Assembly (NCBI RefSeq): GCF_000020145.1
Contig: NC_010644.1
Coordinates: 1,550,001-1,614,000, forward strand
Source: Elusimicrobium minutum Pei191
GTDB taxonomy: Bacteria; Elusimicrobiota; Elusimicrobia; Elusimicrobiales; Elusimicrobiaceae
Direction of reading: 5' to 3'
DNA: 64,000 nt
Shown here: positions 1 through 64,000 of the stretch, one piece after another
How the letters are laid out: the number at the start of each line of letters is the position of its first letter
How positions within the stretch are numbered: the stretch's first letter is position 1
The notes under the pieces: generated by a model
Told to the model about the DNA's origin: nothing
Seen by the model: the letters and a program-made list of their open reading frames with translations, nothing else
The model's database searches: none
Position numbers and translations under genes: made by a program

Positions 1-120
1 ATAAATATTGCTTCTATGGATAATCAAACGCAGGACACAGTGGCAAAAACGTTTGGTAAAAGCTTCATAACAGAAGCAGAAAAAGCATGTGGCAAAATGC
101 CGAAGAACATTAAAATTTAA
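1..120 (+). CDS. C-terminal end of an unidentified protein (cut by window start)
   Basis: The first frame is open from base 1 and ends in TAA at 118-120, giving 39 residues that are rich in Lys, Ala and Thr (ending KMPKNIKI). There is a Met at residue 6, but no ribosome binding site precedes it, so this is read as the tail of a gene starting left of the window. It lies inside the integrated element that ends at 1766. The stop codon falls inside the left arm of the inverted repeat 111-145. No family is recognised from so short a piece. Confidence 0.5.
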   Translation: MNIASMDNQTQDTVAKTFGKSFITEAEKACGKMPKNIKI

Positions 121-145
121 TATCAATATATATAGTAATACTATA
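111..145. repeat. Left arm of a 35-bp imperfect inverted repeat
   Basis: Bases 111-145 are the reverse complement of 287-321 with about three mismatches in 35 positions, counted by hand. The arm overlaps the stop codon of the gene ending at 120. The two arms enclose about 140 bases with no recognised gene. The pair may be a miniature transposable unit, a large bidirectional terminator or a structured 3' region between converging genes. Confidence 0.7.
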
Positions 146-286
146 GCGGAGCGGACAGAGCGGCTTTTAACAGCCTTATTTTATTAGTGCAACAACAGCT
201 TATATTCTGCGGTGTTTGTAAATGGTTTGCGGAGTAGCAATTTACATCTATACTATCTCTTCAAATCTGCGTCTAAATGTATTTTT

Positions 287-321
287 TATACTATTAGTAT
301 ATATATTGGTATTAAATTTTA
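287..321. repeat. Right arm of the 35-bp inverted repeat
   Basis: Partner of 111-145. It ends seven bases before the stop codon of the leftward ribbon-helix-helix gene, so each arm sits at the 3' end of one of two converging genes. Confidence 0.7.
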
Positions 322-327
322 TTGTTT

Positions 328-492
328 TTATTTAACCCTTAGATATTGCTCTAACGCCTTCCTAATAACCCAAGATACACTCCTATCTTCTTTTGCAGTA
401 TGAGCATTGAGTGCTTTAAGCAGCTTTTCATTAAGAACAAAGCTGACTGTTATATTATTATTTTCTGAACTTTCTTTAGTTGTTTTTGCCAT
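328..492 (-). CDS. Small ribbon-helix-helix (CopG/MetJ-like) DNA-binding protein
   Basis: A 54-residue protein if translation starts at the Met at 492 (MAKTTKESSE); an upstream in-frame Met at 510 would add six residues. The body reads as a short beta strand (ITVSFVLN) followed by two helices (EKLLKALNAHTAKED and SVSWVIRKALEQYL), the pattern of the ribbon-helix-helix fold. Such proteins are usually dimeric repressors or antitoxins. It is divergent from the integrase at 592, with 99 bases between, so it may control that promoter (inference). A TATAAT box lies six bases before the 492 ATG on the minus strand, which would make the message leaderless. No toxin gene is seen beside it. Confidence 0.7.
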   Translation of the reverse strand: MAKTTKESSENNNITVSFVLNEKLLKALNAHTAKEDRSVSWVIRKALEQYLRVK

Positions 493-536
493 ATATTTAT
501 TATAGCACAAAAGATAATGATAGATATTGAAAGCTA

Positions 537-565
537 TTTACTAATAGTTATCAATATGTTATAAT
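537..565 (+). promoter_or_regulatory. Putative sigma-70-type promoter of the integrase gene
   Basis: TTTACT (537-542), a 17-base spacer, then TATAAT (560-565), followed by an AGAGGT ribosome binding site about six bases before the ATG at 592. Found by eye. Confidence 0.5.
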
Positions 566-591
566 AGTGTATATTGCTATAGAGGTCAGAA

Positions 592-1605
592 ATGGGCGTT
601 TTTGAAACAGAAAACGGAACATGGGGTATTGATTACAGATATAAAAGCAAGCGTTATAAAAGAGTTGTTGCTATAACCAGAAAGCTTGCCTTAGACATTG
701 AGCGTAAAATACTAACAGATATTAAAGAAGGCAAGTTTTTCCCTGATTTAGATAAGCAAGATGTTACATTCGCCGAAATAGCAGAGAGATATTGGTCTCT
801 TCACGGCAGAAAAACTAGAGGCGCACAAACTTTTAAATATACCTTTGACATAATTCTTTCACGTTTCGGACATATGAAAGTTGCCGATATAACGACAGAA
901 GACATACAAAAATTTTATAATGACACTTGGGAAAGGACATCTCCTTCAACTGCAAACCGCCACTTTTCTTTATTCCGCGCCATAATTAATAAAGCATTAA
1001 ACCTCAAATTATATAAAGGACAGAATCCTTGTATTGGAGTAGTGCGACAACGTGACAATCCACCCAGAGACAAATATTTTACAAAGGAAGACATCAAAAG
1101 CCTTTTAGTAACGGCAGAGAACAGGCTTAAACCTATTATTGCTTTTGCAGTATTAACGGGCTGTCGTAAAATGGAAATCCTTAATCTTCGCTGGAAAGAT
1201 GTAGATTTTTACGGCGGTATTATTAGAATTACAATGTCTAAGTCAGGCAAACCGAGAGAAATCCCATTAGCAAACGATTTAAGACCAATACTACTAGCCA
1301 TGCATACTAATCCACAAGATAAAGTATTTAACATTACAGTGCCCGCATTAAAATATTCTTTTAATAAACTGCTAAAGAAACTTGGCTTTGAAGGCTACTG
1401 TTTCCACACCTGCCGTCATACATTTGCCAGTCTGTATATGCAAAACGATGGCAATATTACCGATTTACAGCGTATATTAGGCCATGCAACAATAGAGCTA
1501 ACCATGCGATATTCACATTTTAGCCCCCAATACATTCAGCAAACCATTAAAGTTATGGATGGAATTATTGCTTTATCTGAAAATAAGCTTTTAGAGCTAA
1601 CCTAA
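592..1605 (+). CDS. Tyrosine recombinase / phage-type integrase
   Basis: A 337-residue site-specific recombinase of the phage integrase family. Residues about 1-50 form an arm-binding-like N-terminal part, 58-140 a SAM-like core-binding domain (FAEIAERYW onward), and 165-320 the catalytic domain. Visible catalytic residues are Arg192 (TGCRKMEIL), Lys217 (SKSGK), His272 and Arg275 (HTCRH), His298 (LGHAT) and the nucleophile Tyr307 (MRYSH), so the enzyme looks intact. A fragment of tRNA-Gly follows about 120 bases downstream, the usual attachment target of this family. The gene therefore marks the right end of an integrated element that extends left beyond the window. The start is supported by AGAGGT six bases upstream. 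Confidence 0.95.
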   Translation: MGVFETENGTWGIDYRYKSKRYKRVVAITRKLALDIERKILTDIKEGKFFPDLDKQDVTFAEIAERYWSLHGRKTRGAQTFKYTFDIILSRFGHMKVADITTEDIQKFYNDTWERTSPSTANRHFSLFRAIINKALNLKLYKGQNPCIGVVRQRDNPPRDKYFTKEDIKSLLVTAENRLKPIIAFAVLTGCRKMEILNLRWKDVDFYGGIIRITMSKSGKPREIPLANDLRPILLAMHTNPQDKVFNITVPALKYSFNKLLKKLGFEGYCFHTCRHTFASLYMQNDGNITDLQRILGHATIELTMRYSHFSPQYIQQTIKVMDGIIALSENKLLELT

Positions 1606-1722
1606 AAACATCGTTTCTGAGACATTATGGGAAGGTTTTGGTAAGATTTCACTATTTCAAATTTGACTCGTCGTCGTACATAAGACGATAATATCTTATT
1701 TTTATTAAATTCAATCAAAATT

Positions 1723-1766
1723 TTGCCAAGGTTGAGACGAGGGTTCGATTCCCTTCGCCCGCTCCA
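1723..1766 (+). repeat. 3' half of tRNA-Gly(GCC): attachment-site scar of the integrated element
   Basis: From the anticodon loop (TTGCCAA, anticodon GCC at 1725-1727) the sequence runs through the 3' anticodon stem (GGTTG), a short variable loop, a complete T arm (GAGGG-TTCGATT-CCCTT), the 3' acceptor strand CGCCCGC, U73 and an encoded CCA ending at 1766. No D arm or 5' acceptor strand precedes it, so this is a fragment and not a working gene. Tyrosine integrases commonly recombine at such 3' halves. The intact tRNA-Gly(GCC) is predicted at the other, left end of the element. Confidence 0.85.
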
Positions 1767-1769
1767 TTT

Positions 1770-1800
1770 AAACCCTTCATTTTTAGTGAAGGGTTTTTCT
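1770..1800 (+). terminator. Intrinsic terminator after the tRNA-Gly fragment
   Basis: A perfect ten-base stem (AAACCCTTCA / TGAAGGGTTT) with a seven-base loop, followed by TTCT. It is probably the original terminator of the tRNA-Gly gene, separated from it by the insertion. Confidence 0.75.
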
Positions 1801-1932
1801 ATTAGTATACTATCAGGTATGTTCACTAATCGCCGCAATATATTAAACAAACAACAAAAGTTATGGATGGCGTTATTAGTTTCCCAGAGGGTAGCAACAT
1901 CCCCCTTTTAGAAAATCCGCCGAAATAAATCT

Positions 1933-3420
1933 TTATCTCTGCTTGGGTTCCATATAAATAGGCATAATGATTCCATTTTCTGATTCTTTTTGCGGCTTCA
2001 TGGCTTCTTCTATTCCAACAGCAAGGCAGAGATAGGTCAATGCAGAGTGAGTTAATTTTAATATTTTAATAGTTTTTTTAAGCAAGTCTGTTTCAGATAT
2101 AACTGGAGTTTCTTCATCACGGGGAATCATCATTACTCTTAAAAACTTATGCTCCAAATGGTCTCTGATATTTTTTAATCCCTCGGCATCAGGTTCAATA
2201 CAATACACATCACTTGTTGTATATGCAAAGTCTTTACTTAAATAAAACAATCCTCGCAGGGGCCAATTTTTTCTCTTATCAAATATTTTTAACAACCCCT
2301 CTTTCTCTTTTGCATCTTTATACCATACGTTTCTAAAGTTAAACATTTTGGTGTGTTTCAGTTCATAAAAATCATTAATAAAAAAAGAAATTTTATCTAA
2401 TATAGAATATGCAGTTTTAAAAGCCAGTTTGATTTTTTCTATACATAAGTCATTCCTTTCCCCGCTATATGTGTCAATAATATAAACCTCTTTATCAGAA
2501 AAATGAGTTGTATAATCATAAAGTTGCCCTTCATAGCATAAATATCTTGCTGTAATGAATTCCTGTTTTAACTGATTGAAATAAGGGTAGTATTTAGGCA
2601 TACCAACCGCTCCATATGTAACCATTGACGGCATATGAATAGAATCACTGGTTTCTCTGTAATATTCAATAAGATTTAAGTTGTTTAAAACTAGTCCATG
2701 GTATCTACACCAAAACCTATAATCTGCCTCTTGCCTGTCGTTATATACTTTGTTTGCGTGAGTTTTCTTAAGTCCGCTCCTCTTAATTTTCATTTCATCA
2801 AGGAATTCCAAACGTCTCTGAAAAGGTTGCCTGGCGTGGTCTTCAACTGTATCAGACGCAATGGCTCTTTTAAGTAAATCCTCACTGTATAGATACATTT
2901 CAGCTCTGGCAGTATCATAAATCATGGTATTTGCTAAATCCATAAGCCCTATACCTTTACCACCAAGAGCCATACCAAAATTGGGAATGGTTGCTATAGC
3001 TTTATCCCAATACTCCATAGCATCGTTTGTTCGGCCTAAAGTATTTAATAAATTTGCCAGGTTAGTATAAATAATGACCCTAAAGCTGGGAGGATATTTT
3101 TCAAAAGCAGGCTCTAAAAGTGTTTTTCTTAAATAAAAAATTTCTTTACCAAAGGCCTCACTATCCCAATCCCATGGAGTTCCACTGTTTTTTGCCACAC
3201 AACTCCAGGCATTTGCTACAACATGGTATAAATGGGTTTTGAGGCTACTTATAGGCTTTCTTTTGAATAGTTCTTCCGCAAGGCTTATTGCTTTAAGCGC
3301 AAGGGCAGGGTTGTGATTATTCAATGCAGTATTAACCATGCCTGCTAATAGCGTGCAGGCATCTTTAATCTTAACTCCCTTCAAATCATTTATTTTGTCA
3401 TAATTAACATTTTTTACCAT
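1933..3420 (-). CDS. TPR protein with C-terminal HEPN domain (LA2681-like)
   Basis: A 495-residue protein with no signal peptide. The N-terminal half (about 20-170) is helical and repeat-like, with TPR-type segments such as NLANLLNTLGRTNDAMEYWDKAI. The C-terminal half (about 330-480) resembles the HEPN domain of the LA2681 family, with an R-x4-H motif at Arg419-His424 (RDHLEH). HEPN domains with this motif are often metal-independent RNases found in defence and toxin systems; here that is inference from fold and motif. No nucleotidyltransferase partner is seen. The gene sits alone, just outside the tRNA-Gly scar and before the core genes, in a low-GC stretch typical of accessory DNA. No clear ribosome binding site precedes the ATG. 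Confidence 0.65.
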   Translation of the reverse strand: MVKNVNYDKINDLKGVKIKDACTLLAGMVNTALNNHNPALALKAISLAEELFKRKPISSLKTHLYHVVANAWSCVAKNSGTPWDWDSEAFGKEIFYLRKTLLEPAFEKYPPSFRVIIYTNLANLLNTLGRTNDAMEYWDKAIATIPNFGMALGGKGIGLMDLANTMIYDTARAEMYLYSEDLLKRAIASDTVEDHARQPFQRRLEFLDEMKIKRSGLKKTHANKVYNDRQEADYRFWCRYHGLVLNNLNLIEYYRETSDSIHMPSMVTYGAVGMPKYYPYFNQLKQEFITARYLCYEGQLYDYTTHFSDKEVYIIDTYSGERNDLCIEKIKLAFKTAYSILDKISFFINDFYELKHTKMFNFRNVWYKDAKEKEGLLKIFDKRKNWPLRGLFYLSKDFAYTTSDVYCIEPDAEGLKNIRDHLEHKFLRVMMIPRDEETPVISETDLLKKTIKILKLTHSALTYLCLAVGIEEAMKPQKESENGIIMPIYMEPKQR

Positions 3421-3543
3421 AGTTATAATATAGCTTTTTTAGTGCTTTTGGGAAGAATAAAGGAAGAGCAGGGTGTTTTCGGGTTTCAGACAATTTTAAT
3501 TCTACGACGTAAACGCCCGCTTATTTCATGGGGGCGCCCAGCT

Positions 3544-3566
3544 ATCTTGAAGCTTTATATCAAGAT
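3544..3566 (+). terminator. Hairpin followed by T-rich sequence
   Basis: Seven-base perfect stem ATCTTGA / TCAAGAT with a nine-base loop, then TCGTTTTTCTTCTT. It could be the first of two tandem terminators. Confidence 0.45.
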
Positions 3567-3595
3567 TCGTTTTTCTTCTTCGCTTTTTGTATTTA

Positions 3596-3624
3596 AAAGC
3601 CTCTCACTAAGAGAGGCTTTTTTA
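3596..3624 (+). terminator. Intrinsic terminator
   Basis: Ten-base stem AAAGCCTCTC / GAGAGGCTTT with a five-base loop, followed by TTTA. Confidence 0.75.
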
Positions 3625-3714
3625 TTTAACCTATAACACTCCCTCACAAACCATCACTTTATCCGCTTTTCTAAAATATGGAAACCTTTAAAAGAATTCA
3701 CTTAATTCTACAAA

Positions 3715-3744
3715 TTGACTAAATATACAAAATAGTTTTAAAAT
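3715..3744 (+). promoter_or_regulatory. Putative promoter of the 58-codon membrane protein gene
   Basis: TTGACT (3715-3720), an 18-base spacer and TAAAAT (3739-3744), about 75 bases upstream of the ATG at 3821. Found by eye. Confidence 0.45.
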
Positions 3745-3820
3745 AGATTTTACTCCATCCCCCATAATAAAAATATAAGGATTTAAGATGGAAAAAATGC
3801 CTAATGAGAGGAGATGAAAA

Positions 3821-3997
3821 ATGAAAGATAACTTTAGTTTTTTTGACCATATCGGAACAGGAAACGGCCTGGAAACCATTGGGGATCAAATGCGCCGTGA
3901 GAAAAGAGTAATAAACTATGAAAAAAGAAACACGACAATATCATTATTAACTTTGATTGTTGCGGTAATTACTCTTATAGTTGTGATTATAAAGTAA
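3821..3997 (+). CDS. Small single-pass membrane protein, unknown function
   Basis: A 58-codon gene with a strong GAGAGGAG ribosome binding site just upstream. The first 35 residues are polar and charged (MKDNFSFFDHIGTGNG, then a Lys/Arg-rich stretch), and residues about 38-57 form one hydrophobic helix rich in Leu, Ile and Val, ending in Lys. This predicts an inner-membrane protein with the basic N-terminus in the cytoplasm. A nine-codon reading frame (start 3788) ends close to the ribosome binding site and might act as a leader peptide, although this may be chance. No family is recognised. It could be a phage- or toxin-type small membrane protein given its accessory location. Confidence 0.65.
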   Translation: MKDNFSFFDHIGTGNGLETIGDQMRREKRVINYEKRNTTISLLTLIVAVITLIVVIIK

Positions 3998-4153
3998 ATT
4001 CAAATAAAACCATATGTTTTATAAAAATATTTCCTTAATCACAAGTTGTAAATCTTAATCTATTTTACCAGTGATTTTTTATTAAAATAATTTCTAAATA
4101 AAATTATATTCTTTATTGTAGGAAATTTTTTGAAAAACTTTACAAAAACAAAT

Positions 4154-4189
4154 AAAACCCCGCCCGCAAATACTTGCGGGCGGGGTTTT
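4154..4189 (-). terminator. Strong terminator of the tmk-holB-metG operon
   Basis: Sixteen-base perfect stem (AAAACCCCGCCCGCAA / TTGCGGGCGGGGTTTT) with a four-base loop and A/T runs on both sides, so it may work in both directions. It lies ten bases past the metG stop. Confidence 0.9.
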
Positions 4190-4199
4190 AAACTAAATA

Positions 4200-5702
4200 T
4201 TATTTTTTAACTTCAAGTCTGGGAAATAACGGAGCGTATTTTTGCACCGGCCCCGGCGCTAGGCGCTTTTTCATTTCCGCGCCTGTGGCAGGCATAAAAG
4301 GTTCTACCCACACCGCCACTTTTCTTAAAGCATGTATTAAATCAATAATAACGTTTTTTGCCGCTGCCTCATCGGTCTTGGCAAGTGCCCAGGGTTTTGT
4401 TTCGTCAATATATCTGTTCATATCGCCTATAAGGCTCCAAACAGCTTCCAAGGTTTTATCTAAAGCAAGCTCGGACATGTGTTCTTCAACCGCTTTGTCT
4501 ACATTAGCCGCTTTTACTAAAAGCGGACTTTTATATTCTCCTTCCGCCGGCAAATCGCCGTATTTGACAGCCATGTTAAGCGTGCGGGAAAGAAGGTTGC
4601 CCAAGTCGTTAGCCAAATCGGCATTATATCTTTTTATAAAAGAATCCATACTGAAATCGCCGTCCGCGCCGAAAGGAACTTCCCTGAAAAGGAAAAACCT
4701 TAAAGGATCTAAACCGTATTCATCGGCTACTTTTTTAGGGTCAACAATATTGCCTAATGTTTTAGACATTTTTTCCCCTTCAACAGTCCACCAACCGTGC
4801 GCGAAAACTTTTTTAGGAGTGGGTATTCCCAAAGCCATAAGCATTGCGGGCCAAATAACCATGTGAAAACGCGCTATTTCTTTGCCTATCAAATGGACAT
4901 CAGCGGGCCAAACATCCTCAAAACTGTTAAGGCCCACTTTTTTTAACTCTTCTTTAAAAAATTCTTTATCTTCACAAATATTTAAGCCAAGTCCCGCCGC
5001 GCTGGCGTAATTAATAAGCGCGTCAAACCACACATAAATTGTGTGTTTGGGGTTGCTTTTAACAGGTATGCCCCAGGCTACTTTTGTGCGTGTTACGGAC
5101 AAGTCCTTAAGCCCGCTTTTCACAAAGTTAGTTATCTCGGCTGAGCGGAACTTGGGGTTTAAAAAAGAAGGGTTGCTTTCATAAAATTTAAGCAAAGCGT
5201 CTTGGTATTTTGAAAGTTTAAAGAAATAGGTTTCTTCTTTAACTTCCGTTAAAGGTTTTTTGTGAATGGGGCAAATGCCTTCGGGCGCTTCGGTTTCGTC
5301 CATATAAGCTTCGCACGAGTTGCAGTACATGCCGCTGTAATGGCCTAAATAAATATCACCTTTGGCTATAAGTATTTCAAAAATCTGCTGCACTGTTTCT
5401 TCGTGGCGTTTATCCGTTGTTCTTATAAAATCGTCATATTTTATATCAAGAATTTTCCAAAGTTCTTTATACGCATCTACAACCTGGTCGCACCACGCTT
5501 TGGGCGACATACCCGCCTTTTCAGCCGCTTTTTCTATATTAATACCGTGCTCGTCGGTGCCGGTTAAAAAATGTACTTCTTCGCCGCGTGATCTTTTGTA
5601 TCTGCTTACAATATCGCAAGCCAGCGTTGTGTAAGAGTGGCCTATGTGCGGATACGCGTTAACATAATAAATAGGCGTGGTAATATAAAACTTCTTTGTC
5701 AT
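4200..5702 (-). CDS. metG: Methionyl-tRNA synthetase
   Basis: A 500-residue class I aminoacyl-tRNA synthetase that charges tRNA-Met. The HIGH motif is at about residues 19-22 (PHIGHSY). A zinc-binding insertion with CNSC and a CPIH pair lies near 127-147, the single-zinc form. The KMSKS loop appears as GEKMSKTLGN, and the helical anticodon-binding domain fills the C-terminal third. The length fits the short form without the C-terminal tRNA-binding extension found in longer family members. It is the last gene of tmk-holB-metG and is followed by a strong terminator. Confidence 0.97.
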   Translation of the reverse strand: MTKKFYITTPIYYVNAYPHIGHSYTTLACDIVSRYKRSRGEEVHFLTGTDEHGINIEKAAEKAGMSPKAWCDQVVDAYKELWKILDIKYDDFIRTTDKRHEETVQQIFEILIAKGDIYLGHYSGMYCNSCEAYMDETEAPEGICPIHKKPLTEVKEETYFFKLSKYQDALLKFYESNPSFLNPKFRSAEITNFVKSGLKDLSVTRTKVAWGIPVKSNPKHTIYVWFDALINYASAAGLGLNICEDKEFFKEELKKVGLNSFEDVWPADVHLIGKEIARFHMVIWPAMLMALGIPTPKKVFAHGWWTVEGEKMSKTLGNIVDPKKVADEYGLDPLRFFLFREVPFGADGDFSMDSFIKRYNADLANDLGNLLSRTLNMAVKYGDLPAEGEYKSPLLVKAANVDKAVEEHMSELALDKTLEAVWSLIGDMNRYIDETKPWALAKTDEAAAKNVIIDLIHALRKVAVWVEPFMPATGAEMKKRLAPGPVQKYAPLFPRLEVKK

Positions 5703-5720
5703 ATTTCTCCTTAACTTTTG

Positions 5721-6683
5721 CTAATTAAATAATTGCTGATTAAATTCACCCGTTTCCATTAAGGCTGTTTCTAAAGCCAGCGAGGGGGAAACGTTTCTTG
5801 AAACAGCGTATCTATAGTATGAAAGCTGTTTTAATGTCTGTTTAATTTTTTCTTTTATTTGAACATCTTTTTCTTTGGTCCACATATCATGCAGGCCTTG
5901 TGCAGCCATATCTAAAATTACGTAAGCCTCTCCCCTGGCCTGCGCCAAAGTACGACTTAAGGTTGCAGCCGCCTCATAAGGAAAAGTTTCCGCCGATGCG
6001 TCCGCCCCGTTTAAATTTTCCAAAACGTTTATAACTTCGCGCGCTTTACCTGCCGATCCGCCCGAAAACCTTGCCGCCCTTGCCGCTAAATCAGCGTCAA
6101 TTCCACAAAACGTTAATATGTCAACAACATTTTTAGCTTTTAAAGGCGCGAATGGAACAGCCTGGCAGCGTGACTTTATTGTGCTTAACATTAAATCTTT
6201 TTTAGCGCAGTTTAAAATCCATACGGTATTTGCGGCGGGCTCTTCAATAAATTTTAAAAGGGCGTTGGCGGCGTCGGGCAGCATGGTTTCGGCGTGGTCT
6301 AAAACAAGCACTTTATAGCGGGCCGTCATTATTTTTTGCTGTGATTTTGTAGTCATGTCCCTCACAGCTTCAATATTCATATGCTGCTGCTTTTCCACTT
6401 CCTTACCGGTAAGCCCCGCCTGATACGCAAAATCGCCCCACACAAAATCTGGGTGCGTATTAGCTATAATATTTTTGCAGTTCAAACATGTTCCGCAGGA
6501 ATCAAATTCCGCGCGCGCGGCTTCGTCCGTGCAGTTAAGCGCCATTGCAAATTTTTTTGCCGTTAACGCTTTACCTGTACCTTTTGGGCCGTAAAAAAGC
6601 ATAGCCTGCGGAATACGGCCCGAAGCTATAAATTTTTTTAACTGGTTAATTGTTTTTTCCTGCCCTAAAATATCTCTAAACAT
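5721..6683 (-). CDS. holB: DNA polymerase III delta-prime subunit (clamp loader)
   Basis: A 320-residue AAA+ protein of the DnaX/HolB family, part of the clamp-loader complex that opens the beta clamp. The N-terminal ATPase fold has a P-loop (GPKGTGKA, about 32-39) and a four-Cys zinc module (CGTCLNC plus an upstream Cys). The Walker B strand reads VLVLDHAE, and a sensor/arginine-finger-like SRC motif (KSRCQAV) follows. It sits two bases after tmk and 18 bases before metG, a tmk-holB pairing found in many bacteria. The partner dnaX is at 14044 in this window. Confidence 0.9.
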   Translation of the reverse strand: MFRDILGQEKTINQLKKFIASGRIPQAMLFYGPKGTGKALTAKKFAMALNCTDEAARAEFDSCGTCLNCKNIIANTHPDFVWGDFAYQAGLTGKEVEKQQHMNIEAVRDMTTKSQQKIMTARYKVLVLDHAETMLPDAANALLKFIEEPAANTVWILNCAKKDLMLSTIKSRCQAVPFAPLKAKNVVDILTFCGIDADLAARAARFSGGSAGKAREVINVLENLNGADASAETFPYEAAATLSRTLAQARGEAYVILDMAAQGLHDMWTKEKDVQIKEKIKQTLKQLSYYRYAVSRNVSPSLALETALMETGEFNQQLFN

Positions 6684-6685
6684 AT

Positions 6686-7297
6686 TTATAAAATATTAAA
6701 TTCTTTTAAATGCCCCAAAACTTTGGCATGTATTTCTTCAACGGTGTTATCCGCATCTATCAAAACGGCGTTGGGGGTAATTTTTACAAGTTCTTTATAT
6801 CCCTGCCTCATTTTTTCCCTAAACTCATTGCCTTCAAGCTCAAGTCTGTCCGAAAACAAATATTCACCCCTTTCGGTAAAATATTTATCCGACATTAAAA
6901 AAACAAAAGTTAAATCAGGCTGCAAGCCGTGCGTGGCAATATTGTTTACCGTATTAATTAAATCCATATCAAAACCCCTGCCATAGCCTTGGTAAGCGCA
7001 GGTTGACATGGTGTAACGCTCGCAAATAACTATTTTATCTTCCTGTAAAGCGGGCAAAATCTTTTCTTCAGTATGCTGCGCGCGGGAAGCTTCATACAAA
7101 AGAAGTTCCGCTCTGGGGGAAACCGAATTTTCCGGGTCAAGTAAAATTTTTCTTATTCCTTCGGACACCGGTGTTCCGCCGGGCTCTCTAGTTTGTAAAA
7201 CATTATAGCCCGCAGCCTCAAGATATTTTCTTAGCAGGTTTGCCTGCGTGCTTTTGCCGCCTCTGTCCGGGCCTTCAAATACAATAAATTTAGCCAT
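6686..7297 (-). CDS. tmk: Thymidylate kinase
   Basis: A 203-residue dTMP kinase that makes dTDP for DNA synthesis. The P-loop is GPDRGGKST near the N-terminus, the DR-type motif is CERYTMS, and a lid-like Gly/Arg segment (GYGRGFD) follows. The start at 7297 (MAKFIVFEG) is preferred over an upstream in-frame ATG at 7354, because a GAGAG ribosome binding site precedes it and family members begin at this point. It is the first gene of tmk-holB-metG. Confidence 0.93.
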   Translation of the reverse strand: MAKFIVFEGPDRGGKSTQANLLRKYLEAAGYNVLQTREPGGTPVSEGIRKILLDPENSVSPRAELLLYEASRAQHTEEKILPALQEDKIVICERYTMSTCAYQGYGRGFDMDLINTVNNIATHGLQPDLTFVFLMSDKYFTERGEYLFSDRLELEGNEFREKMRQGYKELVKITPNAVLIDADNTVEEIHAKVLGHLKEFNIL

Positions 7298-7372
7298 TAT
7301 AAACTCTCTGAGAAATGTAATGAAAAGCGGGTGAATTACCGCGTAATAATGCACATAAAGTGATTTAAAGAA

Positions 7373-7396
7373 AGCAAAGTCCGTTTGTGCTTTGCT
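7373..7396 (-). terminator. Probable terminator after kdsC
   Basis: Perfect seven-base stem AGCAAAG / CTTTGCT with a ten-base loop between the end of the kdsC-like gene and the start of tmk. It has T-rich flanks on both strands. Confidence 0.5.
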
Positions 7397-7440
7397 CTCT
7401 TTTGATTTTAGCAGTTTTTTAAAACTATTGCTAAGCGCCC

Positions 7441-8037
7441 TTAATGCGTACCGTCAGAAGTAAAAACCTGCGGCGCTATTTTGGGTTTGCGCTTCCAGGT
7501 GCCTGTTTTAATTCTTTCAAAAAGGCCGTCCCATTTACCCTGCGCTTTTAAAATTATTTCAACAATTTCACGTACGCAGCCTTTGCCGCCTTTGGCTTTT
7601 GTAATATATTGGCAGCATTCTTTAACACAATCCAAACCGTCGGACGGGCATACCGCGAGCCCTACTTTTGTAAGAACGGGCAGGTCGATAATATCGTCCC
7701 CTATATAAACAATTTCCTCAGGTTTAAGATTTTCTTTGGCAAGCATTTCCTCAAAAGGAAATGTTTTGCTTAAAAACCCCTGGTAAACATATTTTACGCT
7801 TATATCTTTTGCCCTGGCTACAGTTGTTTTATGCGAACGCCCCGTAAGGATAGCGCTTGGCATATTAAATTCCCACAAAAACATAAAAGCAAGGCCGTCA
7901 ACCGCCGCGAACTGCTTTACTTCGTCCGTTTCGCCTTTTTCATTAACAAAAAGGTTTATTTCCCCTTTGGTTAAAACGCCGTCAACGTCCGTAATTAACA
8001 TTTTTATTTTTTTTGCTCTTTCAATAATATCCTTCAT
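7441..8037 (-). CDS. kdsC: HAD phosphatase, KDO-8-phosphate phosphatase-like (copy 1)
   Basis: A 198-residue C0-type HAD phosphatase. KdsC removes phosphate from 3-deoxy-D-manno-octulosonate 8-phosphate for lipopolysaccharide core synthesis. The nucleophile motif is TDVDGVLTKG (about 16-25), motif II is the Thr in AILTGRS, and motif IV is IGDDIIDLPVL. It lacks a cap domain, as is usual for these tetrameric enzymes. A tail of about 25 residues after KAQGKWD is longer than in typical KdsC. It follows glyA by 13 bases. A second copy with the same motifs lies at 43505-44125, so one of the two may act on another sugar phosphate, such as a CMP-sugar precursor. Confidence 0.85.
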   Translation of the reverse strand: MKDIIERAKKIKMLITDVDGVLTKGEINLFVNEKGETDEVKQFAAVDGLAFMFLWEFNMPSAILTGRSHKTTVARAKDISVKYVYQGFLSKTFPFEEMLAKENLKPEEIVYIGDDIIDLPVLTKVGLAVCPSDGLDCVKECCQYITKAKGGKGCVREIVEIILKAQGKWDGLFERIKTGTWKRKPKIAPQVFTSDGTH

Positions 8038-8050
8038 GTCTTCTCTCTGG

Positions 8051-9298
8051 TTAGTTTAATTCTGTATATAACAGGAATTTACCTAAAAAAGCTGTAACCT
8101 CTTTAGAAATTTCCGCAAGTTTAGCTTCATTATCCGCGTTATTTAAAACATTGTCAATAAAGGAGGCTATAGCCGCCATTTCAGCTTCTTTCATGCCCCT
8201 TGTTGTAACAGCGGGAGTGCCAAGCCTTACACCGCTTGTAATAAACGGTTTTTGCGTATCGTAAGGAATGGTATTTTTATTTGTGGTTATGCCCGCTTTA
8301 TCTAAAGCTTCCTCAGCAGCTTTACCAGTCATTGATTTAGAAGTTAAATCAACACATAAAACATGGCAATCCGTACCGCCGGAAACTATGCGGTACCCCA
8401 GTTTTTGTAATTGGGTCGAAAGTTCTTTGGCGTTTTTAACAACTTGGGTTTGGTATTCTTTAAATTCCGGTTTTAACGCTTCGCCGAAGCAAACCGCTTT
8501 GGCCGCGATAACATGCATTAGCGGCCCGCCCTGCTGGCCGGGAAAAACTGATGAGTTAACCGCTTTGGCATGTTTTTCTTTACATAAAATTAAACCGCCT
8601 CTGGGGCCGCGCAGGGTTTTATGTGTTGTTGTTGTAACAATGTCCGCGTAAGGCACGGGGTTTGAATAAACGCCCGCGGCTATAAGCCCTGCGTAATGCG
8701 CCACGTCACAAATAAGGTATGCGTCCACACTGTCCGCGATTTCGCGCAGTTTTTTCCAATCAAAAATTCTTGAATAATTTGAAGCGCCCGCCATAATAAC
8801 TTTGGGTTTGTGTTCAAGGGCCAGTTTGGCGGCTTCCTCATAATCAATTTGCTCATCCTCTTTACGTACATTCATGGGAACGATTTTAAAATATTTGCCT
8901 GAAAAGTTCATCGGATGCCCGTGAGTTAAATGCCCGCCGTGGGAAAGATTCAAGCCAAGCACGGTGTCACCTGGATTAATAAGAGCCAAATAAGCGGCCA
9001 TATTTGCCTGCGCGCCCGAATGCGGCTGCACATTGGCGTGCTCCGCGCCGAAAATTTGTTTAGCTCTTTCTATCGCTAAAGTTTCAACCATGTCTACAAA
9101 TTCGCAGCCGCCGTAATAACGTTTACCCGGGTAGCCTTCGGCGTATTTGTTTGTAAGAATACTCCCCTGCGCTTCCATAACGCTTAAAGATGTAAAGTTT
9201 TCACTTGCTATTAATTCAAGCTTAGTGCGCTGGCGGCCTAGTTCCTTTTCAACCGCGTCAAAAACTGCCTTGTCTGTTTTCTGCAAATTTGAATACAT
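8051..9298 (-). CDS. glyA: Serine hydroxymethyltransferase
   Basis: A 415-residue PLP enzyme that interconverts serine and glycine with tetrahydrofolate, the main source of one-carbon units. The PLP-binding lysine is in [15 protein letters not shown], and the family signatures [13 protein letters not shown] and HSGAQAN are present. The start at 9298 (MYSNLQKTD) is chosen because it has a GGAGG ribosome binding site and matches the family N-terminus. The longer open frame to 9505 encodes a hydrophobic, unrelated-looking extension. It is followed closely by kdsC. Confidence 0.97.
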
Positions 9299-9489
9299 TT
9301 TTTCCTCCGAAAAATTAACAAAAACAAGCCGATATTTCGTATAATTTATACAATACAAAATTAATAAGAGTAACGCACTTTTTTTAATTGTTGCGCGCAA
9401 TTGCCTCTGTTTCCTCTCAACCGCAGAGAAAGCACAGCGGGCGAAAGCAGTAAGCGGCAGAGTAAAGTTGCGTAGCACAGGAGAAAAAA

Positions 9490-10617
9490 ATGGCAAAAAA
9501 GACACAAAAGGACTTTTTAAATCCGAAAGAGTTAATTAAACATATCGATATTAAAAAGTACAGCCAGGCTGTAAGCATGGTTGAAGATTTCAGCAATATG
9601 GCGTACTCTTCAAGAGATTTGGCCAGAGCAAGCAAAATCTACAACATGATGTTAGCCGATAAAGGCTGCGCGGTTGTTTTGTGCTTGGCGGGCTCGTTAA
9701 TTTCAGCAGGTCTTAAAAAAATTGTTGTAGATTTATTGGAAAACAACATGATTGACGCTATTGTTTCAACAGGCGCCAACATTGTTGACCAGGACTTTTT
9801 TGAAGCCCTCGGTTACAAACATTATAAAGGCGACCAACATAACGCTGACGACAATTTACTGCGCGATCTTCATATTGACAGAATTTATGATACCTACATC
9901 AATGAAGACGAACTTAAAGTCTGCGACGAAACAGTTCACAAAATCCTTAACACGCTTGAACCCAGGCCTTATTCCTCAAGAGAGATTATTTGGGAAATGG
10001 GCAAATGGTTAGAAGCCAAGAAAAAAGGAAAAGACAGCATTATCTACACGGCTTATAAAAAAGGCGTTCCGATATTTGTTCCCGCTTTCGCGGACTGCTC
10101 GGCAGGTTTCGGCTTTGTAGCACATCAGACCGAAAGACCTACATCCCATGTTACTTTAGACGGCGCTAAGGACTTTTTAGAGCTTACAAAAATCAAAATT
10201 AACGCAAAAGAAACAGGCCTTCTTATGTTCGCGGGCGGCGTTCCTAAAAACTTTGTGCAAGACACCGTGGTCGCTGCAGAAATTTTGGGCCAGGACTCAC
10301 CCATGCATAAATATGCCGTCCAAGTAACTGTCGCCGATGAAAGAGACGGCGCGCTTTCCGGCTCAACGCTTAAAGAAGCTTCATCATGGGGCAAAGTTTC
10401 CACCGCGCTTGAACAGATGGTATACGCGGAATGTACCTTGGCCGTGCCTTTAATTACGGCTTATGCCTACCACAAGAAAGCATGGAAAAGCAGAAAAGGC
10501 TTTAATTACATAAAATTCCTGCAAAACGATGACGCTAAAATAGCTAAGATGAAAAAACAGGAATGCTGTTGCTGTGAAAGCAAAAAATCCGCGTCAAAAA
10601 AAGCGAAAAAGAAATAA
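9490..10617 (+). CDS. Deoxyhypusine synthase-like enzyme
   Basis: A 375-residue member of the deoxyhypusine synthase family, which transfers the aminobutyl group of spermidine. The segment AGGVPKN places a Lys at 253 where the family has its catalytic lysine, and the NAD-site-type segments STGAN (about 93-97) and WGKVS (300-304) are present. Bacteria lack the eukaryotic acceptor eIF5A, and bacterial homologues are often linked to homospermidine or other polyamine reactions, so the substrate is open. The C-terminus is odd: four consecutive Cys (359-362) and then a Lys/Ser tail. It has its own ribosome binding site (AGGAG) and terminator, and is divergent from glyA. Confidence 0.85.
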
Positions 10618-10626
10618 ATTTAGCTT

Positions 10627-10656
10627 AAAACCCCCGCCAAACGGCGGGGGTTTTTT
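10627..10656 (+). terminator. Terminator of the deoxyhypusine synthase-like gene
   Basis: Stem AAAACCCCCGCC / GGCGGGGGTTTT with a short loop, then further T residues. Confidence 0.9.
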
Positions 10657-10787
10657 GTTGTACTAACGTATTTTTAAGGTTTCTATTAAAAAAATATCTT
10701 TATCCTTCAAAAGTAGGGAATATTGCCCGCGCCCAATCTAATATGCTATGCTGAAAAACATATAATTTATATTAAAAGGATTTTTCC

Positions 10788-12644
10788 ATGCGGAAAGTCA
10801 CGCTTTCATTAAAACTTATTTTGCCTTTATCATTTTTTTTTATTTCCATCATCTCGCACGCGCAGCTAAAAGACGCCGAATACTTTAAACAATCAGCCGC
10901 GGAGAAGCAACTTCATAAAAACTCCTATTGGTCAATACTTATGCATTACAACCGGGGAAAAAGCGATATAGTGTCGCCCTCTTTTTTCGTTTCCAAAAAC
11001 GGTATGCAAGACCCACAACAGGAATTAAACGCTTTTATTGAGGCGCTATTTCTCCCCCACCCGGACAAACAAAGCGTAGAATGCAGATTTCCTTTAAGAA
11101 CAATGTGGATTAAAGAACAGTTGGGTATTACGGAAGATTTGCTTCCGTCGCAAAATTGTTACGAATTTCAAAATTTTATTGATTTTACAAAGCCGCAATC
11201 CGTCTCAATTTTTTATATAAGCCAGTCTTTAGCCACTACGGAAGATCTATTCGGCCAAATGGGTATTAAAATAAACAAACATTCTGTGGGGGAAGTGGAG
11301 CAGGATTCTTTGTCTTTTTCCGCCCAAATGACAAAGAAATATAATCCATTTACGGTGCTTTTAGGCGCATTTAGCGGATTTTCAGGTAATTATGTAATTA
11401 CGCCATTTTCGGAAACGGCAAAAAAATATGTTTCCGACCAAAATAGAAACATATGGGAATATTCCCTTGATTTTACTCCCGAACAAATTAAAAAAATAAT
11501 AATGCATATGTGGGAACTTAAAGACGCAGAAATAAGATATTCCTTTTTCGCGCTTAACGGCGCGCCCGCTATTGAATCCGCTTTAAGAGTAGCTGTGCCT
11601 GATTTAAACACAAAAGCCGTTCTAAGAAAAACCCCCTTGGATTTAACCCAATCTATCAGTGAGGCGGGCATTATAGAAAAAACAACATTATATCCGGCCG
11701 AGGGTGAGGAATATTCCAAAATTAAATCTTCTTTAGACAAGCAGGGCAAGGCCGATTTGGAAAGGCTTGAAAAACAAGCTGCCGTTACCCCCGAAGATTT
11801 GGAATGCTTTGATCCCAAGCAAAAACCTTTTATTCTCTCCGCGCTGCAGATAAATAATGACATGAAATTGCGCGGCAAGCAAATTTCCGCCCGGGAGCAC
11901 GAGCAAAAACTTGAATGCCTTGATTTTAATGATTATGGTTTTGAAAAAAGATATCTGCCCCCGCGCCAAATTTCCCCGGTTAAAGCGCATCCTTTAACAA
12001 GAACTGATGCGGCGTTCGGTTACAACAGTTACCGTGAGAGCACATTTACAAAATTAAGGATTAACCCATTGTCGCATGAAATTATTGACAGCAATATAGG
12101 CTTTGCCGAAAATATAAGTTTAAGTTTTCTTTCTCTTGAAAGCAGGTATTATTTCGAGCAGGAAGACGTTGACTTAAGTTTAACGCTTTACAGCCTTTCG
12201 GCCTTACCCCGGATTAATATAAAACCTGCAAAAATGTCTTTTTCGTCAAGCTTAAGTCTTTCAACCGATAAAAACAACCACGCTCTTCACAGATATAAAG
12301 GGCTTATTTTTAATAACTCTATAGGCGTGACCTACGGCATGTCTAAATTTTTAGATATAGCCCTTCTTGTAAAAATGGACGCGGAGGCTAACAACTCCCC
12401 TAAAGGATATTATGTGGGTACGGGCGGCATTGTGCAAATGATTATAAGTTATACGGACAATACCAAAACGCTTATTTATTTTAACTATGACTACGGTACA
12501 AGCGGGCATCCTTCAAGAACCCACTATATAAATGCCACGCAGGGTGTCTATATAAATGAAAACATGTCGTTTCTAGCAAACTATCAATACCATTTTTCTG
12601 ATTATTCGCATATATGGGACGCTGGAATAGCCGTATACTTCTAA
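10788..12644 (+). CDS. DUF4105 (Lnb-like) envelope protein with C-terminal beta-barrel-like region
   Basis: A 618-residue exported protein. A signal peptide (1-25, ending SHA) is followed by a region resembling the DUF4105/Lnb N-terminal family: YWSILMHYNRG (47-57), a CRFP-x3-W pattern (99-107) and IWEYSLDFTPEQI (222-234). Lnb-type proteins acylate lipoproteins in some bacteria. Here the family FGH motif reads FGQ (155-157), and the Cys-containing NCS motif reads NGAP (257-260), so the putative catalytic His and Cys are both absent. From about 390 on, the protein is rich in alternating aromatic and polar strands and ends in AVYF, like an outer-membrane barrel. The barrel gene at 12725 follows. 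It is probably a non-catalytic family member, but the family call is from memory of motifs. Confidence 0.65.
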   Translation: MRKVTLSLKLILPLSFFFISIISHAQLKDAEYFKQSAAEKQLHKNSYWSILMHYNRGKSDIVSPSFFVSKNGMQDPQQELNAFIEALFLPHPDKQSVECRFPLRTMWIKEQLGITEDLLPSQNCYEFQNFIDFTKPQSVSIFYISQSLATTEDLFGQMGIKINKHSVGEVEQDSLSFSAQMTKKYNPFTVLLGAFSGFSGNYVITPFSETAKKYVSDQNRNIWEYSLDFTPEQIKKIIMHMWELKDAEIRYSFFALNGAPAIESALRVAVPDLNTKAVLRKTPLDLTQSISEAGIIEKTTLYPAEGEEYSKIKSSLDKQGKADLERLEKQAAVTPEDLECFDPKQKPFILSALQINNDMKLRGKQISAREHEQKLECLDFNDYGFEKRYLPPRQISPVKAHPLTRTDAAFGYNSYRESTFTKLRINPLSHEIIDSNIGFAENISLSFLSLESRYYFEQEDVDLSLTLYSLSALPRINIKPAKMSFSSSLSLSTDKNNHALHRYKGLIFNNSIGVTYGMSKFLDIALLVKMDAEANNSPKGYYVGTGGIVQMIISYTDNTKTLIYFNYDYGTSGHPSRTHYINATQGVYINENMSFLANYQYHFSDYSHIWDAGIAVYF

Positions 12645-12724
12645 AATTGTTTCATAACGGCAATTAAAGCTAAAAAAATAGTAATATAAATAAATACCGC
12701 TCTTTTGTGTTTTGGGGATTTATT

Positions 12725-13567
12725 ATGAAAAAACTTTTAGTTTTAATCTTTTTATCAATACCTTTGGCATCTTTTGCGCAATTATCCGTTTCCGCCATAG
12801 GAGGGGAAAACGGATACACGGCTTTAAGAGGCTCGTTTAGGTATCAGGCCGCGGACAATCTTACCATTATACCAATGTATTCATATTTCAGAAATTCGGA
12901 CAGAGAAGGGGAACCAAGCGTAAGCAGGTTCGGCCTGCGCGCTGAATACCAACCTTCAAAGCTGGGCTTTGGCCTTGAGGGAGGCTTTGTTCCAAGATCT
13001 AACGGATATATGAATTACTCCGTAGCCGGCGATACTACATACTTTTTTATACATGACAACCACGCGGCGCTTTCACGCCTTTTCGCTAAGATAGGAACCA
13101 GTTATACAAGGCATGAACAAAGAGACGGCTATTTTAGCGTCTATGACCAAACTGTGCCGCTGTACCCGTATGAAATGGATGAAACCAGAGTTTACTGCAG
13201 TATAGGCGCAACGTTAAAACCGTTTACGCTCACCACAAGTTTTTCCAAAGCCGTTAATTTCAGCGAAGACCCAGTACCAAGCGTTGAAAACGCATGGACG
13301 GATATTCCGTTCTTTATCATAATAGACCGCGGTTTTTTGGATTATTTTTGGTCTACCCAGGCCGTTTTTTCATTTTTTATGTTTGATTTACAAGGCGGTT
13401 ACGTTTACGCAAAACGTAAAGGCGCCGCAGATACTTTTGACTCAGCCAACGCCGGTATAACTTTAAGGATAAGTAACGTATCCGTAACAGGAAAGATGGA
13501 AATGACGGATGTGTCCTCTTCTGACCACAGGTTGTTTTACTCTTTATCAGCGGGGCTTAATTTTTAA
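12725..13567 (+). CDS. Outer-membrane beta-barrel-like protein, unknown function
   Basis: A 280-residue protein with a clear signal peptide (MKKLLVLIFLSIPLASFAQ). The rest consists of alternating amphipathic strands rich in Tyr, Phe and Gly, ending in SAGLNF, where a terminal Phe is typical of barrel proteins recognised by BamA. The start at 12725 is chosen over an in-frame ATG at 12707 because it has GGGGA upstream and begins the signal peptide. It lies between the DUF4105-like gene and the DoxX-like gene, all rightward. No specific family is recognised. Confidence 0.75.
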   Translation: MKKLLVLIFLSIPLASFAQLSVSAIGGENGYTALRGSFRYQAADNLTIIPMYSYFRNSDREGEPSVSRFGLRAEYQPSKLGFGLEGGFVPRSNGYMNYSVAGDTTYFFIHDNHAALSRLFAKIGTSYTRHEQRDGYFSVYDQTVPLYPYEMDETRVYCSIGATLKPFTLTTSFSKAVNFSEDPVPSVENAWTDIPFFIIIDRGFLDYFWSTQAVFSFFMFDLQGGYVYAKRKGAADTFDSANAGITLRISNVSVTGKMEMTDVSSSDHRLFYSLSAGLNF

Positions 13568-13576
13568 GGTATACTA

Positions 13577-14023
13577 ATGAAAATACAAACAAATTGTAAA
13601 TGTGTGGTTAATGAGACGCACTTTTCCGTAACAATGCTTTTATCAAGGCTTTTAATTACGGCGGCCCAGTTATATTTTATTACGGGTGTTATTTTAAATT
13701 TCAGGACGATATCGCAAAACGCGGTAAATATTTTCCACTTTCCCGTGACTCCGGCTATTGTAATAGCCGTTTGTTTGATAGGAATCGCCATTACGCTGGC
13801 TCTTCTTTTAGGGCTTCGCACAAGAACAGCAGCGCTTTGCCTGTTAATTTTTAATATGATTTTGGGAATCGTTTTTACTTTAGGAACGGTCAACCGGCTT
13901 TCCTTATTTTTTGTAACGCTTTCAATAGCGGCTTTACTTACGCCTTTATTACTGGGCGGCGGCAAATACAGTATGGACTTTATTAAAGCGCGCAAAGCCA
14001 CAACCGAGTATTTAAGCAAATAA
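13577..14023 (+). CDS. DoxX-like four-helix membrane protein
   Basis: A 148-residue integral membrane protein with four predicted helices (about 20-40, 57-80, 85-103 and 108-125) and a polar C-terminal tail. Length and helix spacing fit the DoxX/DoxD-like family of small membrane proteins, whose functions are varied (thiosulfate:quinone oxidoreductase subunit, redox-linked membrane proteins). It starts nine bases after the preceding barrel gene and ends 20 bases before dnaX, so it may be in one transcript with dnaX-recR-comEC. The strongest evidence is topology rather than specific residues. Confidence 0.6.
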   Translation: MKIQTNCKCVVNETHFSVTMLLSRLLITAAQLYFITGVILNFRTISQNAVNIFHFPVTPAIVIAVCLIGIAITLALLLGLRTRTAALCLLIFNMILGIVFTLGTVNRLSLFFVTLSIAALLTPLLLGGGKYSMDFIKARKATTEYLSK

Positions 14024-14043
14024 AATTTTGAGGTTTTTTAATT

Positions 14044-15927
14044 ATGGATATGTTCGGACAAGAAAAAGACAGATATATAAGCTTATCAAACAAATACCGC
14101 CCCCAAACCTTTGAAGACGTTGTGGGACAGGAAACTATTTCAAAAACTTTAACAAACGCCATTAAACTAGGACGCGTCGGACACGCCTACCTTTTTTACG
14201 GACCAAGAGGGTGCGGCAAAACAACTTCCGCAAGAATTTTCGCTAAAGCTTTAAACTGCACCGGCAACGGCAATAAGCCTGCCGCGTCGCCTTGCGGCAA
14301 ATGCCCGCAGTGTATAGAAATAGCCAACGGCAGCGATATGGACGTGCTTGAGTTAGACGCAGCCTCCAACACGCAGGTTGATAAAATAAGAGAAGCTATT
14401 ATAGACACTGTTGCCCTTGCCGCTACGAGGGACAGGTTTAAAATTTTTATTTTAGACGAAGTGCACATGCTCTCAGACAGTTCTTTTAACGCTTTACTCA
14501 AAACTATTGAAGAACCGCCGGCGCATGTTGTTTTTATCTTAGCCACTACAGAAAAACATAAGGTGCCGGCCACTATTTCAAGCCGCTGCCAGACATTCCG
14601 TTTCAGACCGATTACGCAAGAAGATATCTCCGCCCATTTAACCGCGCTTGCGCAAAAAGAAAATATTAATATTGAACCTAAAGCGGTTCAAATAATAGCT
14701 TCCCAGGCGGGCGGCGCGCTTAGGGACGCTCTTACCATTTTAGACAGAGCTATAGCTTATTCAGACGGCAGCATAACGGAGGAACTTGTTATAGACATGC
14801 TTGGCCTTATGCCTGAGGATATTTTAAAGGCCGCAGTTAAAGCTGTTTTAAAGAAAAATTATAATGAAATGCACACCGTTTTTGAAACCATTCAAATGGA
14901 AGGGTTCGACCCGCTTTCATTTTTGCGTGATTTGAAAAACGCTTTGGGCGATTTGTTTTATTTGTCCATAGGCCACGGACATGAACCGTTTTCAGGAGCT
15001 GCCGAACTTGCTAAAAAAACCTCCCCTTCTTATATAGCGGGACTTACAAGGAAAATAAATAAAGTTATTGACGAAACAAAATTCGCCGATTCACCTTTAA
15101 TAACCGCTGAAGTTGGTATATTTACGGTAATGGATTCCTGCATTGATTTAGACGCTTTTATAAAACGCTTGGAAAAACTTGAAAGCGCTTTAAGCGGTAA
15201 CAGCCCGACGGAAGAAGAAAAAAAAAATTTAAACAGCTTTAACCCGTCCCAAACAAAAGATAATAACATTGAAATAACCCAAAAACCGGTAACGGCTAAA
15301 ATAACTGTTGAAAATATAGGACAGGAAGCTCCCAAAAAAGCGCCTAAAGTTGTCCACGCGAAAATAGCGGATATTCCGTTGCCCGCAAAAAAATCTACAA
15401 CAGCACAGCCTGAAAATGCCGATTTCCAAAAATTTAAATTAAGTTTTAAAGATAACTTTTTTATTTTTGACGCACTTAAAAACTGCTCTTATGAAATAGA
15501 AGGGGATACCTGGTCTTTAAGTTTTAACAAAGCAAATTCCTTTTACGCTACGGCGCTTGAGGTAAAAATAGCAGAACTTGAGGAAAAATCACAAGAGCTG
15601 TTTGCTAAAAAAATAAATTTTATTTTCTCAGCGGAGATGGAAACAAAACCTGCCCCTGCAAAACCCGCTTCCGTAAAAGAAAAGAGAATCCCTTTTGCCC
15701 CGATTGAAGGAAATGCGGAACCTACATTTAAATCACCTTTTAAACCTAAAACACAGCAATCTCCCGTAAAAACAATTGAAGCTCCGGCGAAACCTGTTAT
15801 TTACAATGAGGAACCTTTTGTAAAAAAAGACTTTTCCGCCGAATTTGAAAGCGTTAAAACAGACAGGGAAATACCTGATTATGTAAAAAGTTTCCTGGGC
15901 ATAATACCGGGGGAGGTCATTAAATAA
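14044..15927 (+). CDS. dnaX: DNA polymerase III gamma/tau subunit
   Basis: A 627-residue clamp-loader ATPase. The Walker A motif is GPRGCGKT (53-60), the four-Cys zinc module is Cys72, 84, 87 and 90, and the Walker B is FILDEVHML. The sensor motif is LATTEKHKVP and the arginine-finger region is SSRCQTF. Domains I-III end near residue 375; the rest (to 627) is a low-complexity Lys/Pro/Ala linker with a tau-type tail. A run of ten A at 15218-15227 (codons 392-395) lies at this boundary, and stops occur within a few codons in both shifted frames, which could yield a gamma-length product of 395-399 residues. It overlaps recR by one base (TAATG). Confidence 0.97.
   Translation: MDMFGQEKDRYISLSNKYRPQTFEDVVGQETISKTLTNAIKLGRVGHAYLFYGPRGCGKTTSARIFAKALNCTGNGNKPAASPCGKCPQCIEIANGSDMDVLELDAASNTQVDKIREAIIDTVALAATRDRFKIFILDEVHMLSDSSFNALLKTIEEPPAHVVFILATTEKHKVPATISSRCQTFRFRPITQEDISAHLTALAQKENINIEPKAVQIIASQAGGALRDALTILDRAIAYSDGSITEELVIDMLGLMPEDILKAAVKAVLKKNYNEMHTVFETIQMEGFDPLSFLRDLKNALGDLFYLSIGHGHEPFSGAAELAKKTSPSYIAGLTRKINKVIDETKFADSPLITAEVGIFTVMDSCIDLDAFIKRLEKLESALSGNSPTEEEKKNLNSFNPSQTKDNNIEITQKPVTAKITVENIGQEAPKKAPKVVHAKIADIPLPAKKSTTAQPENADFQKFKLSFKDNFFIFDALKNCSYEIEGDTWSLSFNKANSFYATALEVKIAELEEKSQELFAKKINFIFSAEMETKPAPAKPASVKEKRIPFAPIEGNAEPTFKSPFKPKTQQSPVKTIEAPAKPVIYNEEPFVKKDFSAEFESVKTDREIPDYVKSFLGIIPGEVIK
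15218..15227 (+). other. Ten-adenine tract in dnaX: candidate slippage site
   Basis: Ten consecutive A in the frame GAA AAA AAA AAT. Gain of one A, or a -1 ribosomal shift, reads KKKFKQL then TAA at 15240-15242. Loss of one A, or +1, reads KKI then TAA at 15230-15232. Thermus dnaX uses a nine-A tract for transcriptional slippage and E. coli dnaX uses a -1 ribosomal shift at A AAA AAG. Confidence 0.6.
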
Positions 15928-16520
15928 TGAAAAGTTTTGACCGTCTTGTACGCGCTTTAAGGCGTTTGCCCGGCGTAGGCCCCAGACAGGCGGAGCGCTT
16001 TTCCGCTTATTTTTTAAAAACCAGCGACAGTGAAATTGACGAGTTTATTAACGCTTTATCCGCTCTTCGTGAAAATATTCATCTTTGTTCAATTTGTTTT
16101 GCCTATTCGGAAGACGGGGTTTGCGATATTTGTGAGGATTCTTCCCGCGAGCGTGATATCATTTGCGTAGTTGAAGACCCGCAAGACATTGAAGCTATTG
16201 AAAAAACAGGCGCATTTAAAGGCCTGTATCATGTGCTGCACGGCGCGCTGTCACCCATAGATGGCCGTGGCGTTGAAAATATAAAAATAAGAGAACTTAT
16301 TGAACGCATACATAATTCCCAAACACCTGTGAGAGAGGTTATTATAGCTACCGACCCTGACACTGAAGGAGAAACCACCGCCCTTTATATTGCCGACGCT
16401 TTAAGAGGACTTGTTGATAAAGTTTCCCGCATAGGTTACGGCGTTCCTTTAGGCGGCGATTTGGATTATTTAGACGAAATGACTTTAACCTATTCTTTAA
16501 AAGGCAGAACAAAACTATAA
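15927..16520 (+). CDS. recR: Recombination mediator protein RecR
   Basis: A 197-residue RecR, which with RecO and RecF loads RecA onto gapped DNA. The helix-hairpin-helix region (LRRLPGVGPRQAERF) is followed by a four-Cys zinc finger (CSICFAYSEDGVCDIC). The Toprim domain shows VVEDPQDIEAIEKTG and the ATDPDTEGETTA motif. Length is normal. The dnaX-recR linkage is widely conserved, and here the two genes overlap by one base. Confidence 0.97.
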   Translation: MKSFDRLVRALRRLPGVGPRQAERFSAYFLKTSDSEIDEFINALSALRENIHLCSICFAYSEDGVCDICEDSSRERDIICVVEDPQDIEAIEKTGAFKGLYHVLHGALSPIDGRGVENIKIRELIERIHNSQTPVREVIIATDPDTEGETTALYIADALRGLVDKVSRIGYGVPLGGDLDYLDEMTLTYSLKGRTKL

Positions 16521-16537
16521 AAATTTAAGAGGTTTTT

Positions 16538-18367
16538 ATGCATGTTGATTATTATAAAAGGCCTCTGTTTTTATTTCTTATATTTTACGCTCTGTTTCTT
16601 TTAACAACCCCTAACAAAATAAGTGACAACGACATCGCGCATAAAGCGCCGGCTAAAGCGGTAATAACCGCACTCGTAACGCAAAACCCGCAAATAAAAT
16701 CAGGCGGCGTTAATATTTTTGCAAAAGTGCTTACCTTAAACGGAGAGGATGTTAAAAGCAGAATTTACGCTAAGATGCCTCCTGATACAGAAGTTAATCT
16801 TTTTGATGTTGTAGAGCTGGAAGGACACCTCACCACTCCTTTTGCCGTAAATATACAAGGCAATTTTAACTGGGCTCAATATCTTGCCAACAAAAACATT
16901 CACACCCAATTTAACGCAGACAATGCTAAAGTAATAAAAAAAGCTCCGCTGTTTTTTACCTTTTTATGCAATATCAGAAAAGACATTTTAAACCTGTTTG
17001 AAAAATATTTCGATCGTGACGGCGCGGCTATTTTGGGCGGCATTGTTTTAGGCGCGCGGGGCGAAGTGCCTGCCGATCTTAACAAAGCGTTTAACGACAG
17101 CGGCGCCATGCACCTGCTTGTGGCTTCCGGCGGCAACGTCGGTTTTGTTACTTTAATAATGTATTACGTTTACGTGATACTGGGCGTAAAATATAACTGG
17201 CGGCTTCCTTTGGCTTTGGCGGCCGCGGGCGTTTACACAATTTTAGCGGGCGCGGACGCTCCCCTTGTTCGCGCATATCTTATGACTATTTGCACAGGCA
17301 TAGGTATAAAAACAGGCCGTAATTCCGGCGCGTTCCACGGCCTTTGCTTAGCCGCTTTAATTATTTTAATTACAAATCCCGGCAGCATAAAAGATGTCGG
17401 TTTTCAAATGTCTTTTTTAGCCACTTTTATCATTTTACTTTCAGTTAACTCCTTTAAACTGCCCGCCAAATGGCCCAAATACATAAAAATCCCTTTAGAA
17501 ATTTTTTTAATAACAACCTCGGTACAGCTTGTTTTGCTGCCTATATACGCCAATGTTTTTTACCGTTTTTCAATAACCGCGCTTCTATCAAATATTTTTT
17601 TAGTTCCCCTTTCCGGCATAATTATGGGGGCGGGGTTTTTATTATATTTTACGTATTTACTTAACATTTCTTTTTTATTTAAAGCGGTTTATTATATTAC
17701 GTTCGCGCTTCTTTTTGTTTTTAAATTTTTTGTTAATTTTTTCAGCTCATTTTCTTTTTCGGCCGTTTCGGTGCCGGCGCTAAGCGTGCCTTCAACGGCG
17801 CTGTTTTTTATAATATTATTTTTTATTTATAACTCGGTCTTTTTTAAACACCAAAAAATAATAGCGGCCGGTTTATCTTTGCTGCTTTTGCTTATTATTT
17901 TAATTAACCCTTTTAAACCTAAAAATTATGTTTTTGTTTTAGATTACCAAAACTCAAACGCCGTTGTTTTAAATATAAACGGGCAAACATTTATAACTAC
18001 AGAAAATTTTAATGACACGGTTTTGCAAAACACTCTTTATTCTCTTTCAAGAAAGCGGGCGGATATTTTATTTTCTAAAAAAGAAATTATTCCTTCGGTT
18101 AAAAGAGTTATACCTTTTACAGATATTTGGCCCGGTGAAGCCGTAACGCATAAAGACACCTCCGTTACGGCTCAATGGGGCATAAATAAAGGCTATGTTA
18201 AATTTTGGAATAATACGGGATACAGCGGCACAGATAAAGACAGCATGACTTTTGTTTTTGAAAATAAAGGAAACACTGTTTTAACAGGCGGGCTTAATAA
18301 TTTTGTTAAAATTAATGACGTTATCACAGAAGCAAAAAGAAATAAGAGCGTAAAAGTTAAACTTTAG
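16538..18367 (+). CDS. comEC: ComEC/Rec2-family DNA-uptake channel protein, with reduced C-terminus
   Basis: A 609-residue inner-membrane protein. ComEC forms the channel that passes single-stranded DNA during natural transformation. A first helix (about 9-24) precedes a soluble OB-like part, and the competence domain begins near 150 with ILGGIVLGARGEVP and HLLVASGGNVG. The family motif is usually SGLHV or SGxNI. About eight further helices run to about 465. The C-terminal part (470-609) begins VFVLDYQNSNAVVL, where full-length ComEC has a metallo-beta-lactamase domain, but no HxHxDH motif is visible and the domain is only about 140 residues. With type IV pilins in the window, competence is plausible. 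It overlaps nnrE tail-to-tail by 11 bases. Confidence 0.85.
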   Translation: MHVDYYKRPLFLFLIFYALFLLTTPNKISDNDIAHKAPAKAVITALVTQNPQIKSGGVNIFAKVLTLNGEDVKSRIYAKMPPDTEVNLFDVVELEGHLTTPFAVNIQGNFNWAQYLANKNIHTQFNADNAKVIKKAPLFFTFLCNIRKDILNLFEKYFDRDGAAILGGIVLGARGEVPADLNKAFNDSGAMHLLVASGGNVGFVTLIMYYVYVILGVKYNWRLPLALAAAGVYTILAGADAPLVRAYLMTICTGIGIKTGRNSGAFHGLCLAALIILITNPGSIKDVGFQMSFLATFIILLSVNSFKLPAKWPKYIKIPLEIFLITTSVQLVLLPIYANVFYRFSITALLSNIFLVPLSGIIMGAGFLLYFTYLLNISFLFKAVYYITFALLFVFKFFVNFFSSFSFSAVSVPALSVPSTALFFIILFFIYNSVFFKHQKIIAAGLSLLLLLIILINPFKPKNYVFVLDYQNSNAVVLNINGQTFITTENFNDTVLQNTLYSLSRKRADILFSKKEIIPSVKRVIPFTDIWPGEAVTHKDTSVTAQWGINKGYVKFWNNTGYSGTDKDSMTFVFENKGNTVLTGGLNNFVKINDVITEAKRNKSVKVKL

Positions 18368-19022
18368 ACAAAAGCTCTTTAGGCAGGCCGATATTTAAAA
18401 CTTTTATTTCCCCGCAAATATCTTTAGCCTTCAAACAGCCTTGCTTGGCAAAACCCATAGCGTAAGTATAATCAGCCTTAAAAACAGCGCCTTCATTTTG
18501 TCCGCTGTCGGCGTTTAGGCCGCTTGGTATATCAAAAGCTATTTTTATGGAGGGAGATGAGTTTAACACTTCAATAGTTTCTTTATAATTTTTTTTTACT
18601 TCGCCTTTAAAACCTATACCTAAAAGAGCGTCAATAACTATATAAGCGTCCGCCACGGAGTTTTTTAAATCGGACAAATTCTGATAAATTTCTTTTACGG
18701 AAAGGTGTGAAAAAAACGCTCTTTTTAAATTTTTTAATACCAACCCTTTGTAGGAGCCTTGGAAAGGCGGAATAATATAGCAGTAAACATCAACCCCGCG
18801 CTCCATAAGATATCTGCCGCATACAAGCCCGTCACCTCCATTACCCCCGTGCCCGCATACAATAATTACTTTTTTTTCCTTATTTTCAGATAAAAAACAA
18901 TTTAAAATTTCCTCAGCGGCGCTGCGGCCCGCGTGCTCCATAAGAACATCTTCGTCTATGCCGAATTCTTTTACGGCGGCGGTTTCTAATTCTCTCATTT
19001 TTTGGGAAGTTACTGTTTTCAT
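18357..19022 (-). CDS. nnrE: NAD(P)H-hydrate epimerase
   Basis: A 221-residue YjeF_N-domain protein that interconverts the R and S forms of NAD(P)H hydrate, repairing damaged cofactor. Characteristic segments are VDLMEHAGR-like DVLMEHAGRSAA (about 25-36), the nucleotide loop VCGHGGNGGDGLVCGR and DALLGIGFKGEV. It lacks the C-terminal dehydratase domain present in bifunctional Nnr, so NnrD must be encoded elsewhere. The start at 19022 has GGGGA upstream, and the ATGA overlaps the dus stop by four bases. A longer frame to 19118 is dismissed because it reads through dus. Confidence 0.9.
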   Translation of the reverse strand: MKTVTSQKMRELETAAVKEFGIDEDVLMEHAGRSAAEEILNCFLSENKEKKVIIVCGHGGNGGDGLVCGRYLMERGVDVYCYIIPPFQGSYKGLVLKNLKRAFFSHLSVKEIYQNLSDLKNSVADAYIVIDALLGIGFKGEVKKNYKETIEVLNSSPSIKIAFDIPSGLNADSGQNEGAVFKADYTYAMGFAKQGCLKAKDICGEIKVLNIGLPKELLSKV

Positions 19023-19975
19023 AAATATTCCCCAAAAAGTTTTTGCACTGCGGCTAATGTATTTAATTTTACAAACTCGCCTCTTATTTCCCCCGCCATC
19101 GGAAACCCTTTTATCCAAAAACCCACGGTTTTCCTACTCCTGGCAATACCGTTTTTCTCACCGTAAAAATTAACGTTTTGTTTAATCAGATTAAAAAATA
19201 TTTTAACGTTTTCTTTAGGATTTAACTCTATGTCACAACCGTTAATTATGCTTTTAAAAATATTAATATTGCCTATAGCTCCGCGCCCCACCATTATGCC
19301 GCGCACGCCGGTTTCAAACATTTTATCAGCTGTATTAACATCAACGATACCTCCGTTACCTATAACGGGTATTTTAACGGCCGAAACGACTTTGGCAAGA
19401 GCCTCTAAATCAGCCGGGCCGCCATGCACATTGCCGGCGTAACGCGCATGCATAATAACAGCCGCCGCGCCTTCGTTTTCAGCCAGTTTGGCAATTTTAT
19501 CACCTTTAAAATCGCCAGCGGTAAGACCTATTCTTGTTTTTAAAGTTACCGGAATACTCACGGAATTAACAGCGGCGTTTACTATTGAAGCTAACAATTT
19601 TTCATCTTTAATTAAAACGCAGCCCGCGCCCGCTCTGTTTATTTTTTTTACGGGACACCCCGCGTTAATATCAATAATATCAGCGCCCGCGGCCTCGGCC
19701 GCTTTGGCCGCTATGGAAATGCTTTCCGCATCCCCTCCGAAAATCTGCATGGAAACTGGATGCTCCTTTTTATCAACCGCTAACATTTTTACGCTTTTTT
19801 TATTATCATACTCAACCGCCTTGGCCGACACCATTTCCGCGCAAACTATGCCCGCGCCGTTATTTAAACAGTGTATTCTAAAAGGCGTGTCGGTAATACC
19901 GGCCATCGGGGCAAGCATAAGGTTATTTTTTGCCGCGAAAGAACCTATTGTTATTTTTTTAACGAAAGCATTCAT
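19019..19975 (-). CDS. dusB: tRNA-dihydrouridine synthase (DusB-like)
   Basis: A 318-residue FMN-dependent enzyme that reduces uridines in tRNA D loops. The TIM-barrel start is LAPMAGITDTPFR, and the catalytic Cys lies in INAGCPVKK (about 98-106). FMN-phosphate binding segments are PVIGNGGI and GIMVGRGAIG. It is translationally coupled to nnrE through a four-base overlap and starts three bases after the nucleotidase-like gene. The dus subtype (B) is judged from overall length and motifs. Confidence 0.93.
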   Translation of the reverse strand: MNAFVKKITIGSFAAKNNLMLAPMAGITDTPFRIHCLNNGAGIVCAEMVSAKAVEYDNKKSVKMLAVDKKEHPVSMQIFGGDAESISIAAKAAEAAGADIIDINAGCPVKKINRAGAGCVLIKDEKLLASIVNAAVNSVSIPVTLKTRIGLTAGDFKGDKIAKLAENEGAAAVIMHARYAGNVHGGPADLEALAKVVSAVKIPVIGNGGIVDVNTADKMFETGVRGIMVGRGAIGNINIFKSIINGCDIELNPKENVKIFFNLIKQNVNFYGEKNGIARSRKTVGFWIKGFPMAGEIRGEFVKLNTLAAVQKLFGEYL

Positions 19976-19978
19976 ATT

Positions 19979-21463
19979 TTATTTAACTTCTTTCCAGTTA
20001 AGCGGGAAATTAGATATTTTCTTCTTGCGGTATAAGCATTGGCGAAGCAGCGTGCGGATATCAACGCGCGTATTTTTAAATTCAACGGCATTTACAAATT
20101 CATCATGACCGAAGCCGCCCGCCATAATATGGTCTGTCGTGGCAAGACGGTAAATTGTGCCGGGGGAAACCTTTCCCCCTCTTATTTTTATGGATTTAAC
20201 TTTGCTGCCTTCCGGCTCGCTCATATTATATTCAACCGTCATACCTGAAATTTGAGGAAAATTATTTTTTGAAAGTAAACTTTTTTCCAAAATGTTTTTA
20301 AGCTCCTCACCCCTTATCCTTACGGACATAACCGTATCATTATAGGGGTAAACTTCATATAAAGAGTATTCCGTTATTTTCCCTTTTGGTATTGACACGC
20401 GCAGCGGATCAGAGTTAATTATGCCGATATCCGCTTTAGCCCAGTCTTTAATACAGCCGGCTATAATTTCACCAAGAACCGAAGGCCCGGTATCCACGTC
20501 GGCAATCAGATCTTCCGCTTCGGCTATAACATGGTTTAAGCGTTTAAAAGTAGCCGAACGCAAATCATCAACAATTTTTTTTATGGCTTCGTCTTCCCCG
20601 TATTTTTCTTTAGACAGAGGTATCGTTTCCAACTCAACTCCTGCCAATTTTTTATTAAAATCAAAATTAAGTTTTAGCTTTGTAAGCTTAATTAAAAAAG
20701 GCTCAGTTTTTACTATGTAAGCGTTGTCATATTCTTCAATAGATGTTTTTTCGCCCGAGGGCGCGCCGGCCAAAACAATATTAATGCCTTCAACTTGTTC
20801 CAAAATTGCTCTTTCTTCATAGTTATTTTCATTTTGGGCAACATCCACTAAAAGGATAACCGCGTCGGCGCCTTTATTCTTTAAATCATCAATAACAGCC
20901 TTGGCGGCTTCTATTTCGTCAAAAATTTTAATTTCGCCAAGTCTTCCGCCTGCGCTTTCCTTATCGTTTTTTATGACTAAAGAAAAGATGCCGATTTTTA
21001 CGCCGTTTATTTCTTTTATAATGCTTCTGGGAATATAAGAGGGCACCGCGCCCCCTCTTGTTTTAATATTGGAGGACAAAACGGTAAACTCGCTGTTTCT
21101 GATATTTTCGGACATTGTCGCCCAGCCTGGCGCAAGGTCCGTATAACTTAAACCGGTAGCGTCGTAACCCGCCATGCGCATCATTTTCAAAATATAAGAA
21201 CCTTTACCGATAGAGCCTTCCGGCGTTTCGGAAAACCAATCCCCGCTGTCTAACAAAAGTTTTTTGCCGTATTCGCGCTCAAAATAGTTTTTTAAAACGC
21301 CTATGCCGCCCGTTTCCTTATTTTCATAAGCGGGCTCCTGTCTAGGCCAGTACATGCCGCCTATGCCCGCGGTATGGTAAACGGTAACAGTTGTTAAATA
21401 TTCCTGTTTACAGGCCATGGCAAAAAGAACGGCTATTAATATAAAAACTATTTTTTTACTCAT
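19979..21463 (-). CDS. Degenerate 5'-nucleotidase/UshA-like lipoprotein (pseudoenzyme)
   Basis: A 494-residue paralogue of the gene at 21464-22939, with the same two-domain layout of an N-terminal calcineurin-like phosphoesterase and a C-terminal 5'-nucleotidase domain. An N-terminal hydrophobic segment ends in AMAC, a possible lipobox (Cys18). The metal ligands are lost: the SDTHG motif reads AGIGG (32-36), GNHEFD reads LSYTDL (105-110), the LLIHD His is replaced (LLVDV, 204-208) and GGHAH reads AGAPS (232-236). Only the LDSGD motif (71-75) remains. The C-terminal substrate domain appears complete. It is therefore probably a non-catalytic binding protein, or one with a changed reaction. It abuts its active paralogue with no gap. 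Confidence 0.8.
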   Translation of the reverse strand: MSKKIVFILIAVLFAMACKQEYLTTVTVYHTAGIGGMYWPRQEPAYENKETGGIGVLKNYFEREYGKKLLLDSGDWFSETPEGSIGKGSYILKMMRMAGYDATGLSYTDLAPGWATMSENIRNSEFTVLSSNIKTRGGAVPSYIPRSIIKEINGVKIGIFSLVIKNDKESAGGRLGEIKIFDEIEAAKAVIDDLKNKGADAVILLVDVAQNENNYEERAILEQVEGINIVLAGAPSGEKTSIEEYDNAYIVKTEPFLIKLTKLKLNFDFNKKLAGVELETIPLSKEKYGEDEAIKKIVDDLRSATFKRLNHVIAEAEDLIADVDTGPSVLGEIIAGCIKDWAKADIGIINSDPLRVSIPKGKITEYSLYEVYPYNDTVMSVRIRGEELKNILEKSLLSKNNFPQISGMTVEYNMSEPEGSKVKSIKIRGGKVSPGTIYRLATTDHIMAGGFGHDEFVNAVEFKNTRVDIRTLLRQCLYRKKKISNFPLNWKEVK

Positions 21464-22939
21464 TTAATTTTTAACCTGGAGGCGGCACTCGTCATTTAAA
21501 GGTTTTAAAGGCGAGTTCGCTTTTAAATCGGCTATAAGCATATCTCTAATGCTAAGCGAAATAAACTGTTTTTTATCCTCTTCAATTTTTTTAAACATCC
21601 AGCCTTCGGTTTTACCTTTGGCGATATATTCATTAGTAACAAGTTTATAAGTTTTGTTTTCCTGCAAAGGATTGCCGTTTATAAAAATTTCAACATTTTT
21701 AACTTTATTATTTTTTAATTTAAACTTTGCGGTTAACCCGTGGAAGTTATATAAAGCGCGGCCGTTTTTAATGCCGTTTATAAAAAAGTTTTTAACAAAT
21801 TTTCCGTCAACTTCAACAACGGCTATTTTATTATCAAAAGGAAATAAAGTAACAATATCGCGCATGGTAACAGGCCCCTTTTCAAGCCCTATTCTGGCGC
21901 CGCCCACGTTATGGACAATAAAATCTCCTTCAACGTTTTTGGCTATAACATCGGCTATCCAATTGTTAATGGGGGAATCTTTGCATCCTTCCTTTACCGG
22001 CGTTTTGCTTATATACGCAGCCGTGTTGCCTAAAACAACGTCCATACCCGGAACTCTCAAACTTTCGGCAAGTTCTTTAATTTGTTCGTCTTGCCCTGTT
22101 TTTTCTATATATAAAGGTATAAGTTCAGATTTGGCTGTTTTATATTTATTGGTTTCATCATCAATATCAACAACGATTTTAGACATCTTCTTTAAATGGC
22201 ATCCCGATTCCACCAAAATAGCGTTGCCCACAAAAATATTTTGGTATTCCTGGTGGGCGTGGCCGCCTAAAACAATATCTATTTCAGGTATTTTTTCCGC
22301 AATTAATTTATTGCTTACTTTTTGCGGGTGTTTTTCATCGCCGGCGGAATCATGTATAAGCAAAATAATAATATCGGCGTTTTCTTTTTTTACCTCTTTA
22401 ACAACTTTTTTTACAGTGCTTATAACATTTGCGAATTTAAAGTGTTTATTATCACCCTCTTTACCCACGCCGATTATGGCTATTTTAACGCCGGCTCTTT
22501 CAAAGATTTTATAAGGTTTTGTGTAAGGAAGCTGCCCTTTAAGCCTGCTGTCCGTAATTGTTGAGTTAAGCACGGGGAATTTAAACAAAGGAAGCACTTT
22601 TAAAAAATTATCCTCGCCAAAATCAAATTCATGGTTGCCTATTGTGGTAGCGTCGTAACCCATGGCGTTCATAAGTTCTGCCGAAGTTACGCATTTTGAG
22701 TTTTTTGCCTCAACCGTACCATTGCAATAATCACCGCTGTCTAAAAATAAAAAAGGAAGCTTTTCTTTATTAACAACATTTCTTGCCGCGGCAAAACCGC
22801 CCCACATTTTGTTGTTTTCCGTATTTCTTTCAGGATAATAGAATCCATGGGTATCGCTGGTATGGTAAATAATTAATTGTTTGGAAAATACAAAGCACGC
22901 GGTTAAAGCAAAAGCTAAAAGCAAAGATATTTTTTTCAT
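21464..22939 (-). CDS. 5'-nucleotidase / UshA-family metallophosphoesterase, lipoprotein
   Basis: A 491-residue exported enzyme. The N-terminus has a lipobox-like LTAC (12-15), so it is probably anchored to the outer or inner membrane facing the periplasm. Metal ligands are all visible: YHTSDTHG (25-32), LDSGDYCNG (66-74), GNHEFDFG (101-108), LLIHDSAGD (193-201) and GGHAHQ (225-230). The C-terminal domain (about 300-470) includes NVGGARIGL and LVTNEYIAKG, which bind the nucleoside part in this family. It likely hydrolyses nucleotides or UDP-sugars for salvage. It is first in an operon with the degenerate paralogue, dusB and nnrE. Confidence 0.9.
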   Translation of the reverse strand: MKKISLLLAFALTACFVFSKQLIIYHTSDTHGFYYPERNTENNKMWGGFAAARNVVNKEKLPFLFLDSGDYCNGTVEAKNSKCVTSAELMNAMGYDATTIGNHEFDFGEDNFLKVLPLFKFPVLNSTITDSRLKGQLPYTKPYKIFERAGVKIAIIGVGKEGDNKHFKFANVISTVKKVVKEVKKENADIIILLIHDSAGDEKHPQKVSNKLIAEKIPEIDIVLGGHAHQEYQNIFVGNAILVESGCHLKKMSKIVVDIDDETNKYKTAKSELIPLYIEKTGQDEQIKELAESLRVPGMDVVLGNTAAYISKTPVKEGCKDSPINNWIADVIAKNVEGDFIVHNVGGARIGLEKGPVTMRDIVTLFPFDNKIAVVEVDGKFVKNFFINGIKNGRALYNFHGLTAKFKLKNNKVKNVEIFINGNPLQENKTYKLVTNEYIAKGKTEGWMFKKIEEDKKQFISLSIRDMLIADLKANSPLKPLNDECRLQVKN

Positions 22940-23258
22940 ACATTCTCCTTATTAACAGCTATCTACAGAATAACAAAAATAACTACTGTTCTCAAGCACG
23001 CTTGAAAACACATTGGTTAAAGCATCTTATAAAGTTAAGCGGCTCTAACAAAATTGTTTTTTAATTTTAAAAGTAATAAACTATATATAAGCGGATTAAT
23101 TAATTTTTCTGCGCTTGTCCTTAAGCGGGCGGCGCGGAATTTAAAGCCATACTACAAGTAAAAAAATTGTTATTAATATGGTGCGGAAACGACTTCCCTG
23201 TTAATCCCCCTTACAGGCAAAAGGAAAGTAGTCTATTATAGTGCAAATTGGAGGTTCT
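22940..23258. other. Intergenic region between divergent operons
   Basis: About 320 AT-rich bases with no protein gene, RNA gene or clear repeat. It separates the leftward nucleotidase operon from the rightward oxidoreductase operon and must hold both promoters. The best plus-strand candidate is TTACAG followed after 17 bases by TATTAT (23234-23239), close to the ferredoxin gene. This match is weak. Confidence 0.4.
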
Positions 23259-23462
23259 ATGCCAAGAATTGAAGTAAATGAACAGTTATGCAAAGGTTGT
23301 TACCTTTGCGTTAAAGCCTGCCCTAAGCAATGTATCGCAAAATCAAAAAATTTCAGTAAGACGGGATATTATCCCGCGGTAATGGTTAAACCTGAGGCCT
23401 GCATCGGCTGCAAAATGTGTTTTATGGTATGCCCCGATGTGGCGATTACCGTTGAAAAATAA
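23259..23462 (+). CDS. 2[4Fe-4S] ferredoxin, delta subunit of the 2-oxoacid oxidoreductase
   Basis: A 67-residue protein with two CxxCxxCxxxCP clusters (CKGCYLCVKACP and CIGCKMCFMVCP), binding two [4Fe-4S] centres. As the first gene of ferredoxin-alpha-beta-gamma it is the electron-transfer subunit of a four-subunit Vor/Kor-type enzyme. The start at 23259 is set by GGAGG about five bases upstream; an in-frame ATG six codons earlier lacks one. Confidence 0.92.
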   Translation: MPRIEVNEQLCKGCYLCVKACPKQCIAKSKNFSKTGYYPAVMVKPEACIGCKMCFMVCPDVAITVEK

Positions 23463-23501
23463 TTTTTACCATCATACCTAAATTTAACAAAGAGGGAGTA
23501 T

Positions 23502-24629
23502 ATGAAAGAAAAAATTTTAATGAAAGGCAATGAAGCCATGGCTGAAGGCGCTTTACGCGCGGGATGCCGCTTTTTTGCAGGTTATCCCATAACGCCTCAA
23601 AATGAAGTACCCGAATACATGGCCGCTAAAATGGCAGACAGGGGGGGCGCGTTTGTACAAGCCGAGAGTGAAACTTCCGCAATTAACATGATTTACGGCG
23701 CGGCCGCCACAGGTGCAAGAAGCATGACTTCAAGCTCAAGCCCCGGGATAAGTTTAAAACAGGAAGGTATTTCCTATTTAGCCGGCGCTGATTTACCCTG
23801 CCTTATAGCAAACGTTATGAGAGGAGGCCCCGGCCTTGGCAGCATAACAGGCGCGCAGGGGGACTATTTCCAAGCCACAAGAGGCGGCGGCAACGGAGAC
23901 TACAGAACAATAGTTCTTGCCCCCAACTCAGTTGAAGAAATGGGCAATTTCCCGAAACTCGCTTTTGAGCTTTCCGAAAAATACAGAATCCCCGCCATGA
24001 TTTTGGCTGACGGCGTTCTAGGCCAAATGATGGAAGGTATGTCCTTTAATTTTGAGCCCGTAGACCCTAAAGATTTAAAAGAACCCGAGTGGGCTTTAGG
24101 CACACATACGGGAGAAAGGAAAAAGAGAATGGTGTTCTCCTACAAACTTAAAGACGGGGAACTTGAAGTATCCGTTTTTGAAAGAGCCGAAAAATATAAA
24201 GCCGTGGAAGAAAACGAAGTCCTTTTTGAAGAAAGATATACCGAGGACGCAGAAGTAATTTTAGTTGCTTACGGTATTTCCGCGCGCGCCGCTTTAGCCG
24301 GTATTGAACAGGCCAGAGCAAAGGGCGTTAAAGTAGGGTTACTACGCCCTATAACATTGTGGCCTTTCCCTTATAAAAGACTCTGCGAACTTGCATCAAA
24401 CGGCAAATGCAAAGCAATGCTTTGCGTGGAAATGAGTTTAGGGCAAATGATTGTTGACGTTAAACTCGCGGCTGGCGGGCAAGTACCCGTTTATCTGCAC
24501 GCAAGGCCGGGCGGCGGCATGCCCGCGGGCGAAGATATTGTTACTGCAATCAACTCAGTTTTAACAGGCAAAACGGAAAAGCTTTATCCGCATAATACCG
24601 GCGGCTGCGGCTGCAAGGGAGGCAAATAA
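23502..24629 (+). CDS. 2-oxoacid:ferredoxin oxidoreductase alpha subunit (Vor/Kor type)
   Basis: A 375-residue subunit carrying the pyruvate-flavodoxin oxidoreductase N-terminal and transketolase-like domains. The opening segment GYPITPQNEVPEYM is typical of VorB/KorA subunits, and the second domain begins near VILVAYGISARAAL. The enzyme oxidatively decarboxylates a 2-oxoacid (2-oxoisovalerate or 2-oxoglutarate) to an acyl-CoA with reduction of ferredoxin. The subunit order in this operon fits amino acid fermentation in anaerobes, but the substrate cannot be read from the sequence. The C-terminus has a CGCKGGK tail. Confidence 0.9.
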   Translation: MKEKILMKGNEAMAEGALRAGCRFFAGYPITPQNEVPEYMAAKMADRGGAFVQAESETSAINMIYGAAATGARSMTSSSSPGISLKQEGISYLAGADLPCLIANVMRGGPGLGSITGAQGDYFQATRGGGNGDYRTIVLAPNSVEEMGNFPKLAFELSEKYRIPAMILADGVLGQMMEGMSFNFEPVDPKDLKEPEWALGTHTGERKKRMVFSYKLKDGELEVSVFERAEKYKAVEENEVLFEERYTEDAEVILVAYGISARAALAGIEQARAKGVKVGLLRPITLWPFPYKRLCELASNGKCKAMLCVEMSLGQMIVDVKLAAGGQVPVYLHARPGGGMPAGEDIVTAINSVLTGKTEKLYPHNTGGCGCKGGK

Positions 24630-24631
24630 TT

Positions 24632-25375
24632 ATGGAAAAAATAACTAAAAGACCCGAAAGTTTGACAGATGTTCCTTTCCATTATTGCCCAGGCTGTGGA
24701 CACGGCGTTGTACACCGCCTTATAGCTGAAACTATGGATGAACTTAAAATAAGAGAGCGCACAATAGGCGTTGCCCCCGTGGGCTGCGCGGTTTTTGCCG
24801 ATTCTTATTTTAACTGTGATATGATACAAGGCGCCCATGGCAGAGGCCCGGCCATAGCCACAGGTATTAAAAGAGCAAAACCGGAAAGCATAGTTTTTTC
24901 CTACCAGGGCGACGGCGATTTGGCTTCCATCGGCATGGCTGAAATTGTTCACACCGCTATCAGAAGTGAAAACATTACCGTAATTTTTATTAACAACGCT
25001 ATTTACGGTATGACCGGCGGACAAATGGCCCCCACAACCTTAGTGGGACAACCCGCTACCACAGCGCCCAAAGGAAGGGATGCCGCTTTACAAGGCTATC
25101 CGATTAATATTTGCGAAATGTTTAGCCAGATAAAAGGCTCAAAATATTTAGAACGCGTTGCGGTAGACACCCCCCAAAACGTTATGAAAGCCAAAAAAGC
25201 CGTTAAAAAAGCTTTTGAAAACCAGGTAAACGGCGTTGGATTTAGCTTAGTTGAAGTTTTATCCCAATGCCCCACAAACTGGGGCGTTGATCCGGTTAAA
25301 TCATTGGAATTCGTGCAAAAACAAATGATGGAACAATACCCGTTAGGCGTGTTTAAAGACGAAGGGGGTAAATAA
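24632..25375 (+). CDS. 2-oxoacid:ferredoxin oxidoreductase beta subunit (TPP-binding)
   Basis: A 247-residue subunit with the thiamine-diphosphate site GDGDLASIG...NNAIYGMTGGQ and an N-terminal CPGCGHG segment. The two-base gap from the alpha gene and the three-base spacing to the gamma gene show a single operon. It binds TPP and, with alpha, forms the active site. Confidence 0.93.
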   Translation: MEKITKRPESLTDVPFHYCPGCGHGVVHRLIAETMDELKIRERTIGVAPVGCAVFADSYFNCDMIQGAHGRGPAIATGIKRAKPESIVFSYQGDGDLASIGMAEIVHTAIRSENITVIFINNAIYGMTGGQMAPTTLVGQPATTAPKGRDAALQGYPINICEMFSQIKGSKYLERVAVDTPQNVMKAKKAVKKAFENQVNGVGFSLVEVLSQCPTNWGVDPVKSLEFVQKQMMEQYPLGVFKDEGGK

Positions 25376-25377
25376 TT

Positions 25378-25914
25378 ATGTACCAGGGAATAAGAATATC
25401 AGGTTTTGGCGGGCAGGGCGTTGTTTCTGCGGGCATTTTACTCGCGCAGGCGGGACTTATTGACGGCAAAAAAGTAAGCTGGCTGCCATCCTACGGGCCC
25501 GAAATGCGCGGCGGCACGGCAAATTGTTCGGTAGTGATAGCTTCGGACGAAGTTTACACCCCTATCGTAACTGCGCCGGACACGGTTATAGTTATGAATG
25601 AGCCTTCATTACCAAAATTTGAGCCTTTGCTTAAAAAAGACGGTTTGTTAATTATTAACAGTTCTCTAATTAACTCAAAACCAAAAAGAACGGATATAAA
25701 AGTTATTTATGTTCCTTGTAATGAAATAGCCGAAAAACTGGGTTCGTTAAAAGTAGCTACGCTTGTGGCTATGGGTGCTTTTGCAAAGGCCACGGGCGCT
25801 GTTTCTATTGACACAATCGCAAGCGCTATGAAAGCTGTTTTCAAACGCGCCAAGCCCGAAATGCTTGAGCTTAACAAAAAAGCTCTTGAGGAAGGAGCCA
25901 AAGCGGCTGACTAA
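25378..25914 (+). CDS. 2-oxoacid:ferredoxin oxidoreductase gamma subunit
   Basis: A 178-residue gamma-type domain protein. The start GIRISGFGGQGVVSAG, followed by SYGPEMRGGTANCSVV, is diagnostic of the pyruvate/ketoisovalerate oxidoreductase gamma family. It completes the four-gene operon, which closes with a strong terminator 14 bases downstream. Confidence 0.93.
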   Translation: MYQGIRISGFGGQGVVSAGILLAQAGLIDGKKVSWLPSYGPEMRGGTANCSVVIASDEVYTPIVTAPDTVIVMNEPSLPKFEPLLKKDGLLIINSSLINSKPKRTDIKVIYVPCNEIAEKLGSLKVATLVAMGAFAKATGAVSIDTIASAMKAVFKRAKPEMLELNKKALEEGAKAAD

Positions 25915-25927
25915 GTTTATAAACATA

Positions 25928-25963
25928 ACAAAGCCCCCGTGTTTTTAACACGGGGGCTTTGTT
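25928..25963. terminator. Bidirectional terminator between converging genes
   Basis: Long perfect stem (ACAAAGCCCCCGTGTT / AACACGGGGGCTTTGT) with a three-base loop, between the rightward oxidoreductase operon and the leftward MFS gene. Confidence 0.9.
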
Positions 25964-25971
25964 ATTTAAAC

Positions 25972-27189
25972 TTATATTTTCGCGGGCTCTTCAACATTCA
26001 TTTTATGCTTTTTGGAAACTATTGCCGCCATCGCTGAGAAAAAACACGCCGGAACAACCATTAAAAGACAAAATAAAATAGCTATTCTTAAATTCCAAAT
26101 ATCCGAAAATTTACCTATAATCATAGGGGAAATAGCATCCCCCAAAGCATGGATTATAAAAATATTCAAAGCAAAAGCCATTGAACGCACTTTCTTAGAA
26201 GTATAGCCCACTATAGCCGCGCTTAAAGGCCCTGTCTGCGCGGAAGCGAACATGATAGCAAAAAACAAAAAGAAGATAGAACTTTCAAAAGTAGGCGCCA
26301 TAATACCCAAAACGGCAAATGGCATAGCTAAAGCGAAACTTGCCCCTGCGGTAATAAAATAAGCTTTTTGGGTTTTTTTAATAAGCCTGTCCGCCACCTG
26401 CCCGCCTAAAAATACGCCTAAAGCGCCTGAACACACAATCATAATTCCGAAAATAGTGCTTGACTTCGCCACGCTGTATCCGTAAAATCTGTTAAAGTAT
26501 GTGGGCAGCCAAGCCGCAAGTCCGCCCACAATAAATGTTGAGAAAGCCTGCGCAAGACAGATAAAAATAAAAATTTTATTTTTTAAAAGATGCACGTAAG
26601 CCCAAAGTTTGGGCTTTTCCGCCTTATCGGCAAAAACTCTTGCGTCTTTTATTTTAAAAGCCGCTAAAAGACCAAGCAGCAAACCCGGAACGCCAACAAT
26701 CATAAATGCAATACGCCAGCCGAAATGGTCGCCCAAAACACCCCCTAAAAAATACCCCAAAGCGCTTCCGGCCGGCAGAGCAAGCCCGAAAGAAGCCAAA
26801 ATTCTGGCCCTTTTTTCATGCGGATATTGTTCCGCCAAAAAACCCTGGGCAACGGTAGTAAAACCCGCCTCTCCGATACCTATAAAACTGCGTGCGGCAA
26901 GCAACTGCTTAAAATTATTCATAAACCCGGTAAAAAAAGTTGCTATGCTCCAAAGCACGGCGCTTAAACCCATCCAATGCTGTCTCGGGCTTCTGTCCGC
27001 AAAATAGCCCGCCAGGGGAGCGTAAATCATATAAACCAGCATAAAAGCGGAGGCTAAACTTCCGAGCTGCGCATCAGTAAGAGATAAATCTAATTTAATT
27101 AACGGAAACACTGCAAATAAAACCTGTCTGTCTATATAGTTAAACAGGTTAATTGCAAATAATAACCAAAATATTTTTTTAGGAGTCAT
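25972..27189 (-). CDS. MFS transporter, Spinster-like
   Basis: A 405-residue inner-membrane carrier with about 12 hydrophobic helices. The N-terminal NYIDRQVLFAVFP segment resembles the Spinster/Spns-type branch of the major facilitator superfamily. The loop 2-3 motif appears as GYFADRSPRQ and the helix 4 region as ARSFIGIGEAGF. The substrate is unknown; relatives move lipids, sugars or organic anions. It stands alone, tail-to-tail with the oxidoreductase operon and divergent from the parvulin genes. Confidence 0.85.
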   Translation of the reverse strand: MTPKKIFWLLFAINLFNYIDRQVLFAVFPLIKLDLSLTDAQLGSLASAFMLVYMIYAPLAGYFADRSPRQHWMGLSAVLWSIATFFTGFMNNFKQLLAARSFIGIGEAGFTTVAQGFLAEQYPHEKRARILASFGLALPAGSALGYFLGGVLGDHFGWRIAFMIVGVPGLLLGLLAAFKIKDARVFADKAEKPKLWAYVHLLKNKIFIFICLAQAFSTFIVGGLAAWLPTYFNRFYGYSVAKSSTIFGIMIVCSGALGVFLGGQVADRLIKKTQKAYFITAGASFALAMPFAVLGIMAPTFESSIFFLFFAIMFASAQTGPLSAAIVGYTSKKVRSMAFALNIFIIHALGDAISPMIIGKFSDIWNLRIAILFCLLMVVPACFFSAMAAIVSKKHKMNVEEPAKI

Positions 27190-27247
27190 TTAATAGATTA
27201 TATTAAAATAGTAGATAAAACTGGGTAAAAAATGCTAAATTAAATAT

Positions 27248-28108
27248 ATGAGAAGAATTGTAATAATTTCCGTGCTCGCCGCTTTGTTGTCGGCAGGCTG
27301 TAAAGAGGAAAAACCTGCGGCCAAAGCGCATCCTTCCAACGCTCTTGCAAATGTGGGGGGAGTTTTCATAACACAAAAAGATTTTGATAATGCCGTTATA
27401 GATGAAACTTTAAACAGAAAATATCTTGAAACGTCTTTCGGCAAAAACGCGCTTATAAACGCGTTGGTTAGAGAACAGCTTATACAGCAGGCATCTTTAA
27501 AAAGCGGGTCCGCACAATCCGAAGAGTTCATTAAAACGATTACAGATATTCAAAATGATTTCAGCAAAAGGCTTGAAGAAACAAAAAAGGAAGTCGCCAC
27601 AAAAATATGGATTGACTCTTTAAGAAACAAAGGGGAGATATCGGTTACCGAAGACGAAATAAAGGATTACCATAAAAAGTATTCCTATGAAATGACTATA
27701 AGGCAAATGCTTTTAACAGACCCCGATACAGCCAACCTGGTTTTGAGAGAGCTAAAGGCCACAAACAACAGCAACAGGGAAAAAAGATTTATTGAACTCG
27801 CTAAAAGATACTCAATAGATTTGGACGATGTTTCAACTGACGGCAAACAGTTTACCTTCATGCCGGGTGAATTTCTGCCTGAAATTGAAAACGCTTCCGC
27901 AAATTCCTCTTCGGGCTTAGTACAGGGGTTTTTTAAAACATCAAGAGGATTTCATATAATATATAAAGCGGGGGAAAAGAAAATTACTTTAAAAGACGCC
28001 CGTGACAGAATAAAAAATATTCTTGAAAAGAAAAAGTTTGACGATTATTTAGAAAGTCTTGCAGTAAAATATAAAGTAGAGGTATATAAAACATATGAAA
28101 GTAAATAA
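27248..28108 (+). CDS. PpiC/SurA-type lipoprotein (parvulin-like)
   Basis: A 286-residue protein with a lipoprotein signal (LLSAGC, Cys18). An N-terminal SurA_N-like helical chaperone region (about 30-130, with VGGVFITQKDFDNAV) is followed by a short parvulin-like domain starting MTIRQMLLTDP and ending GFHIIYKAGE. The parvulin core is divergent; the middle signature (usually DxxSxxxGGxLG) reads DDVSTDGKQFTFMPG, so isomerase activity is uncertain. It likely helps fold outer-membrane proteins in the periplasm. Its end overlaps the next gene by 14 bases. Confidence 0.8.
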   Translation: MRRIVIISVLAALLSAGCKEEKPAAKAHPSNALANVGGVFITQKDFDNAVIDETLNRKYLETSFGKNALINALVREQLIQQASLKSGSAQSEEFIKTITDIQNDFSKRLEETKKEVATKIWIDSLRNKGEISVTEDEIKDYHKKYSYEMTIRQMLLTDPDTANLVLRELKATNNSNREKRFIELAKRYSIDLDDVSTDGKQFTFMPGEFLPEIENASANSSSGLVQGFFKTSRGFHIIYKAGEKKITLKDARDRIKNILEKKKFDDYLESLAVKYKVEVYKTYESK

Positions 28109-29267
28109 ATTAATTTTATCAGGAATACTTATAGCTTTAACAGCGGTATGCGCCAATGCGGTAGTAGTTGACGCCGCCGTTGCAACGGTTAACGGAAAAC
28201 CGATTTTACAATCTGATTTTGACAAAGTAGCCGGCGCTTTTGAAGCGCAGTATACTGCAGCCGCCCCAAAACTTATGGAGCAGCCCGGCGTAAAATTAAA
28301 ACTTGAAAAAGAAGTTTTAGACCAAATGATTAATGACGAACTGTTGTTTCAAGCCGCTGAAAAAGAAGGCGTTAAAGCCAGAGAAGACGAAATTGACGAA
28401 GCGGTAAAACAAGCCAAGGACGCCTTAATACCCGCTGCTGATGAAAAAGGGAAACCCATCAGTGAAAAAGAAAGAACCAAACAGTTTGACGCCGCTTTAA
28501 AAAAAGAAGGCATAAGCCAGAAGCAATTTAGAGATAAACTTAAGAAACAAATTATGTCGCGCAAATATGTTGAAACGGCAATAGTAACAAAAGTTAAGCC
28601 CGTTGAAGAAGCGGACGCTAAAGCCCTTTACGACCAGGTTAAAGCCGTTATGAAAAAAGATTCTAAAAAAACAGCCCTTATTAAACCTGAAGAACACAAA
28701 AAAGAAGTTGAAGCTATCGCAATGCGTTTAGAACAGCTAAGCGCGCCCAAAGTAAGAATTGGGCATATTTTCTTAGAAGCGCCCAAAGCAGCCGGCGCTG
28801 ACAAAATAAAAGAAAAAGAGGCATTAGCTAAAGAAATTAAAAAGAAAATTGACGGCGGTATGGATTTTAGCACCGCGGTAAGACAGTTTTCCGACGATAA
28901 AAACAGCCAAAGCACCGGCGGCGACATGATTTTAATTAAAGGCGCGCCCAATACGCCTAAAGAAATTGACACAAAAGCTTTTTCTTTAGATGTTGGCAAA
29001 GTGTCTGACCCGATAAAAACTGATTTTGGTTTTCATATCATAAAAATAAAAGAAAAGAGCGCAGCTGAAGAAATTACTTACGAAAAAGTCGCAAGAGAAT
29101 TTGGCCAATATATAGCCGCGCAAAGAATTCAAGTCGCTATAAACGAACATATTAAAGACTTGAATTCAAAAGCGGAAATAAAAATTAATAAAGACTTTAG
29201 CGCCCTTGAAAAACCTGCCGCTAACGTTAAAGAAGAACCCGCAAAGACTGAGCCCAAGAAGAAATAA
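28095..29267 (+). CDS. SurA-like periplasmic peptidyl-prolyl isomerase
   Basis: A 390-residue exported chaperone with a cleavable signal peptide (ends CANA). The SurA_N domain starts VATVNGKPILQSDFDK, and a long helical region extends to about 205. One parvulin domain follows (VRIGHIFLEAP, then DKNSQSTGGDM, then DFGFHIIKIKEK), with the family signature residues present. A Pro/Glu/Lys-rich tail ends the protein. With the preceding gene it forms a two-gene folding unit. Classical SurA has two parvulin domains; only one is present here. Confidence 0.87.
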   Translation: MKVNKLILSGILIALTAVCANAVVVDAAVATVNGKPILQSDFDKVAGAFEAQYTAAAPKLMEQPGVKLKLEKEVLDQMINDELLFQAAEKEGVKAREDEIDEAVKQAKDALIPAADEKGKPISEKERTKQFDAALKKEGISQKQFRDKLKKQIMSRKYVETAIVTKVKPVEEADAKALYDQVKAVMKKDSKKTALIKPEEHKKEVEAIAMRLEQLSAPKVRIGHIFLEAPKAAGADKIKEKEALAKEIKKKIDGGMDFSTAVRQFSDDKNSQSTGGDMILIKGAPNTPKEIDTKAFSLDVGKVSDPIKTDFGFHIIKIKEKSAAEEITYEKVAREFGQYIAAQRIQVAINEHIKDLNSKAEIKINKDFSALEKPAANVKEEPAKTEPKKK

Positions 29268-29292
29268 TATAACTTCGCAGCAATATATTTTT

Positions 29293-29325
29293 AAGGGCTC
29301 TTTACAAAAGTAAAGAGCCCTTTAT
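29293..29325 (+). terminator. Terminator of the parvulin operon
   Basis: Thirteen-base stem AAGGGCTCTTTAC / GTAAAGAGCCCTT with a four-base loop, then TATATTTA. Confidence 0.85.
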
Positions 29326-29348
29326 ATTTAAAAAAACAGGATTACAAT

Positions 29349-30278
29349 ATGAAACCATTAATAGCTATAACAACAGGCGATCCTATGGGTATAGGTCCGG
29401 AAATTGTAGTAAAAGCACTGCAAGACAAAAGAGTAACCGACGCCTGCACCCCCGTAGTAATAGGAGATAAAAAAGCCCTTATTAAAAACGGGTTACAAGA
29501 GGGGGCTTTTTCCGTAGTTGACACGGCGGCTATACTTACAAAGCCGCTGCCTGAAACGCCGGGCCCTACAGTTTACGGAGGGCTTACTTCTTTTAACGCG
29601 GTAACAATGGCGTCAAGAATTACCTCAAAAGGCGAAGTAAAAGCAATGGTAACCGCGCCCATATCAAAAGAAAGCTGGAACATGGCGGGCGTTAAATATA
29701 CGGGGCATACTGATTTTTTAAAAGAGTTCTCCCGCATTGACCATGTTTTAATGATGTTTACAACAAACAAACTTACCGTGGGGCTGGTTTCCGAACACGC
29801 GGCTATAAAAGATTTATCTAAAGAAATAACTTCTAAGAAAATTATTCACGCCGCGCAGCTTTTAAATAATTTTTTAATTAGCAACAGCGTAAAAAAACCA
29901 AGGATAGGCGTTTCCGCCGTTAATCCACACGCAGGGGATGGCGGCAAACTGGGAATGGAAGAAAAAGAAATAATAGCGCCCGCTTTAAGCGTTTTAAAAA
30001 AAGAAAATTTTAATATCTTAGGCCCCATGCCTGTCGACGCGCTTTGGACAAAATATACAAAAGGAGCTTATGACGGAATTTTGTGTATGTATCACGACCA
30101 GGCTCTTTTAGGCCTTAAACTTTGCGCGCAAGAGCCTATTGTACACCTTACTTACGGGCTTCCTTTTATAAGAACAAGCCCCACTCACGGCACAGCCTTT
30201 GACATAGCCGGCAAAAACGAGGCTGACCCAAGCAGCATGATATCGGCAATTTTATACGCTGTTTCACATATTAAATAA
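29349..30278 (+). CDS. pdxA: 4-hydroxythreonine-4-phosphate dehydrogenase
   Basis: A 309-residue PdxA-family enzyme of pyridoxal phosphate synthesis, oxidising 4-phosphohydroxy-L-threonine with NAD. The N-terminal TTGDPMGIGPE, the metal-site histidines in GHTDFLKE and MYHDQALLG, and NPHAGDGG are all present. PdxA2-type paralogues act in sugar-acid catabolism instead. No other pdx gene lies nearby, so the role is not settled by context. It is flanked by terminators and so is a single-gene unit. Confidence 0.92.
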   Translation: MKPLIAITTGDPMGIGPEIVVKALQDKRVTDACTPVVIGDKKALIKNGLQEGAFSVVDTAAILTKPLPETPGPTVYGGLTSFNAVTMASRITSKGEVKAMVTAPISKESWNMAGVKYTGHTDFLKEFSRIDHVLMMFTTNKLTVGLVSEHAAIKDLSKEITSKKIIHAAQLLNNFLISNSVKKPRIGVSAVNPHAGDGGKLGMEEKEIIAPALSVLKKENFNILGPMPVDALWTKYTKGAYDGILCMYHDQALLGLKLCAQEPIVHLTYGLPFIRTSPTHGTAFDIAGKNEADPSSMISAILYAVSHIK

Positions 30279-30280
30279 CA

Positions 30281-30307
30281 AAAAGCCGCTTTAAAAAAGC
30301 GGCTTTT
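30281..30307 (+). terminator. Terminator of pdxA
   Basis: Stem AAAAGCCGCTTT / AAGCGGCTTTT directly after the stop codon. Confidence 0.85.
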
Positions 30308-30376
30308 CTCAGCTATCATCTTAATATTTGGCAAAAACAAAATAATAATTACATTTTTATTATTTATAATATAAAC

Positions 30377-30832
30377 ATGTTTATAAATTTATTAAAAAAT
30401 ATAACTCCCGTAAAAATACGCGCGCTTATAGGCACGGCGTGGGTTATCCCGTGGGTATACCTTGCCGTAAAAGGCAACTCTTTAGTGCGCGACGGTTACG
30501 TGCTTGAATATATAGAACAGGGCAATATAAAAAAACTTTATAAGTTTCTTACAAAAAAAACAAAAAATAAAATCAATAAATTTTACTATAAGGTAGTAGA
30601 CGTTCACACTTATGAGCGGCACACCCTTCTTACCGCCGCCATAAAAGCTGACCAAATTGAAATAGTAAAATTTTTGCTAGGGTTCCCCTCAATAGACATT
30701 AACAAAAAATATGTTTTTAGCGAATCATCGCATAACCATAGGGAATATACCCCGTTAGAATATGCGACTAAAACACATAAACCTAAAATAGTTCAATTAT
30801 TAAAAGATTTTTCCGAAGGAAGAAGAATTTAA
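30377..30832 (+). CDS. Small ankyrin-repeat protein
   Basis: A 151-residue protein. Residues about 15-35 form a hydrophobic segment (GTAWVIPWVYLAVKG) that may anchor the protein. Two ankyrin-like repeats follow: TLLTAAIKADQIEIVKFLL (about 79-97) and TPLEYATKTHKPKIVQLL (about 126-143), each with the TPL/A...VxxLL pattern. Such repeats mediate protein binding. It stands alone between two terminators, and no partner is evident. Confidence 0.7.
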   Translation: MFINLLKNITPVKIRALIGTAWVIPWVYLAVKGNSLVRDGYVLEYIEQGNIKKLYKFLTKKTKNKINKFYYKVVDVHTYERHTLLTAAIKADQIEIVKFLLGFPSIDINKKYVFSESSHNHREYTPLEYATKTHKPKIVQLLKDFSEGRRI

Positions 30833-30876
30833 ATTGCCGTAAATATTTTTAATTTATAAAAAATATAATTTAACAA

Positions 30877-30908
30877 AACTCCCCCGGCTCACACCCGAGG
30901 AGTTTTTT
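30877..30908 (+). terminator. Imperfect terminator after the ankyrin gene
   Basis: Stem AAACTCC.. / ..GGAGTTT with internal mismatches, followed by a run of six T. Confidence 0.55.
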
Positions 30909-30924
30909 ATTTCAAAGCTTTGGT

Positions 30925-30953
30925 TTGCCATTTCACTCAACAACAAATGGCAA
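30925..30953. repeat. Perfect nine-base inverted repeat in a structured intergenic region
   Basis: TTGCCATTT (30925-30933) and AAATGGCAA (30945-30953) with an 11-base loop. Bases 30833-31124 hold no protein gene. Further short GC stems follow (around 30962-31025), before the etfA terminator. Confidence 0.6.
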
Positions 30954-31083
30954 TGCCTCCGCCTTGCTGCTGCGGAAGGGTTGTGGAATAAGGATGCTAT
31001 CTATCCTCCGGTTTAAACGGCGGGTGTTCATTACCCTCATAAAAAAGCCATTTTTTGTTAAATTTTAATATAAACTTTAACGT

Positions 31084-31115
31084 AAAAAAGCCCCGCCATA
31101 AGGCAGGGCTTTTTA
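31084..31115 (-). terminator. Terminator of the acyl-CoA dehydrogenase/ETF operon
   Basis: Stem AAAAAGCCCCGCC / GGCAGGGCTTTTT (one mismatch) with a four-base loop, ten bases after the etfA stop. Confidence 0.85.
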
Positions 31116-31124
31116 TTTTTAATG

Positions 31125-32318
31125 CTATTTTGATTTTTTAACTTCCTCGATAACTTTGGGAAGTATTTGGGAAGCGTCGCCGACAATACCAAACTTGCAA
31201 ACGTTAAATATAGGCGCCCTGGGGTCTTTATTAACGGCGATAATAGTGTCTGACCCGTCCATGCCCACAATATGCTGAACCGCGCCGCTTATGCCGCACG
31301 CCACATAAAGTTTAGGCCTAACGGTTACGCCGCTTTGACCGACTTGTTTTTCTTTGGGAACGAAGCCCATGTCAACGGCCGCACGGCTTGCGCCTACTGC
31401 GCCGCCGAGTTCATTAGCTAAGTCTTTAAGCATAGTAAAACCGTTACTGTCTTTTACGCCGCGTCCGCCGGAAATAATAACTTCGGCTTCGTCAAGCTTT
31501 TCCATACCGTGAACGTCATCAATATGTTTATTTAAAATCTTAACTCTTGCCGCTTTGGGATTGATAGCGATACTTTCCTCAATTACCGCGGCGGAAAAAC
31601 CGGGTTTTAAAATTTCTTTTTTCATGACATTAGGTCTTACCGTAGCCATTTGCGGGCGGTGGTTAGGCGTTAAAATATCGGCCATAATATTACCGCCGAA
31701 AGCGGGCCTTGTTTGAACAAGGTTGCGGTCCGCGTTAACGGAAAGGCCTGTACAGTCAGCCGTTAAGCCTACATGTATTTCCGCCGCTACTCTAGGCGAT
31801 AAATCCCTTCCTATAAATGTTGAAGGATATAAAACTATGCTGGGTTTATATTTATTAATTAAATTAATCATGGCAGAAGCGTAAGCGTCCGTATTATAAT
31901 CTTTATATCCGGGCGCGTTAACGGAGTAAATTTTATCCGCCCCGTAAGAGGATATTTCCGCAAAACCGCTTTGCATATCGCTGCCTATTACAACGGCGCA
32001 AAGTTCTTCGCCTAAAGTGTTGGCGAGCTCACGGCCTTTGGTTAAAAGCTCATAACCTACAGGGCGTATTTTGCAAACGCCCTTGTCTTCAATAACTTCC
32101 ATAAAAACCCACACGCCTTTATAAGCCGTTATATCGGCCTTGACCGCTGTTTGGGAAGGCATTGAAATACATTTAACGGGACATTCCGGTATACAGGCGC
32201 CGCAAAGCGTACAGGCGGAGTTTACTACCGCTTTTTTGCCATCCATGCTCAAAGCGCCAAAAGGACATATGCGCACGCATTTAGTACAACCTATACAATT
32301 TGAACCTATGTTAATCAT
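31125..32318 (-). CDS. etfA: Electron-transfer flavoprotein alpha subunit fused to a 2[4Fe-4S] ferredoxin domain
   Basis: A 397-residue protein. Residues 1-55 contain two [4Fe-4S] clusters (Cys8, 11, 14, 18 and Cys36, 39, 42, 46). The rest is the EtfA fold with the C-terminal FAD domain (SGGRGVKDSNGF, VGASRAAVDMGF, GQSGVTVRPKLYVACGISGAVQH). Plain EtfA is about 320-340 residues, so the ferredoxin is a genuine extension. The same fusion occurs in CarE, the EtfA of the electron-bifurcating caffeyl-CoA reductase of Acetobacterium. It overlaps etfB by four bases and is last in the operon. Confidence 0.93.
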   Translation of the reverse strand: MINIGSNCIGCTKCVRICPFGALSMDGKKAVVNSACTLCGACIPECPVKCISMPSQTAVKADITAYKGVWVFMEVIEDKGVCKIRPVGYELLTKGRELANTLGEELCAVVIGSDMQSGFAEISSYGADKIYSVNAPGYKDYNTDAYASAMINLINKYKPSIVLYPSTFIGRDLSPRVAAEIHVGLTADCTGLSVNADRNLVQTRPAFGGNIMADILTPNHRPQMATVRPNVMKKEILKPGFSAAVIEESIAINPKAARVKILNKHIDDVHGMEKLDEAEVIISGGRGVKDSNGFTMLKDLANELGGAVGASRAAVDMGFVPKEKQVGQSGVTVRPKLYVACGISGAVQHIVGMDGSDTIIAVNKDPRAPIFNVCKFGIVGDASQILPKVIEEVKKSK

Positions 32319-33103
32319 TTAATCAAATTCTCCTTCTTTAAAATTTCCACAATTTTTGTGGCAAGCTCAGCGGGCGAACCGGAATAGATTTCACCTTTTT
32401 CCCTTGCCGGCGGCGGGAATATGCGGCCTACGCGCGTGGGGCTTCCTTCTAAACCGAGTTTGGCCAGATCGGCATTAACGTCAGCCGCTGTCCAGGTTTC
32501 GGTTTGTTTATCCTGCGCGTGGAAAGCCGCTAAGAAAGACGGATATTTTGCTTTATAATCATGAGGCATTGTTGTTGTAATAAGAGCGGGCAAAGAGGCT
32601 TCCATCATTTGATGTCCGCCGTCAATAAGTTTTTTAACTAAAACTTTTGTGCCGTCGCTGTCGACTTCCGTGCAAAATGTTATTTGGGGAATATCTAAGT
32701 GATAGGCGATACCTGGGCCAGTTTGGGCTGTGTCGCCGTCAATAGCCATCTGCCCGCAGATGATTAAATCCGCAGGGCCGATTTTTTTAATTGCCTGGGC
32801 CAAAGCGTAAGAAGTTGCCCATGTGTCCGACCCGGCGAAAGCCCTGTCAGAAAGTAAAATGCCTCTGTCAGCGCCTAAAGCTAACGCTAAACGTATAACG
32901 GCTATAGCCTGCGCGGGCCCCATGGATAAAACAGTTATTTTAGCGCCTGTTTTGGCCTTAATTTCCAAAGCTCTTTCAAGAGCGTAGTGGTCGTAAGGGT
33001 TAAGAATGCTGGGCACGCCAGCGCGTATTAATGTGCCTGTTTTAGGATCAACTTTTACCTGGGTTGAGTCCGGCACTTGTTTTATACATACAACTATGTT
33101 CAT
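32315..33103 (-). CDS. etfB: Electron-transfer flavoprotein beta subunit
   Basis: A 262-residue EtfB with the signature MNIVVCIKQVPDSTQVK, NPYDHYALE and the nucleotide-binding segment ICGQMAIDGDTAQTGPG. Bifurcating EtfB binds FAD here in place of AMP and shares the DGDTAQ(V/T)GP-type motif. With the acyl-CoA dehydrogenase and the ferredoxin-carrying EtfA, this fits a reductase that couples NADH oxidation to enoyl-CoA and ferredoxin reduction (inference). It starts 12 bases after the dehydrogenase stop. Confidence 0.95.
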   Translation of the reverse strand: MNIVVCIKQVPDSTQVKVDPKTGTLIRAGVPSILNPYDHYALERALEIKAKTGAKITVLSMGPAQAIAVIRLALALGADRGILLSDRAFAGSDTWATSYALAQAIKKIGPADLIICGQMAIDGDTAQTGPGIAYHLDIPQITFCTEVDSDGTKVLVKKLIDGGHQMMEASLPALITTTMPHDYKAKYPSFLAAFHAQDKQTETWTAADVNADLAKLGLEGSPTRVGRIFPPPAREKGEIYSGSPAELATKIVEILKKENLIK

Positions 33104-33115
33104 TATTCTTCTCCC

Positions 33116-34759
33116 TTATTTTTTGAAAATTTCTTTTAATTTAGCTGACACAATGTCGCTGTCTTCAATAGTGCCGCGCATTTTGTCTTCTATCTCTACA
33201 AGGTTTACGTCCTGGCTTAACTGGGCGGCATTACCCGTGCCCGCGCCAATAACGTATTTTAAACCTCTTGTGGCGATATCAAAGGCGCATTCCCTGCCCA
33301 ACACACGAGACATTGCCTGCAATGTGCCGATATCAAAGCGGCTGCCTTCGGTAACAATGCCTTCGGCGCAGCGTTTAACAAAAACGGCGGCTACTTCCGC
33401 GTTAGCTATAAGTTCGCCGAGTTTGAATGTTATAAATTGGTGGCGTGTAAGTTTTTGCAGTCTGCATTCTTCCAAAACTTTGGCAAGAGCTTTAAGCCCC
33501 AAAGCCATGCTGTCAGCACCCACATTTGGGTTTTTGGCGTGGGCTGCTTCAAGCTGGGCCGCCATATCAATATAGTATTGCCCGCGGCTCTTTAAATGTT
33601 CCTGCCAGCGGCCTCTGTAAATAGTCATTTCCATGACTTCATTTGTGCCTTCATAAATCATGGTAATTTTTACGTCGCGTTTAATTTTTTCAACGGAAAA
33701 TTCTTTTGTATAACCAAATCCGCCTAAAGCCTGTATAGCGTGTTCAGCGGCGTTATTGCCTTCTTCGGTAGCGTAATATTTTGCTATGGCGCCTTCCGTG
33801 GCGAAGCCGTGGTTATTATCATCAAGCATTTTAGCGGTATTGTCAATAAAAGCCCTGGCCGCCTCAAACCTGATATAATGCGGGGTGATAAGCTTAAGCA
33901 TATAGCCTTGTTTATCAACCAACGGGCCGCCCGCCTGTATACGCTGCTGAGCGTAATGGATTGCGGTTTCAGTCGCTTCTTCACCGGCGCCTAAACCAAA
34001 AGCGGCAACCATTAAACGGGTATAACCGAAAACAGCCTGCGCCTGCAATAAGCCCTGTCCTTCTTTAAGGCCTATTAAATTTTCAACGGGAACGTAAACA
34101 TCGTCAAAAGATAAGCCTGCCGTATTAGAAAGCCTTATACCGTGTTTGTCTTCGTGAGCGTCTGAGGTAAAACCGGGAGTGTTTTTTTCAACAATAAACC
34201 AGGAAGGCCCGCCGGGAGCGATAGCAAGAACAGTGTAAATATCAGCCACGCCGCCGTTTGAAATCCACATTTTGCTGCCCGTAATTTTATAACCTTTTAA
34301 AGTACCGTCGGGGTTAAGCACGTGTTCTGCGCGAGTTCTTAAAGAAACAAGGTCGCTGCCAGCATCGGCTTCAGTGGCGCCGTAAGCTACCAAAAGCTGT
34401 TCTTTGGCTATTTTGCCGAACCACTTTGCTTTTTGCGCTTCGGTACCGCCTACGTTAAGCGGGTCGGAACCTAAAAAAGTGGCAAATACGGAAGTGGCTA
34501 TGCCAAGATCGATTCTGGCAAGTTCTTCACAAACTCTGTAAATATCGGTAGTGCTGCCGGCTAAACCGCCGTATTCTATGGGAATAAGTAAAAGGTGAAC
34601 TCCTAAAATTTTAGGGTCATACATCTCTTTTAAAAGAGGCAGGGGAATTTCGTTTTTCGCGTCGTGTTCTCTAATAAAGTTAAACGAAATATTGTCTTTG
34701 GCGTAATGTCTTAAGCTGTCTAACATCAAATTACGTGTTGTGACGTCTATTTTTGCCAT
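33116..34759 (-). CDS. Acyl-CoA dehydrogenase with C-terminal extension
   Basis: A 547-residue FAD enzyme. Residues 1-385 are the usual acyl-CoA dehydrogenase: FAD/substrate loop GATEADAGSD (127-136), KMWISNGG (163-170) and the catalytic base Glu370 in IYEGTNE. About 160 further helical residues follow, as in the long-chain/ACAD9-like branch, though no membrane helix is seen. Directly upstream of etfB-etfA, it is the expected electron acceptor of that ETF, acting either as an enoyl-CoA reductase in fermentation or as a dehydrogenase. The start codon has AGAAAG upstream. Confidence 0.93.
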   Translation of the reverse strand: MAKIDVTTRNLMLDSLRHYAKDNISFNFIREHDAKNEIPLPLLKEMYDPKILGVHLLLIPIEYGGLAGSTTDIYRVCEELARIDLGIATSVFATFLGSDPLNVGGTEAQKAKWFGKIAKEQLLVAYGATEADAGSDLVSLRTRAEHVLNPDGTLKGYKITGSKMWISNGGVADIYTVLAIAPGGPSWFIVEKNTPGFTSDAHEDKHGIRLSNTAGLSFDDVYVPVENLIGLKEGQGLLQAQAVFGYTRLMVAAFGLGAGEEATETAIHYAQQRIQAGGPLVDKQGYMLKLITPHYIRFEAARAFIDNTAKMLDDNNHGFATEGAIAKYYATEEGNNAAEHAIQALGGFGYTKEFSVEKIKRDVKITMIYEGTNEVMEMTIYRGRWQEHLKSRGQYYIDMAAQLEAAHAKNPNVGADSMALGLKALAKVLEECRLQKLTRHQFITFKLGELIANAEVAAVFVKRCAEGIVTEGSRFDIGTLQAMSRVLGRECAFDIATRGLKYVIGAGTGNAAQLSQDVNLVEIEDKMRGTIEDSDIVSAKLKEIFKK

Positions 34760-34954
34760 TATCTTTCTCCGTATAATTTAAATAAAATACAGCATTTTTC
34801 TTTACCGGCGGCTTGCTAGCCCCGCGGCAAAATAAAATACCGTATTTTGGTACCTTTATATTTTATCATTTTGGGATAAAGGAAGATAATTTTTTAGGCA
34901 GGACTAACTATTAAAGCAATCTTTACGGTTCCGCGAAAACCACAAGTTATATTA

Positions 34955-34977
34955 AAAACACCTGGTAAATTCCGGGT
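34955..34977 (-). terminator. Weak terminator after the first pilin gene
   Basis: On the minus strand ACCCGG / CCAGGT (one mismatch) is followed by TTTTTAATA, just past the pilin stop. Confidence 0.5.
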
Positions 34978-34979
34978 AG

Positions 34980-35474
34980 TTAATTCGCAATTGTGTAATA
35001 TGTCCAAGAACCGGTCTTTTGCCTTTCCTTACCGCCAAGAGTTTTACACAATTTTTCCGCGTTATCTTTATTAAGTTCGGCAAGGCAAATAATTTCGTTT
35101 GTGTTGGCATTAAAACATATTTCATATATTACGCTTTGCGGGCTTGTGCCCATAGTGCTTCTTATGCAAGTTATGGAAGTCTCTCTTGTGTCATAATCCC
35201 AATATTTTGCCCGGGCGTTATAGGATGTGGTATATGTAACGCCTGAAAGTTCTATATCAAGATCTTCAAACTTAGGCCTGTTGGTTGCTGATATCGCGCC
35301 ATTTTGCAGCATCCATCTTTGTATGGCGCTGTTTAATGCTTTACCATTGACAAACGCTTCCGTCGCGCGGGCTTTTGCCACAGCGCTATTATACTGGGGC
35401 AAAGCTATTGCGGCAAGTATGCCTATTATTAAAACTACAACCAACAATTCTATTAATGTAAAACCTTTTTTCAT
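34980..35474 (-). CDS. Type IV pilin-like protein (copy 1)
   Basis: A 164-residue prepilin. The leader is MKKG, followed by the class III/type IVa N-methylated start FTLIE (Glu at mature position 5) and a 20-residue hydrophobic helix. The variable globular domain contains five Cys, with a LCKTLGGKE motif near the C-terminus. Residues 1-28 are identical to those of the copies at 35507 and 39299. Prepilin peptidase would cut after Gly4. It may be a pilus subunit, minor pilin or pseudopilin; no assembly gene lies in the window. Confidence 0.93.
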   Translation of the reverse strand: MKKGFTLIELLVVVLIIGILAAIALPQYNSAVAKARATEAFVNGKALNSAIQRWMLQNGAISATNRPKFEDLDIELSGVTYTTSYNARAKYWDYDTRETSITCIRSTMGTSPQSVIYEICFNANTNEIICLAELNKDNAEKLCKTLGGKERQKTGSWTYYTIAN

Positions 35475-35506
35475 ATTTATTACTAATCCCGCTCAAAACA
35501 TATAAA

Positions 35507-35983
35507 CTATAACTGATAACATGTAGCCGATGTTGTACTGGAAAAACAAGCCCCCATGGCTATACCGCCCAAAGACTGGCAAAGTTTTTGGCCTTCCTCC
35601 GAATATCCTATACAAACCCTGCCGTATGTGTCGTGTATTGTAAGCGAATATTTTGTGCTCATAGGCAACCTGTTAGCGGCGATATGGTCGGATAAAAAAG
35701 CGTAGCTGAAATTTTTTGTATTTTTTCTGTTAACTCCGCTGGTTGTTGTATCGGTCCCCGGTATTTCAATTTCTAAAACTTCAAAAGATCCCGCGGCATT
35801 TTGGTCCGCAATAGCTAACCGATACATCTTTAATGCGGTATCCATAGCTTTTAAATTTACCCAGGCTTCCGCCGTGCGGGATTTTTCAACAGTTTTTGTA
35901 TACTGCGGCAAAGCTATCGCCGCAAGTATGCCTATAATTAAAACGACAACCAATAATTCTATTAATGTAAAACCTTTTTTCAT
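35507..35983 (-). CDS. Type IV pilin-like protein (copy 2)
   Basis: A 158-residue prepilin in tandem with copy 1 (32 bases apart). It has the same 28-residue N-terminus and an alpha-1 helix that continues with KTVEKSRTAEAW. The globular domain has four Cys, and the C-terminal region contains LCQSLGG, matching LCKTLGG of copy 1 and VCKTLGG of copy 3. Cell-surface filament or secretion pseudopilus roles are both possible. Confidence 0.93.
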   Translation of the reverse strand: MKKGFTLIELLVVVLIIGILAAIALPQYTKTVEKSRTAEAWVNLKAMDTALKMYRLAIADQNAAGSFEVLEIEIPGTDTTTSGVNRKNTKNFSYAFLSDHIAANRLPMSTKYSLTIHDTYGRVCIGYSEEGQKLCQSLGGIAMGACFSSTTSATCYQL

Positions 35984-36017
35984 ATTTATCCCCGAAAGGC
36001 TATCTTAGAAAGTATAT

Positions 36018-36050
36018 AAAAAAAAGCGCCTTTTAAAAAGGCGCTTTTTT
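36018..36050 (-). terminator. Terminator of the secE-nusG-rplK-rplA operon
   Basis: Stem AAAAAAGCGCCTTTT / AAAAGGCGCTTTTTT with a very short loop, just past the rplA stop. It separates the ribosomal operon from the two pilin genes. Confidence 0.85.
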
Positions 36051-36066
36051 ATGCAAAAGAGTTTAC

Positions 36067-36747
36067 TTAAATTTTGTTTCCGTCCACTCTTACACCGGGA
36101 CCCATTGTTGAGCTTAAGCTGATGCTCTTAACATACTGGCCTTTAGCGGTGGTGGGTTTAATTCTAAGAATTGTATCAATAATAGCTTTAGCGTTTTGCG
36201 CTAATTTATCAGCGTCAAAAGAAGCTTTACCTACTATTGTATGAACAATACCGTAAGCGTCGGCTTTAAATTCGATTCTGCCCGCTTTCAATTCTGAAAT
36301 AGCTTTTGCAAGATCAAATGTAACCGTTCCGCTTTTCGGGTTAGGCATTAAACCGCGGGGGCCTAAAACTTTTGCCGCTTTGGATAAGTCTTTCATTGTA
36401 TCAGGCGTGGCTAATAAAACGTCAAAATTGATAACGCCTTTCATAACGTCTTCAATAATATCGTCTCCGCCTACGAGATCAGCGCCTGCTTCCTGCGCTT
36501 CTTTCGCTTTTTCGCCTTTAGCTACTACGGCTATTTTTTTGGTTTTACCGGTGCCATTGGGAAGCACTACCGTGCTTCTTACCTGCTGGTCCGCTTTTCT
36601 TGTGTCAATACCCAACGCAATGTGAAGTTCAACCGTTTCGTCAAACTTTGCTTTAGCGTTTTCTTTTACTAATGCGGCCGCTTCAGAAACTGAATAAAGT
36701 TTCTTAACGTCAATATTTTTTCTGGCCGCGTCAATTCTTTTTGCCAT
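36067..36747 (-). CDS. rplA: 50S ribosomal protein L1
   Basis: A 226-residue L1. Signature segments are KFDETVELHIALGIDTRKADQ, VGGDDII and the LGPRGLMPNPKSGTV loop. It binds 23S rRNA at the L1 stalk and usually its own mRNA. In most bacteria rplJ, rplL, rpoB and rpoC follow rplA, but here a terminator and two pilin genes follow instead. Confidence 0.97.
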   Translation of the reverse strand: MAKRIDAARKNIDVKKLYSVSEAAALVKENAKAKFDETVELHIALGIDTRKADQQVRSTVVLPNGTGKTKKIAVVAKGEKAKEAQEAGADLVGGDDIIEDVMKGVINFDVLLATPDTMKDLSKAAKVLGPRGLMPNPKSGTVTFDLAKAISELKAGRIEFKADAYGIVHTIVGKASFDADKLAQNAKAIIDTILRIKPTTAKGQYVKSISLSSTMGPGVRVDGNKI

Positions 36748-36812
36748 ATTTTCTCCTTATTAAAGGTCTAACGAAGTATTTCTACCTCTTCCTCTGCTCC
36801 GCGTAACGGAGA

Positions 36813-37247
36813 TTAACCTGCTATATCCACACCCATGCTTCTTGCCGTGCCTTTAACCATTTCAGCCGCTTGTTTAACGTCTTTTGTGTTAAGGTCGGGA
36901 AGTTTTTCCGCGGCGATTTCTTCACATTGTTTTTGTGTAAGTTTGCCGACTTTGTCTTTATGGGGTGTTCCTGAGCCTTTGGCAATGCCTAATTTTTTAA
37001 TGATAAGCGTGGCCATAGGCGGTGTTTTTGTAATGAAAGAGAAAGATCTGTCTTCATAAACTGTTATGACTACAGGAATCTTAATCCCTTTTTCTGCTTT
37101 TGCGGTTTTAGCGTTAAACTGCTTGCAGAATTCCATGATGTTAACACCATGCTGGCCCAATGCGGGACCAACCGGGGGTGCGGGGTTAGCCGCGCCTGCG
37201 GGAATTTGCAGTTTAATATAACCTTTTATTTTCTTCTCTTTTGCCAT
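36813..37247 (-). CDS. rplK: 50S ribosomal protein L11
   Basis: A 144-residue L11 with the N-terminal lysine/proline-rich segment ([23 protein letters not shown]) and the C-terminal rRNA-binding domain ([10 protein letters not shown]). It forms the GTPase-associated centre with L10/L12. A 203-residue lipoprotein gene separates it from nusG, which it usually follows directly. Confidence 0.97.
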
Positions 37248-37286
37248 ATTATTTAACTGACTCCTTAATTACTACTTCAAATTTTG

Positions 37287-37898
37287 TTACGGAAGCGCCG
37301 TTCTGTAATAACCCAAAGAATCCGCTTCCGCTTCCGTTAAATCTTTGCCCGATAAAAAGCCGCATATCGATATAAACGCGTCATTATCTTTAGATTCGCA
37401 AACTTTACGCATTTGCGCGTTATCATAATTTTTAGCGTAAGGTGCGGTAAAGTGTATTCTGTATACATCATTACCGTCAATCTTTCTTACCATGGCCGGG
37501 CCGTCCGAGTAAATCTCGGTTTTAAAACCCGTTAAATCGTAAAATTCACCCAAATCTTTTACTCTGGTTGGCGCCCTTCCTTTACTTTTATGGTAAGAAA
37601 CAGCGTCAAGCAGCATTAAATCAACCTTTGAATAAGCGGCTAAAGCCAAATCTCTTTCATGCGCGGAAGCCGCAATAACTTTTTTTACCTCAACAATGGG
37701 TTCGGCCTTTTCCGCGTCTAACGCAGACTGCTCGTCGGCTTTTAATTCTTTAATTTCGTTTTCAAGAGCTTCTATTTTAGCGTTTAAAGCAACAATTTCA
37801 CTTTTTAAAGTCTGCGAGGCGGAGTCGTCCGTCTTGTATAAATTTATACAACCGCCTAAAAACAAACTTAATGCTAAAACCGCCGTTAATTTCTTCAT
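37287..37898 (-). CDS. Lipoprotein with coiled coil and possible pilin-like C-terminal domain
   Basis: A 203-residue lipoprotein (signal ending FLGGC, Cys17). Residues 28-58 form a coiled coil with regular Leu/Ile/Ala heptads (LKSEIVALNAKIEALENEIKEL). The globular C-terminal part (about 85-203) recalls the pilin globular domains of this window: a helix (SKVDLMLLDAVSYHKSKGRAP), a beta-rich middle, and a C-terminal pair of Cys (CESKDNDAFISICGF). The resemblance is by eye only. It has its own ribosome binding site and lies between nusG and rplK on the same strand, so it is probably co-transcribed with translation genes. No family is recognised with certainty. Confidence 0.7.
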   Translation of the reverse strand: MKKLTAVLALSLFLGGCINLYKTDDSASQTLKSEIVALNAKIEALENEIKELKADEQSALDAEKAEPIVEVKKVIAASAHERDLALAAYSKVDLMLLDAVSYHKSKGRAPTRVKDLGEFYDLTGFKTEIYSDGPAMVRKIDGNDVYRIHFTAPYAKNYDNAQMRKVCESKDNDAFISICGFLSGKDLTEAEADSLGYYRTALP

Positions 37899-37910
37899 AA
37901 AAACCTTAAA

Positions 37911-38447
37911 CTAGCTGATTTTTTCAACTTGCAAGAAGTCTAACTCAACCGGGGTTGAACGGTCAAAAACGTTAACCATGATTTTAAGTTTTGTTTTTTG
38001 GTTATTAACTTCCTGCACAACACCGATAAAATGTTTAAAAGGACCTTCCGTAATGCGTACGTTTTCGCCCGCTTCAAATTCAATTACGTGTTTGGGTTTG
38101 CCGCTGCCGGGTTGGGTAAGATCTAAAATAGCGGCAATTTCTTCTTCCGGTAACGGGACCGGGTTAGGGTCGCCCAAAAAGCCGGTAACGCCCGAAACAT
38201 TGCGTATAAACCAATACGCTTCGCTGGTTAAATCCATTTCAACCAAAACATAGCTGGGGAAAAACTTTCTTTTCCTTTGCACTTTTTTGTTTTGTTTTAC
38301 TTCAACAACATCTTCCGTAGGAACTAAAACCTGAAAAATCCTGTCGCCAAAATTTTGTGTTTCGACCTGAAGAAGGATTTTTTCCCTAACCTTGTCTTCA
38401 TGTCCCGTTTGAGTATGTACAATGTACCAAGCCTTATTTTCAGACAT
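37911..38447 (-). CDS. nusG: Transcription termination/antitermination factor NusG
   Basis: A 178-residue NusG. The N-terminal NGN domain starts WYIVHTQTGHEDKVREKI and contains the FPSYVLVEMD strand. The C-terminal KOW domain (about 124-178) starts FEAGENVRITEGPFKHFIGVV. It binds RNA polymerase and links it to Rho or the ribosome. It follows secE by three bases. Confidence 0.97.
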   Translation of the reverse strand: MSENKAWYIVHTQTGHEDKVREKILLQVETQNFGDRIFQVLVPTEDVVEVKQNKKVQRKRKFFPSYVLVEMDLTSEAYWFIRNVSGVTGFLGDPNPVPLPEEEIAAILDLTQPGSGKPKHVIEFEAGENVRITEGPFKHFIGVVQEVNNQKTKLKIMVNVFDRSTPVELDFLQVEKIS

Positions 38448-38450
38448 AGA

Positions 38451-38642
38451 TTACGCCCCCCTGTTAACAAGAGCGCCGATGGCTTTCGCAAGACCCCAGT
38501 CAATAGCAAAAACATAAATAGCCGCCAGAAAAACAACAATCCCTACTAAGATTGTGGACTGTACAACTTCCTGTCTGCTAAGCCATTTGGATTTTTTAAG
38601 TTCAGCATACGCTTCATGGGAAAATTTAATTATTTTATTCAT
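38451..38642 (-). CDS. secE: Preprotein translocase subunit SecE
   Basis: A 63-residue single-helix SecE. The cytoplasmic amphipathic helix (YAELKKSKWLSRQE) with the conserved Lys-Trp is followed by one membrane helix (STILVGIVVFLAAIYVF). It stabilises SecY in the Sec channel. It lies between tRNA-Trp and nusG, the usual order. Confidence 0.95.
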   Translation of the reverse strand: MNKIIKFSHEAYAELKKSKWLSRQEVVQSTILVGIVVFLAAIYVFAIDWGLAKAIGALVNRGA

Positions 38643-38675
38643 TTTTTTCTCTCTTGCCGTTAAGGTTTTTAAATC

Positions 38676-38750
38676 TGGCAGGAGCGGAAGGACTCGAACC
38701 TTCAGTCCTGGTTTTGGAGACCAGTGGTTTACCAGTTAACCGACGCTCCC
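38676..38750 (-). tRNA. tRNA-Trp (anticodon CCA)
   Basis: The 75-base gene has acceptor strands GGGAGCG / CGCTCCT, an anticodon arm CTGGT-CTCCAAA-ACCAG with anticodon CCA, a T arm with TTCGAGT, discriminator G73 and an encoded CCA. The trpT-secE-nusG linkage is conserved in many bacteria. Confidence 0.97.
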
Positions 38751-38910
38751 ATTTTTGTTTAAGAAATCCACAAAAATGAATTTTGACCGTTTTGCCTTTG
38801 TCAAAAACACATCTTGTCAAAATCTACTTCTTTTATCTCCGCTTTTTAAAGCGGATTATCATTTTCAAACTTTAAATCTAAAAACTTCTTAACCAACATT
38901 GGCCCCGCCT

Positions 38911-39075
38911 TTAGTTAGCTTTGCCTTCTTTATGTTTTGTTGATTTGCCGCAAGCTTTGCAAAATTTGTTGAGTTCAAGTTTAAATTCTTTCTTTTTGCC
39001 GCGCGCATAATAATAGTTTTTATTTTTGCATTCCGTGCAGGCTAATAATATAGTTTGTCTTTCTTTGCTGGCCAT
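38911..39075 (-). CDS. rpmG: 50S ribosomal protein L33
   Basis: A 54-residue L33 with a complete zinc ribbon: CTEC near residues 13-16 and CKAC near 39-42. This is the zinc-binding (C+) form. The start (MASKERQT) has GAGGA upstream. Position between tuf and tRNA-Trp/secE is the usual place for rpmG, although hisH, hisF and a pilin now lie between it and tuf. Confidence 0.95.
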   Translation of the reverse strand: MASKERQTILLACTECKNKNYYYARGKKKEFKLELNKFCKACGKSTKHKEGKAN

Positions 39076-39298
39076 AATTTCCTCTTTATTTAAGTACCCT
39101 TACAAACGGGCGTTTAGTTTAATTTGTCTATACAAATTTTTTGTCTAGCAAGGAATAAACTCCCTTGAGGGCCCGTTTTATATTTTATAAAACCTGTCCT
39201 CTCAGAAGCATTTATATAAGGAGTGTAGCAAGCACCCCTATCCCTACCAGTCCTAAATATTATAACAAAATTAACGAAAAAAGAATATCTTCTTTTAA

Positions 39299-39802
39299 TT
39301 ATTGCAATTTGAAAGCGCTGTGGTTTGCCGTGTCTTTACTTGGGAATTCAGTGCCTCCTAATGTTTTGCATACCGATTCCTGAAAATCAACATTGGCGCC
39401 CGCTTTATGGGAATAACAGTAGATTTGCCCGTCCCTGTGATAGTGAAGCTGCATGCCGGCTATAGGCCCGGCCGAAGCTCTGGGAACAATTCTTATAAAT
39501 TTACCGCCGTTACCTATTTCATAGGACATTTTATTATGGGTTATATGATCAAGCGCATGCTCGTTTGCCCCGGTGTTTACCGCGCCTTGTAATTCTATAT
39601 CCAGACTTTCAAAAGTAGGGCTTTCCGAGGTCATAAGATAATGCCTTTCTAAAGCCAGCATAAAAGCTTTGCCGTTAACCATAGCCTCCGCCATGCGCGA
39701 CTTCGCGACCGCTTTATTATACTGCGGCAACGCTATAGCGGCTAAAATACCTATTATTAAAACAACCACTAACAACTCTATCAGTGTGAATCCTTTTTTC
39801 AT
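39299..39802 (-). CDS. Type IV pilin-like protein (copy 3)
   Basis: A 167-residue prepilin with the same 28-residue N-terminus as copies 1 and 2 (leader MKKG, then FTLIE). The globular domain has two Cys (IYCYSH and SVCKTLGG), so a single disulfide loop is likely. It follows hisF by 20 bases on the same strand, far from the other two copies. About 220 bases without a recognisable gene separate it from rpmG. Confidence 0.93.
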   Translation of the reverse strand: MKKGFTLIELLVVVLIIGILAAIALPQYNKAVAKSRMAEAMVNGKAFMLALERHYLMTSESPTFESLDIELQGAVNTGANEHALDHITHNKMSYEIGNGGKFIRIVPRASAGPIAGMQLHYHRDGQIYCYSHKAGANVDFQESVCKTLGGTEFPSKDTANHSAFKLQ

Positions 39803-39822
39803 ATAACACCTCTGGTAACTGT

Positions 39823-40575
39823 CTATCTTACAACAATTCGGTTGCCGCGTAAATATGTTTTTAGTTCACTGATATCTATTTCGCCAAAATGGAAAACGCT
39901 TGCTGCAAGAGCCGCGTCGGCGTGTCCTAGCAAAAAGACATCTTTAAAATGTTCTTTGCTGCCGGCTCCGCCGGAAGCTATTACGGGAATATTAACAATT
40001 TGCCCTAATTTCGCAAGGGCTTCATTGGCAAAACCAGTTTTAACGCCGTCATGGTTCATGCTTGTAAAAAGTATTTCGCCCGCGCCAAGATTTTCAGCCT
40101 CTTTTGCCCAGACAAAGAGATCTTTACCTGTATCAATTCTGCCGCCGTTAAGATAACAGGTCCACTTTCCGTTGTTTTCTTTAGCGTCAATGGCGCATAC
40201 GCATACCTGCGAGCCGAAATTTTTTGCTATTTCAGTAATAAAATTAGGGTTTTTTAACGCTGACGAGTTTAGTGAAACCTTATCCGCCCCCGCGGCAAGT
40301 AAAGCGGAAACGTCTTCTAACTCCCGCACTCCCCCGCCTATTGTAAAAGGAATGTTCACTTCAGCCGCCACGCGCCTTGCTAAATCAGTTAAAGTTTTTC
40401 TTTTTTCATGGGATGCGGTAATGTCTAAAAAAACAATTTCGTCCGCGCCTTTTCTGCTGTACTCGGCCGCAAGGGCAACAGGGTCGCCCGCATCGCGGAA
40501 GTTAATAAAGTTAACCCCTTTAACGGTTTTGCCGTCTTTAACGTCAAGACACGGTATTATTCTTTTAGCTAACAT
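39823..40575 (-). CDS. hisF: Imidazole glycerol phosphate synthase subunit HisF
   Basis: A 250-residue TIM-barrel cyclase. The N-terminal [15 protein letters not shown] carries the catalytic Asp, and [14 protein letters not shown] and SGGAGS form the phosphate sites. It makes IGP and AICAR from PRFAR using ammonia from HisH. Only hisH and hisF of the pathway are in the window. Isolated hisHF pairs can also serve other amidation reactions, so a histidine role is likely but not certain. Confidence 0.95.
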
Positions 40576-40584
40576 TTTTGCCTG

Positions 40585-41169
40585 TTACAAATATATAAAA
40601 TTTTTTAAAATCCGTTCGCCCGCGTCGCCGCTTTTTTCGGGATGGAACTGCGTGGCGTAAAAATTATTTTTATTTAAAGCAGCGCTGAAAGGTAAAATAT
40701 ATTCCGCCGAGGCTATTGTATCCGTCCCCAAAGAAACGTAATAGCTGTGAACAAAGTATACGTATTCGTTCTCAAGCGTTTTGTTAAAAAGAGGCTCTTT
40801 TACCTTGGTAATATTATTCCAACCCATGTGAGGTATTTTTAAAGAACCTGCCGGAAATTTTTGTACATCTTCATCAAAAATGCCTAAGCACTCAACATTT
40901 CCCTCTTCAGATTTTTTACACATGAGCTGCATTCCTAAGCAAATACCCAAAACAGGCTGCTTAAGATTTTTTATAAAAAAATCCAAATTTTTTGCTTTTA
41001 AATAACGCATGGTTGTGCCCGCCTCGCCGACTCCGGGGAAAATCACTTTATCCGCTGAGGAAATAATATTTTTATCATCGGTAATAACAGCCTCAACGCC
41101 TATTCTTTTAAGCGCCGAAGTTACGGAAAAAATATTGCCCGCATTATATTTTATTATCACTACTTTCAT
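40585..41169 (-). CDS. hisH: Imidazole glycerol phosphate synthase glutaminase subunit HisH
   Basis: A 194-residue class I glutamine amidotransferase. The nucleophile Cys lies in LGICLGMQL and the His/Glu pair in QFHPEKSG, so the triad is complete. It starts the hisH-hisF-pilin unit, downstream of a structured leader at 41178-41246. It is placed between tuf and rpmG, an unusual location. Confidence 0.95.
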   Translation of the reverse strand: MKVVIIKYNAGNIFSVTSALKRIGVEAVITDDKNIISSADKVIFPGVGEAGTTMRYLKAKNLDFFIKNLKQPVLGICLGMQLMCKKSEEGNVECLGIFDEDVQKFPAGSLKIPHMGWNNITKVKEPLFNKTLENEYVYFVHSYYVSLGTDTIASAEYILPFSAALNKNNFYATQFHPEKSGDAGERILKNFIYL

Positions 41170-41177
41170 ATATATAT

Positions 41178-41246
41178 TCTATAAAATAAAAAGAACAGCC
41201 CCCGATATACTTATGAAATTTCCCCGCCTTACGGTAGGGGTGTTCT
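41178..41246 (-). promoter_or_regulatory. Candidate attenuator / terminator in the hisH leader
   Basis: On the minus strand AGAACA followed by CCCC (41246-41237) can pair with GGGGGC and TGTTCT (41203-41192), which is followed by TTTTTATTTTATAG, a terminator-like form. The same CCCC can instead pair with the internal GGCGGGG (about 41228-41222), a competing hairpin. The structure lies eight or more bases upstream of the hisH ATG. No known riboswitch class was recognised. Confidence 0.4.
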
Positions 41247-41277
41247 GCAAGGTATTCATAAATATTTTTTTTTGATA

Positions 41278-41309
41278 AAAAACCCCGCTCCTGCTATAGG
41301 CGCGGGGTT
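41278..41309 (-). terminator. Terminator of tuf
   Basis: Minus-strand stem AACCCCGC / GCGGGGTT with a loop of about 13 bases, followed by TTTTATC, 25 bases after the tuf stop. Confidence 0.8.
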
Positions 41310-41333
41310 CTCTTTCCTTCTTTTCTTAAACTC

Positions 41334-42521
41334 TTACTCGATAACTTTTGTTACTACGCCGGCGCCTACTGTCCTGCCGCCTTCTCTTATCGCGAATCTT
41401 AAGCCTTCTTCCATCGCCACAGGCGTAATCAACGTTACTTCTATCTCCGCGTTATCTCCAGGCATTATCATATCGCCCGCAAATTTCAATTCGCCAGTAA
41501 CGTCCGTTGTTCTAAAGTAAAACTGAGGTTTATATCCTGGTGTCAACGGCGTATGTCTGCCACCTTCATCCTTCTTCAAAATATATACCTGACCTTTGAA
41601 CTTTGTGTGCGGTTTGATTGACTTAGGAGCCGCTAATACCTGACCTCTTTCAATCTGGTTCTTTTCTACGCCTCTAAGCAATACCCCTACGTTATCGCCA
41701 GCCTCTCCCTGATCTAATAACTTACGGAACATTTCTATACCCGTAGCTACCGTGTTCATCGTGTCTCTAAAACCGATTATCTCTATCGTATCGCCTACTT
41801 TTACCACACCTCTTTCAATTCTGCCCGTAGCCACTGTTCCGCGCCCCGTAATCGAAAATACGTCTTCTACCGCCATCAAAAACGGCTTGTCCGTTTCTCT
41901 CTTCGGCTCAGGTATCCATGTGTCAAGCGCTTCCAATAATGCTTTTATCGAAGGTTCCCCTATAGGTGAACTGTCCCCTTCTATCGCTTTTAACGCGGAT
42001 CCTCTGATTATCGGCGTATTGTCTCCGTCAAATTCATATTTGCTTAACAAATCTCTGATTTCCATTTCAACTAAGTCCAATAACTCCGCGTCCGCTAAGT
42101 CTACTTTGTTTAAAAATACCACAAGCTTTGGTACGTTAACCTGTTTCGCTAACAATACGTGCTCTCTCGTCTGCGGCATAGGACCGTCTTGCGCCGATAC
42201 TACCAATATCGCACCGTCCATCTGCGCCGCTCCCGTTATCATGTTCTTAATATAATCAGCGTGTCCCGGACAGTCTATGTGCGCATAATGCCTTTTGTCC
42301 GATTCATATTCTACGTGTGATACCGCCACCGTAACAATCTTTGAAGCGTCTCTTACTACGCCCCCTTTCGCTATGTCAGCATATCCCATCTCTTTAGCTT
42401 TCCCTTCTTTCGCTAATACCTTCGTCAATGCTGTCGTCAATGTCGTTTTACCGTGGTCAACGTGACCGATCGTGCCTACGTTAACGTGCGGCTTTGTTCT
42501 TACAAACTTTTCTTTAGCCAT
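41334..42521 (-). CDS. tuf: Elongation factor Tu
   Basis: A 395-residue translational GTPase. The P-loop is [14 protein letters not shown] is G3, NKVD is G4 and GSALKA is G5. Domains 2 and 3 follow with standard motifs ([24 protein letters not shown]). It delivers aminoacyl-tRNA to the ribosome. It follows tRNA-Gly and tRNA-Thr, the conserved glyT-thrT-tuf order. Confidence 0.98.
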
Positions 42522-42561
42522 TTTAATTTCTCCTGTCTAGACTTTTGAATTCAAATTTAAA

Positions 42562-42634
42562 AGCTGGGAATGGGAATCGAACCCACGACCTTCTCCTTAC
42601 CATGGAGATGCTCTACCAGCTGAGCTATCCCAGC
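42562..42634 (-). tRNA. tRNA-Thr (anticodon GGT)
   Basis: Acceptor strands GCTGGGA / TCCCAGC pair fully. The anticodon arm is TCTCC-ATGGTAA-GGAGA with anticodon GGT, the T arm is GTGGG-TTCGATT-CCCAT and the discriminator is U73. CCA is not encoded. Confidence 0.97.
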
Positions 42635-42703
42635 ATAACGCCTCTCTTTAAACAGAGAAGCCTGTCTTCGCGGGAAAGCAGTTCTTACCGCGAATAAAAT
42701 TCA

Positions 42704-42774
42704 AGCGGGCGATGGGAATCGAACCCACGTCATTAGTTTGGAAAACTAAGGTTCTGCCATTGAACTACGCCCGC
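42704..42774 (-). tRNA. tRNA-Gly (anticodon TCC)
   Basis: Acceptor strands GCGGGCG / CGCCCGC pair fully. The anticodon arm is TTAGT-TTTCCAA-ACTAA with anticodon TCC, the T arm is GTGGG-TTCGATT-CCCAT and the discriminator is U73. CCA is not encoded. It differs from the tRNA-Gly(GCC) fragment at 1723-1766. Confidence 0.97.
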
Positions 42775-42788
42775 ATGGACGTTAGAAT

Positions 42789-42794
42789 ATTATA
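42789..42794 (-). promoter_or_regulatory. -10 box of the tRNA-Gly/tRNA-Thr/tuf operon
   Basis: A consensus TATAAT on the minus strand lies 14 bases before the tRNA-Gly 5' end. No good -35 box is seen at the usual distance. Confidence 0.5.
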
Positions 42795-42835
42795 CTAAAT
42801 AATTTTAGTTTTGTTGTTTTTTACAAGTACAAAAC

Positions 42836-42867
42836 AAAATCCCCGGTTTTTTTACCCGGGGATTTTT
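42836..42867 (-). terminator. Terminator of the barrel-protein gene
   Basis: Stem AAAATCCCCGG / CCGGGGATTTT with a loop of about nine bases, ten bases after the stop at 42878, flanked by T runs. Confidence 0.85.
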
Positions 42868-42877
42868 TAAGGTTAAG

Positions 42878-43489
42878 TTAAAATCTCGCGCCGAGTTTTA
42901 AAAGCAAGTTAAACGAGTCAAACTTATCGTTGTTAGCGAATTTGTCTTTATCTAAAGGCATATAGAAATATCTGCCTTCAATGCCCATGGTCCATACGGG
43001 GCTTAAATCAAATTCAAAGCCCACGCCTGCGAGAAAAGAAAATGTTGTTTCATGCGCTTTGTCTGTCATTCCCAAGGCTTTAGCTTCGGCCTCAAATCTG
43101 CTTACGCCCGCGCCGAAGGGAATGTAAAGGCGGGTGGCTTCTTCGGCAAAAAAGTTAGCCCTGCCTACCACATGCGCGCTCATAACGTTTGAATTTAATT
43201 TAGTCAAGTTATTATCGAATTTATTATCCCCGTGGGTCGCGTAGCTTACATCAAGACCTACTGAAAAAGCGGGAACTACCGTTCTTATAATTTCCGCGCC
43301 GAAAATGGGGCCCGTTTCACCGGGGGCTTCGTCAAAATTACCGATACCATAATCAAAGGTCCAATCCTGAGGCATGCTGATACCGCCGTAAACGCCTATA
43401 CGGGTTTGTCCCGCTTCAAGGCCGCCGTCTATCCCCGCCATAACGTTGACAGCCGCAAACATAAGGCATAATGCCAATATTTTTTTCAT
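42878..43489 (-). CDS. Outer-membrane beta-barrel protein (OmpA/OmpW-like size)
   Basis: A 203-residue protein with a signal peptide (ends VNVMA). The mature part alternates hydrophobic and polar residues in about eight strands (for example RIGVYGGISM, FGAEIIRTVV, FSVGLDVSYA) and ends in KLGARF, with terminal Phe. Size and strand number fit a small eight-stranded barrel. Function is unknown. It follows kdsC copy 2 by 15 bases, so they may share a transcript. Confidence 0.8.
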   Translation of the reverse strand: MKKILALCLMFAAVNVMAGIDGGLEAGQTRIGVYGGISMPQDWTFDYGIGNFDEAPGETGPIFGAEIIRTVVPAFSVGLDVSYATHGDNKFDNNLTKLNSNVMSAHVVGRANFFAEEATRLYIPFGAGVSRFEAEAKALGMTDKAHETTFSFLAGVGFEFDLSPVWTMGIEGRYFYMPLDKDKFANNDKFDSFNLLLKLGARF

Positions 43490-43504
43490 TTAGTTAAACC
43501 TCCG

Positions 43505-44125
43505 TTAGTTTTTTAACTTCTCTAAATCTTCTCTTGAAAATATATGCTGCTCATTAAATTTACTGGGCATAAAAATGCCGTTTTCAAGATTTTCCAAAAA
43601 CAAATCCCATTTACCCTGGGCGCGCAAAATAAGTTCGCACACCTCACGTATGGCCCCGCGTCCGCCGTAATTTTTTGTATGGTAATGGGCTATGCTAAAA
43701 ACATCCTCGGCAGAATTTGGAACAACACATGAAAGCCCAACTCTTTTTAAAACAGGCAGGTCAATAACATCATCGCCCACAAAGGCCATTTCTTCATAAG
43801 ATATGCCTGAAAGTTTTTGCAAATGCTCTAAAGGAGCCCGCTTTGCGAAAGTGCTGTGGTATATATAGTTAAAACCAGTGTTTCGCACGAAATTAAGACT
43901 CGCGTCTATAACCCCGCCGGTAATTATGGCCGTTTGAATACCGCATCCTTTAAGCGCAAGCAGACCTACTCCGTCCAATGAATAAAATTTTTTTATTTCC
44001 AACGGGTTCTTTTTGTCCCCTTCCCAGTTAAAAAACTGCAGGCTGCCGTCCGTAAGAACGCCGTCAACGTCAGTTACAAGCATTTTTACCTTTTCCGCTC
44101 TTTTTGTTATGTCGCTTTTTCTCAT
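43505..44125 (-). CDS. kdsC: HAD phosphatase, KDO-8-phosphate phosphatase-like (copy 2)
   Basis: A 206-residue HAD phosphatase with TDVDGVLTDG (nucleophile Asp), TAIITGG and VGDDVIDLPVL. Like copy 1 at 7441, it has the tail motif LRAQGKWD followed by about 35 extra residues. The insert around NWEGDKKNPLEIKKFYSLDGVG matches the KdsC substrate-loop region. KDO phosphatase and CMP-sugar phosphatases in this family are hard to tell apart, so which copy is the true KdsC is open. Confidence 0.85.
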   Translation of the reverse strand: MRKSDITKRAEKVKMLVTDVDGVLTDGSLQFFNWEGDKKNPLEIKKFYSLDGVGLLALKGCGIQTAIITGGVIDASLNFVRNTGFNYIYHSTFAKRAPLEHLQKLSGISYEEMAFVGDDVIDLPVLKRVGLSCVVPNSAEDVFSIAHYHTKNYGGRGAIREVCELILRAQGKWDLFLENLENGIFMPSKFNEQHIFSREDLEKLKN

Positions 44126-44170
44126 AATATAGATTATATCTTAATAAAAAGTTATATAATACTTTTATAT

Positions 44171-44857
44171 ATGAAAAAAATATTGTTTTCAGGTATAGTT
44201 TCTTGCCTACTTCTTTTTGGCTGCGCAACCAAAACGGTAATAAGCCAGGATTACGATTTTAAAAACGTAAAAAGAATAGGTATTATGGCCTTTGATTCCC
44301 CCTGGCAAAGTTTTACCGGGGCCGAAAATTTATTTGCCAAATACTTGCTTGAAAACGGATTTACAATTATTGAAAGAGCTAAAATAGAGCAAGTGCTGCA
44401 AGAACACAATTTATCAATAACGGGATACCTTTCACCTGAAACAACAAAAATGTTGGGTAAAATTTTAGGCGTTGATTTGCTGCTTATGGGTGAAATTACT
44501 TCATATACCCCCGAGAAAAAAACTTTAACAATGGTAGAAACCCGCAACTACAGAACTGAGCCTGTTTTCAGCACGCAAATGGTAAAAAAACCTGACGGCT
44601 CCGTAGTGGCCACTTCAAGGCCCTCAGGACAAAGGGTAACAAACCAGCGTGAGGTTACCCCCACAGAATACACCATAAGCGCGCAGGTTGGCGTGATAGC
44701 CAAACTTGTTGACGTTGAAACAGCCGAAGTTGTATGGATAGGAACAGACACCGCGCAAGATTACAGTTCTCTTTCCGCAGTGGACAGCATTGCCAAAAGG
44801 CTTATTAAAAGCTTTACAAAAGAATTAGAGAAACAACAAAAAAATGCAAGAAGATAA
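44171..44857 (+). CDS. CsgG-like lipoprotein
   Basis: A 228-residue lipoprotein (signal ending LLFGC, Cys18). The body recalls the CsgG/curli-assembly-like family: KRIGIMAFDSPWQSFTGAENLFAKYLLENGFTIIERAKIEQVLQEH type strand-helix start, DLLLMGEITSYTP, and a C-terminal half with KLVDVETAEVVWIGTD. These proteins form or assist outer-membrane secretion channels, but many homologues have no amyloid genes nearby and none is seen here. It is divergent from kdsC copy 2 and overlaps the next small gene by 14 bases. Confidence 0.75.
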   Translation: MKKILFSGIVSCLLLFGCATKTVISQDYDFKNVKRIGIMAFDSPWQSFTGAENLFAKYLLENGFTIIERAKIEQVLQEHNLSITGYLSPETTKMLGKILGVDLLLMGEITSYTPEKKTLTMVETRNYRTEPVFSTQMVKKPDGSVVATSRPSGQRVTNQREVTPTEYTISAQVGVIAKLVDVETAEVVWIGTDTAQDYSSLSAVDSIAKRLIKSFTKELEKQQKNARR

Positions 44858-45077
44858 TTATTCGCCGGCACTCTCGTTTTTAAGAGGCCTTACCCGAGCT
44901 ACGGTAATGTTTATTTTATTATTGGCCTTTTTGTTTACAATAAGCCAAACTTCCGTATGTCCGCCTAATTTAAAAGTAGTTATTGATTTTACTTTTGAAT
45001 CCGCCGTAAAAGCGGCCGAACCTTTAAAAAACCATTTTCCAAAACCGATAACGACACAAAACCATATTACGGAGTAA
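44844..45077 (+). CDS. Small single-pass membrane protein, unknown
   Basis: A 77-residue protein that overlaps the end of the CsgG-like gene by 14 bases and ends three bases before serS. One membrane helix (about 19-36, TVMFILLLAFLFTISQ) is followed by a periplasmic-side tail with Pro and Lys. The ribosome binding site is weak. Tight packing and same strand favour a real gene, but a longer antisense frame also covers it and no homologue is known, so confidence is moderate. Confidence 0.45.
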   Translation: MQEDNYSPALSFLRGLTRATVMFILLLAFLFTISQTSVCPPNLKVVIDFTFESAVKAAEPLKNHFPKPITTQNHITE

Positions 45078-45080
45078 ACT

Positions 45081-46355
45081 ATGTTAGACATTAAATTATT
45101 CGCAAATGACTTAGAAGGGGTAAAAAAATCTCTTGCTTCAAGAAATCCGGCCTTGCTTACTTTAGTTGGCGAAATAACTGAGCTTAATAAAACATATAAA
45201 GAACTTTTAACAAGTGTTGAAAATATGAGGGCAAAAAGAAACGAACTTTCTAAATCAGTAGGCATTTTAAAACAAAAAGACCCTGCCGCCGCTGAAGAAG
45301 CGATGAAAGAAGTTTCTTTGATTAAAACAGGTATGTCCGAAAAAGAAAACATGCTTGAGGAAATTAAAAAAAAGATTAGTAATACCATGCTTAATATCCC
45401 CAACATGCCGGACCCTTCGGTAACAATAGGTAAAGATGAAAAAGATAATAAAGAAATCCGCAAAGACGGCGCGGCGCCTTCTTTTTCCTTTAAACCTTTA
45501 GACCACCACGCCGTGGGTGAAAAACTTGGCATTTTAGATTTTGAAACGGCTGCTGTATTATCCGGAAGCCGCTTTGCCCTTTTAAAAGGTGACGGAGCCA
45601 GGCTTGAACGCGCTTTAATAAGTTATATGTTAGATAAGCACGCAAAAAAAGGATATACCGAAGTTGTGCCGCCTTCAATAGTTAATGAAGAAATTTTAAT
45701 AGGCACCGGACAGCTGCCTAAGTTTAGGGAAGATATGTACGCCCTTGAAGGCGAGCCTAAACAATTTTTAATTTCCACCGCAGAGATTCCTTTAACCAAC
45801 ATGAACAGGGGTAAAGTTTTGCAGGAAGCCGAACTTCCCGTAAAGCTTACTGCAGGCACGCCCTGTTTTAGGAAAGAGGCGGGTACCTACGGCAAAGACA
45901 CCAGAGGACTTATACGAAACCACCAGTTTGATAAAGTTGAGCTTGTTATGATATCAAACTCAAACGATTCTTTTAACCTGTTAGAAGCAATGACTGCCGA
46001 CGCTGAGGATGTTTTAAAAGGCTTAGGCCTAGCTTACCGCACTGTTGAACTTTGCACGGGGGATATGGGGTTTAGCTCGGCAAAAACATATGATATAGAA
46101 GTTTGGATGCCAAGCGAAAACAAATACCGCGAAATTTCTTCCTGCTCGAATTGCACTTCTTTCCAAGCGCGCAGAATGAATTTACGCTATAAAAATGCCG
46201 AAGGTAAAATAGAGTTTGTCCATACGCTTAACGGAAGCGGCGTAGCCGTAGGCCGCGCTCTTGCCGCTATCCTTGAAAACTACCAGCAGGAAGACGGCTC
46301 CGTAATAGTGCCTGAAGCATTAAGACCTTATTTCGGTAAAGATATAATAAAATAA
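45081..46355 (+). CDS. serS: Seryl-tRNA synthetase
   Basis: A 424-residue class II synthetase. The N-terminal long coiled-coil arm (about 30-100) binds the tRNA-Ser variable arm. The class II core shows motif 2 (CFRKEAGTYGKDTRGLIRNHQF) and motif 3 (LNGSGVAVGRALAAILE). It overlaps the next gene by one base (TAATG). Confidence 0.97.
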   Translation: MLDIKLFANDLEGVKKSLASRNPALLTLVGEITELNKTYKELLTSVENMRAKRNELSKSVGILKQKDPAAAEEAMKEVSLIKTGMSEKENMLEEIKKKISNTMLNIPNMPDPSVTIGKDEKDNKEIRKDGAAPSFSFKPLDHHAVGEKLGILDFETAAVLSGSRFALLKGDGARLERALISYMLDKHAKKGYTEVVPPSIVNEEILIGTGQLPKFREDMYALEGEPKQFLISTAEIPLTNMNRGKVLQEAELPVKLTAGTPCFRKEAGTYGKDTRGLIRNHQFDKVELVMISNSNDSFNLLEAMTADAEDVLKGLGLAYRTVELCTGDMGFSSAKTYDIEVWMPSENKYREISSCSNCTSFQARRMNLRYKNAEGKIEFVHTLNGSGVAVGRALAAILENYQQEDGSVIVPEALRPYFGKDIIK

Positions 46356-47536
46356 TGAAGAAAATTTTAAGTATATTTTTTCTTACTTTGTGCGTGTCCT
46401 TATTCGCGCAAGACAAGAAAGATATTGAAAAAGACATTATCAAATATGGCGGCGCGGGCATACGCGCGGTCTATAACCTGGACTTTCCTACCGCACAAAA
46501 AAATATAGATATCGCTTTTCAAAAATACCCCAACCACCCGTACGCTCATTTTGGCAACATGCTTATAGCCTGGGGAAGGTTTACTTATGAATTTGAAAAA
46601 AGCGACCCGGAACAGAAAAAGATTTTTGAGTCAGTCCTTTCCTCTTCCATAAACGGGATTAACATTTGGCTTAAGGATAACCCAAAAGATCCAACCGCCT
46701 TTATGGCCCTGGGCGGAGCATACGGGTTAAAAGGCATGTTCGCTATGGACAACAAAAACTGGGTTACGGCATATTTTTCAGCCAAAAAGGGAATAAGTTA
46801 TATGCGAAAAGCGCTTGAAGCGGACCCGGAATTTTATGACGCCTACTTCGGCCTTGGCATATATGAATATTACACGGGCACGCTGCCTTCCGTAATTAAA
46901 GTTTTGGCTAAAATAGTGGCTATAAAAGGGAATCAGACAAAAGGCATTGAATATTTAAATATTTCCAAAGAAAAAGGACAGTTCACCTCTGACTCTTCAA
47001 AACTTATGTTAGTTGAAATATATAATAACAGGCTTTCACAGTTTTATAACCCGCAAGAATCACTTATGTATATAAGAACTGTTTCCAACAAATATCCGGC
47101 AAATCCGCTTATGCCTTTTGTTGAAATTATAACGGAATTTGAAAATAAAAACTATGATATTGTCATTAAAAAAGCCAAGACTTTTATAAATAAAATAGGC
47201 GCTGCTCCTTTCTATACAACTATGTATATTCCCCGTTCGTATACCGCTATAGGCACGGCGCAAATGGCTAAGGGAGAATGGGAACAGGCATTAAAAACAT
47301 TTGAAAACGCCAAAGCTATTTCTTTTAACAAAAGTGAACCTACCAGATGGGCGGTTTGGAATTTAATAAGATTAGGACAGTGCTATGACGCATTAGGGCA
47401 AAGGGAAAAAGCCTTATCCACATATAGAATGGTAACAGCTATGCCAAACACCTGGGAGCTTAATGACGAGGCTAAAAAATTTATAAAAACCCCGTTTACC
47501 AAAGAAACCGCGCTCGGCCCGCTGCCCCCTCTTTAA
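46355..47536 (+). CDS. Exported TPR-repeat protein
   Basis: A 393-residue protein with a signal peptide (MKKILSIFFLTLCVSLFAQ). TPR-like helical pairs run through the protein, for example NLDFPTAQKNIDIAFQKYPNHPYAHFG near 42-68 and WEQALKTFENAKAI near 309. It begins in the serS stop codon (TAATG), so it is translationally coupled. The role is unknown; periplasmic TPR proteins often scaffold envelope complexes. Confidence 0.8.
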   Translation: MKKILSIFFLTLCVSLFAQDKKDIEKDIIKYGGAGIRAVYNLDFPTAQKNIDIAFQKYPNHPYAHFGNMLIAWGRFTYEFEKSDPEQKKIFESVLSSSINGINIWLKDNPKDPTAFMALGGAYGLKGMFAMDNKNWVTAYFSAKKGISYMRKALEADPEFYDAYFGLGIYEYYTGTLPSVIKVLAKIVAIKGNQTKGIEYLNISKEKGQFTSDSSKLMLVEIYNNRLSQFYNPQESLMYIRTVSNKYPANPLMPFVEIITEFENKNYDIVIKKAKTFINKIGAAPFYTTMYIPRSYTAIGTAQMAKGEWEQALKTFENAKAISFNKSEPTRWAVWNLIRLGQCYDALGQREKALSTYRMVTAMPNTWELNDEAKKFIKTPFTKETALGPLPPL

Positions 47537-47580
47537 GATACAGCAATAAACCCCTATTAAAAGAAGATTGTCAATATAGT

Positions 47581-47612
47581 AAAAAACCCCGAGCTTAAGC
47601 CCGGGGTTTTTT
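47581..47612 (+). terminator. Terminator of the serS/TPR operon
   Basis: Stem AAAAAACCCCG / CCGGGGTTTTTT enclosing a small loop, with a T run. Confidence 0.85.
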
Positions 47613-47788
47613 ATTACAAAAATTAGCTTTGCGCAGCTGTGCGGCAACAACAAAACATCCCATAGATTATGCAATATTCCTTACCATATTAAACAAACCG
47701 CTTAACTTATTCTTAGATAAAACGGAATTTAAGCCAGGGAAAAGAGCGTCCGTCTTTTTGCCTGCGCCGTACAAACCCTCATTATGAC

Positions 47789-47822
47789 AAAAAAAGCCCC
47801 GCCTTCAGGCGGGGCTTTTTTT
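47789..47822 (-). terminator. Terminator of the POT transporter gene
   Basis: Perfect 15-base stem (AAAAAAAGCCCCGCC / GGCGGGGCTTTTTTT) with a four-base loop, nine bases after the transporter stop. Symmetrical, so possibly bidirectional. Confidence 0.9.
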
Positions 47823-47830
47823 ATTAAAAC

Positions 47831-49165
47831 TTAGTTTACGCCATGCATCCATCGTTTTACTTTGTTTGTCATTAACCACATAATTACGCCAAACATTATG
47901 GAGAGCACCGCAGGTACGGAGAACAATGTTGTAAGCTGCCATGATTCATAGAAGCTTGCCAACCAGCCCGCAAGAAGGTTTCCAAAGAAACTTGACATAA
48001 GCCAAACACCCATTAAGAGTGACATAAGTTTAGCGGGAGCAAGTTTTGTAACCATTGATAAACCTACAGGGCTTAAGCAAAGTTCGCCGGTGGTGCAGAA
48101 AAAGTACACGCCGATAAGCCAAATAGCACTTACAGGGCCGCCCTTTAAGAAGAAGCTGGCGCCTACCGCTATAACCGCAAAACCGATACCTTGGAGAAAA
48201 AGACCCCAGCCGAACTTATTGGGGATTGAGGGTTCCTTTTTCTTAGCGCCTAAGTTAAGCCAAAGTTTGGCAAATATAGGAGCTAATAAGATAACAAATA
48301 TAGGGTTAATAGCCTGGAAATAAGAAGATTCCAGTTTAACTTGCCCAAAGAAAGGAAGGTTTACGTAAAGCCTTGTAGCTTCTTCCGCGAAGAAGGTAAG
48401 TGAAGTTCCCGCCTGTTCAAAAAAAGCAAAGAAAAACACGGCAAAAAACACGAATACGGAAATCGCTTTAATTTTGTCTTTGTCTTCTTTTGTTAAAGGT
48501 CTGTTAAGTTCTTCTTTGTTAGAGGTAGTTACTTTGCTTACAGGGTATAAACCTATATCGCCTAAAAACTTTTTCTGTGAAACCAAATACCACACAAGAC
48601 CTATAAGCATACCGATACCGGCTGACATAAAACCGTATTTCCAAGCGATTTTTTGGCCTAATGTGCCGCAGACAAATGGAGCTATAAAAGCGCCAAGGTT
48701 AATACCCATGTAGAAAATGGTAAAACCTCCGTCTCTTCTGGGGTCGTTTTCTTCATACAATTCGCCGACTATAGCGGAAATATTAGGTTTAAAGAAACCG
48801 TTGCCGATAATAATTAAGACTAAACCGATGCACAAGGCTAATCTTGCAGGAATAAGCTCATAAGAAGCTAATGTGAACTGGCCCATGGCCATTAAAATGG
48901 CGCCTATTGTTATAGAGTGTCTTTTACCTATAAACTTATCGGCCAAATAACCGCCGATTACAGGGGTTAAGTAAACTAAAGCGGTAAACATACCGTATAT
49001 TTTACTTGAGGTGGCTTTTGTAAATCCTATTACAGTGCTAACCATAAATAAAGCAAGTAAAGCTCTCATACCATAGTAATTGAACCTTTCCCACATTTCA
49101 ACCATAAAAAGCATATATAAAGCTTTAGGTTGTTTTTGTTTTTGCGCTACTGCGTCTTGTGACAT
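47831..49165 (-). CDS. Proton-dependent oligopeptide transporter (POT/PTR family)
   Basis: A 444-residue carrier with about 12-14 helices. The helix 1 motif WERFNYYG (ExxERFxYYG) and the signatures GNGFFKPNISAIVGELY and FYMGINLGAF are diagnostic of the POT family. Helix 7 and 10 segments contain the usual polar residues. It imports di- and tripeptides with protons, consistent with peptide fermentation in this organism. A monocistronic gene with a strong terminator. Confidence 0.95.
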   Translation of the reverse strand: MSQDAVAQKQKQPKALYMLFMVEMWERFNYYGMRALLALFMVSTVIGFTKATSSKIYGMFTALVYLTPVIGGYLADKFIGKRHSITIGAILMAMGQFTLASYELIPARLALCIGLVLIIIGNGFFKPNISAIVGELYEENDPRRDGGFTIFYMGINLGAFIAPFVCGTLGQKIAWKYGFMSAGIGMLIGLVWYLVSQKKFLGDIGLYPVSKVTTSNKEELNRPLTKEDKDKIKAISVFVFFAVFFFAFFEQAGTSLTFFAEEATRLYVNLPFFGQVKLESSYFQAINPIFVILLAPIFAKLWLNLGAKKKEPSIPNKFGWGLFLQGIGFAVIAVGASFFLKGGPVSAIWLIGVYFFCTTGELCLSPVGLSMVTKLAPAKLMSLLMGVWLMSSFFGNLLAGWLASFYESWQLTTLFSVPAVLSIMFGVIMWLMTNKVKRWMHGVN

Positions 49166-49285
49166 TGAACCTCCGTCTTCTATAGATTAGGGCCGGTTTA
49201 AAAGGCCGCTAAATAAATTGGCTAAAATATATTTTACAATAATAGGATGCAAGGGAACGGTAAAAAAAAGTCCTACGAATTGGAC

Positions 49286-49663
49286 CTACATGTACATGGC
49301 CCCTGTCATCGTTCCGTTAATTAAGGAAAACAACATATTAAAAACAAAATACACCGCGTATACTACCGCAGCAGTGAAAGCCAGCGTCGCTATGGTATAA
49401 ATAATTTTAGCTTTTACGCTTATCACCGGTGACTTTATTATATTGTAAAGCGCCAGCGGCCCTACCATGGGTATTATTATCAAAATGCCGTAATGCTGGT
49501 AATACCAAGGGGCTTTATCCCCAAGGCCCTGTCCGCAATGCCTGCAAAAATTATCCTGCCTGTCTACAGGTTTTTTGCATTTCCAACAGGCAACTTTTTC
49601 CTGGGCTAAGGCGGATTGTTCAATGTTAACGGGAGGGCGGTTCTGCTGAGGTTCCGAATTCAT
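49286..49663 (-). CDS. Zinc-ribbon membrane protein
   Basis: A 125-residue protein. A zinc ribbon (CWKC, then CRHCG, about 32-55) is followed by two hydrophobic helices (about 65-80 and 87-113) and a Met-rich C-terminus. Similar small zinc-ribbon plus membrane proteins are common but uncharacterised. It follows the Rel/Spo gene by 13 bases on the same strand, the last gene of that operon. Confidence 0.7.
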   Translation of the reverse strand: MNSEPQQNRPPVNIEQSALAQEKVACWKCKKPVDRQDNFCRHCGQGLGDKAPWYYQHYGILIIIPMVGPLALYNIIKSPVISVKAKIIYTIATLAFTAAVVYAVYFVFNMLFSLINGTMTGAMYM

Positions 49664-49676
49664 TTTATATCCTTAA

Positions 49677-51125
49677 TTAAAGCTGTATGCCCTTTTCCCT
49701 AAGCATACGTTTAATGCGGGAACGGGCGTGCGCGGTTTTGGCGACTTCAAGCCAGTCATATTTAGGGCCGCTGTTATTTCTGGTAACAATTTCACAAATA
49801 TCACCCGTTTTAAAAACATAATCCATGCGGACCATTTTATTATTAACCTTAGCGCCCCAATACTTATCTCCTATATCTGAGTGAATGGCGTAAGCGAAGT
49901 CAATAGGAGTAGAGCCTTCCGGCAGGCTTTTTACCTCCGCTTTCGGGGTAAAAACAAATACCTGCTGCAAGGTTATATCCGTTTTAAAACCTTCTAAAAA
50001 TTCCCTGGGGGCGGTTAAATCCTGCTGCCACTCTATCCACTGCCTTAACCAGTTTATCTTTTCGTCAAAATTTTTATCTGTTTTTGTAGCGCCCACTTTA
50101 TAACGCCAGTGCGCGGCAATGCCGTATTCGCACACTCTGTGCATTTCCTCGGTTCTTATTTGTATTTCAACAATGTCGCCCGTTTCAAGCATAACAGTGG
50201 TATGTATGCTTTGGTACATATTAACTTTTGGCATGGCTATATAATCAGTAAAAGAGCCTGTTATAGGGCGGAATGTGGAATGCACCATTCCCAAAGCGCG
50301 GTAACAATCCGCCACTGTTTGGGTAATAATTCTTACGCCCAAAGAATCCTGGATTTGCGCAAAAGTCAAATTTTGCTTTTGCATTTTACGGTAAATAGAA
50401 TAATAGTTTTTTGCCCTTGATAAAAGCCGGAAGGGGATGCCGTCTTCTTCTAAAATTTTAGAAAGTTTTTCTCTAAAAGAATTAAGGGCGCCTTCTCGGT
50501 CTTTAGTTCTTTTTTCAACTTGCGCGTAAAGTTTGGCGAATTCGGAAGGACAAAGGTGTTTAAAAGATAAATCTTCCAATTCCGTTTTCAAACTAAACAT
50601 ACCCAAACGCTGCGCCAAAGGGGCGTAAAGGTTTAAAGTTTCGGTAGCTTTTCTTTTCCTTCTGTCCGCGTCGGGCAAAAATTGCAAAGTGCGCATATTA
50701 TGCGTCCTGTCAGCTAATTTAACTAAAATAACGCGCACGTCTTTTGCTATGGCTACAAGCATTTTACGCCAGTTTTCAACAGTTTCTTCATCGGAAGAGG
50801 AAAATTTTAAATCGCTTATCTTTGTTACACCCTGAACCATATGCGTAATATTTTTACCGAAACGCTTTTCCAAATCAACTACTTTATATTCAGTATCCTC
50901 TAAAATATCATGCAAAATACCCGCGCAAAGCGTTTCCATATCAAGTTTATGATCAAGCAATATTTCCACCACCGCCATGCAGTGGTTATCAAAATAAGGA
51001 TCGCCGGAAGCGCGTTTTTGTCCTTCATGCGCTTTTTTAGCGAAGTCATAGGCCTCTTCAAGAAGTTTAGTGTCTTGGTTCGGATTATAACTCCTAAATT
51101 TCCCCAGCATTTCCTCTTTTGTCAT
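49677..51125 (-). CDS. RelA/SpoT-type (p)ppGpp synthetase/hydrolase, short form
   Basis: A 482-residue protein with an HD hydrolase domain (HDILEDT at 72-78 and ADRTHNMRTL), a synthetase domain (YYSIYRKMQ, DSLGVRIIT, PKVNMYQSIHTTV) and a TGS domain (PIDFAYAIHSDIGDKYWGAKVNNKMV). It ends soon after TGS (ARSRIKRMLREKGIQL), so the usual C-terminal helical, zinc-finger and ACT/RRM regulatory domains are absent. Both active-site sets look intact, suggesting a bifunctional enzyme with reduced ribosome control (inference). It overlaps lpxB by four bases. Confidence 0.92.
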   Translation of the reverse strand: MTKEEMLGKFRSYNPNQDTKLLEEAYDFAKKAHEGQKRASGDPYFDNHCMAVVEILLDHKLDMETLCAGILHDILEDTEYKVVDLEKRFGKNITHMVQGVTKISDLKFSSSDEETVENWRKMLVAIAKDVRVILVKLADRTHNMRTLQFLPDADRRKRKATETLNLYAPLAQRLGMFSLKTELEDLSFKHLCPSEFAKLYAQVEKRTKDREGALNSFREKLSKILEEDGIPFRLLSRAKNYYSIYRKMQKQNLTFAQIQDSLGVRIITQTVADCYRALGMVHSTFRPITGSFTDYIAMPKVNMYQSIHTTVMLETGDIVEIQIRTEEMHRVCEYGIAAHWRYKVGATKTDKNFDEKINWLRQWIEWQQDLTAPREFLEGFKTDITLQQVFVFTPKAEVKSLPEGSTPIDFAYAIHSDIGDKYWGAKVNNKMVRMDYVFKTGDICEIVTRNNSGPKYDWLEVAKTAHARSRIKRMLREKGIQL

Positions 51126-52270
51126 AAAACCTGTTTTTTGTTAGCGAATACGTCGTTTAAAATAAGCTCGGCAGCTCTTTTGGCAACACCCGGATCACCC
51201 AATGTTTTCCTTATGTTCAAAAGTTGCTCGCGCATTTTTTTTGTTTTTTGCGGATTTTGGAAATAAGACATAACTTCCGCGGATAAATTTTTTGCCGTGG
51301 CAAAATGTTGTATAAATTCCTTTACCACTTCTTTACCCGCTAAAATATTAACAAGCGATATGTAGGGCACTTTTATAACCGCTTTAGCCACCTTAAAAGT
51401 GATGGAGGACATTTTGTAAGCTACCAGCATAGGCACGCCTAAAAGCGCGTTTTCCAAAGTGGCGGTGCCGGAACAGGTTATAAGGAAATCCATGTTGCCG
51501 CGCTCTTTATAGTCCGTTTCGCGCACAAGCGTAACCTGCGGATTGCTGTCTTTAATTAAAGACAGGTAAAACTCATCGCTAAACTCAGGCACGCAAAACA
51601 AATACGCCTTTGTATTGGGAAATATTTTTTGAACTTCTTTAAATGTTTTGTAAAATAAATCAGTGTGTTTCGTTAACTCGCCTACTCTGCTGCCGGGCAA
51701 AATACCCAAACGGAAAGTGCCGTCAAAAACATGTTCTTTAGGCTGCGGAACAATATCTAAAAGCGGGTTTCCCAAAAATACGGCGTTGCTGCCGTATTTG
51801 GCATGGAACGCCGGTTCGAAAGGAAATATTGTAATAACTTTTTTTGTGCTGGACGCTATGGTTTTGGTACGGTTGTGCCTGCTTGCCCAAACTTGCGGAG
51901 CTACGTAATAGTAACAAGGAATATTACGGTGCTTTGCCATGCCCAAAACCTGCGAGTTAAAACCGTAAAAATCAACAACTATAACACACGCTGGCTGTTC
52001 TGAATCCAAATACCCGCGAACCATTTTTAAAAGTTTTATCCATAGCGGCAGTTTAACTAAAGGGGCCACAAAGCCGCTTGCGCCTTTTGAAGCTAAATCA
52101 AATAAAAAATTATCCGCCGTTTCTTTCAATCTTTTACCGCCTAAAGCGGTAATCTTTACGTTGGGATTAATGCGTTTAATTTCACGCACAAGATTGCTTG
52201 CGTGCAAATCACCGCTTACATCACCCGCTACAACTAAAATATTTTTGCTTGTAGGCACAATGTTAGGCAT
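51122..52270 (-). CDS. lpxB: Lipid-A-disaccharide synthase
   Basis: A 382-residue GT19 glycosyltransferase that joins UDP-diacylglucosamine to lipid X, making the lipid A disaccharide. Signatures are VVAGDVSGDLHASNLVREI, YYYVAPQVWA, FPFEPAFHAKYG, LGNPLLD and LLPGSRVGELTKH-like GILPGSRVGEL. Its presence shows that the cell makes lipid A. It overlaps the Rel gene and follows the oxidoreductase gene by five bases. Confidence 0.95.
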   Translation of the reverse strand: MPNIVPTSKNILVVAGDVSGDLHASNLVREIKRINPNVKITALGGKRLKETADNFLFDLASKGASGFVAPLVKLPLWIKLLKMVRGYLDSEQPACVIVVDFYGFNSQVLGMAKHRNIPCYYYVAPQVWASRHNRTKTIASSTKKVITIFPFEPAFHAKYGSNAVFLGNPLLDIVPQPKEHVFDGTFRLGILPGSRVGELTKHTDLFYKTFKEVQKIFPNTKAYLFCVPEFSDEFYLSLIKDSNPQVTLVRETDYKERGNMDFLITCSGTATLENALLGVPMLVAYKMSSITFKVAKAVIKVPYISLVNILAGKEVVKEFIQHFATAKNLSAEVMSYFQNPQKTKKMREQLLNIRKTLGDPGVAKRAAELILNDVFANKKQVL

Positions 52271-52275
52271 ATGTT

Positions 52276-53343
52276 CTATTCCCCTTTACCGCGGATACTG
52301 CCTAAAGTTTCGTCAACAATAATTTTAGCCGCTCTGGCAACGTCAACAATATCTTTTAAAGGTTTAGGCGCCATAGCGGGGCCTGTAGTAGCCGCTTTAG
52401 GCAAATCGTACCTGTTTATTTTTTCTTCAATCTGCATAGCTATTTCCAAAGCCATGCTTGCGCGCTCGCCGCTGGGAGCGGGCGTTCCCGCGCTCAAAAT
52501 ACAATCTTTAAAATGCAAAAGTTCCGAAGTTATGGGCATTTGTTTGTTAACTTGCGGGTAAAAAACCGTAATGTCTTTTAAATCGGTTATAACTGGTTTC
52601 TCTTTTTTATACATTTTTACGGCTGCGTTCATAAAATCAACGGAAATATAAGCGTCTTCCTGAAACAAATGCATATATCTGGCGCGTTCAAAACTGGCTC
52701 TGCTTGCTGTAACGTCGGCTATGCATCCGTTTTCAAAAGTAAATCTTACGTTGGCAATATCTTCCTGGCTTGAAAAAACGCTGAGCCCCGTGGCTTCTAT
52801 ATTTATAATTTTGCTGTCTATCATAGTAAGAAGCAAGTCAATATCGTGAATCATAAGGTCAAGAACAACGCCTACGGCCGCCATCCTGGGGTCATAAGGG
52901 CCCAGGCGGTTAATTGTTATAAATTTAGGGTTTTTAATATATTTCATCGCCTCAACAACGGCGGGATTAAAACGCTCCACATGGCCTACTTGCAAAACAA
53001 CTTTTCTTTCTTTAGCAAGAGCAATAAGTTCTTTTGCCTGCTCCATGTTTGAGGCTATAGGCTTTTCCATCATTGTGTGAACGCCTTGGCGTAAGCAGTA
53101 CATGCCTACTTCATGGTGTAAGGGTGTAGGCGCCGCTACAACAACAGCGTCAACCAAAGGAACCAAATCTTCATATTTCGTGTATGGGGTACAGTTATAT
53201 TCCCAAGCGAGTTTTTGCGCGCGCAGAGCGTCGGGGTCACAAACTCCCACAAGTTCCATACCTTCCATTTTGGCAAGCGTACGGGTATGAAATGTGCCTA
53301 TTTTACCCGCGCCTATAACGCCAATTTTTATATTGTCAGCCAT
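52276..53343 (-). CDS. Gfo/Idh/MocA-family oxidoreductase
   Basis: A 355-residue NAD(P)-dependent sugar oxidoreductase. The Rossmann start is IGVIGAGKIGTFHTRTL, the EKPIA motif (MMEKPIASNMEQA) carries the key Lys, and the VGHVERFNP segment marks the substrate region. Beside lpxB, a role in lipid A sugar modification such as GnnA-type oxidation of UDP-GlcNAc is possible, but this is inference from context. The start at 53343 has AGAGGTGG upstream; an earlier frame start at 53373 is less likely. Confidence 0.85.
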   Translation of the reverse strand: MADNIKIGVIGAGKIGTFHTRTLAKMEGMELVGVCDPDALRAQKLAWEYNCTPYTKYEDLVPLVDAVVVAAPTPLHHEVGMYCLRQGVHTMMEKPIASNMEQAKELIALAKERKVVLQVGHVERFNPAVVEAMKYIKNPKFITINRLGPYDPRMAAVGVVLDLMIHDIDLLLTMIDSKIINIEATGLSVFSSQEDIANVRFTFENGCIADVTASRASFERARYMHLFQEDAYISVDFMNAAVKMYKKEKPVITDLKDITVFYPQVNKQMPITSELLHFKDCILSAGTPAPSGERASMALEIAMQIEEKINRYDLPKAATTGPAMAPKPLKDIVDVARAAKIIVDETLGSIRGKGE

Positions 53344-53413
53344 AAACCACCTCTGTAAATCGTTATTTTTCATTATATCATATAAATGATACTCGGTATA
53401 ACCGCAGCAAATT

Positions 53414-54184
53414 TTATTTTTCTATTTCGGCTTTATCCATGTCATCACGTATGCCGAAACGGGTTATGCAAAAATCATATTTTATCGGGTCGTGCTTGCA
53501 AAAAACAGCGAAAGAAGCGCTTATTTCAACTGCCGTTTTCATATCGGCCTGGTTACGGGCCGTAAGCCCCAACATACGGGCAAGCCTGTGCATATGCACG
53601 TCTAAAGGAACAATAAGTTTAGCGGGGTTTATTTTATCCCAACCGCCGGGGTCAACCTCATCCTTACGCACCATCCAGCGTAAAAACAGGTTTAATCTTT
53701 TTAAAGCGCTTTTCTTATCCGGGTCAGGGACAAGCGTGCCCACAGGGCCGTAAGAACGCAGTTCCCGCGCGAAACCCCGCAAGGCCTCTTCAATATTTAA
53801 ATGCCTTTCATCATAACAAACTAAAAAACAGTTTTGCAAACTTCCGTATTTTTTAATAGTATTTTTTATAGCCGTTAAGAAATTAACAAGCTGTTCCTCA
53901 GTGGTAAAGCGGTATTTAAAACCCTTAAAAGTTTTATTAAATTCTTTTCCGCCGCCAGACATTAAAAAAGAATACGGCCCGTCCATCTTAGAAAGTATAA
54001 ACCCTACGGTTTTTATAATTTGTTTTACATTGCCGTAGGCAAAACAAGCGGCTATAAGCCCCGCTATTTCTCTGTCTTTTAAATCAGGGTAATTATAAAG
54101 AAATTGCAAAGGGTCGGGGGTTACCAGACTTTTTTTGTTATACTTTTTATATAGGCTATCTAATTTGTTTTTATTTGCTTTCAT
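53414..54184 (-). CDS. TIGR02757/DUF2400 family protein
   Basis: A 256-residue soluble protein with the family traits: DREIAGLIAACFAYGNVKQIIKTV, a region of RRFT-like YRFTTEEQL, LNLFLRWMVRKDEVDPGGW and the PLDVHMHRLARMLGLTAR segment near the C-terminus. The WMVR-D-x-D-P-G-x-W pattern recalls the helix-hairpin-helix glycosylase-like fold. Function is not established. It is divergent from murE and heads the minus-strand group that ends with the zinc-ribbon gene. Confidence 0.85.
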   Translation of the reverse strand: MKANKNKLDSLYKKYNKKSLVTPDPLQFLYNYPDLKDREIAGLIAACFAYGNVKQIIKTVGFILSKMDGPYSFLMSGGGKEFNKTFKGFKYRFTTEEQLVNFLTAIKNTIKKYGSLQNCFLVCYDERHLNIEEALRGFARELRSYGPVGTLVPDPDKKSALKRLNLFLRWMVRKDEVDPGGWDKINPAKLIVPLDVHMHRLARMLGLTARNQADMKTAVEISASFAVFCKHDPIKYDFCITRFGIRDDMDKAEIEK

Positions 54185-54210
54185 TCTTTTTATATTTTAC
54201 GAGATTTATT

Positions 54211-55650
54211 ATGAAACTTAAAGATTTTTTTAATACAGACAGTGAAGTCGAAGTCGGCGAAATTACCCAAAACTCCAAACTCGTGGTGCCGGGCGACATC
54301 TTTTTTGCCATAAAAGGCGCGAAAGTTGACGGGAATGACTTTATTGACGACGCTGTTTCAAAAGGCGCCGTGGCCGTGGTGTCAACCGAGCCGGCCAAAA
54401 AAAAATATCCGGTTCCTTATTTTCAGGTTGATGATATTGACTTAGCTATGGCTAAGGCCGCCGTTAAATTTTATAAAAACCCTTCCGATGATATGTTTTT
54501 TATAGGAATTACCGGAACAAAAGGCAAAACCAGTATAAGCTATCTTTTAGAAAGTATTTTTAATGAGGCGGGCATCCCGTGCTCGGTTATAGGCACAATA
54601 AACTACCGTATTAACGGCGAGGTTTTTGCCAAAGCGCCAAACACCACTCCCGCCGCGCTTTACCTTTATTACATGATTGATAAAATGAGAAGCGCCGGCA
54701 CAAAGGTAGTTATAATGGAAGTTTCTTCTCACGCGTTGGAACTTAAAAGGGTTTTTGGGTTAAATTTTGACGTGGCTCTCTTTACAAACCTTCAGCGTGA
54801 CCATATGGACTTTCATAAAAATTTTGAAAATTATTTTGCCGCTAAAGAAAAACTTTTTGATTCTTTAATAGAAAACTCCAAACCAGCAAAAACAGCCATA
54901 GTTAATATTGATGACCAATACGGACTGAGACTTGCAGATAAAATAAAAGCAAAAACTACTCTTATACCCGTTTCTTTAGTGGAAGCGGAAAATGTTAAAG
55001 AAAGTTTAAACGGAGTAACTTTTTCTTATAAAGGCGAAAGCGCTTCAATAAATTTACTAGGCAAACACAATCTTTACAACGCTGTTTTTGCCGTTAAAGC
55101 CGCTATGGCTTACGGCGTGGATCTGCAAACCGCCCTTAAAGGCATCGCCAAACTGCAAGGCATACCAGGCCGAATGCAAAGGGTTAACAAAGGGCAGCCT
55201 TTTTACGTTTTTGTTGATTTCGCTTATACAACCGAATCTCTTATGAAAGCCTATGAAACTTTAGAGCCTTACAAAAACGGGAATATCATTACCGTTTTCG
55301 GCTGCGGAGGCGACAGGGACAGAACAAAACGCCCTCTTATGGGTTTGGCCGCATGCCAAAACAGTTCACACGTTTTATTAACAAATGACAATCCCCGCAC
55401 GGAAGACCAGCAGCAAATATTTAATGATATTTTAAACGGCATGAAAGGCTATACAAATTATGAAATAGTGCAGGACAGGGCGCTTGCCATAAAAACGGGT
55501 ATCTCTTTATGTAAAGAAAATGATATTTTGTTAATTGCGGGCAAAGGACATGAGGATTATCAAATCCTGGCCGGGAAAACCATCCATTTTTCTGACAGGG
55601 AAACCGCCGAAACCGAATTGGAGAAGCTTGGATATGTTCAAAAGCAGTAA
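54211..55650 (+). CDS. murE: UDP-MurNAc-L-Ala-D-Glu:meso-diaminopimelate ligase
   Basis: A 479-residue Mur ligase. The ATP site is GTKGKTSISYLL, and the DNPR motif (LLTNDNPRTEDQ) marks meso-diaminopimelate, not lysine, as the added residue. NLQRDHMDFH and GRMQRV are further family segments. It adds the third amino acid of the peptidoglycan stem. The start at 54211 (MKLKDFFN) fits the family, with an upstream CGAGAT. It overlaps murD by 17 bases. Confidence 0.95.
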   Translation: MKLKDFFNTDSEVEVGEITQNSKLVVPGDIFFAIKGAKVDGNDFIDDAVSKGAVAVVSTEPAKKKYPVPYFQVDDIDLAMAKAAVKFYKNPSDDMFFIGITGTKGKTSISYLLESIFNEAGIPCSVIGTINYRINGEVFAKAPNTTPAALYLYYMIDKMRSAGTKVVIMEVSSHALELKRVFGLNFDVALFTNLQRDHMDFHKNFENYFAAKEKLFDSLIENSKPAKTAIVNIDDQYGLRLADKIKAKTTLIPVSLVEAENVKESLNGVTFSYKGESASINLLGKHNLYNAVFAVKAAMAYGVDLQTALKGIAKLQGIPGRMQRVNKGQPFYVFVDFAYTTESLMKAYETLEPYKNGNIITVFGCGGDRDRTKRPLMGLAACQNSSHVLLTNDNPRTEDQQQIFNDILNGMKGYTNYEIVQDRALAIKTGISLCKENDILLIAGKGHEDYQILAGKTIHFSDRETAETELEKLGYVQKQ

Positions 55651-56992
55651 ATTTAAAGGTAAAAAAGCCTGCGTATTGGGTATGGGAAAAAGCGGCCTGG
55701 CGGCGGCGCGGCTGCTTGCCGAAAACGGGTTTTCCGTTCTGATAAGCGACGGAGGAAAAAGAGAAATACCGGGCAATCTGCATAAAAACATTGAAGTTGA
55801 AACCGGCGGACATACGAATAAAATTTTGGACTGCGGCTTTATTGTTAAAAGCCCGGGCATAAGCAGTAATATGCCTGTTTTAAAAAAAATAAAAAATAAA
55901 AAAATTCCGATTTTCAGTGAGATAGAAATTTCAATTTCCTTCCTTCCCAAAGGCTGCCGTATTTTCGCTGTTACCGGAACCAACGGCAAAACAACGACAA
56001 CAATGCTTCTGTCGGAAATCCTTAAACAATTTATTAAAAATAAAGAATTTAATAAAAATGTTTTTACCGTGGGCAATATAGGGTGCCCGTTAGCTGAGGT
56101 TATGTCTGAAATAAAACAGCACGATTTAATTGTGATGGAAGTTTCCAGCTATCAGTTAGAAGACAGTTCTTACTTTAAACCTTACGCCGCAACAATACTA
56201 AATATAACTCCTGACCATATAGACCACCACGGTTCTTTTAAAAAATATTTAGACGCGAAAAGTAAAATTTTTAAATTCCAAACACAAAAAGATATCGCCG
56301 TTATTAACAGCGCGGACAAAAACTGTTTAAAAGCCGCCAAAAATATTAAATCCAAACTTTACGGTTTTGCCACAACTCCTTTACAGCAAATAAGGTCACA
56401 CGTCTTTTACGACGGAGATGAACTTGTTTTCAGCGCGGGTGAAAGAATCAGCCCCCCAAAACTGCCGGGTATACATAATGTTGAAAACGCCATGGCCGCC
56501 AGTCTTTTAGCTTTAGCCGCGGGTGTTGATTCCCAATCAATACAACAGGCTTTTAACAAATTTAAAACTGTTGAACACAGAATTGAATTGCTTGGAATAA
56601 AAAAAGGAATTTCCTTTATTAATGATTCCAAAGCCACAAATATAGATTCCACAATAATAGCGCTACGCTCAATGCCCGACGGAAAAAAAACATGGCTGAT
56701 TTTAGGCGGGCAGGACAAAGGTTCGCCCTACGGCGTTCTTTTGCCTCTGTTAGAAACAAAATGCAAAAAAGTTTTGCTTGTAGGCCAGGCCGCGGCGAAA
56801 ATTAAAAAAGATTTACCCGGTTATAAATATTTTAATGTTTGCGGCACTATTGATAAAGCCGTGGAATACGCGTTTAATAACGCTCAAAAAGAGGATATCA
56901 TTTTGCTTTCGCCCGCGTGCGCGTCCTTTGACCAATTTAATAATTTTGAGGAACGCGGCAAATTTTTTAAACAAATTTATAAAAGTTTGTAG
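55634..56992 (+). CDS. murD: UDP-MurNAc-L-alanine:D-glutamate ligase
   Basis: A 452-residue Mur ligase. The N-terminal Rossmann-like domain starts VLGMGKSGLAAARLL, the ATP site is VTGTNGKTTTTMLL, and NITPDHIDHHGSF and NDSKATNIDS follow. It adds D-Glu to UDP-MurNAc-L-Ala. The start at 55634 follows family length; the longer open frame reads through murE. It is followed nine bases later by a nitroreductase, not by ftsW/murG. Confidence 0.95.
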   Translation: MFKSSKFKGKKACVLGMGKSGLAAARLLAENGFSVLISDGGKREIPGNLHKNIEVETGGHTNKILDCGFIVKSPGISSNMPVLKKIKNKKIPIFSEIEISISFLPKGCRIFAVTGTNGKTTTTMLLSEILKQFIKNKEFNKNVFTVGNIGCPLAEVMSEIKQHDLIVMEVSSYQLEDSSYFKPYAATILNITPDHIDHHGSFKKYLDAKSKIFKFQTQKDIAVINSADKNCLKAAKNIKSKLYGFATTPLQQIRSHVFYDGDELVFSAGERISPPKLPGIHNVENAMAASLLALAAGVDSQSIQQAFNKFKTVEHRIELLGIKKGISFINDSKATNIDSTIIALRSMPDGKKTWLILGGQDKGSPYGVLLPLLETKCKKVLLVGQAAAKIKKDLPGYKYFNVCGTIDKAVEYAFNNAQKEDIILLSPACASFDQFNNFEERGKFFKQIYKSL

Positions 56993-57001
56993 AGGGAATT
57001 T

Positions 57002-57544
57002 ATGCAAGTATCAGAAGCTATTTTAAAAAGAAGAAGCGTAAGAAAATACACAGAGCAGGCCATTGAGCAGGAAAAATTAAATATGATTCTGGAAGCCGGC
57101 CGCCAGGCCCCTTCCGCCTGCAATTCGCAGCCTTGGCGCTTTGTGGTATTTAATGAAAAACAAGCCAAAGAAAGTTTTTGCGACGCGGTTTTTACCGGTA
57201 TTTATAAAAACACAATGTTTGCCAAACAAGCGCCTGTTATAATAGCCGTGGTTTCAGACAAAGGCAATTTAACAAGCCAAATAGGGAACATGATACGCAG
57301 AACCGAGTTTTATTTAATAGACCAAGGCATAGCCTGCCAAAATATGGCGCTTCAAGCCTGGGAGCTTGGTATAGGCAGTTGTTTAATAGGCTGGTTTGAC
57401 GATAAAAAAGCAGCCAAACACTTAAATTTAGGCGGCGGCAAAAAAGTTGAACTGCTTATTTCCTTAGGGTATCCCGCGGAAGAAATACCCGCAAGACCCC
57501 GAAAAGAGGCAGAAAAAATTATTTCTTTTAACAAATTCCAATAA
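57002..57544 (+). CDS. Nitroreductase-family FMN protein
   Basis: A 180-residue FMN-dependent reductase. Family motifs are ILKRRSVRKYTEQAIE (FMN phosphate Arg cluster), GRQAPSACNSQPWRFVV and GIGSCLIGWF. It is a dimeric NAD(P)H reductase of quinones, nitro groups or other substrates; the natural substrate is unknown. An AGAGGG ribosome binding site lies in the short gap after murD. Confidence 0.9.
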   Translation: MQVSEAILKRRSVRKYTEQAIEQEKLNMILEAGRQAPSACNSQPWRFVVFNEKQAKESFCDAVFTGIYKNTMFAKQAPVIIAVVSDKGNLTSQIGNMIRRTEFYLIDQGIACQNMALQAWELGIGSCLIGWFDDKKAAKHLNLGGGKKVELLISLGYPAEEIPARPRKEAEKIISFNKFQ

Positions 57545-57614
57545 AAAAAATTATAATTTAAAAGTAAATTTTTCCAAGAGAAAAAAGCATTATAAAAGTA
57601 ACATGTTTTTTATG

Positions 57615-57644
57615 TTGGGAAAAAGTGTAAAAATATAGTACAAT
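57615..57644 (+). promoter_or_regulatory. Putative promoter of the ATP synthase operon
   Basis: TTGGGA (57615-57620), an 18-base spacer and TACAAT (57639-57644), about 35 bases before the first gene. Confidence 0.5.
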
Positions 57645-57679
57645 AATTCTACCGAGCAGTAAAAATTTATAAGGTAAAA

Positions 57680-57919
57680 ATGAATAAAAAAGACTTTCTT
57701 ATAAGCACCCAGCTGGGCATGCAGTTTGCTATAACCGTTTGTCTGTTCGGCGGCGCGGGCTATTGGGCGGATAAAAAGTTGGGGACTTTGCCTTTGTTTT
57801 TAATAGTTTTAAGCAGCGTCGGCTTCGCTGCGGGACTTTACTTTATAATAAAGGCCGCACAGGAAAAGGTTCAGAAAGATGATAGAAGAGATTCTAACCC
57901 ACCACATCATAGACCATAA
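57680..57919 (+). CDS. AtpI/AtpZ-like F0 assembly protein
   Basis: A 79-residue protein with two membrane helices (about 11-30 and 37-58) and a polar, Arg/Pro-rich tail. Position first in the atp operon, the [13 protein letters not shown] segment and the size fit the AtpI/AtpZ group that assists assembly of the c-ring. It overlaps atpB by 41 bases. Confidence 0.75.
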
Positions 57920-58625
57920 ATTAACGTACAAACTTTTTGGCGTTATCCCGTTATCGTCTAACCTTATCACTCTGTTTTGTATAACGATAGGAGTGTTTAT
58001 TCTTTTTACATTAATAGCAAAGTTTCGCAGGCCCGTATTGCTTATGACGGCGATTGAGGGCCTTGTTGTTTTTATACGAGACGAAATTGTTGTGGCAAAT
58101 TTTGGCGAACACGGCAAAAAACTTACGCCATACTTTTGCACATTATTTATATTTTTACTTTTTTCTAATTCTTTAGGCATGATACCGCAAATGCGCACAA
58201 TAACGGGCAGCATTTCCGTTACTATAGGCATGGCGCTCACATCTCTTTCACTTATTATCTTTTTAGGCGTAAAACAAAACGGGCTTTTGGGTTACCTTAA
58301 ACATTTTGTGCCTGAAGGCACCCCCTGGTTTTTGGCACCGCTTTTGTTTTTTTTGGAAATTTTGGGGCTTTTTACAAAAACAGCCGCGCTTGCTCTTCGT
58401 CTTTTCGCCAACATGATAGCGGGTCATATGGTTATAATTTGCTTTATTTGTTTAATTTTTATAATGACCGCCATTAATAAGTACGCGGGTATTTTTACGG
58501 CAATACCCTCCACGGGGCTTTCGCTGTTTGTTAATTTGTTGGAAGTTTTGGTTATTTTAATACAGACATATGTTTTTACGCTTTTAACCGCAATCTTTGC
58601 CGGCGAAGCGTACGCACACCATTAA
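57879..58625 (+). CDS. atpB: ATP synthase F0 subunit a
   Basis: A 248-residue membrane subunit with about five to six helices. The essential Arg of the a-subunit is in [14 protein letters not shown], and the C-terminal helices contain [17 protein letters not shown]. It provides the proton half-channels against the c-ring. The ribosome binding site is inside the end of the preceding gene. Confidence 0.95.
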
Positions 58626-58636
58626 TTTATTAATAA

Positions 58637-58888
<252 letters not shown>

Positions 58889-58905
58889 TATAAAAAGGTG
58901 AACAA

Positions 58906-59403
58906 ATGAACGCTTTGCTTACGCCGGATTACGGCTTAATATTTTGGACTATCGTCAACTTTTTGCTTCTTGTCTTTTTGCTCGGCAAGTTCGCTTGGAA
59001 GCCTATTATAGGGGCTTTGGAAGCGCGCGAGAATAAAATATCACAAGACAAAAAGGACGCGCAGGAAGCGCGCGACGAAGCGCAAAAAATAAAAGCAGAG
59101 CTTGACGTCCGCCTCTCAAATATTTCTAAAGAAGCGCAGGAAAAACTGGCCCAGGTAGAAGCCTTGGCCAAACAGCAAAAAGACGCTATGATAAAGGACG
59201 CGCAAGCCTCCTCCGAGCGTATGATTGCCACCGCCAAAGAAGAAATTGAGGCGCAAAAAAATCAGGCTCTTAAAGAAGTAAAAAAAGAGATTGCCGATAT
59301 GGCCGTTGAAGCGGCGGCCAAAATAGCCGGCGTTAAAACGGACCCTAAAACGGACGCCGCGCTGGTTGATAATATTGTTAAAGATATTATTAACAAGGCT
59401 TAA
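58906..59403 (+). CDS. atpF: ATP synthase F0 subunit b
   Basis: A 165-residue subunit: one N-terminal membrane helix (about 9-27), then a long charged coiled coil rich in Ala, Lys, Glu and Gln. It is the peripheral stalk linking F0 to delta and alpha. Confidence 0.95.
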   Translation: MNALLTPDYGLIFWTIVNFLLLVFLLGKFAWKPIIGALEARENKISQDKKDAQEARDEAQKIKAELDVRLSNISKEAQEKLAQVEALAKQQKDAMIKDAQASSERMIATAKEEIEAQKNQALKEVKKEIADMAVEAAAKIAGVKTDPKTDAALVDNIVKDIINKA

Positions 59404-59404
59404 T

Positions 59405-59932
59405 ATGAAAAGCACGGACAGAATTTTAGCACATAAATACAGTATCGCCTTAAGCTCTTTAGCGGACAAAAAAGATTTACCGAGTCTGCTGGCTGAGCTT
59501 AAGGAAATACATCTGGCTATAGGAAACAGCTCTTTTTTCTATTCTCCCGCCGTGCCTAAAAAAGAAAAAAAGCAAGCGCTTTCTTCCGCTTTAAAAACGG
59601 ATAATTTTTTAATAAAAAACACTCTTTTTTTACTCATAGACAATAAAAAGCTTAATCTTTTGGGCCAAATTATTATTGACCTTAACAAAACAATAGAAAG
59701 CTTTACAAACACGGTAAGCGCGGAAGTTTACTGCGCGCGGGAAATGGATGATAAACAGCAAAACGCCGTTATAGAATCCTTAAAAAAATATTTTAAGGCG
59801 AATTTTATTAACGCTGACTTTAAACAGGATAAAACCTTAATAAGCGGACTTAAGATAAAAACGGCGGATTATGTTATAGACGGAAGTACAAAAAATAACT
59901 TACAAAAATTAAAACAAGTTTTACAAGATTAA
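59405..59932 (+). CDS. atpH: ATP synthase F1 subunit delta
   Basis: A 175-residue OSCP/delta subunit. The N-terminal six-helix bundle (AHKYSIALSSLADKK) and the C-terminal segment (KTLISGLKIKTADYVIDGSTKNNL) are typical. The ATG at 59405 follows the atpF stop by one base; an upstream frame start overlaps atpF and is not preferred. Confidence 0.93.
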   Translation: MKSTDRILAHKYSIALSSLADKKDLPSLLAELKEIHLAIGNSSFFYSPAVPKKEKKQALSSALKTDNFLIKNTLFLLIDNKKLNLLGQIIIDLNKTIESFTNTVSAEVYCAREMDDKQQNAVIESLKKYFKANFINADFKQDKTLISGLKIKTADYVIDGSTKNNLQKLKQVLQD

Positions 59933-59944
59933 GAGGTTTTGCAT

Positions 59945-61483
59945 ATGTCCTTAAAAGCAGAGGAAATTACAAGCATTATAAAGAGTAAGATAGCAAACTT
60001 TACTCCGCAGGCTGATATTAACGAAACTGGCACCGTTTTACAAGTTGGCGACGGTATTGCCCGCATTTATGGTTTAAAAAACGCCGTGGCGGGTGAGCTT
60101 TTGGAATTCCCCAACAACGTAAAAGGCCTTGCCCTTAACTTAGAAACGGACAATATCGGCTGCGTGCTTATGGGGGAGGATTCCTCCATACAAGAAGGTG
60201 ACCCTGTTAAAAGAACCGGCCAAGTTATCAACGTTCCCGTTGGGGACGCGCTTTTAGGCCGCGTGGTTGACCCTTTAGGCAAGCCTTTAGACGGCAAAGG
60301 CCCTATTAAAACAAACTCTTCAAGACCTTTGGAAATTGTAGCTCCCGGCGTTATTGAACGCCAGCCCGTTAAACAACCTCTGCAAACAGGGTTAAAAGCT
60401 ATTGACTCACTTGTTCCTATAGGCAAAGGACAGCGTGAACTTATTATCGGCGACAGGCAGACAGGTAAAACTGCCATCGCCATTGACGCTATTTTAAATC
60501 AAAAAAACCAGCCCGCAGACCAAAGAACGCTTTGCGTTTACGTAGCCATCGGGCAAAAACAAAGCACGGTAGCCCAGGTTGTGCAAACCTTAACGGAATT
60601 CGGCGCGATGGAATATACTGTAATCGTATCTGCCAGCGCGGCTGACCCGGCTTCCCTTTTATATATAGCTCCTTACGCGGGCTCGTCAATAGCTGAGGAG
60701 TTTATGTGGAATAAACGCGACGTTCTTATTATTTATGACGATTTATCAAAACACGCCCAGGCTTATAGACAAATGTCGCTCCTTTTACGCAGACCTCCGG
60801 GCCGCGAAGCTTATCCCGGCGACGTTTTTTACTTGCATTCAAGATTGTTAGAACGCGCGTGCAAACTTTCTGACAAAAACGGCGGCGGCTCTATTACGGC
60901 GCTGCCTATTATTGAAACACAGGCTAACGACATGTCTGCCTATATTCCAACAAACGTAATTTCAATTACTGACGGGCAAATTTACTTAGAAAGCGGTCTT
61001 TTCCACAGCGGTATGAAACCGGCGGTTAACGTAGGTCTTTCCGTATCGCGCGTGGGCGGTTCGGCGCAGAAAAAGATTATGAGAAGCGTTTCCGGCACAC
61101 TGCGTTTGGATATGTCCCAATATAAAGAATTGGAAGCTTTTTCCCAATTCGGCAGCGATTTGGACAAAGAATCACAGCAACAGCTTACAAGAGGCAAAAG
61201 AATAAACGAACTTTTTAAACAAGACCAATATACTCCTATGCCGGTTGAGGAGCAGGTTTTGGTATTCTTTGCCGGCACAAACGGATTTTTAGACAATATT
61301 GAAGTAAATTTGGTTAAAGAGTATGAAAAACAGCTTCTTACTTACTTTAAAGCGGAAAAGAAAGATTTGTTTGAAGAACTTAAGAACGCTCCCGAAATGA
61401 GTGAAAACCTTACAAATAAATTAAAAGAGGCTTTAACAGCATTCGGTGAAGTTTTTAAAAACTCGCACAGTACGGCGCAGTAG
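59945..61483 (+). CDS. atpA: ATP synthase F1 subunit alpha
   Basis: A 512-residue F1 alpha with a non-catalytic P-loop GDRQTGKT (about 171-178), [14 protein letters not shown], and the [17 protein letters not shown] helix. The C-terminal domain is normal. An ATG at 59945 with AAGAGG upstream is chosen over a TTG two codons earlier. The next gene is hldD rather than atpG. Confidence 0.97.
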
Positions 61484-61522
61484 CTTAACACAGCGGCAAA
61501 AAATAAACAGAGGTAAACAAAA

Positions 61523-62461
61523 ATGGATAAAAAAAGATATTTAGTAACAGGCGGCGCGGGGTTTATCGGAAGCAATATCGCTTTTGAATTACAAAACCAG
61601 GGCCATGAAGTAACAATAATGGACGATTTTTCCTCAGGCAATTTTAAAAACCTTTTAGGTTTTAAAGGGGATGTAACAGCGGCCGATGTTTTTAAATTCA
61701 TGCCGGAAGATGTTTACTTTGACGCTATTTTCCATGAAGCAGCCATTACGGACACAACTATCCATGACCAAAAATTAATGATGGAAATGAATGTTGAGGC
61801 GTTTAAAAACGTTCTTCATTTCGCGGCCAGCAATGAAATTAAAAGGGTTGTTTATGCCTCTTCCGCGGGCACATACGGACAAAACCCCTGCCCTATGACG
61901 GAGACGCAGGTTCCCATGCCGGAAAACGTTTACGGCTTTTCCAAAGCTGTTATGGATAATGTCGCGCGCGAGTTTGCCTCGGACCACCAGGATATGGTTA
62001 TTGTAGGCCTTCGCTATTTTAATGTTTACGGCCCCGGTGAATATTACAAAGGACACACAGCAAGCATGATATACCAGCTTTATAATCAAATGAAAGCGGG
62101 TAAAAACCCAAAAATCTTTAAAATGGGTGAACAACAAAGAGATTTCGTTTACATTAAAGATGTTGTAAAAGCTAACCTTTGCGCGCTTACGGCTAAAGAA
62201 AGCTGTGTAGTAAACGTAGGGTTCGGCACGCCCAGAACATATAACGACGTTGTTGCCTGTTTAAATAAAGAAACGGGCCTTAATTTACAGCCCGATTATA
62301 TTGACAACCCGTATCCTTTTTTCCAATTAAAAACCGAAGCGGATTTAACTTTGGCTAACCAGAAAATAGGATATACACCTGATTACAACCTTGAAAAAGG
62401 CATTGAGGAATATGTGCAGATTTTAAATAAAAGACCTGTGCAGCCTGCGGTAAAGAAATAG
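61523..62461 (+). CDS. hldD: ADP-glyceromanno-heptose 6-epimerase-like SDR enzyme
   Basis: A 312-residue extended short-chain dehydrogenase. The NAD(P)-binding start VTGGAGFIGSNIAFEL and the YGFSK catalytic Tyr-x3-Lys are present (Ser in SSAGTYG). RYFNVYGPGEYYKGHTASMIYQL and QRDFVYIKDVVKANL are strongly reminiscent of HldD/RfaD, which makes ADP-L-glycero-heptose for the lipopolysaccharide inner core. It lies inside the ATP synthase operon between atpA and atpG and is followed by a strong terminator. Confidence 0.87.
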   Translation: MDKKRYLVTGGAGFIGSNIAFELQNQGHEVTIMDDFSSGNFKNLLGFKGDVTAADVFKFMPEDVYFDAIFHEAAITDTTIHDQKLMMEMNVEAFKNVLHFAASNEIKRVVYASSAGTYGQNPCPMTETQVPMPENVYGFSKAVMDNVAREFASDHQDMVIVGLRYFNVYGPGEYYKGHTASMIYQLYNQMKAGKNPKIFKMGEQQRDFVYIKDVVKANLCALTAKESCVVNVGFGTPRTYNDVVACLNKETGLNLQPDYIDNPYPFFQLKTEADLTLANQKIGYTPDYNLEKGIEEYVQILNKRPVQPAVKK

Positions 62462-62465
62462 TTTT

Positions 62466-62500
62466 AAAGGGCCCCTTAGGGGCAAAAGGGGCCCTTTTAT
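62466..62500 (+). terminator. Strong terminator between hldD and atpG
   Basis: Ten-base stem AAAGGGCCCC / GGGGCCCTTT with a 12-base loop, followed by TATTTTTT. It would cut the atp operon transcript unless read through. Confidence 0.85.
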
Positions 62501-62568
62501 TTTTTATTTGCGCTTTTTAAGGAGAGCGGAAACAAAAAATAATTTTTATTAATATCCGGGATTTTAAT

Positions 62569-63480
62569 ATGGAAAGCTTGAAAGATATAAGAGATAATAT
62601 AAAAAGCGTTCAGTCAACGCAGCAAGTAATGGTTACCATGAAAATGATTTCTTCCGCGCGTATAAAAAAGGCTCAAAACGCCATGCTGAACGCGAGGCCG
62701 TTCTCTTTAGGGCTTGAAGGCGTTATAGACGATTTAAGAAAGGATATTTTGGACGAAAACAATTCTTTTAAAGACCCTGATTTAAGCAAATTTTTTAAAA
62801 AACCCGATATGGAAAAGAAAAACATCGGAGTTTTATTTATAACTGCTGATAAGGGTTTGGCCGGCGCCTTTAACGCGCTTTTGCTGCGCGCGGCGCTTAA
62901 CTTTATTAAAGAAAACCAAGATAAAAATATTTATTTTTTTATTATCGGCAAAAAAGGGCGTGATTTTTTAAGCCGACTCAAACAGCCCAATGTCCATATT
63001 GTTTATGACGCCGTAGGCATTTTCCCAAAAGTGGGTTATGTGCACGCCGACATTCTGGGTGAGGAAATTATAAACAACTTTTTAAAACTTGATTTGTGCG
63101 AAGTAAGGGTGCTTTATAACGATTTTAAATCTATGGGCAGCCAGAAATTGGAAAACCAGCGCCTTATTCCCTTTGACTTTGAAATCGCACAAGGGCATAC
63201 TGAATTTGGCGAAGAAGAACACGGCTTTTTATTTGAACCGGGCAAAGAAATGATTTTTAAGCTTTTGCTTTACCGCCATATAAAAGCCGGCCTATACAGG
63301 ATTTTGCTTGAAAGCCAGGCGGCGGAACTTGCCGCGCGTATGAACGCCATGGATTCCGCCAGTAAAAACGCGGGCGAAATTATTGATACTTTAAAAGTAA
63401 AACTTAACAAAGTAAGACAATCCAGCATTACCAACGAAATTACCGAAATTGTCGGTGCGGTTGAAGCTTTAAATAAATAA
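62569..63480 (+). CDS. atpG: ATP synthase F1 subunit gamma
   Basis: A 303-residue central-stalk subunit. The N-terminal helix starts [20 protein letters not shown] and [12 protein letters not shown], the core has [15 protein letters not shown], and the C-terminal helix ends with [38 protein letters not shown]. It turns inside the alpha3-beta3 ring. The normal A-G-D order resumes here after hldD. Confidence 0.95.
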
Positions 63481-63491
63481 GGAGTTTTTTT

Positions 63492-64000
63492 ATGAATACG
63501 GGTATAGTTACACAGGTTATCGGCCCTGTTATTGATATTGAGTTTAAAGACGGCGCGTTGCCTAAGATTAATAACGCCGTGGAAATCAAATTCGGCGAAC
63601 AAAAAATCGTGGCTGAAGTTGCCCAGCAGCTTGGAGACAATACTGTAAGAGCAGTGGCTCTTTCCCCGACAGACGGTCTTGCTCGCGGCGTAGAAGCCGT
63701 TGACACAGAGGACGTATTGAGAGTCCCCGTCGGTGAAGGCTGCAGAGGCAGACTTATGAACGTATTGGGCGCCCCCATAGATTACGCGGGTGAAATAAAA
63801 ACCGATAAAAAGATGCCTATTCACCGCGAGCCGCCTACTCTTGAAGAACAGAAAACCACGCCCGAAATTTTTGAAACTGGTATTAAAGTAGTTGACCTTT
63901 TGGCCCCTTACATGAAAGGCGGCAAAGTAGGTTTATTCGGCGGCGCCGGCGTAGGAAAAACAGTTCTTATTATGGAGCTTATTAACAACGTTGCCCGCGA
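63492..64000 (+). CDS. atpD: ATP synthase F1 subunit beta (cut by window end)
   Basis: The first 169 residues of F1 beta run to the window edge. The N-terminal barrel starts [18 protein letters not shown], and the P-loop GGAGVGKT is reached near residue 156-163. The start has GGAG upstream, 11 bases after atpG. The catalytic remainder lies beyond 64000. Confidence 0.97.

What the first reader, a model, noticed from the sequence alone, without database searches (positions are those of the whole stretch)
15211..15242. Ten-A tract in dnaX that would give a gamma-length product by slippage
The A10 run (15218-15227) lies at the domain III to tau-linker boundary. A one-base gain or -1 shift stops at 15240-15242, and a one-base loss or +1 shift stops at 15230-15232, giving 399 or 395 residues. 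Thermus and E. coli use slippage or frameshifting in dnaX for the same purpose, with different sequences.
Basis: partly seen in the sequence, partly recalled or inferred. Interest (0 to 1): 0.65.

Follow-up and report, generated by a model that had tools for sequence, protein, structure and literature searches.

The report
Conserved slippery A-tract in dnaX
The gene for a DNA-replication clamp-loader subunit carries a run of ten A's, kept in the same place in dozens of related bacteria with stop codons waiting in both other reading frames, so one gene very likely makes a long and a short protein by slippage, as is known in Thermus.

Summary
An A10 run (15218-15227) lies in an intact 627-aa dnaX frame, about 30 residues past domain III. 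One base gained gives 399 residues and one lost gives 395. It is the only A10 in any open reading frame of this 1.64-Mb genome, which strongly avoids A9+ runs.

The tract is present in the congener (A10), in 11 of 17 species of another genus of the family (A9), and in 46-47 of 52 species read of the sister family (mostly A10, many at 55-70% GC). In 13 of those species it is the only A10 in the assembly. Stops close behind it in both other frames recur (12/12 and 41/46, against 8% and 2.3% by chance) through changing codons. Genus g2 (66 species) lacks it.

No Shine-Dalgarno-like motif or hairpin is conserved, and both tRNA-Lys are present. This matches Thermus-type transcriptional slippage rather than E. 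coli-type ribosomal frameshifting. No RNA or protein data exist here, so slippage itself is inferred. It is a new, order-wide member of a known kind.

The parts
14044..15927 (+). dnaX, zero-frame product 627 aa (tau)
14044..15132 (+). domains I-III (AAA+ ATPase, lid, domain III), shared by tau and the predicted gamma
   Evidence: Pfam PF13177 28-190, PF22608 195-242, PF12169 244-363
15218..15227 (+). A10 slippery tract; codons GAA AAA AAA AAT from 15217
   Evidence: homologous A9/A10 in congener, genus g5 and sister family
15230..15232 (+). TAA stop in the +1 frame (one A lost or two gained): 395 or 396 aa
15240..15242 (+). TAA stop in the -1 frame (one A gained or two lost, or a -1 ribosomal shift): 399 or 398 aa
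15228..15234 (+). in-frame U_UUA_AAC heptamer; a -1 shift here would reach the same TAA at 15240; not conserved
15243..15924 (+). tau-only linker and C-terminal part, absent from the predicted short product
15927..16520 (+). recR-like gene whose ATG overlaps the dnaX stop (TAATG)
   Evidence: name from own reading of the sequence, not searched

Best explanation
The A10 tract is a programmed frame-disruption site that makes one dnaX gene yield two clamp-loader subunits. RNA polymerase slips on the tract and produces mRNAs with varying numbers of A. Messages with 10 (or 10 plus or minus 3n) A give full-length tau. The others run into a stop in one of the two other frames within 12 nt and give a gamma-like protein of about 395-399 residues (domains I-III plus a short tail) lacking the tau-specific C-terminal part. 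Shown: the tract, both stops, the product lengths, conservation across the order, and the absence of the usual ribosomal-frameshift stimulators. Inferred: that slippage occurs, that it is transcriptional, its ratio, and that the short protein is stable and enters the clamp loader.
For: Tract and stops. It is the genome's only A10 within an ORF, in a genome with about 38 A9+ runs where about 1,000 would be expected by scaling the window shuffles. Among 13 family tract genes, genome-wide A9 densities predict about 0.03 such runs at this site. The tract is in the congener and 11/17 g5 species and 46-47/52 sister-family species, and is the only A10 in 13 of those assemblies (with 54, 61). Both alternative-frame stops lie within 16 nt in 12/12 (null 8%) and 41/46 (null 2.3%); the +1 stop, which a -1 ribosomal shift does not need, is in 12/12 and 41/46 against nulls of 41% and 23%, carried by many different codon pairs. 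No SD or hairpin signal although the E. coli control shows one. Two lysine tRNAs, UUU and CUU, as described for Thermus (PMC5009743). Run phase varies between species (phases 0, 1, 2) while the position and, in most, both stops are kept.
Against: No cDNA or protein data. Genus g2 (66 species), a g5 subclade and three single-species genera lack the tract, so gamma by this route is dispensable there. Ribosomes can also slide on A runs (PMC4363877 abstract), so conserved stops in both frames do not by themselves prove a transcriptional origin. Species are related, so the naive binomial values overstate significance.
Confidence: 0.76

Rival explanations
1. Ribosomal frameshifting or sliding: ribosomes slip on A_AAA_AAA/A_AAA_AAT, or on the following U_UUA_AAC, and terminate at TAA 15240, giving the same 398-399 aa product from homogeneous mRNA.
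For: In-frame A_AAA_AAA, A_AAA_AAT and U_UUA_AAC heptamers with a -1 stop 5-14 nt away. E. coli dnaX uses A_AAA_AAG. Ribosomes slide on iterated AAA codons (PMC4363877 abstract).
Against: No conserved SD-like motif (1/12 and 1/46) and no downstream hairpin beyond background, unlike the E. coli control (AGGGAG, z -2.1). Conserved +1 stop. Two tRNA-Lys. U_UUA_AAC is absent from nearly all relatives at this site.
Confidence: 0.17
2. Chance run of lysine codons in an A+T-rich, lysine-rich linker, without function; any slippage is tolerated noise.
For: Codon shuffling within these genes gives A>=9 somewhere about as often as seen; g2 lacks the tract; Endomicrobium dnaX genes have A9 runs elsewhere too.
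Against: Real genomes avoid A9+. Every A>=9 run in the family's dnaX genes is at this one site and phase. Conserved in 55-70% GC relatives with only 43% AAA usage, often the only A10 in the genome. Stops in both frames far above the null.
Confidence: 0.04
3. Replication slippage and phase variation: the tract changes length in DNA, giving subpopulations that make only gamma-length DnaX.
For: A10 tracts mutate easily (general knowledge); a few MAG dnaX genes show frameshifts, though at other places.
Against: Every tract gene read keeps the tau frame through the tract despite lengths of 9-11 and differing phases. dnaX tau is normally essential, so a DNA-level switch would be costly.
Confidence: 0.03

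Closest known systems
Thermus thermophilus dnaX transcriptional slippage (A9; Larsen et al. 2000, as described in PMC1088944, PMC5009743, PMC4320859)
   Same: Single ORF for tau, a long A run in the coding strand, nearby stops in both other frames, a gamma-like short product expected, two lysine tRNAs.
   Different: A10 here (A9-A11 in relatives); [quoted passage not shown] stops at +2 and +12 nt here, two and sixteen codons away in Thermus; slippage not measured here.
Escherichia coli dnaX -1 programmed ribosomal frameshift (A_AAA_AAG, SD, hairpin)
   Same: One dnaX gene, short product ended by a stop just after an A-rich shift site.
   Different: No A_AAA_AAG heptamer, no SD-like element, no hairpin signal, two tRNA-Lys, and a conserved +1-frame stop.
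Two-ORF dnaX with poly-A (10 A in nine genes; Chlorobi among the class; GeneTack, PMC3711429)
   Same: Poly-A of about 10 in dnaX, transcriptional slippage proposed.
   Different: There gamma is the zero-frame product and tau needs the shift; here tau is in frame and gamma needs it.
Blochmannia dnaX frameshifts in A tracts (PMC3017870)
   Same: A tract in dnaX, transcriptional slippage invoked.
   Different: There slippage rescues a broken reading frame in the tau-only region; here the frame is intact.

Membership tests
Thermus-type dnaX transcriptional slippage | tau encoded by one uninterrupted ORF | tested here: met
   627-aa ORF
Thermus-type dnaX transcriptional slippage | run of at least nine A on the coding strand | tested here: met
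   A10
Thermus-type dnaX transcriptional slippage | nearby stops in both non-zero frames after the run | tested here: met
   TAA 15230 and TAA 15240; conserved
Thermus-type dnaX transcriptional slippage | short product keeps the clamp-loader domains I-III | tested here: met
Thermus-type dnaX transcriptional slippage | mRNA population heterogeneous in A number | not testable with these tools
   needs cDNA sequencing
Thermus-type dnaX transcriptional slippage | gamma protein present at a defined ratio to tau | not testable with these tools
   needs immunoblot or mass spectrometry
Thermus-type dnaX transcriptional slippage | separate tRNAs for AAA and AAG (correlate proposed in PMC5009743) | tested here: met
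   tRNA-Lys UUU (L338) and CUU (L348)
E. coli-type dnaX -1 ribosomal frameshift | A_AAA_AAG heptamer in frame | tested here: not met
   A_AAA_AAA and A_AAA_AAT only
E. coli-type dnaX -1 ribosomal frameshift | upstream Shine-Dalgarno-like stimulator | tested here: not met
   none in G000; 1/12 and 1/46 in relatives
E. coli-type dnaX -1 ribosomal frameshift | downstream stem-loop | tested here: not met
   z -0.23 in G000; relatives at background; E. coli control -2.1
Two-ORF poly-A dnaX (GeneTack type) | gamma is the zero-frame product, tau needs a shift | tested here: not met
   tau frame is open
Phase-variable simple repeat | tract length polymorphic in DNA between cells or strains | not tested
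   no strain or read data; between species the length is 9-11

The most novel reading that the evidence does not exclude
A dnaX slippage site is ancestral to the whole order Elusimicrobiales and under strong selection for about a 10-A run with stops in both frames, to the point of being the only A10 in several GC-rich genomes, while one gut genus (g2) has lost it, so a short clamp-loader subunit is maintained in most of the order and was dropped or made another way in that genus.
Probability: 0.7. Interest if true: 0.6.

Novelty: new member of a known kind. Interest (0 to 1): 0.5.

Why it matters
Whether the short clamp-loader subunit gamma is biologically needed has long been debated (PMC5009743). 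Slippage in dnaX had been shown in Thermus and proposed mainly for two-ORF genes such as those of Chlorobi. An order-wide conserved site in a distant phylum, with many natural losses in one genus, is independent comparative evidence that gamma is selected for, and gives a natural with/without comparison. It also marks an RNA-polymerase slippage site that can be measured directly in an organism for which I believe an isolate exists.

Tried and rejected
(1) Run presence against codon shuffling: not significant on its own, so not used as evidence. (2) U_UUA_AAC (15228-15234) as the real shift site: rejected as not conserved. (3) E. coli-like SD and hairpin: absent. (4) A replacement signal in genus g2: isolated G7/G8 runs in L012, L055 and L058 and scattered heptamers without near stops, nothing conserved. 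(5) Tract elsewhere in the phylum: nothing consistent in the other families of the class (30 genes with none; two A10/A11 genes in one family); sporadic A9 near the site in Endomicrobium-like genomes, which also have A9 runs elsewhere in dnaX. (6) Truncated dnaX frames as two-ORF types: L087, L072 and L265 are frameshifts at other places (L087 still carries the A9); L251 and L264 simply end without a tau extension that I could see.

Full report
**Observation.** The window lies at 1550001-1614000 of a single-contig genome of 1,643,562 bases. The size and the close relative, an Elusimicrobium MAG whose contig has the same length as G067's (9,256 bp), point to Elusimicrobium minutum; this name is my inference. 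dnaX runs from 14044 to 15927 (627 aa) and is recognised as DNA polymerase III gamma/tau, with the Pfam domain III match ending at residue 363. The coding strand reads GAA GAA GAA AAA AAA AAT TTA AAC AGC TTT AAC, with A10 at 15218-15227. One base gained puts TAA 15240-15242 in frame and one base lost puts TAA 15230-15232 in frame.

**Rarity.** A9 occurs 6 times in the window against 40.7 expected from dinucleotide shuffles, and 40 overlapping times in the genome. A10 occurs twice, once in dnaX and once in front of a gene, outside any ORF. The genome avoids long A runs, as expected where polymerase or replication slips on them (argument of PMC1088944). A whole-gene codon shuffle, however, gives A>=9 in 13.9 of 84 family dnaX genes against 12 seen, so a run in a lysine-rich linker is not surprising in itself.

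**Conservation in the family.** dnaX was read from nearly all 90 genomes held for the family. All A>=9 runs, 12 in intact genes and one more in a MAG with an upstream frameshift (L087), sit at the same place just after domain III. Those in intact genes all start at the second base of a GAA codon: A10 in this genome and its congener, A9 in 10 intact genes of genus g5 (11 of 17 species with L087). The 12 intact genes all have stops in both other frames within 16 nt, most often at +3 and +7; elsewhere in the linkers of the same genes this happens at 8% of positions. Genus g2 (66 species), a subclade of five g5 species plus one more, and three single-species genera lack the tract.

**Conservation in the sister family.** Of 52 dnaX genes read in family f2, 46 have A9 or longer between residues 371 and 466 (40 of them A10 or longer), and a 47th (G134) has it at the same site in a longer frame. 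One counted gene, L417, and its sister L437 carry the run some 70 residues further on. The commonest form is CAA AAA AAA AAT GAN NNN YTA G: TGA directly behind the run in the -1 frame, and TAG or TGA 5-14 nt behind in the +1 frame. Many of these genes are 55-70% GC, and together they use AAA for only 43% of lysines. In 13 of the assemblies the dnaX tract is the only A10 of the genome (one search read). The +1 stop is carried by many different codon pairs, which points to selection on the stop rather than on the protein. Both stops lie within 16 nt in 41 of 46 against a null of 2.3%. A tree of the N-terminal domains puts tract-bearing lineages on both sides of the f1/f2 split, with outgroup families of the class lacking it; the fewest changes on that tree are nine. 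Ancestry in the order with several losses is the simplest reading, but the tree does not itself tell gain from loss.

**Mechanism.** Three facts favour polymerase slippage over a programmed ribosomal shift. The +1-frame stop is maintained, although a -1 shift does not need it. Shine-Dalgarno-like and hairpin stimulators are absent, while the same test finds AGGGAG and a stable fold at the E. coli site. The genome has both tRNA-Lys UUU and CUU, the situation that PMC5009743 links to polymerase slippage in Thermus. The run also appears in all three codon phases across f2 with its position kept. Ribosome sliding on poly-A (PMC4363877 abstract) would leave similar sequence traces and is not excluded. 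Only cDNA can decide.

**Comparison with known systems.** The closest case is Thermus thermophilus dnaX: a single ORF, A9 and stops in both other frames. The E. coli type fails three tested features, and the two-ORF poly-A dnaX genes of PMC3711429 are the reverse arrangement. A full-text search for Elusimicrobi- plus dnaX found no description of this site in the held library, where PMC3711429 mentions the phylum only in a table of genomes scanned.

**Verdict.** The finding is real, conserved and most likely functional. It is a new, order-wide member of a known kind. The transcriptional step and the existence of gamma remain to be shown by experiment.

Noticed in passing
window 15925-15927: The recR-like gene starts inside the dnaX stop (TAATG). 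Early termination at the tract would leave recR uncoupled on slipped messages, so the slippage ratio could also affect recR output.
   Followed up: no
window 15228-15234: An in-frame U_UUA_AAC heptamer directly follows the A10 tract and would reach the same -1 stop; not shared with the congener or nearly all g5 genes.
   Followed up: yes
L087 (G071), L072 (G026), L265 (G280): MAG dnaX genes with a frameshift at places other than the tract; assembly errors or real, not resolved.
   Followed up: partly
L211, L218, L220, L227 (Endomicrobium-like family f21): A9 runs with near stops in both frames lie near the same place in a few species, but these A+T-rich genes also have A9 runs elsewhere.
   Followed up: partly
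L421 (G168), L432 (G164): Two species of family f7 of the same class carry A10 and A11 at codons 385 and 414, possibly an independent origin of the same device.
   Followed up: no
G001-G066 (genus g2): All 66 species of this genus lack the tract; whether they make a short DnaX another way is unknown.
   Followed up: partly
L251 (G275), L264 (G277): Two Endomicrobium-like genomes have dnaX frames of only 389 and 398 aa with no visible tau extension, that is, gamma-length by themselves.
   Followed up: partly

What the first reader, a model, noticed from the sequence alone, without database searches (positions are those of the whole stretch)
19979..22939. Tandem nucleotidase genes: one intact, one pseudoenzyme
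The 21464-22939 gene keeps SDTH, GNHEFD, LLIHD and GGHAH. The adjacent 19979-21463 paralogue has lost four of the metal-ligand motifs while keeping the C-terminal substrate domain and a signal peptide. The pair could be a hydrolase with a partner or decoy binding protein.
Basis: partly seen in the sequence, partly recalled or inferred. Interest (0 to 1): 0.55.

Follow-up and report, generated by a model that had tools for sequence, protein, structure and literature searches.

The report
Nucleotidase with dead lipoprotein twin
A secreted enzyme that strips phosphate from nucleotides is encoded directly before a sister protein that has lost the enzyme's metal site but carries a membrane-anchor signal, and the pair has been kept by selection across related gut and environmental bacteria, which makes it a good case for asking what 'dead' enzyme copies are for.

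Summary
21464-22939(-) (AC) is an intact UshA-type 5'-nucleotidase. 19979-21463(-) (PS) starts directly after AC's stop codon and has the same predicted fold, but keeps 1 of 9 aligned metal-site residues, plus the nucleotide-binding C domain.

Beyond the finding:
- PS belongs to one clade seen in 52 of 52 sampled genomes of the window's family and 15 of 17 of a second family of the order. Outside these, 32 of 34 full-length UshA-type copies read keep all nine residues; no PS-type copy was seen.
- PS looks like a lipoprotein (62 of 64 match a loose lipobox, 12 of 64 the strict one; 64 of 64 have the cysteine). Intact copies rarely do (3 of 112 loose, 1 strict: the window's own AC).
- PS is under purifying selection (median dN/dS 0.106; AC 0.074), with conservation shifted to the C domain.
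- One relative has a half-degraded site (5 of 9); one MAG has PS split in two ORFs.

Best reading: a selected, membrane-tethered pseudoenzyme that binds nucleosides or nucleotides beside a soluble nucleotidase. Binding is inferred. A direct AC-PS complex got no support (AlphaFold of the joined pair: pTM 0.52; neutral co-evolution test). New variant of a known kind; my paper searches, in one open-access library, found no precedent.

The parts
21464..22939 (-). AC: intact secreted UshA-type 5'-nucleotidase, 491 aa
   Evidence: ORF; Pfam Metallophos and 5_nucleotid_C; nearest solved sequence 3ivd, E 1.2e-39
22250..22870 (-). AC catalytic (Metallophos) domain, residues 24-230, with 9 of 9 metal-site/catalytic residues
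21590..21994 (-). AC 5_nucleotid_C domain, residues 316-450
19979..21463 (-). PS: pseudo-nucleotidase, 494 aa, first base directly after AC's stop codon (zero gap)
   Evidence: AlphaFold2 model pLDDT 93.6, pTM 0.89; UshA/CD73 fold
21410..21463 (-). PS signal peptide with lipobox-like FAMAC, Cys18 as predicted lipidation site
   Evidence: (C18 invariant in 57 aligned rows); the window's own box fits the loose, not the strict, pattern
20108..20500 (-). PS 5_nucleotid_C domain, residues 322-452
20069..20152 (-). PS C-terminal conserved stretch, residues 438-465 (D444, H445, GGFGH, EFKNT); D444 and E461 invariant in 57 aligned rows
19019..19975 (-). tRNA-dihydrouridine synthase (Dus) gene, 3 bases after PS's stop codon; probably the same transcript

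Best explanation
AC is a soluble periplasmic nucleotidase that makes nucleosides (family knowledge). PS is a paralogue from an old tandem duplication that lost its metal site, acquired a lipoprotein signal and was then kept by selection. Most likely PS is a membrane-tethered, non-catalytic binder: its C domain holds nucleosides or nucleotides (AC's product or substrate) at the membrane and so helps AC in nucleotide salvage. Shown here: loss of the site, one clade, tight gene linkage, lipoprotein-type signal, purifying selection, constraint moved to the C domain, intact predicted fold. Inferred: ligand binding, the role in salvage, cooperation with AC. Direct contact with AC is only a possibility (I put it near 0.25).
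For: Loss of 8 of 9 site residues. One clade, SH-aLRT 100. PS found in 52 of 52 f1 genomes and 15 of 17 f2 genomes of the sample. 57 of 60 adjacent AC-PS pairs lie within -8 to +13 bases. In the GTDB scan 67 of 71 loci with a full-length PS have an intact neighbour upstream. Lipobox, loose pattern: PS 62 of 64; intact copies 2 of 83 in the order and 1 of 29 outside. Median dN/dS over 14 disjoint pairs: PS 0.106, AC 0.074. Columns conserved at 90% or more: PS N domain 26 of 253, C domain 37 of 211; AC 61 of 248 and 31 of 211; interaction z -3.4. Against UshA (alignment), F429 becomes Y374 and R410 stays R355; UshA F429 and F498 stack the purine (passages of PMC7922932).
Against: No ligand binding was tested. 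The pocket is altered: UshA F498 becomes H445 and D504 becomes F451; the F498 position is His in f1 but Ser in f2, so the ligand may differ between families or not be a nucleoside. AC has a complete site and pocket of its own and needs no helper for catalysis. The AlphaFold2 model of the joined pair gave pTM 0.52. Mirror-tree: AC-PS r 0.911 is below PS-Dus r 0.939. Only 12 of 64 PS match the strict lipobox, and the window's own AC also matches it. G080 has PS split; G104 and G118 show none.
Confidence: 0.42

Rival explanations
1. PS and AC form a stable hetero-oligomer; PS tethers AC to the membrane or tunes its activity.
For: Near-constant adjacency and probable translational coupling (57 of 60 pairs within -8 to +13 bases, 25 overlapping); complementary signals, soluble AC against lipoprotein PS. 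CD73, a homologue, is a membrane-anchored dimer (recalled).
Against: AlphaFold2 of the joined pair: both halves well folded but pTM 0.52. Mirror-tree neutral. Linkage alone also fits a shared pathway.
Confidence: 0.25
2. PS is a new enzyme: the old metal site was rebuilt for other chemistry.
For: Most f1 copies share polar residues at the old site: D 44 of 49, N 41 of 49, N 43 of 49, K 35 of 49. The family is known to change chemistry, e.g. SoxB.
Against: The set is not shared by the window's genus or by f2; no catalytic His; N-domain conservation has fallen.
Confidence: 0.15
3. PS is a decaying or neutral remnant of a tandem duplication.
For: Graded loss (G132 keeps 5 of 9), very divergent f2 copies (445-453 aa in G030, G120, G175), a split copy in G080.
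Against: dN/dS 0.054-0.184 in 14 pairs; full-length ORFs across deep divergence; invariant Cys18, C337, D444, E461 in 57 rows.
Confidence: 0.04
4. PS is a stand-alone receptor or uptake lipoprotein for a non-nucleoside ligand; its link to AC is historical.
For: Pocket residues changed and different between f1 and f2.
Against: AC stays the direct neighbour across two families, although the genes around the pair differ.
Confidence: 0.14

Closest known systems
UshA / CD73-type 5'-nucleotidases (PF00149 + PF02872; structures 1ush, 3ivd, 4h2i)
   Same: AC fits in domains and site residues. PS shares the two-domain fold: VIA-align Z 33.1 to 3ivd over 468 residues, 32.5 to 1oi8 over 459.
   Different: PS lacks the dinuclear site and the catalytic His, has a lipoprotein-type signal, and has changed pocket residues.
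Metallophosphoesterase-fold pseudoenzymes, e.g. the DNA polymerase B-subunits (recalled, not tested)
   Same: Metal-ligand loss in a calcineurin-like fold with retention of a structural or binding role.
   Different: Those belong to other branches of the fold; PS keeps a 5_nucleotid_C domain and lies beside its active paralogue.
SoxB thiosulfohydrolase (TIGR04486)
   Same: Same fold; VIA-align Z 31.0 to 2wdc.
   Different: Both window proteins score far under the family cut-off of 550 bits: PS 81.1, AC 104.6.
UshA-like (seleno)protein NF041198
   Same: Same superfamily; partial matches.
   Different: PS 70.6 and AC 67.2 bits against a cut-off of 275.

Membership tests
UshA-type 5'-nucleotidase (AC) | Metallophos + 5_nucleotid_C domains above curated cut-off | tested here: met
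   48 and 95.4 bits against 21.5 and 23.6
UshA-type 5'-nucleotidase (AC) | Metal-site and catalytic residues | tested here: met
   9 of 9
UshA-type 5'-nucleotidase (AC) | Hydrolysis of nucleoside monophosphates | not testable with these tools
   needs an assay
UshA-type 5'-nucleotidase (PS) | 5_nucleotid_C domain | tested here: met
   107.6 bits against 23.6
UshA-type 5'-nucleotidase (PS) | Two-domain fold | tested here: met
   model pTM 0.89; Foldseek and VIA-align matches
UshA-type 5'-nucleotidase (PS) | Metallophos domain by sequence | tested here: not met
   no match at E<=0.001
UshA-type 5'-nucleotidase (PS) | Dinuclear metal ligands and catalytic His | tested here: not met
   1 of 9 kept
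Lipoprotein (PS) | Signal peptide with lipobox Cys | tested here: met
   loose pattern 62 of 64, Cys in 64 of 64; strict pattern only 12 of 64; lipidation itself untested
SoxB (TIGR04486) | Score above cut-off | tested here: not met
   81.1 and 104.6 against 550 bits
UshA-like (seleno)protein NF041198 | Score above cut-off | tested here: not met
   70.6 and 67.2 against 275 bits

The most novel reading that the evidence does not exclude
An order of bacteria turned a duplicated periplasmic nucleotidase into a membrane-anchored nucleotide or nucleoside receptor that works as the obligate, non-catalytic half of an enzyme/pseudoenzyme salvage device, with the metal site erased step by step (G132 as a living intermediate).
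Probability: 0.3. Interest if true: 0.65.

Novelty: new variant of a known kind. Interest (0 to 1): 0.5.

Why it matters
It offers a natural series for the question of how and why an enzyme copy is kept after its catalysis dies: intact neighbour, half-degraded copy, fully degraded copies, very divergent copies, all at one locus, with a change of cell address (soluble to lipoprotein) along the way. If PS binds nucleosides it would be a new kind of capture protein derived from an enzyme. It also warns annotators: PS-type genes can be called 5'-nucleotidases on the strength of their C domain although the active site is gone.

Tried and rejected
Mirror-tree test of AC-PS co-evolution, with Dus as control, in 45 f1 genomes: neutral; PS follows Dus more closely than AC.

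AlphaFold2 of AC and PS as one chain: pTM 0.52, both halves pLDDT about 90. It gives no mutual arrangement; it is not proof of no contact (47 rows, of which 15 hold both genes of one genome).

Age of the duplication: the free rooted tree places the PS clade next to intact copies of families f7/f8 (SH-aLRT 84); holding PS together with the order's intact copies is not rejected (AU p 0.224). So the duplication may be of the order's age, or older with loss elsewhere. Synteny (AC-PS-c7 in f2, AC-c7 in f7/f8) fits a tandem origin.

First call of 'single intact copies only' outside the order: checked again and mended. Second matches were read: 32 of 34 full-length UshA-type copies keep 9 of 9; two (G188 C18, G164 C73) lack the catalytic His and the second Asp but keep the other seven. 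A further set of copies from those families, without the C domain, and an 882-aa frame in G059 align poorly and were not classified. 89 of 198 genomes had no match.

Relatives outside the phylum: the GTDB scan used two peptide patterns from the f1 C domain, so f2-like or more distant PS would be missed; its 75 relatives are titled Elusimicrobi..., Avelusimicrobium or only 'uncultured bacterium'. They overlap with the 198-genome sample and are not independent. Plasmid searches gave homologues under 60% identity only, best rows about 22-29%; the seven fetched keep 9 of 9, 8 of 9 or, in the Photobacterium copy, 6 of 9.

Papers: searches looked for a precedent; none found in the listings. The library is open-access only, and one search had to drop the prime sign. 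PMC7922932 and PMC11495043: passages only. Searches served other points.

Rows dropped: of 180 aligned ORFs 174 were full-length, 440 aa or more; trees used 102 and 64 thinned rows; A1 holds 57 of 61 PS rows; A2 holds 56 PS and 47 intact rows. The 14 dN/dS pairs were chosen disjoint from 76 pairs with dS under 1.6; dS above 1 in several makes those values rough. G126 was left out of the f1 conservation counts.

Full report
What was checked. The two ORFs lie where the finding says. AC (21464-22939, minus) has both domains of a UshA-type 5'-nucleotidase; PS (19979-21463, minus) has only the C-terminal one by Pfam. PS begins at the base after AC's stop codon. At nine aligned site positions AC keeps 9 and PS 1. 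The window lies in a 1,643,562-base single-contig genome; from recall this is the size of Elusimicrobium minutum Pei191 (lineage); no named record was compared.

PS is still folded like its ancestor. AlphaFold2 with 103 aligned rows gave pLDDT 93.6 and pTM 0.89. The model matches UshA, CD73, 3ivd and SoxB. Part of this likeness is expected, because intact homologues were in the alignment.

PS is a family, not a local accident. In 198 sampled genomes of the phylum 109 have some match. In the window's family f1, 52 of 52 have a PS-type copy: 49 full-length with at most 2 of 9 residues, one intermediate (G132), two known from fragments at contig edges (G128, G134). In family f2, 15 of 17: 11 full-length, 3 very divergent lipoproteins of 445-453 aa (G030, G120, G175) and one in two ORFs (G080). 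For G104 and G118 only an intact copy was found, in a different gene neighbourhood. Outside f1 and f2, 32 of 34 full-length UshA-type copies read keep 9 of 9, and the other two keep seven; no PS-type neighbour was seen at the 29 loci whose surroundings were read.

Trees. PS copies form one clade with SH-aLRT 100 in both trees. The place of its stem is unsure. The G132 copy joins the clade; it keeps D, H, D and two His, lacks the GNHE pair, and already has the Asn typical of f1 at one His position.

Linkage. AC precedes PS on the same strand in 60 adjacent pairs; 57 have a gap of -8 to +13 bases and 25 overlap. In the GTDB scan, 67 of 71 loci with a full-length PS have a full-length intact gene directly upstream; of the other four, three are cut by a contig end and one has a shortened intact ORF. 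Several f1 genomes have a further intact copy upstream.

Address. By a loose lipobox pattern 62 of 64 PS are lipoproteins, and the two others (G132, G106) also have a Cys at the end of the hydrophobic stretch; intact copies match in 2 of 83 (order) and 1 of 29 (outside). By the strict pattern it is 12 of 64 PS and 1 of 112 intact copies; that one is the window's own AC (LTAC), so AC's address is not certain here. The mature PS starts only about six residues before its first strand.

Selection. Over 14 disjoint pairs PS has dN/dS 0.054-0.184 (median 0.106), AC 0.018-0.266 (median 0.074); PS is higher in 9 of 14. In AC the N domain is the more conserved (61 of 248 columns against 31 of 211); in PS it is the C domain (37 of 211 against 26 of 253); the swing has z -3.4 if columns are taken as independent.

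Pocket. In UshA, Phe429 and Phe498 stack the purine and His117 is catalytic (passages of PMC7922932). In the alignment PS has Tyr374 and His445 there, keeps Arg355 for Arg410, and has Asp376 for Asn431 and Phe451 for Asp504 (roles of Arg410, Asn431 and Asp504 recalled). D444 and E461 are invariant in 57 rows. His445 is typical of f1 (95% of 48) and replaced by Ser in f2. So a binding site is plausible but altered, and not the same in both families.

Old metal site. In f1 most copies have D, Q or E, N, D or E, K, S or A, N, D or G at the nine positions minus the sixth. The window's genus and f2 differ. No shared alternative ligand set is seen; a changed site in part of f1 cannot be excluded.

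Contact with AC. Reading the single stop between the genes as Gln gives one 986-residue chain; AlphaFold2 with 47 rows gave pLDDT 89.9 and pTM 0.52. Each half is well folded, their mutual place is not. The mirror-tree test was neutral. So contact is neither shown nor excluded.

Conclusion. The pair is real, old for a pseudoenzyme, and selected. The best reading is a membrane-tethered binder made from an enzyme, serving nucleotide salvage together with AC. The binding and salvage steps are inferences.

Noticed in passing
G000:C1:1121307-1122755 (L002, L134; own genome, outside the window): A third nucleotidase of the own genome, 33% identical to AC, 9 of 9 site residues but changed C-domain motif (N, T, K in place of N, G, R).
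   Followed up: partly
c7 genes, e.g. L078:7372-8100, L054:5654-6250, L059:4223-4810: Downstream of AC or AC-PS in f2, f5, f7, f8 lies a small membrane protein weakly like class B acid phosphatase (Pfam 16.8 bits, under the cut-off of 27, in one of three scanned). Its nucleophile motif is DYDDT/DYDDT-like in f5 (3 of 3) and f8, but E replaces the first D in 11 of 11 f2 copies and 4 of 7 f7 copies: perhaps a second dead phosphatase.
   Followed up: partly
L220 (G188:C18) and L248 (G164:C73): UshA-type copies outside the order in which the catalytic His and the second Asp are replaced while the other seven positions stay: independent partial degradation.
   Followed up: no
f1 three-gene arrays, e.g. 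L095:7034-8530, L088 region in L112:7002-8480: An extra nearly intact copy upstream of AC in several f1 genomes, in most of which the D of GNHEFD is Ala (8 of 9 kept); in G114 this copy is in two ORFs.
   Followed up: no
window 14044-28108: Neighbours read as dnaX-like, recR-like, ComEC (Competence + DUF4131), NAD(P)HX epimerase (YjeF_N), Dus, 2-oxoacid:ferredoxin oxidoreductase-like subunits, an MFS-like transporter and a SurA/PPIC-type lipoprotein; Pfam supports ComEC, YjeF_N, Dus and PPIC, the rest is recalled from the sequence.
   Followed up: no
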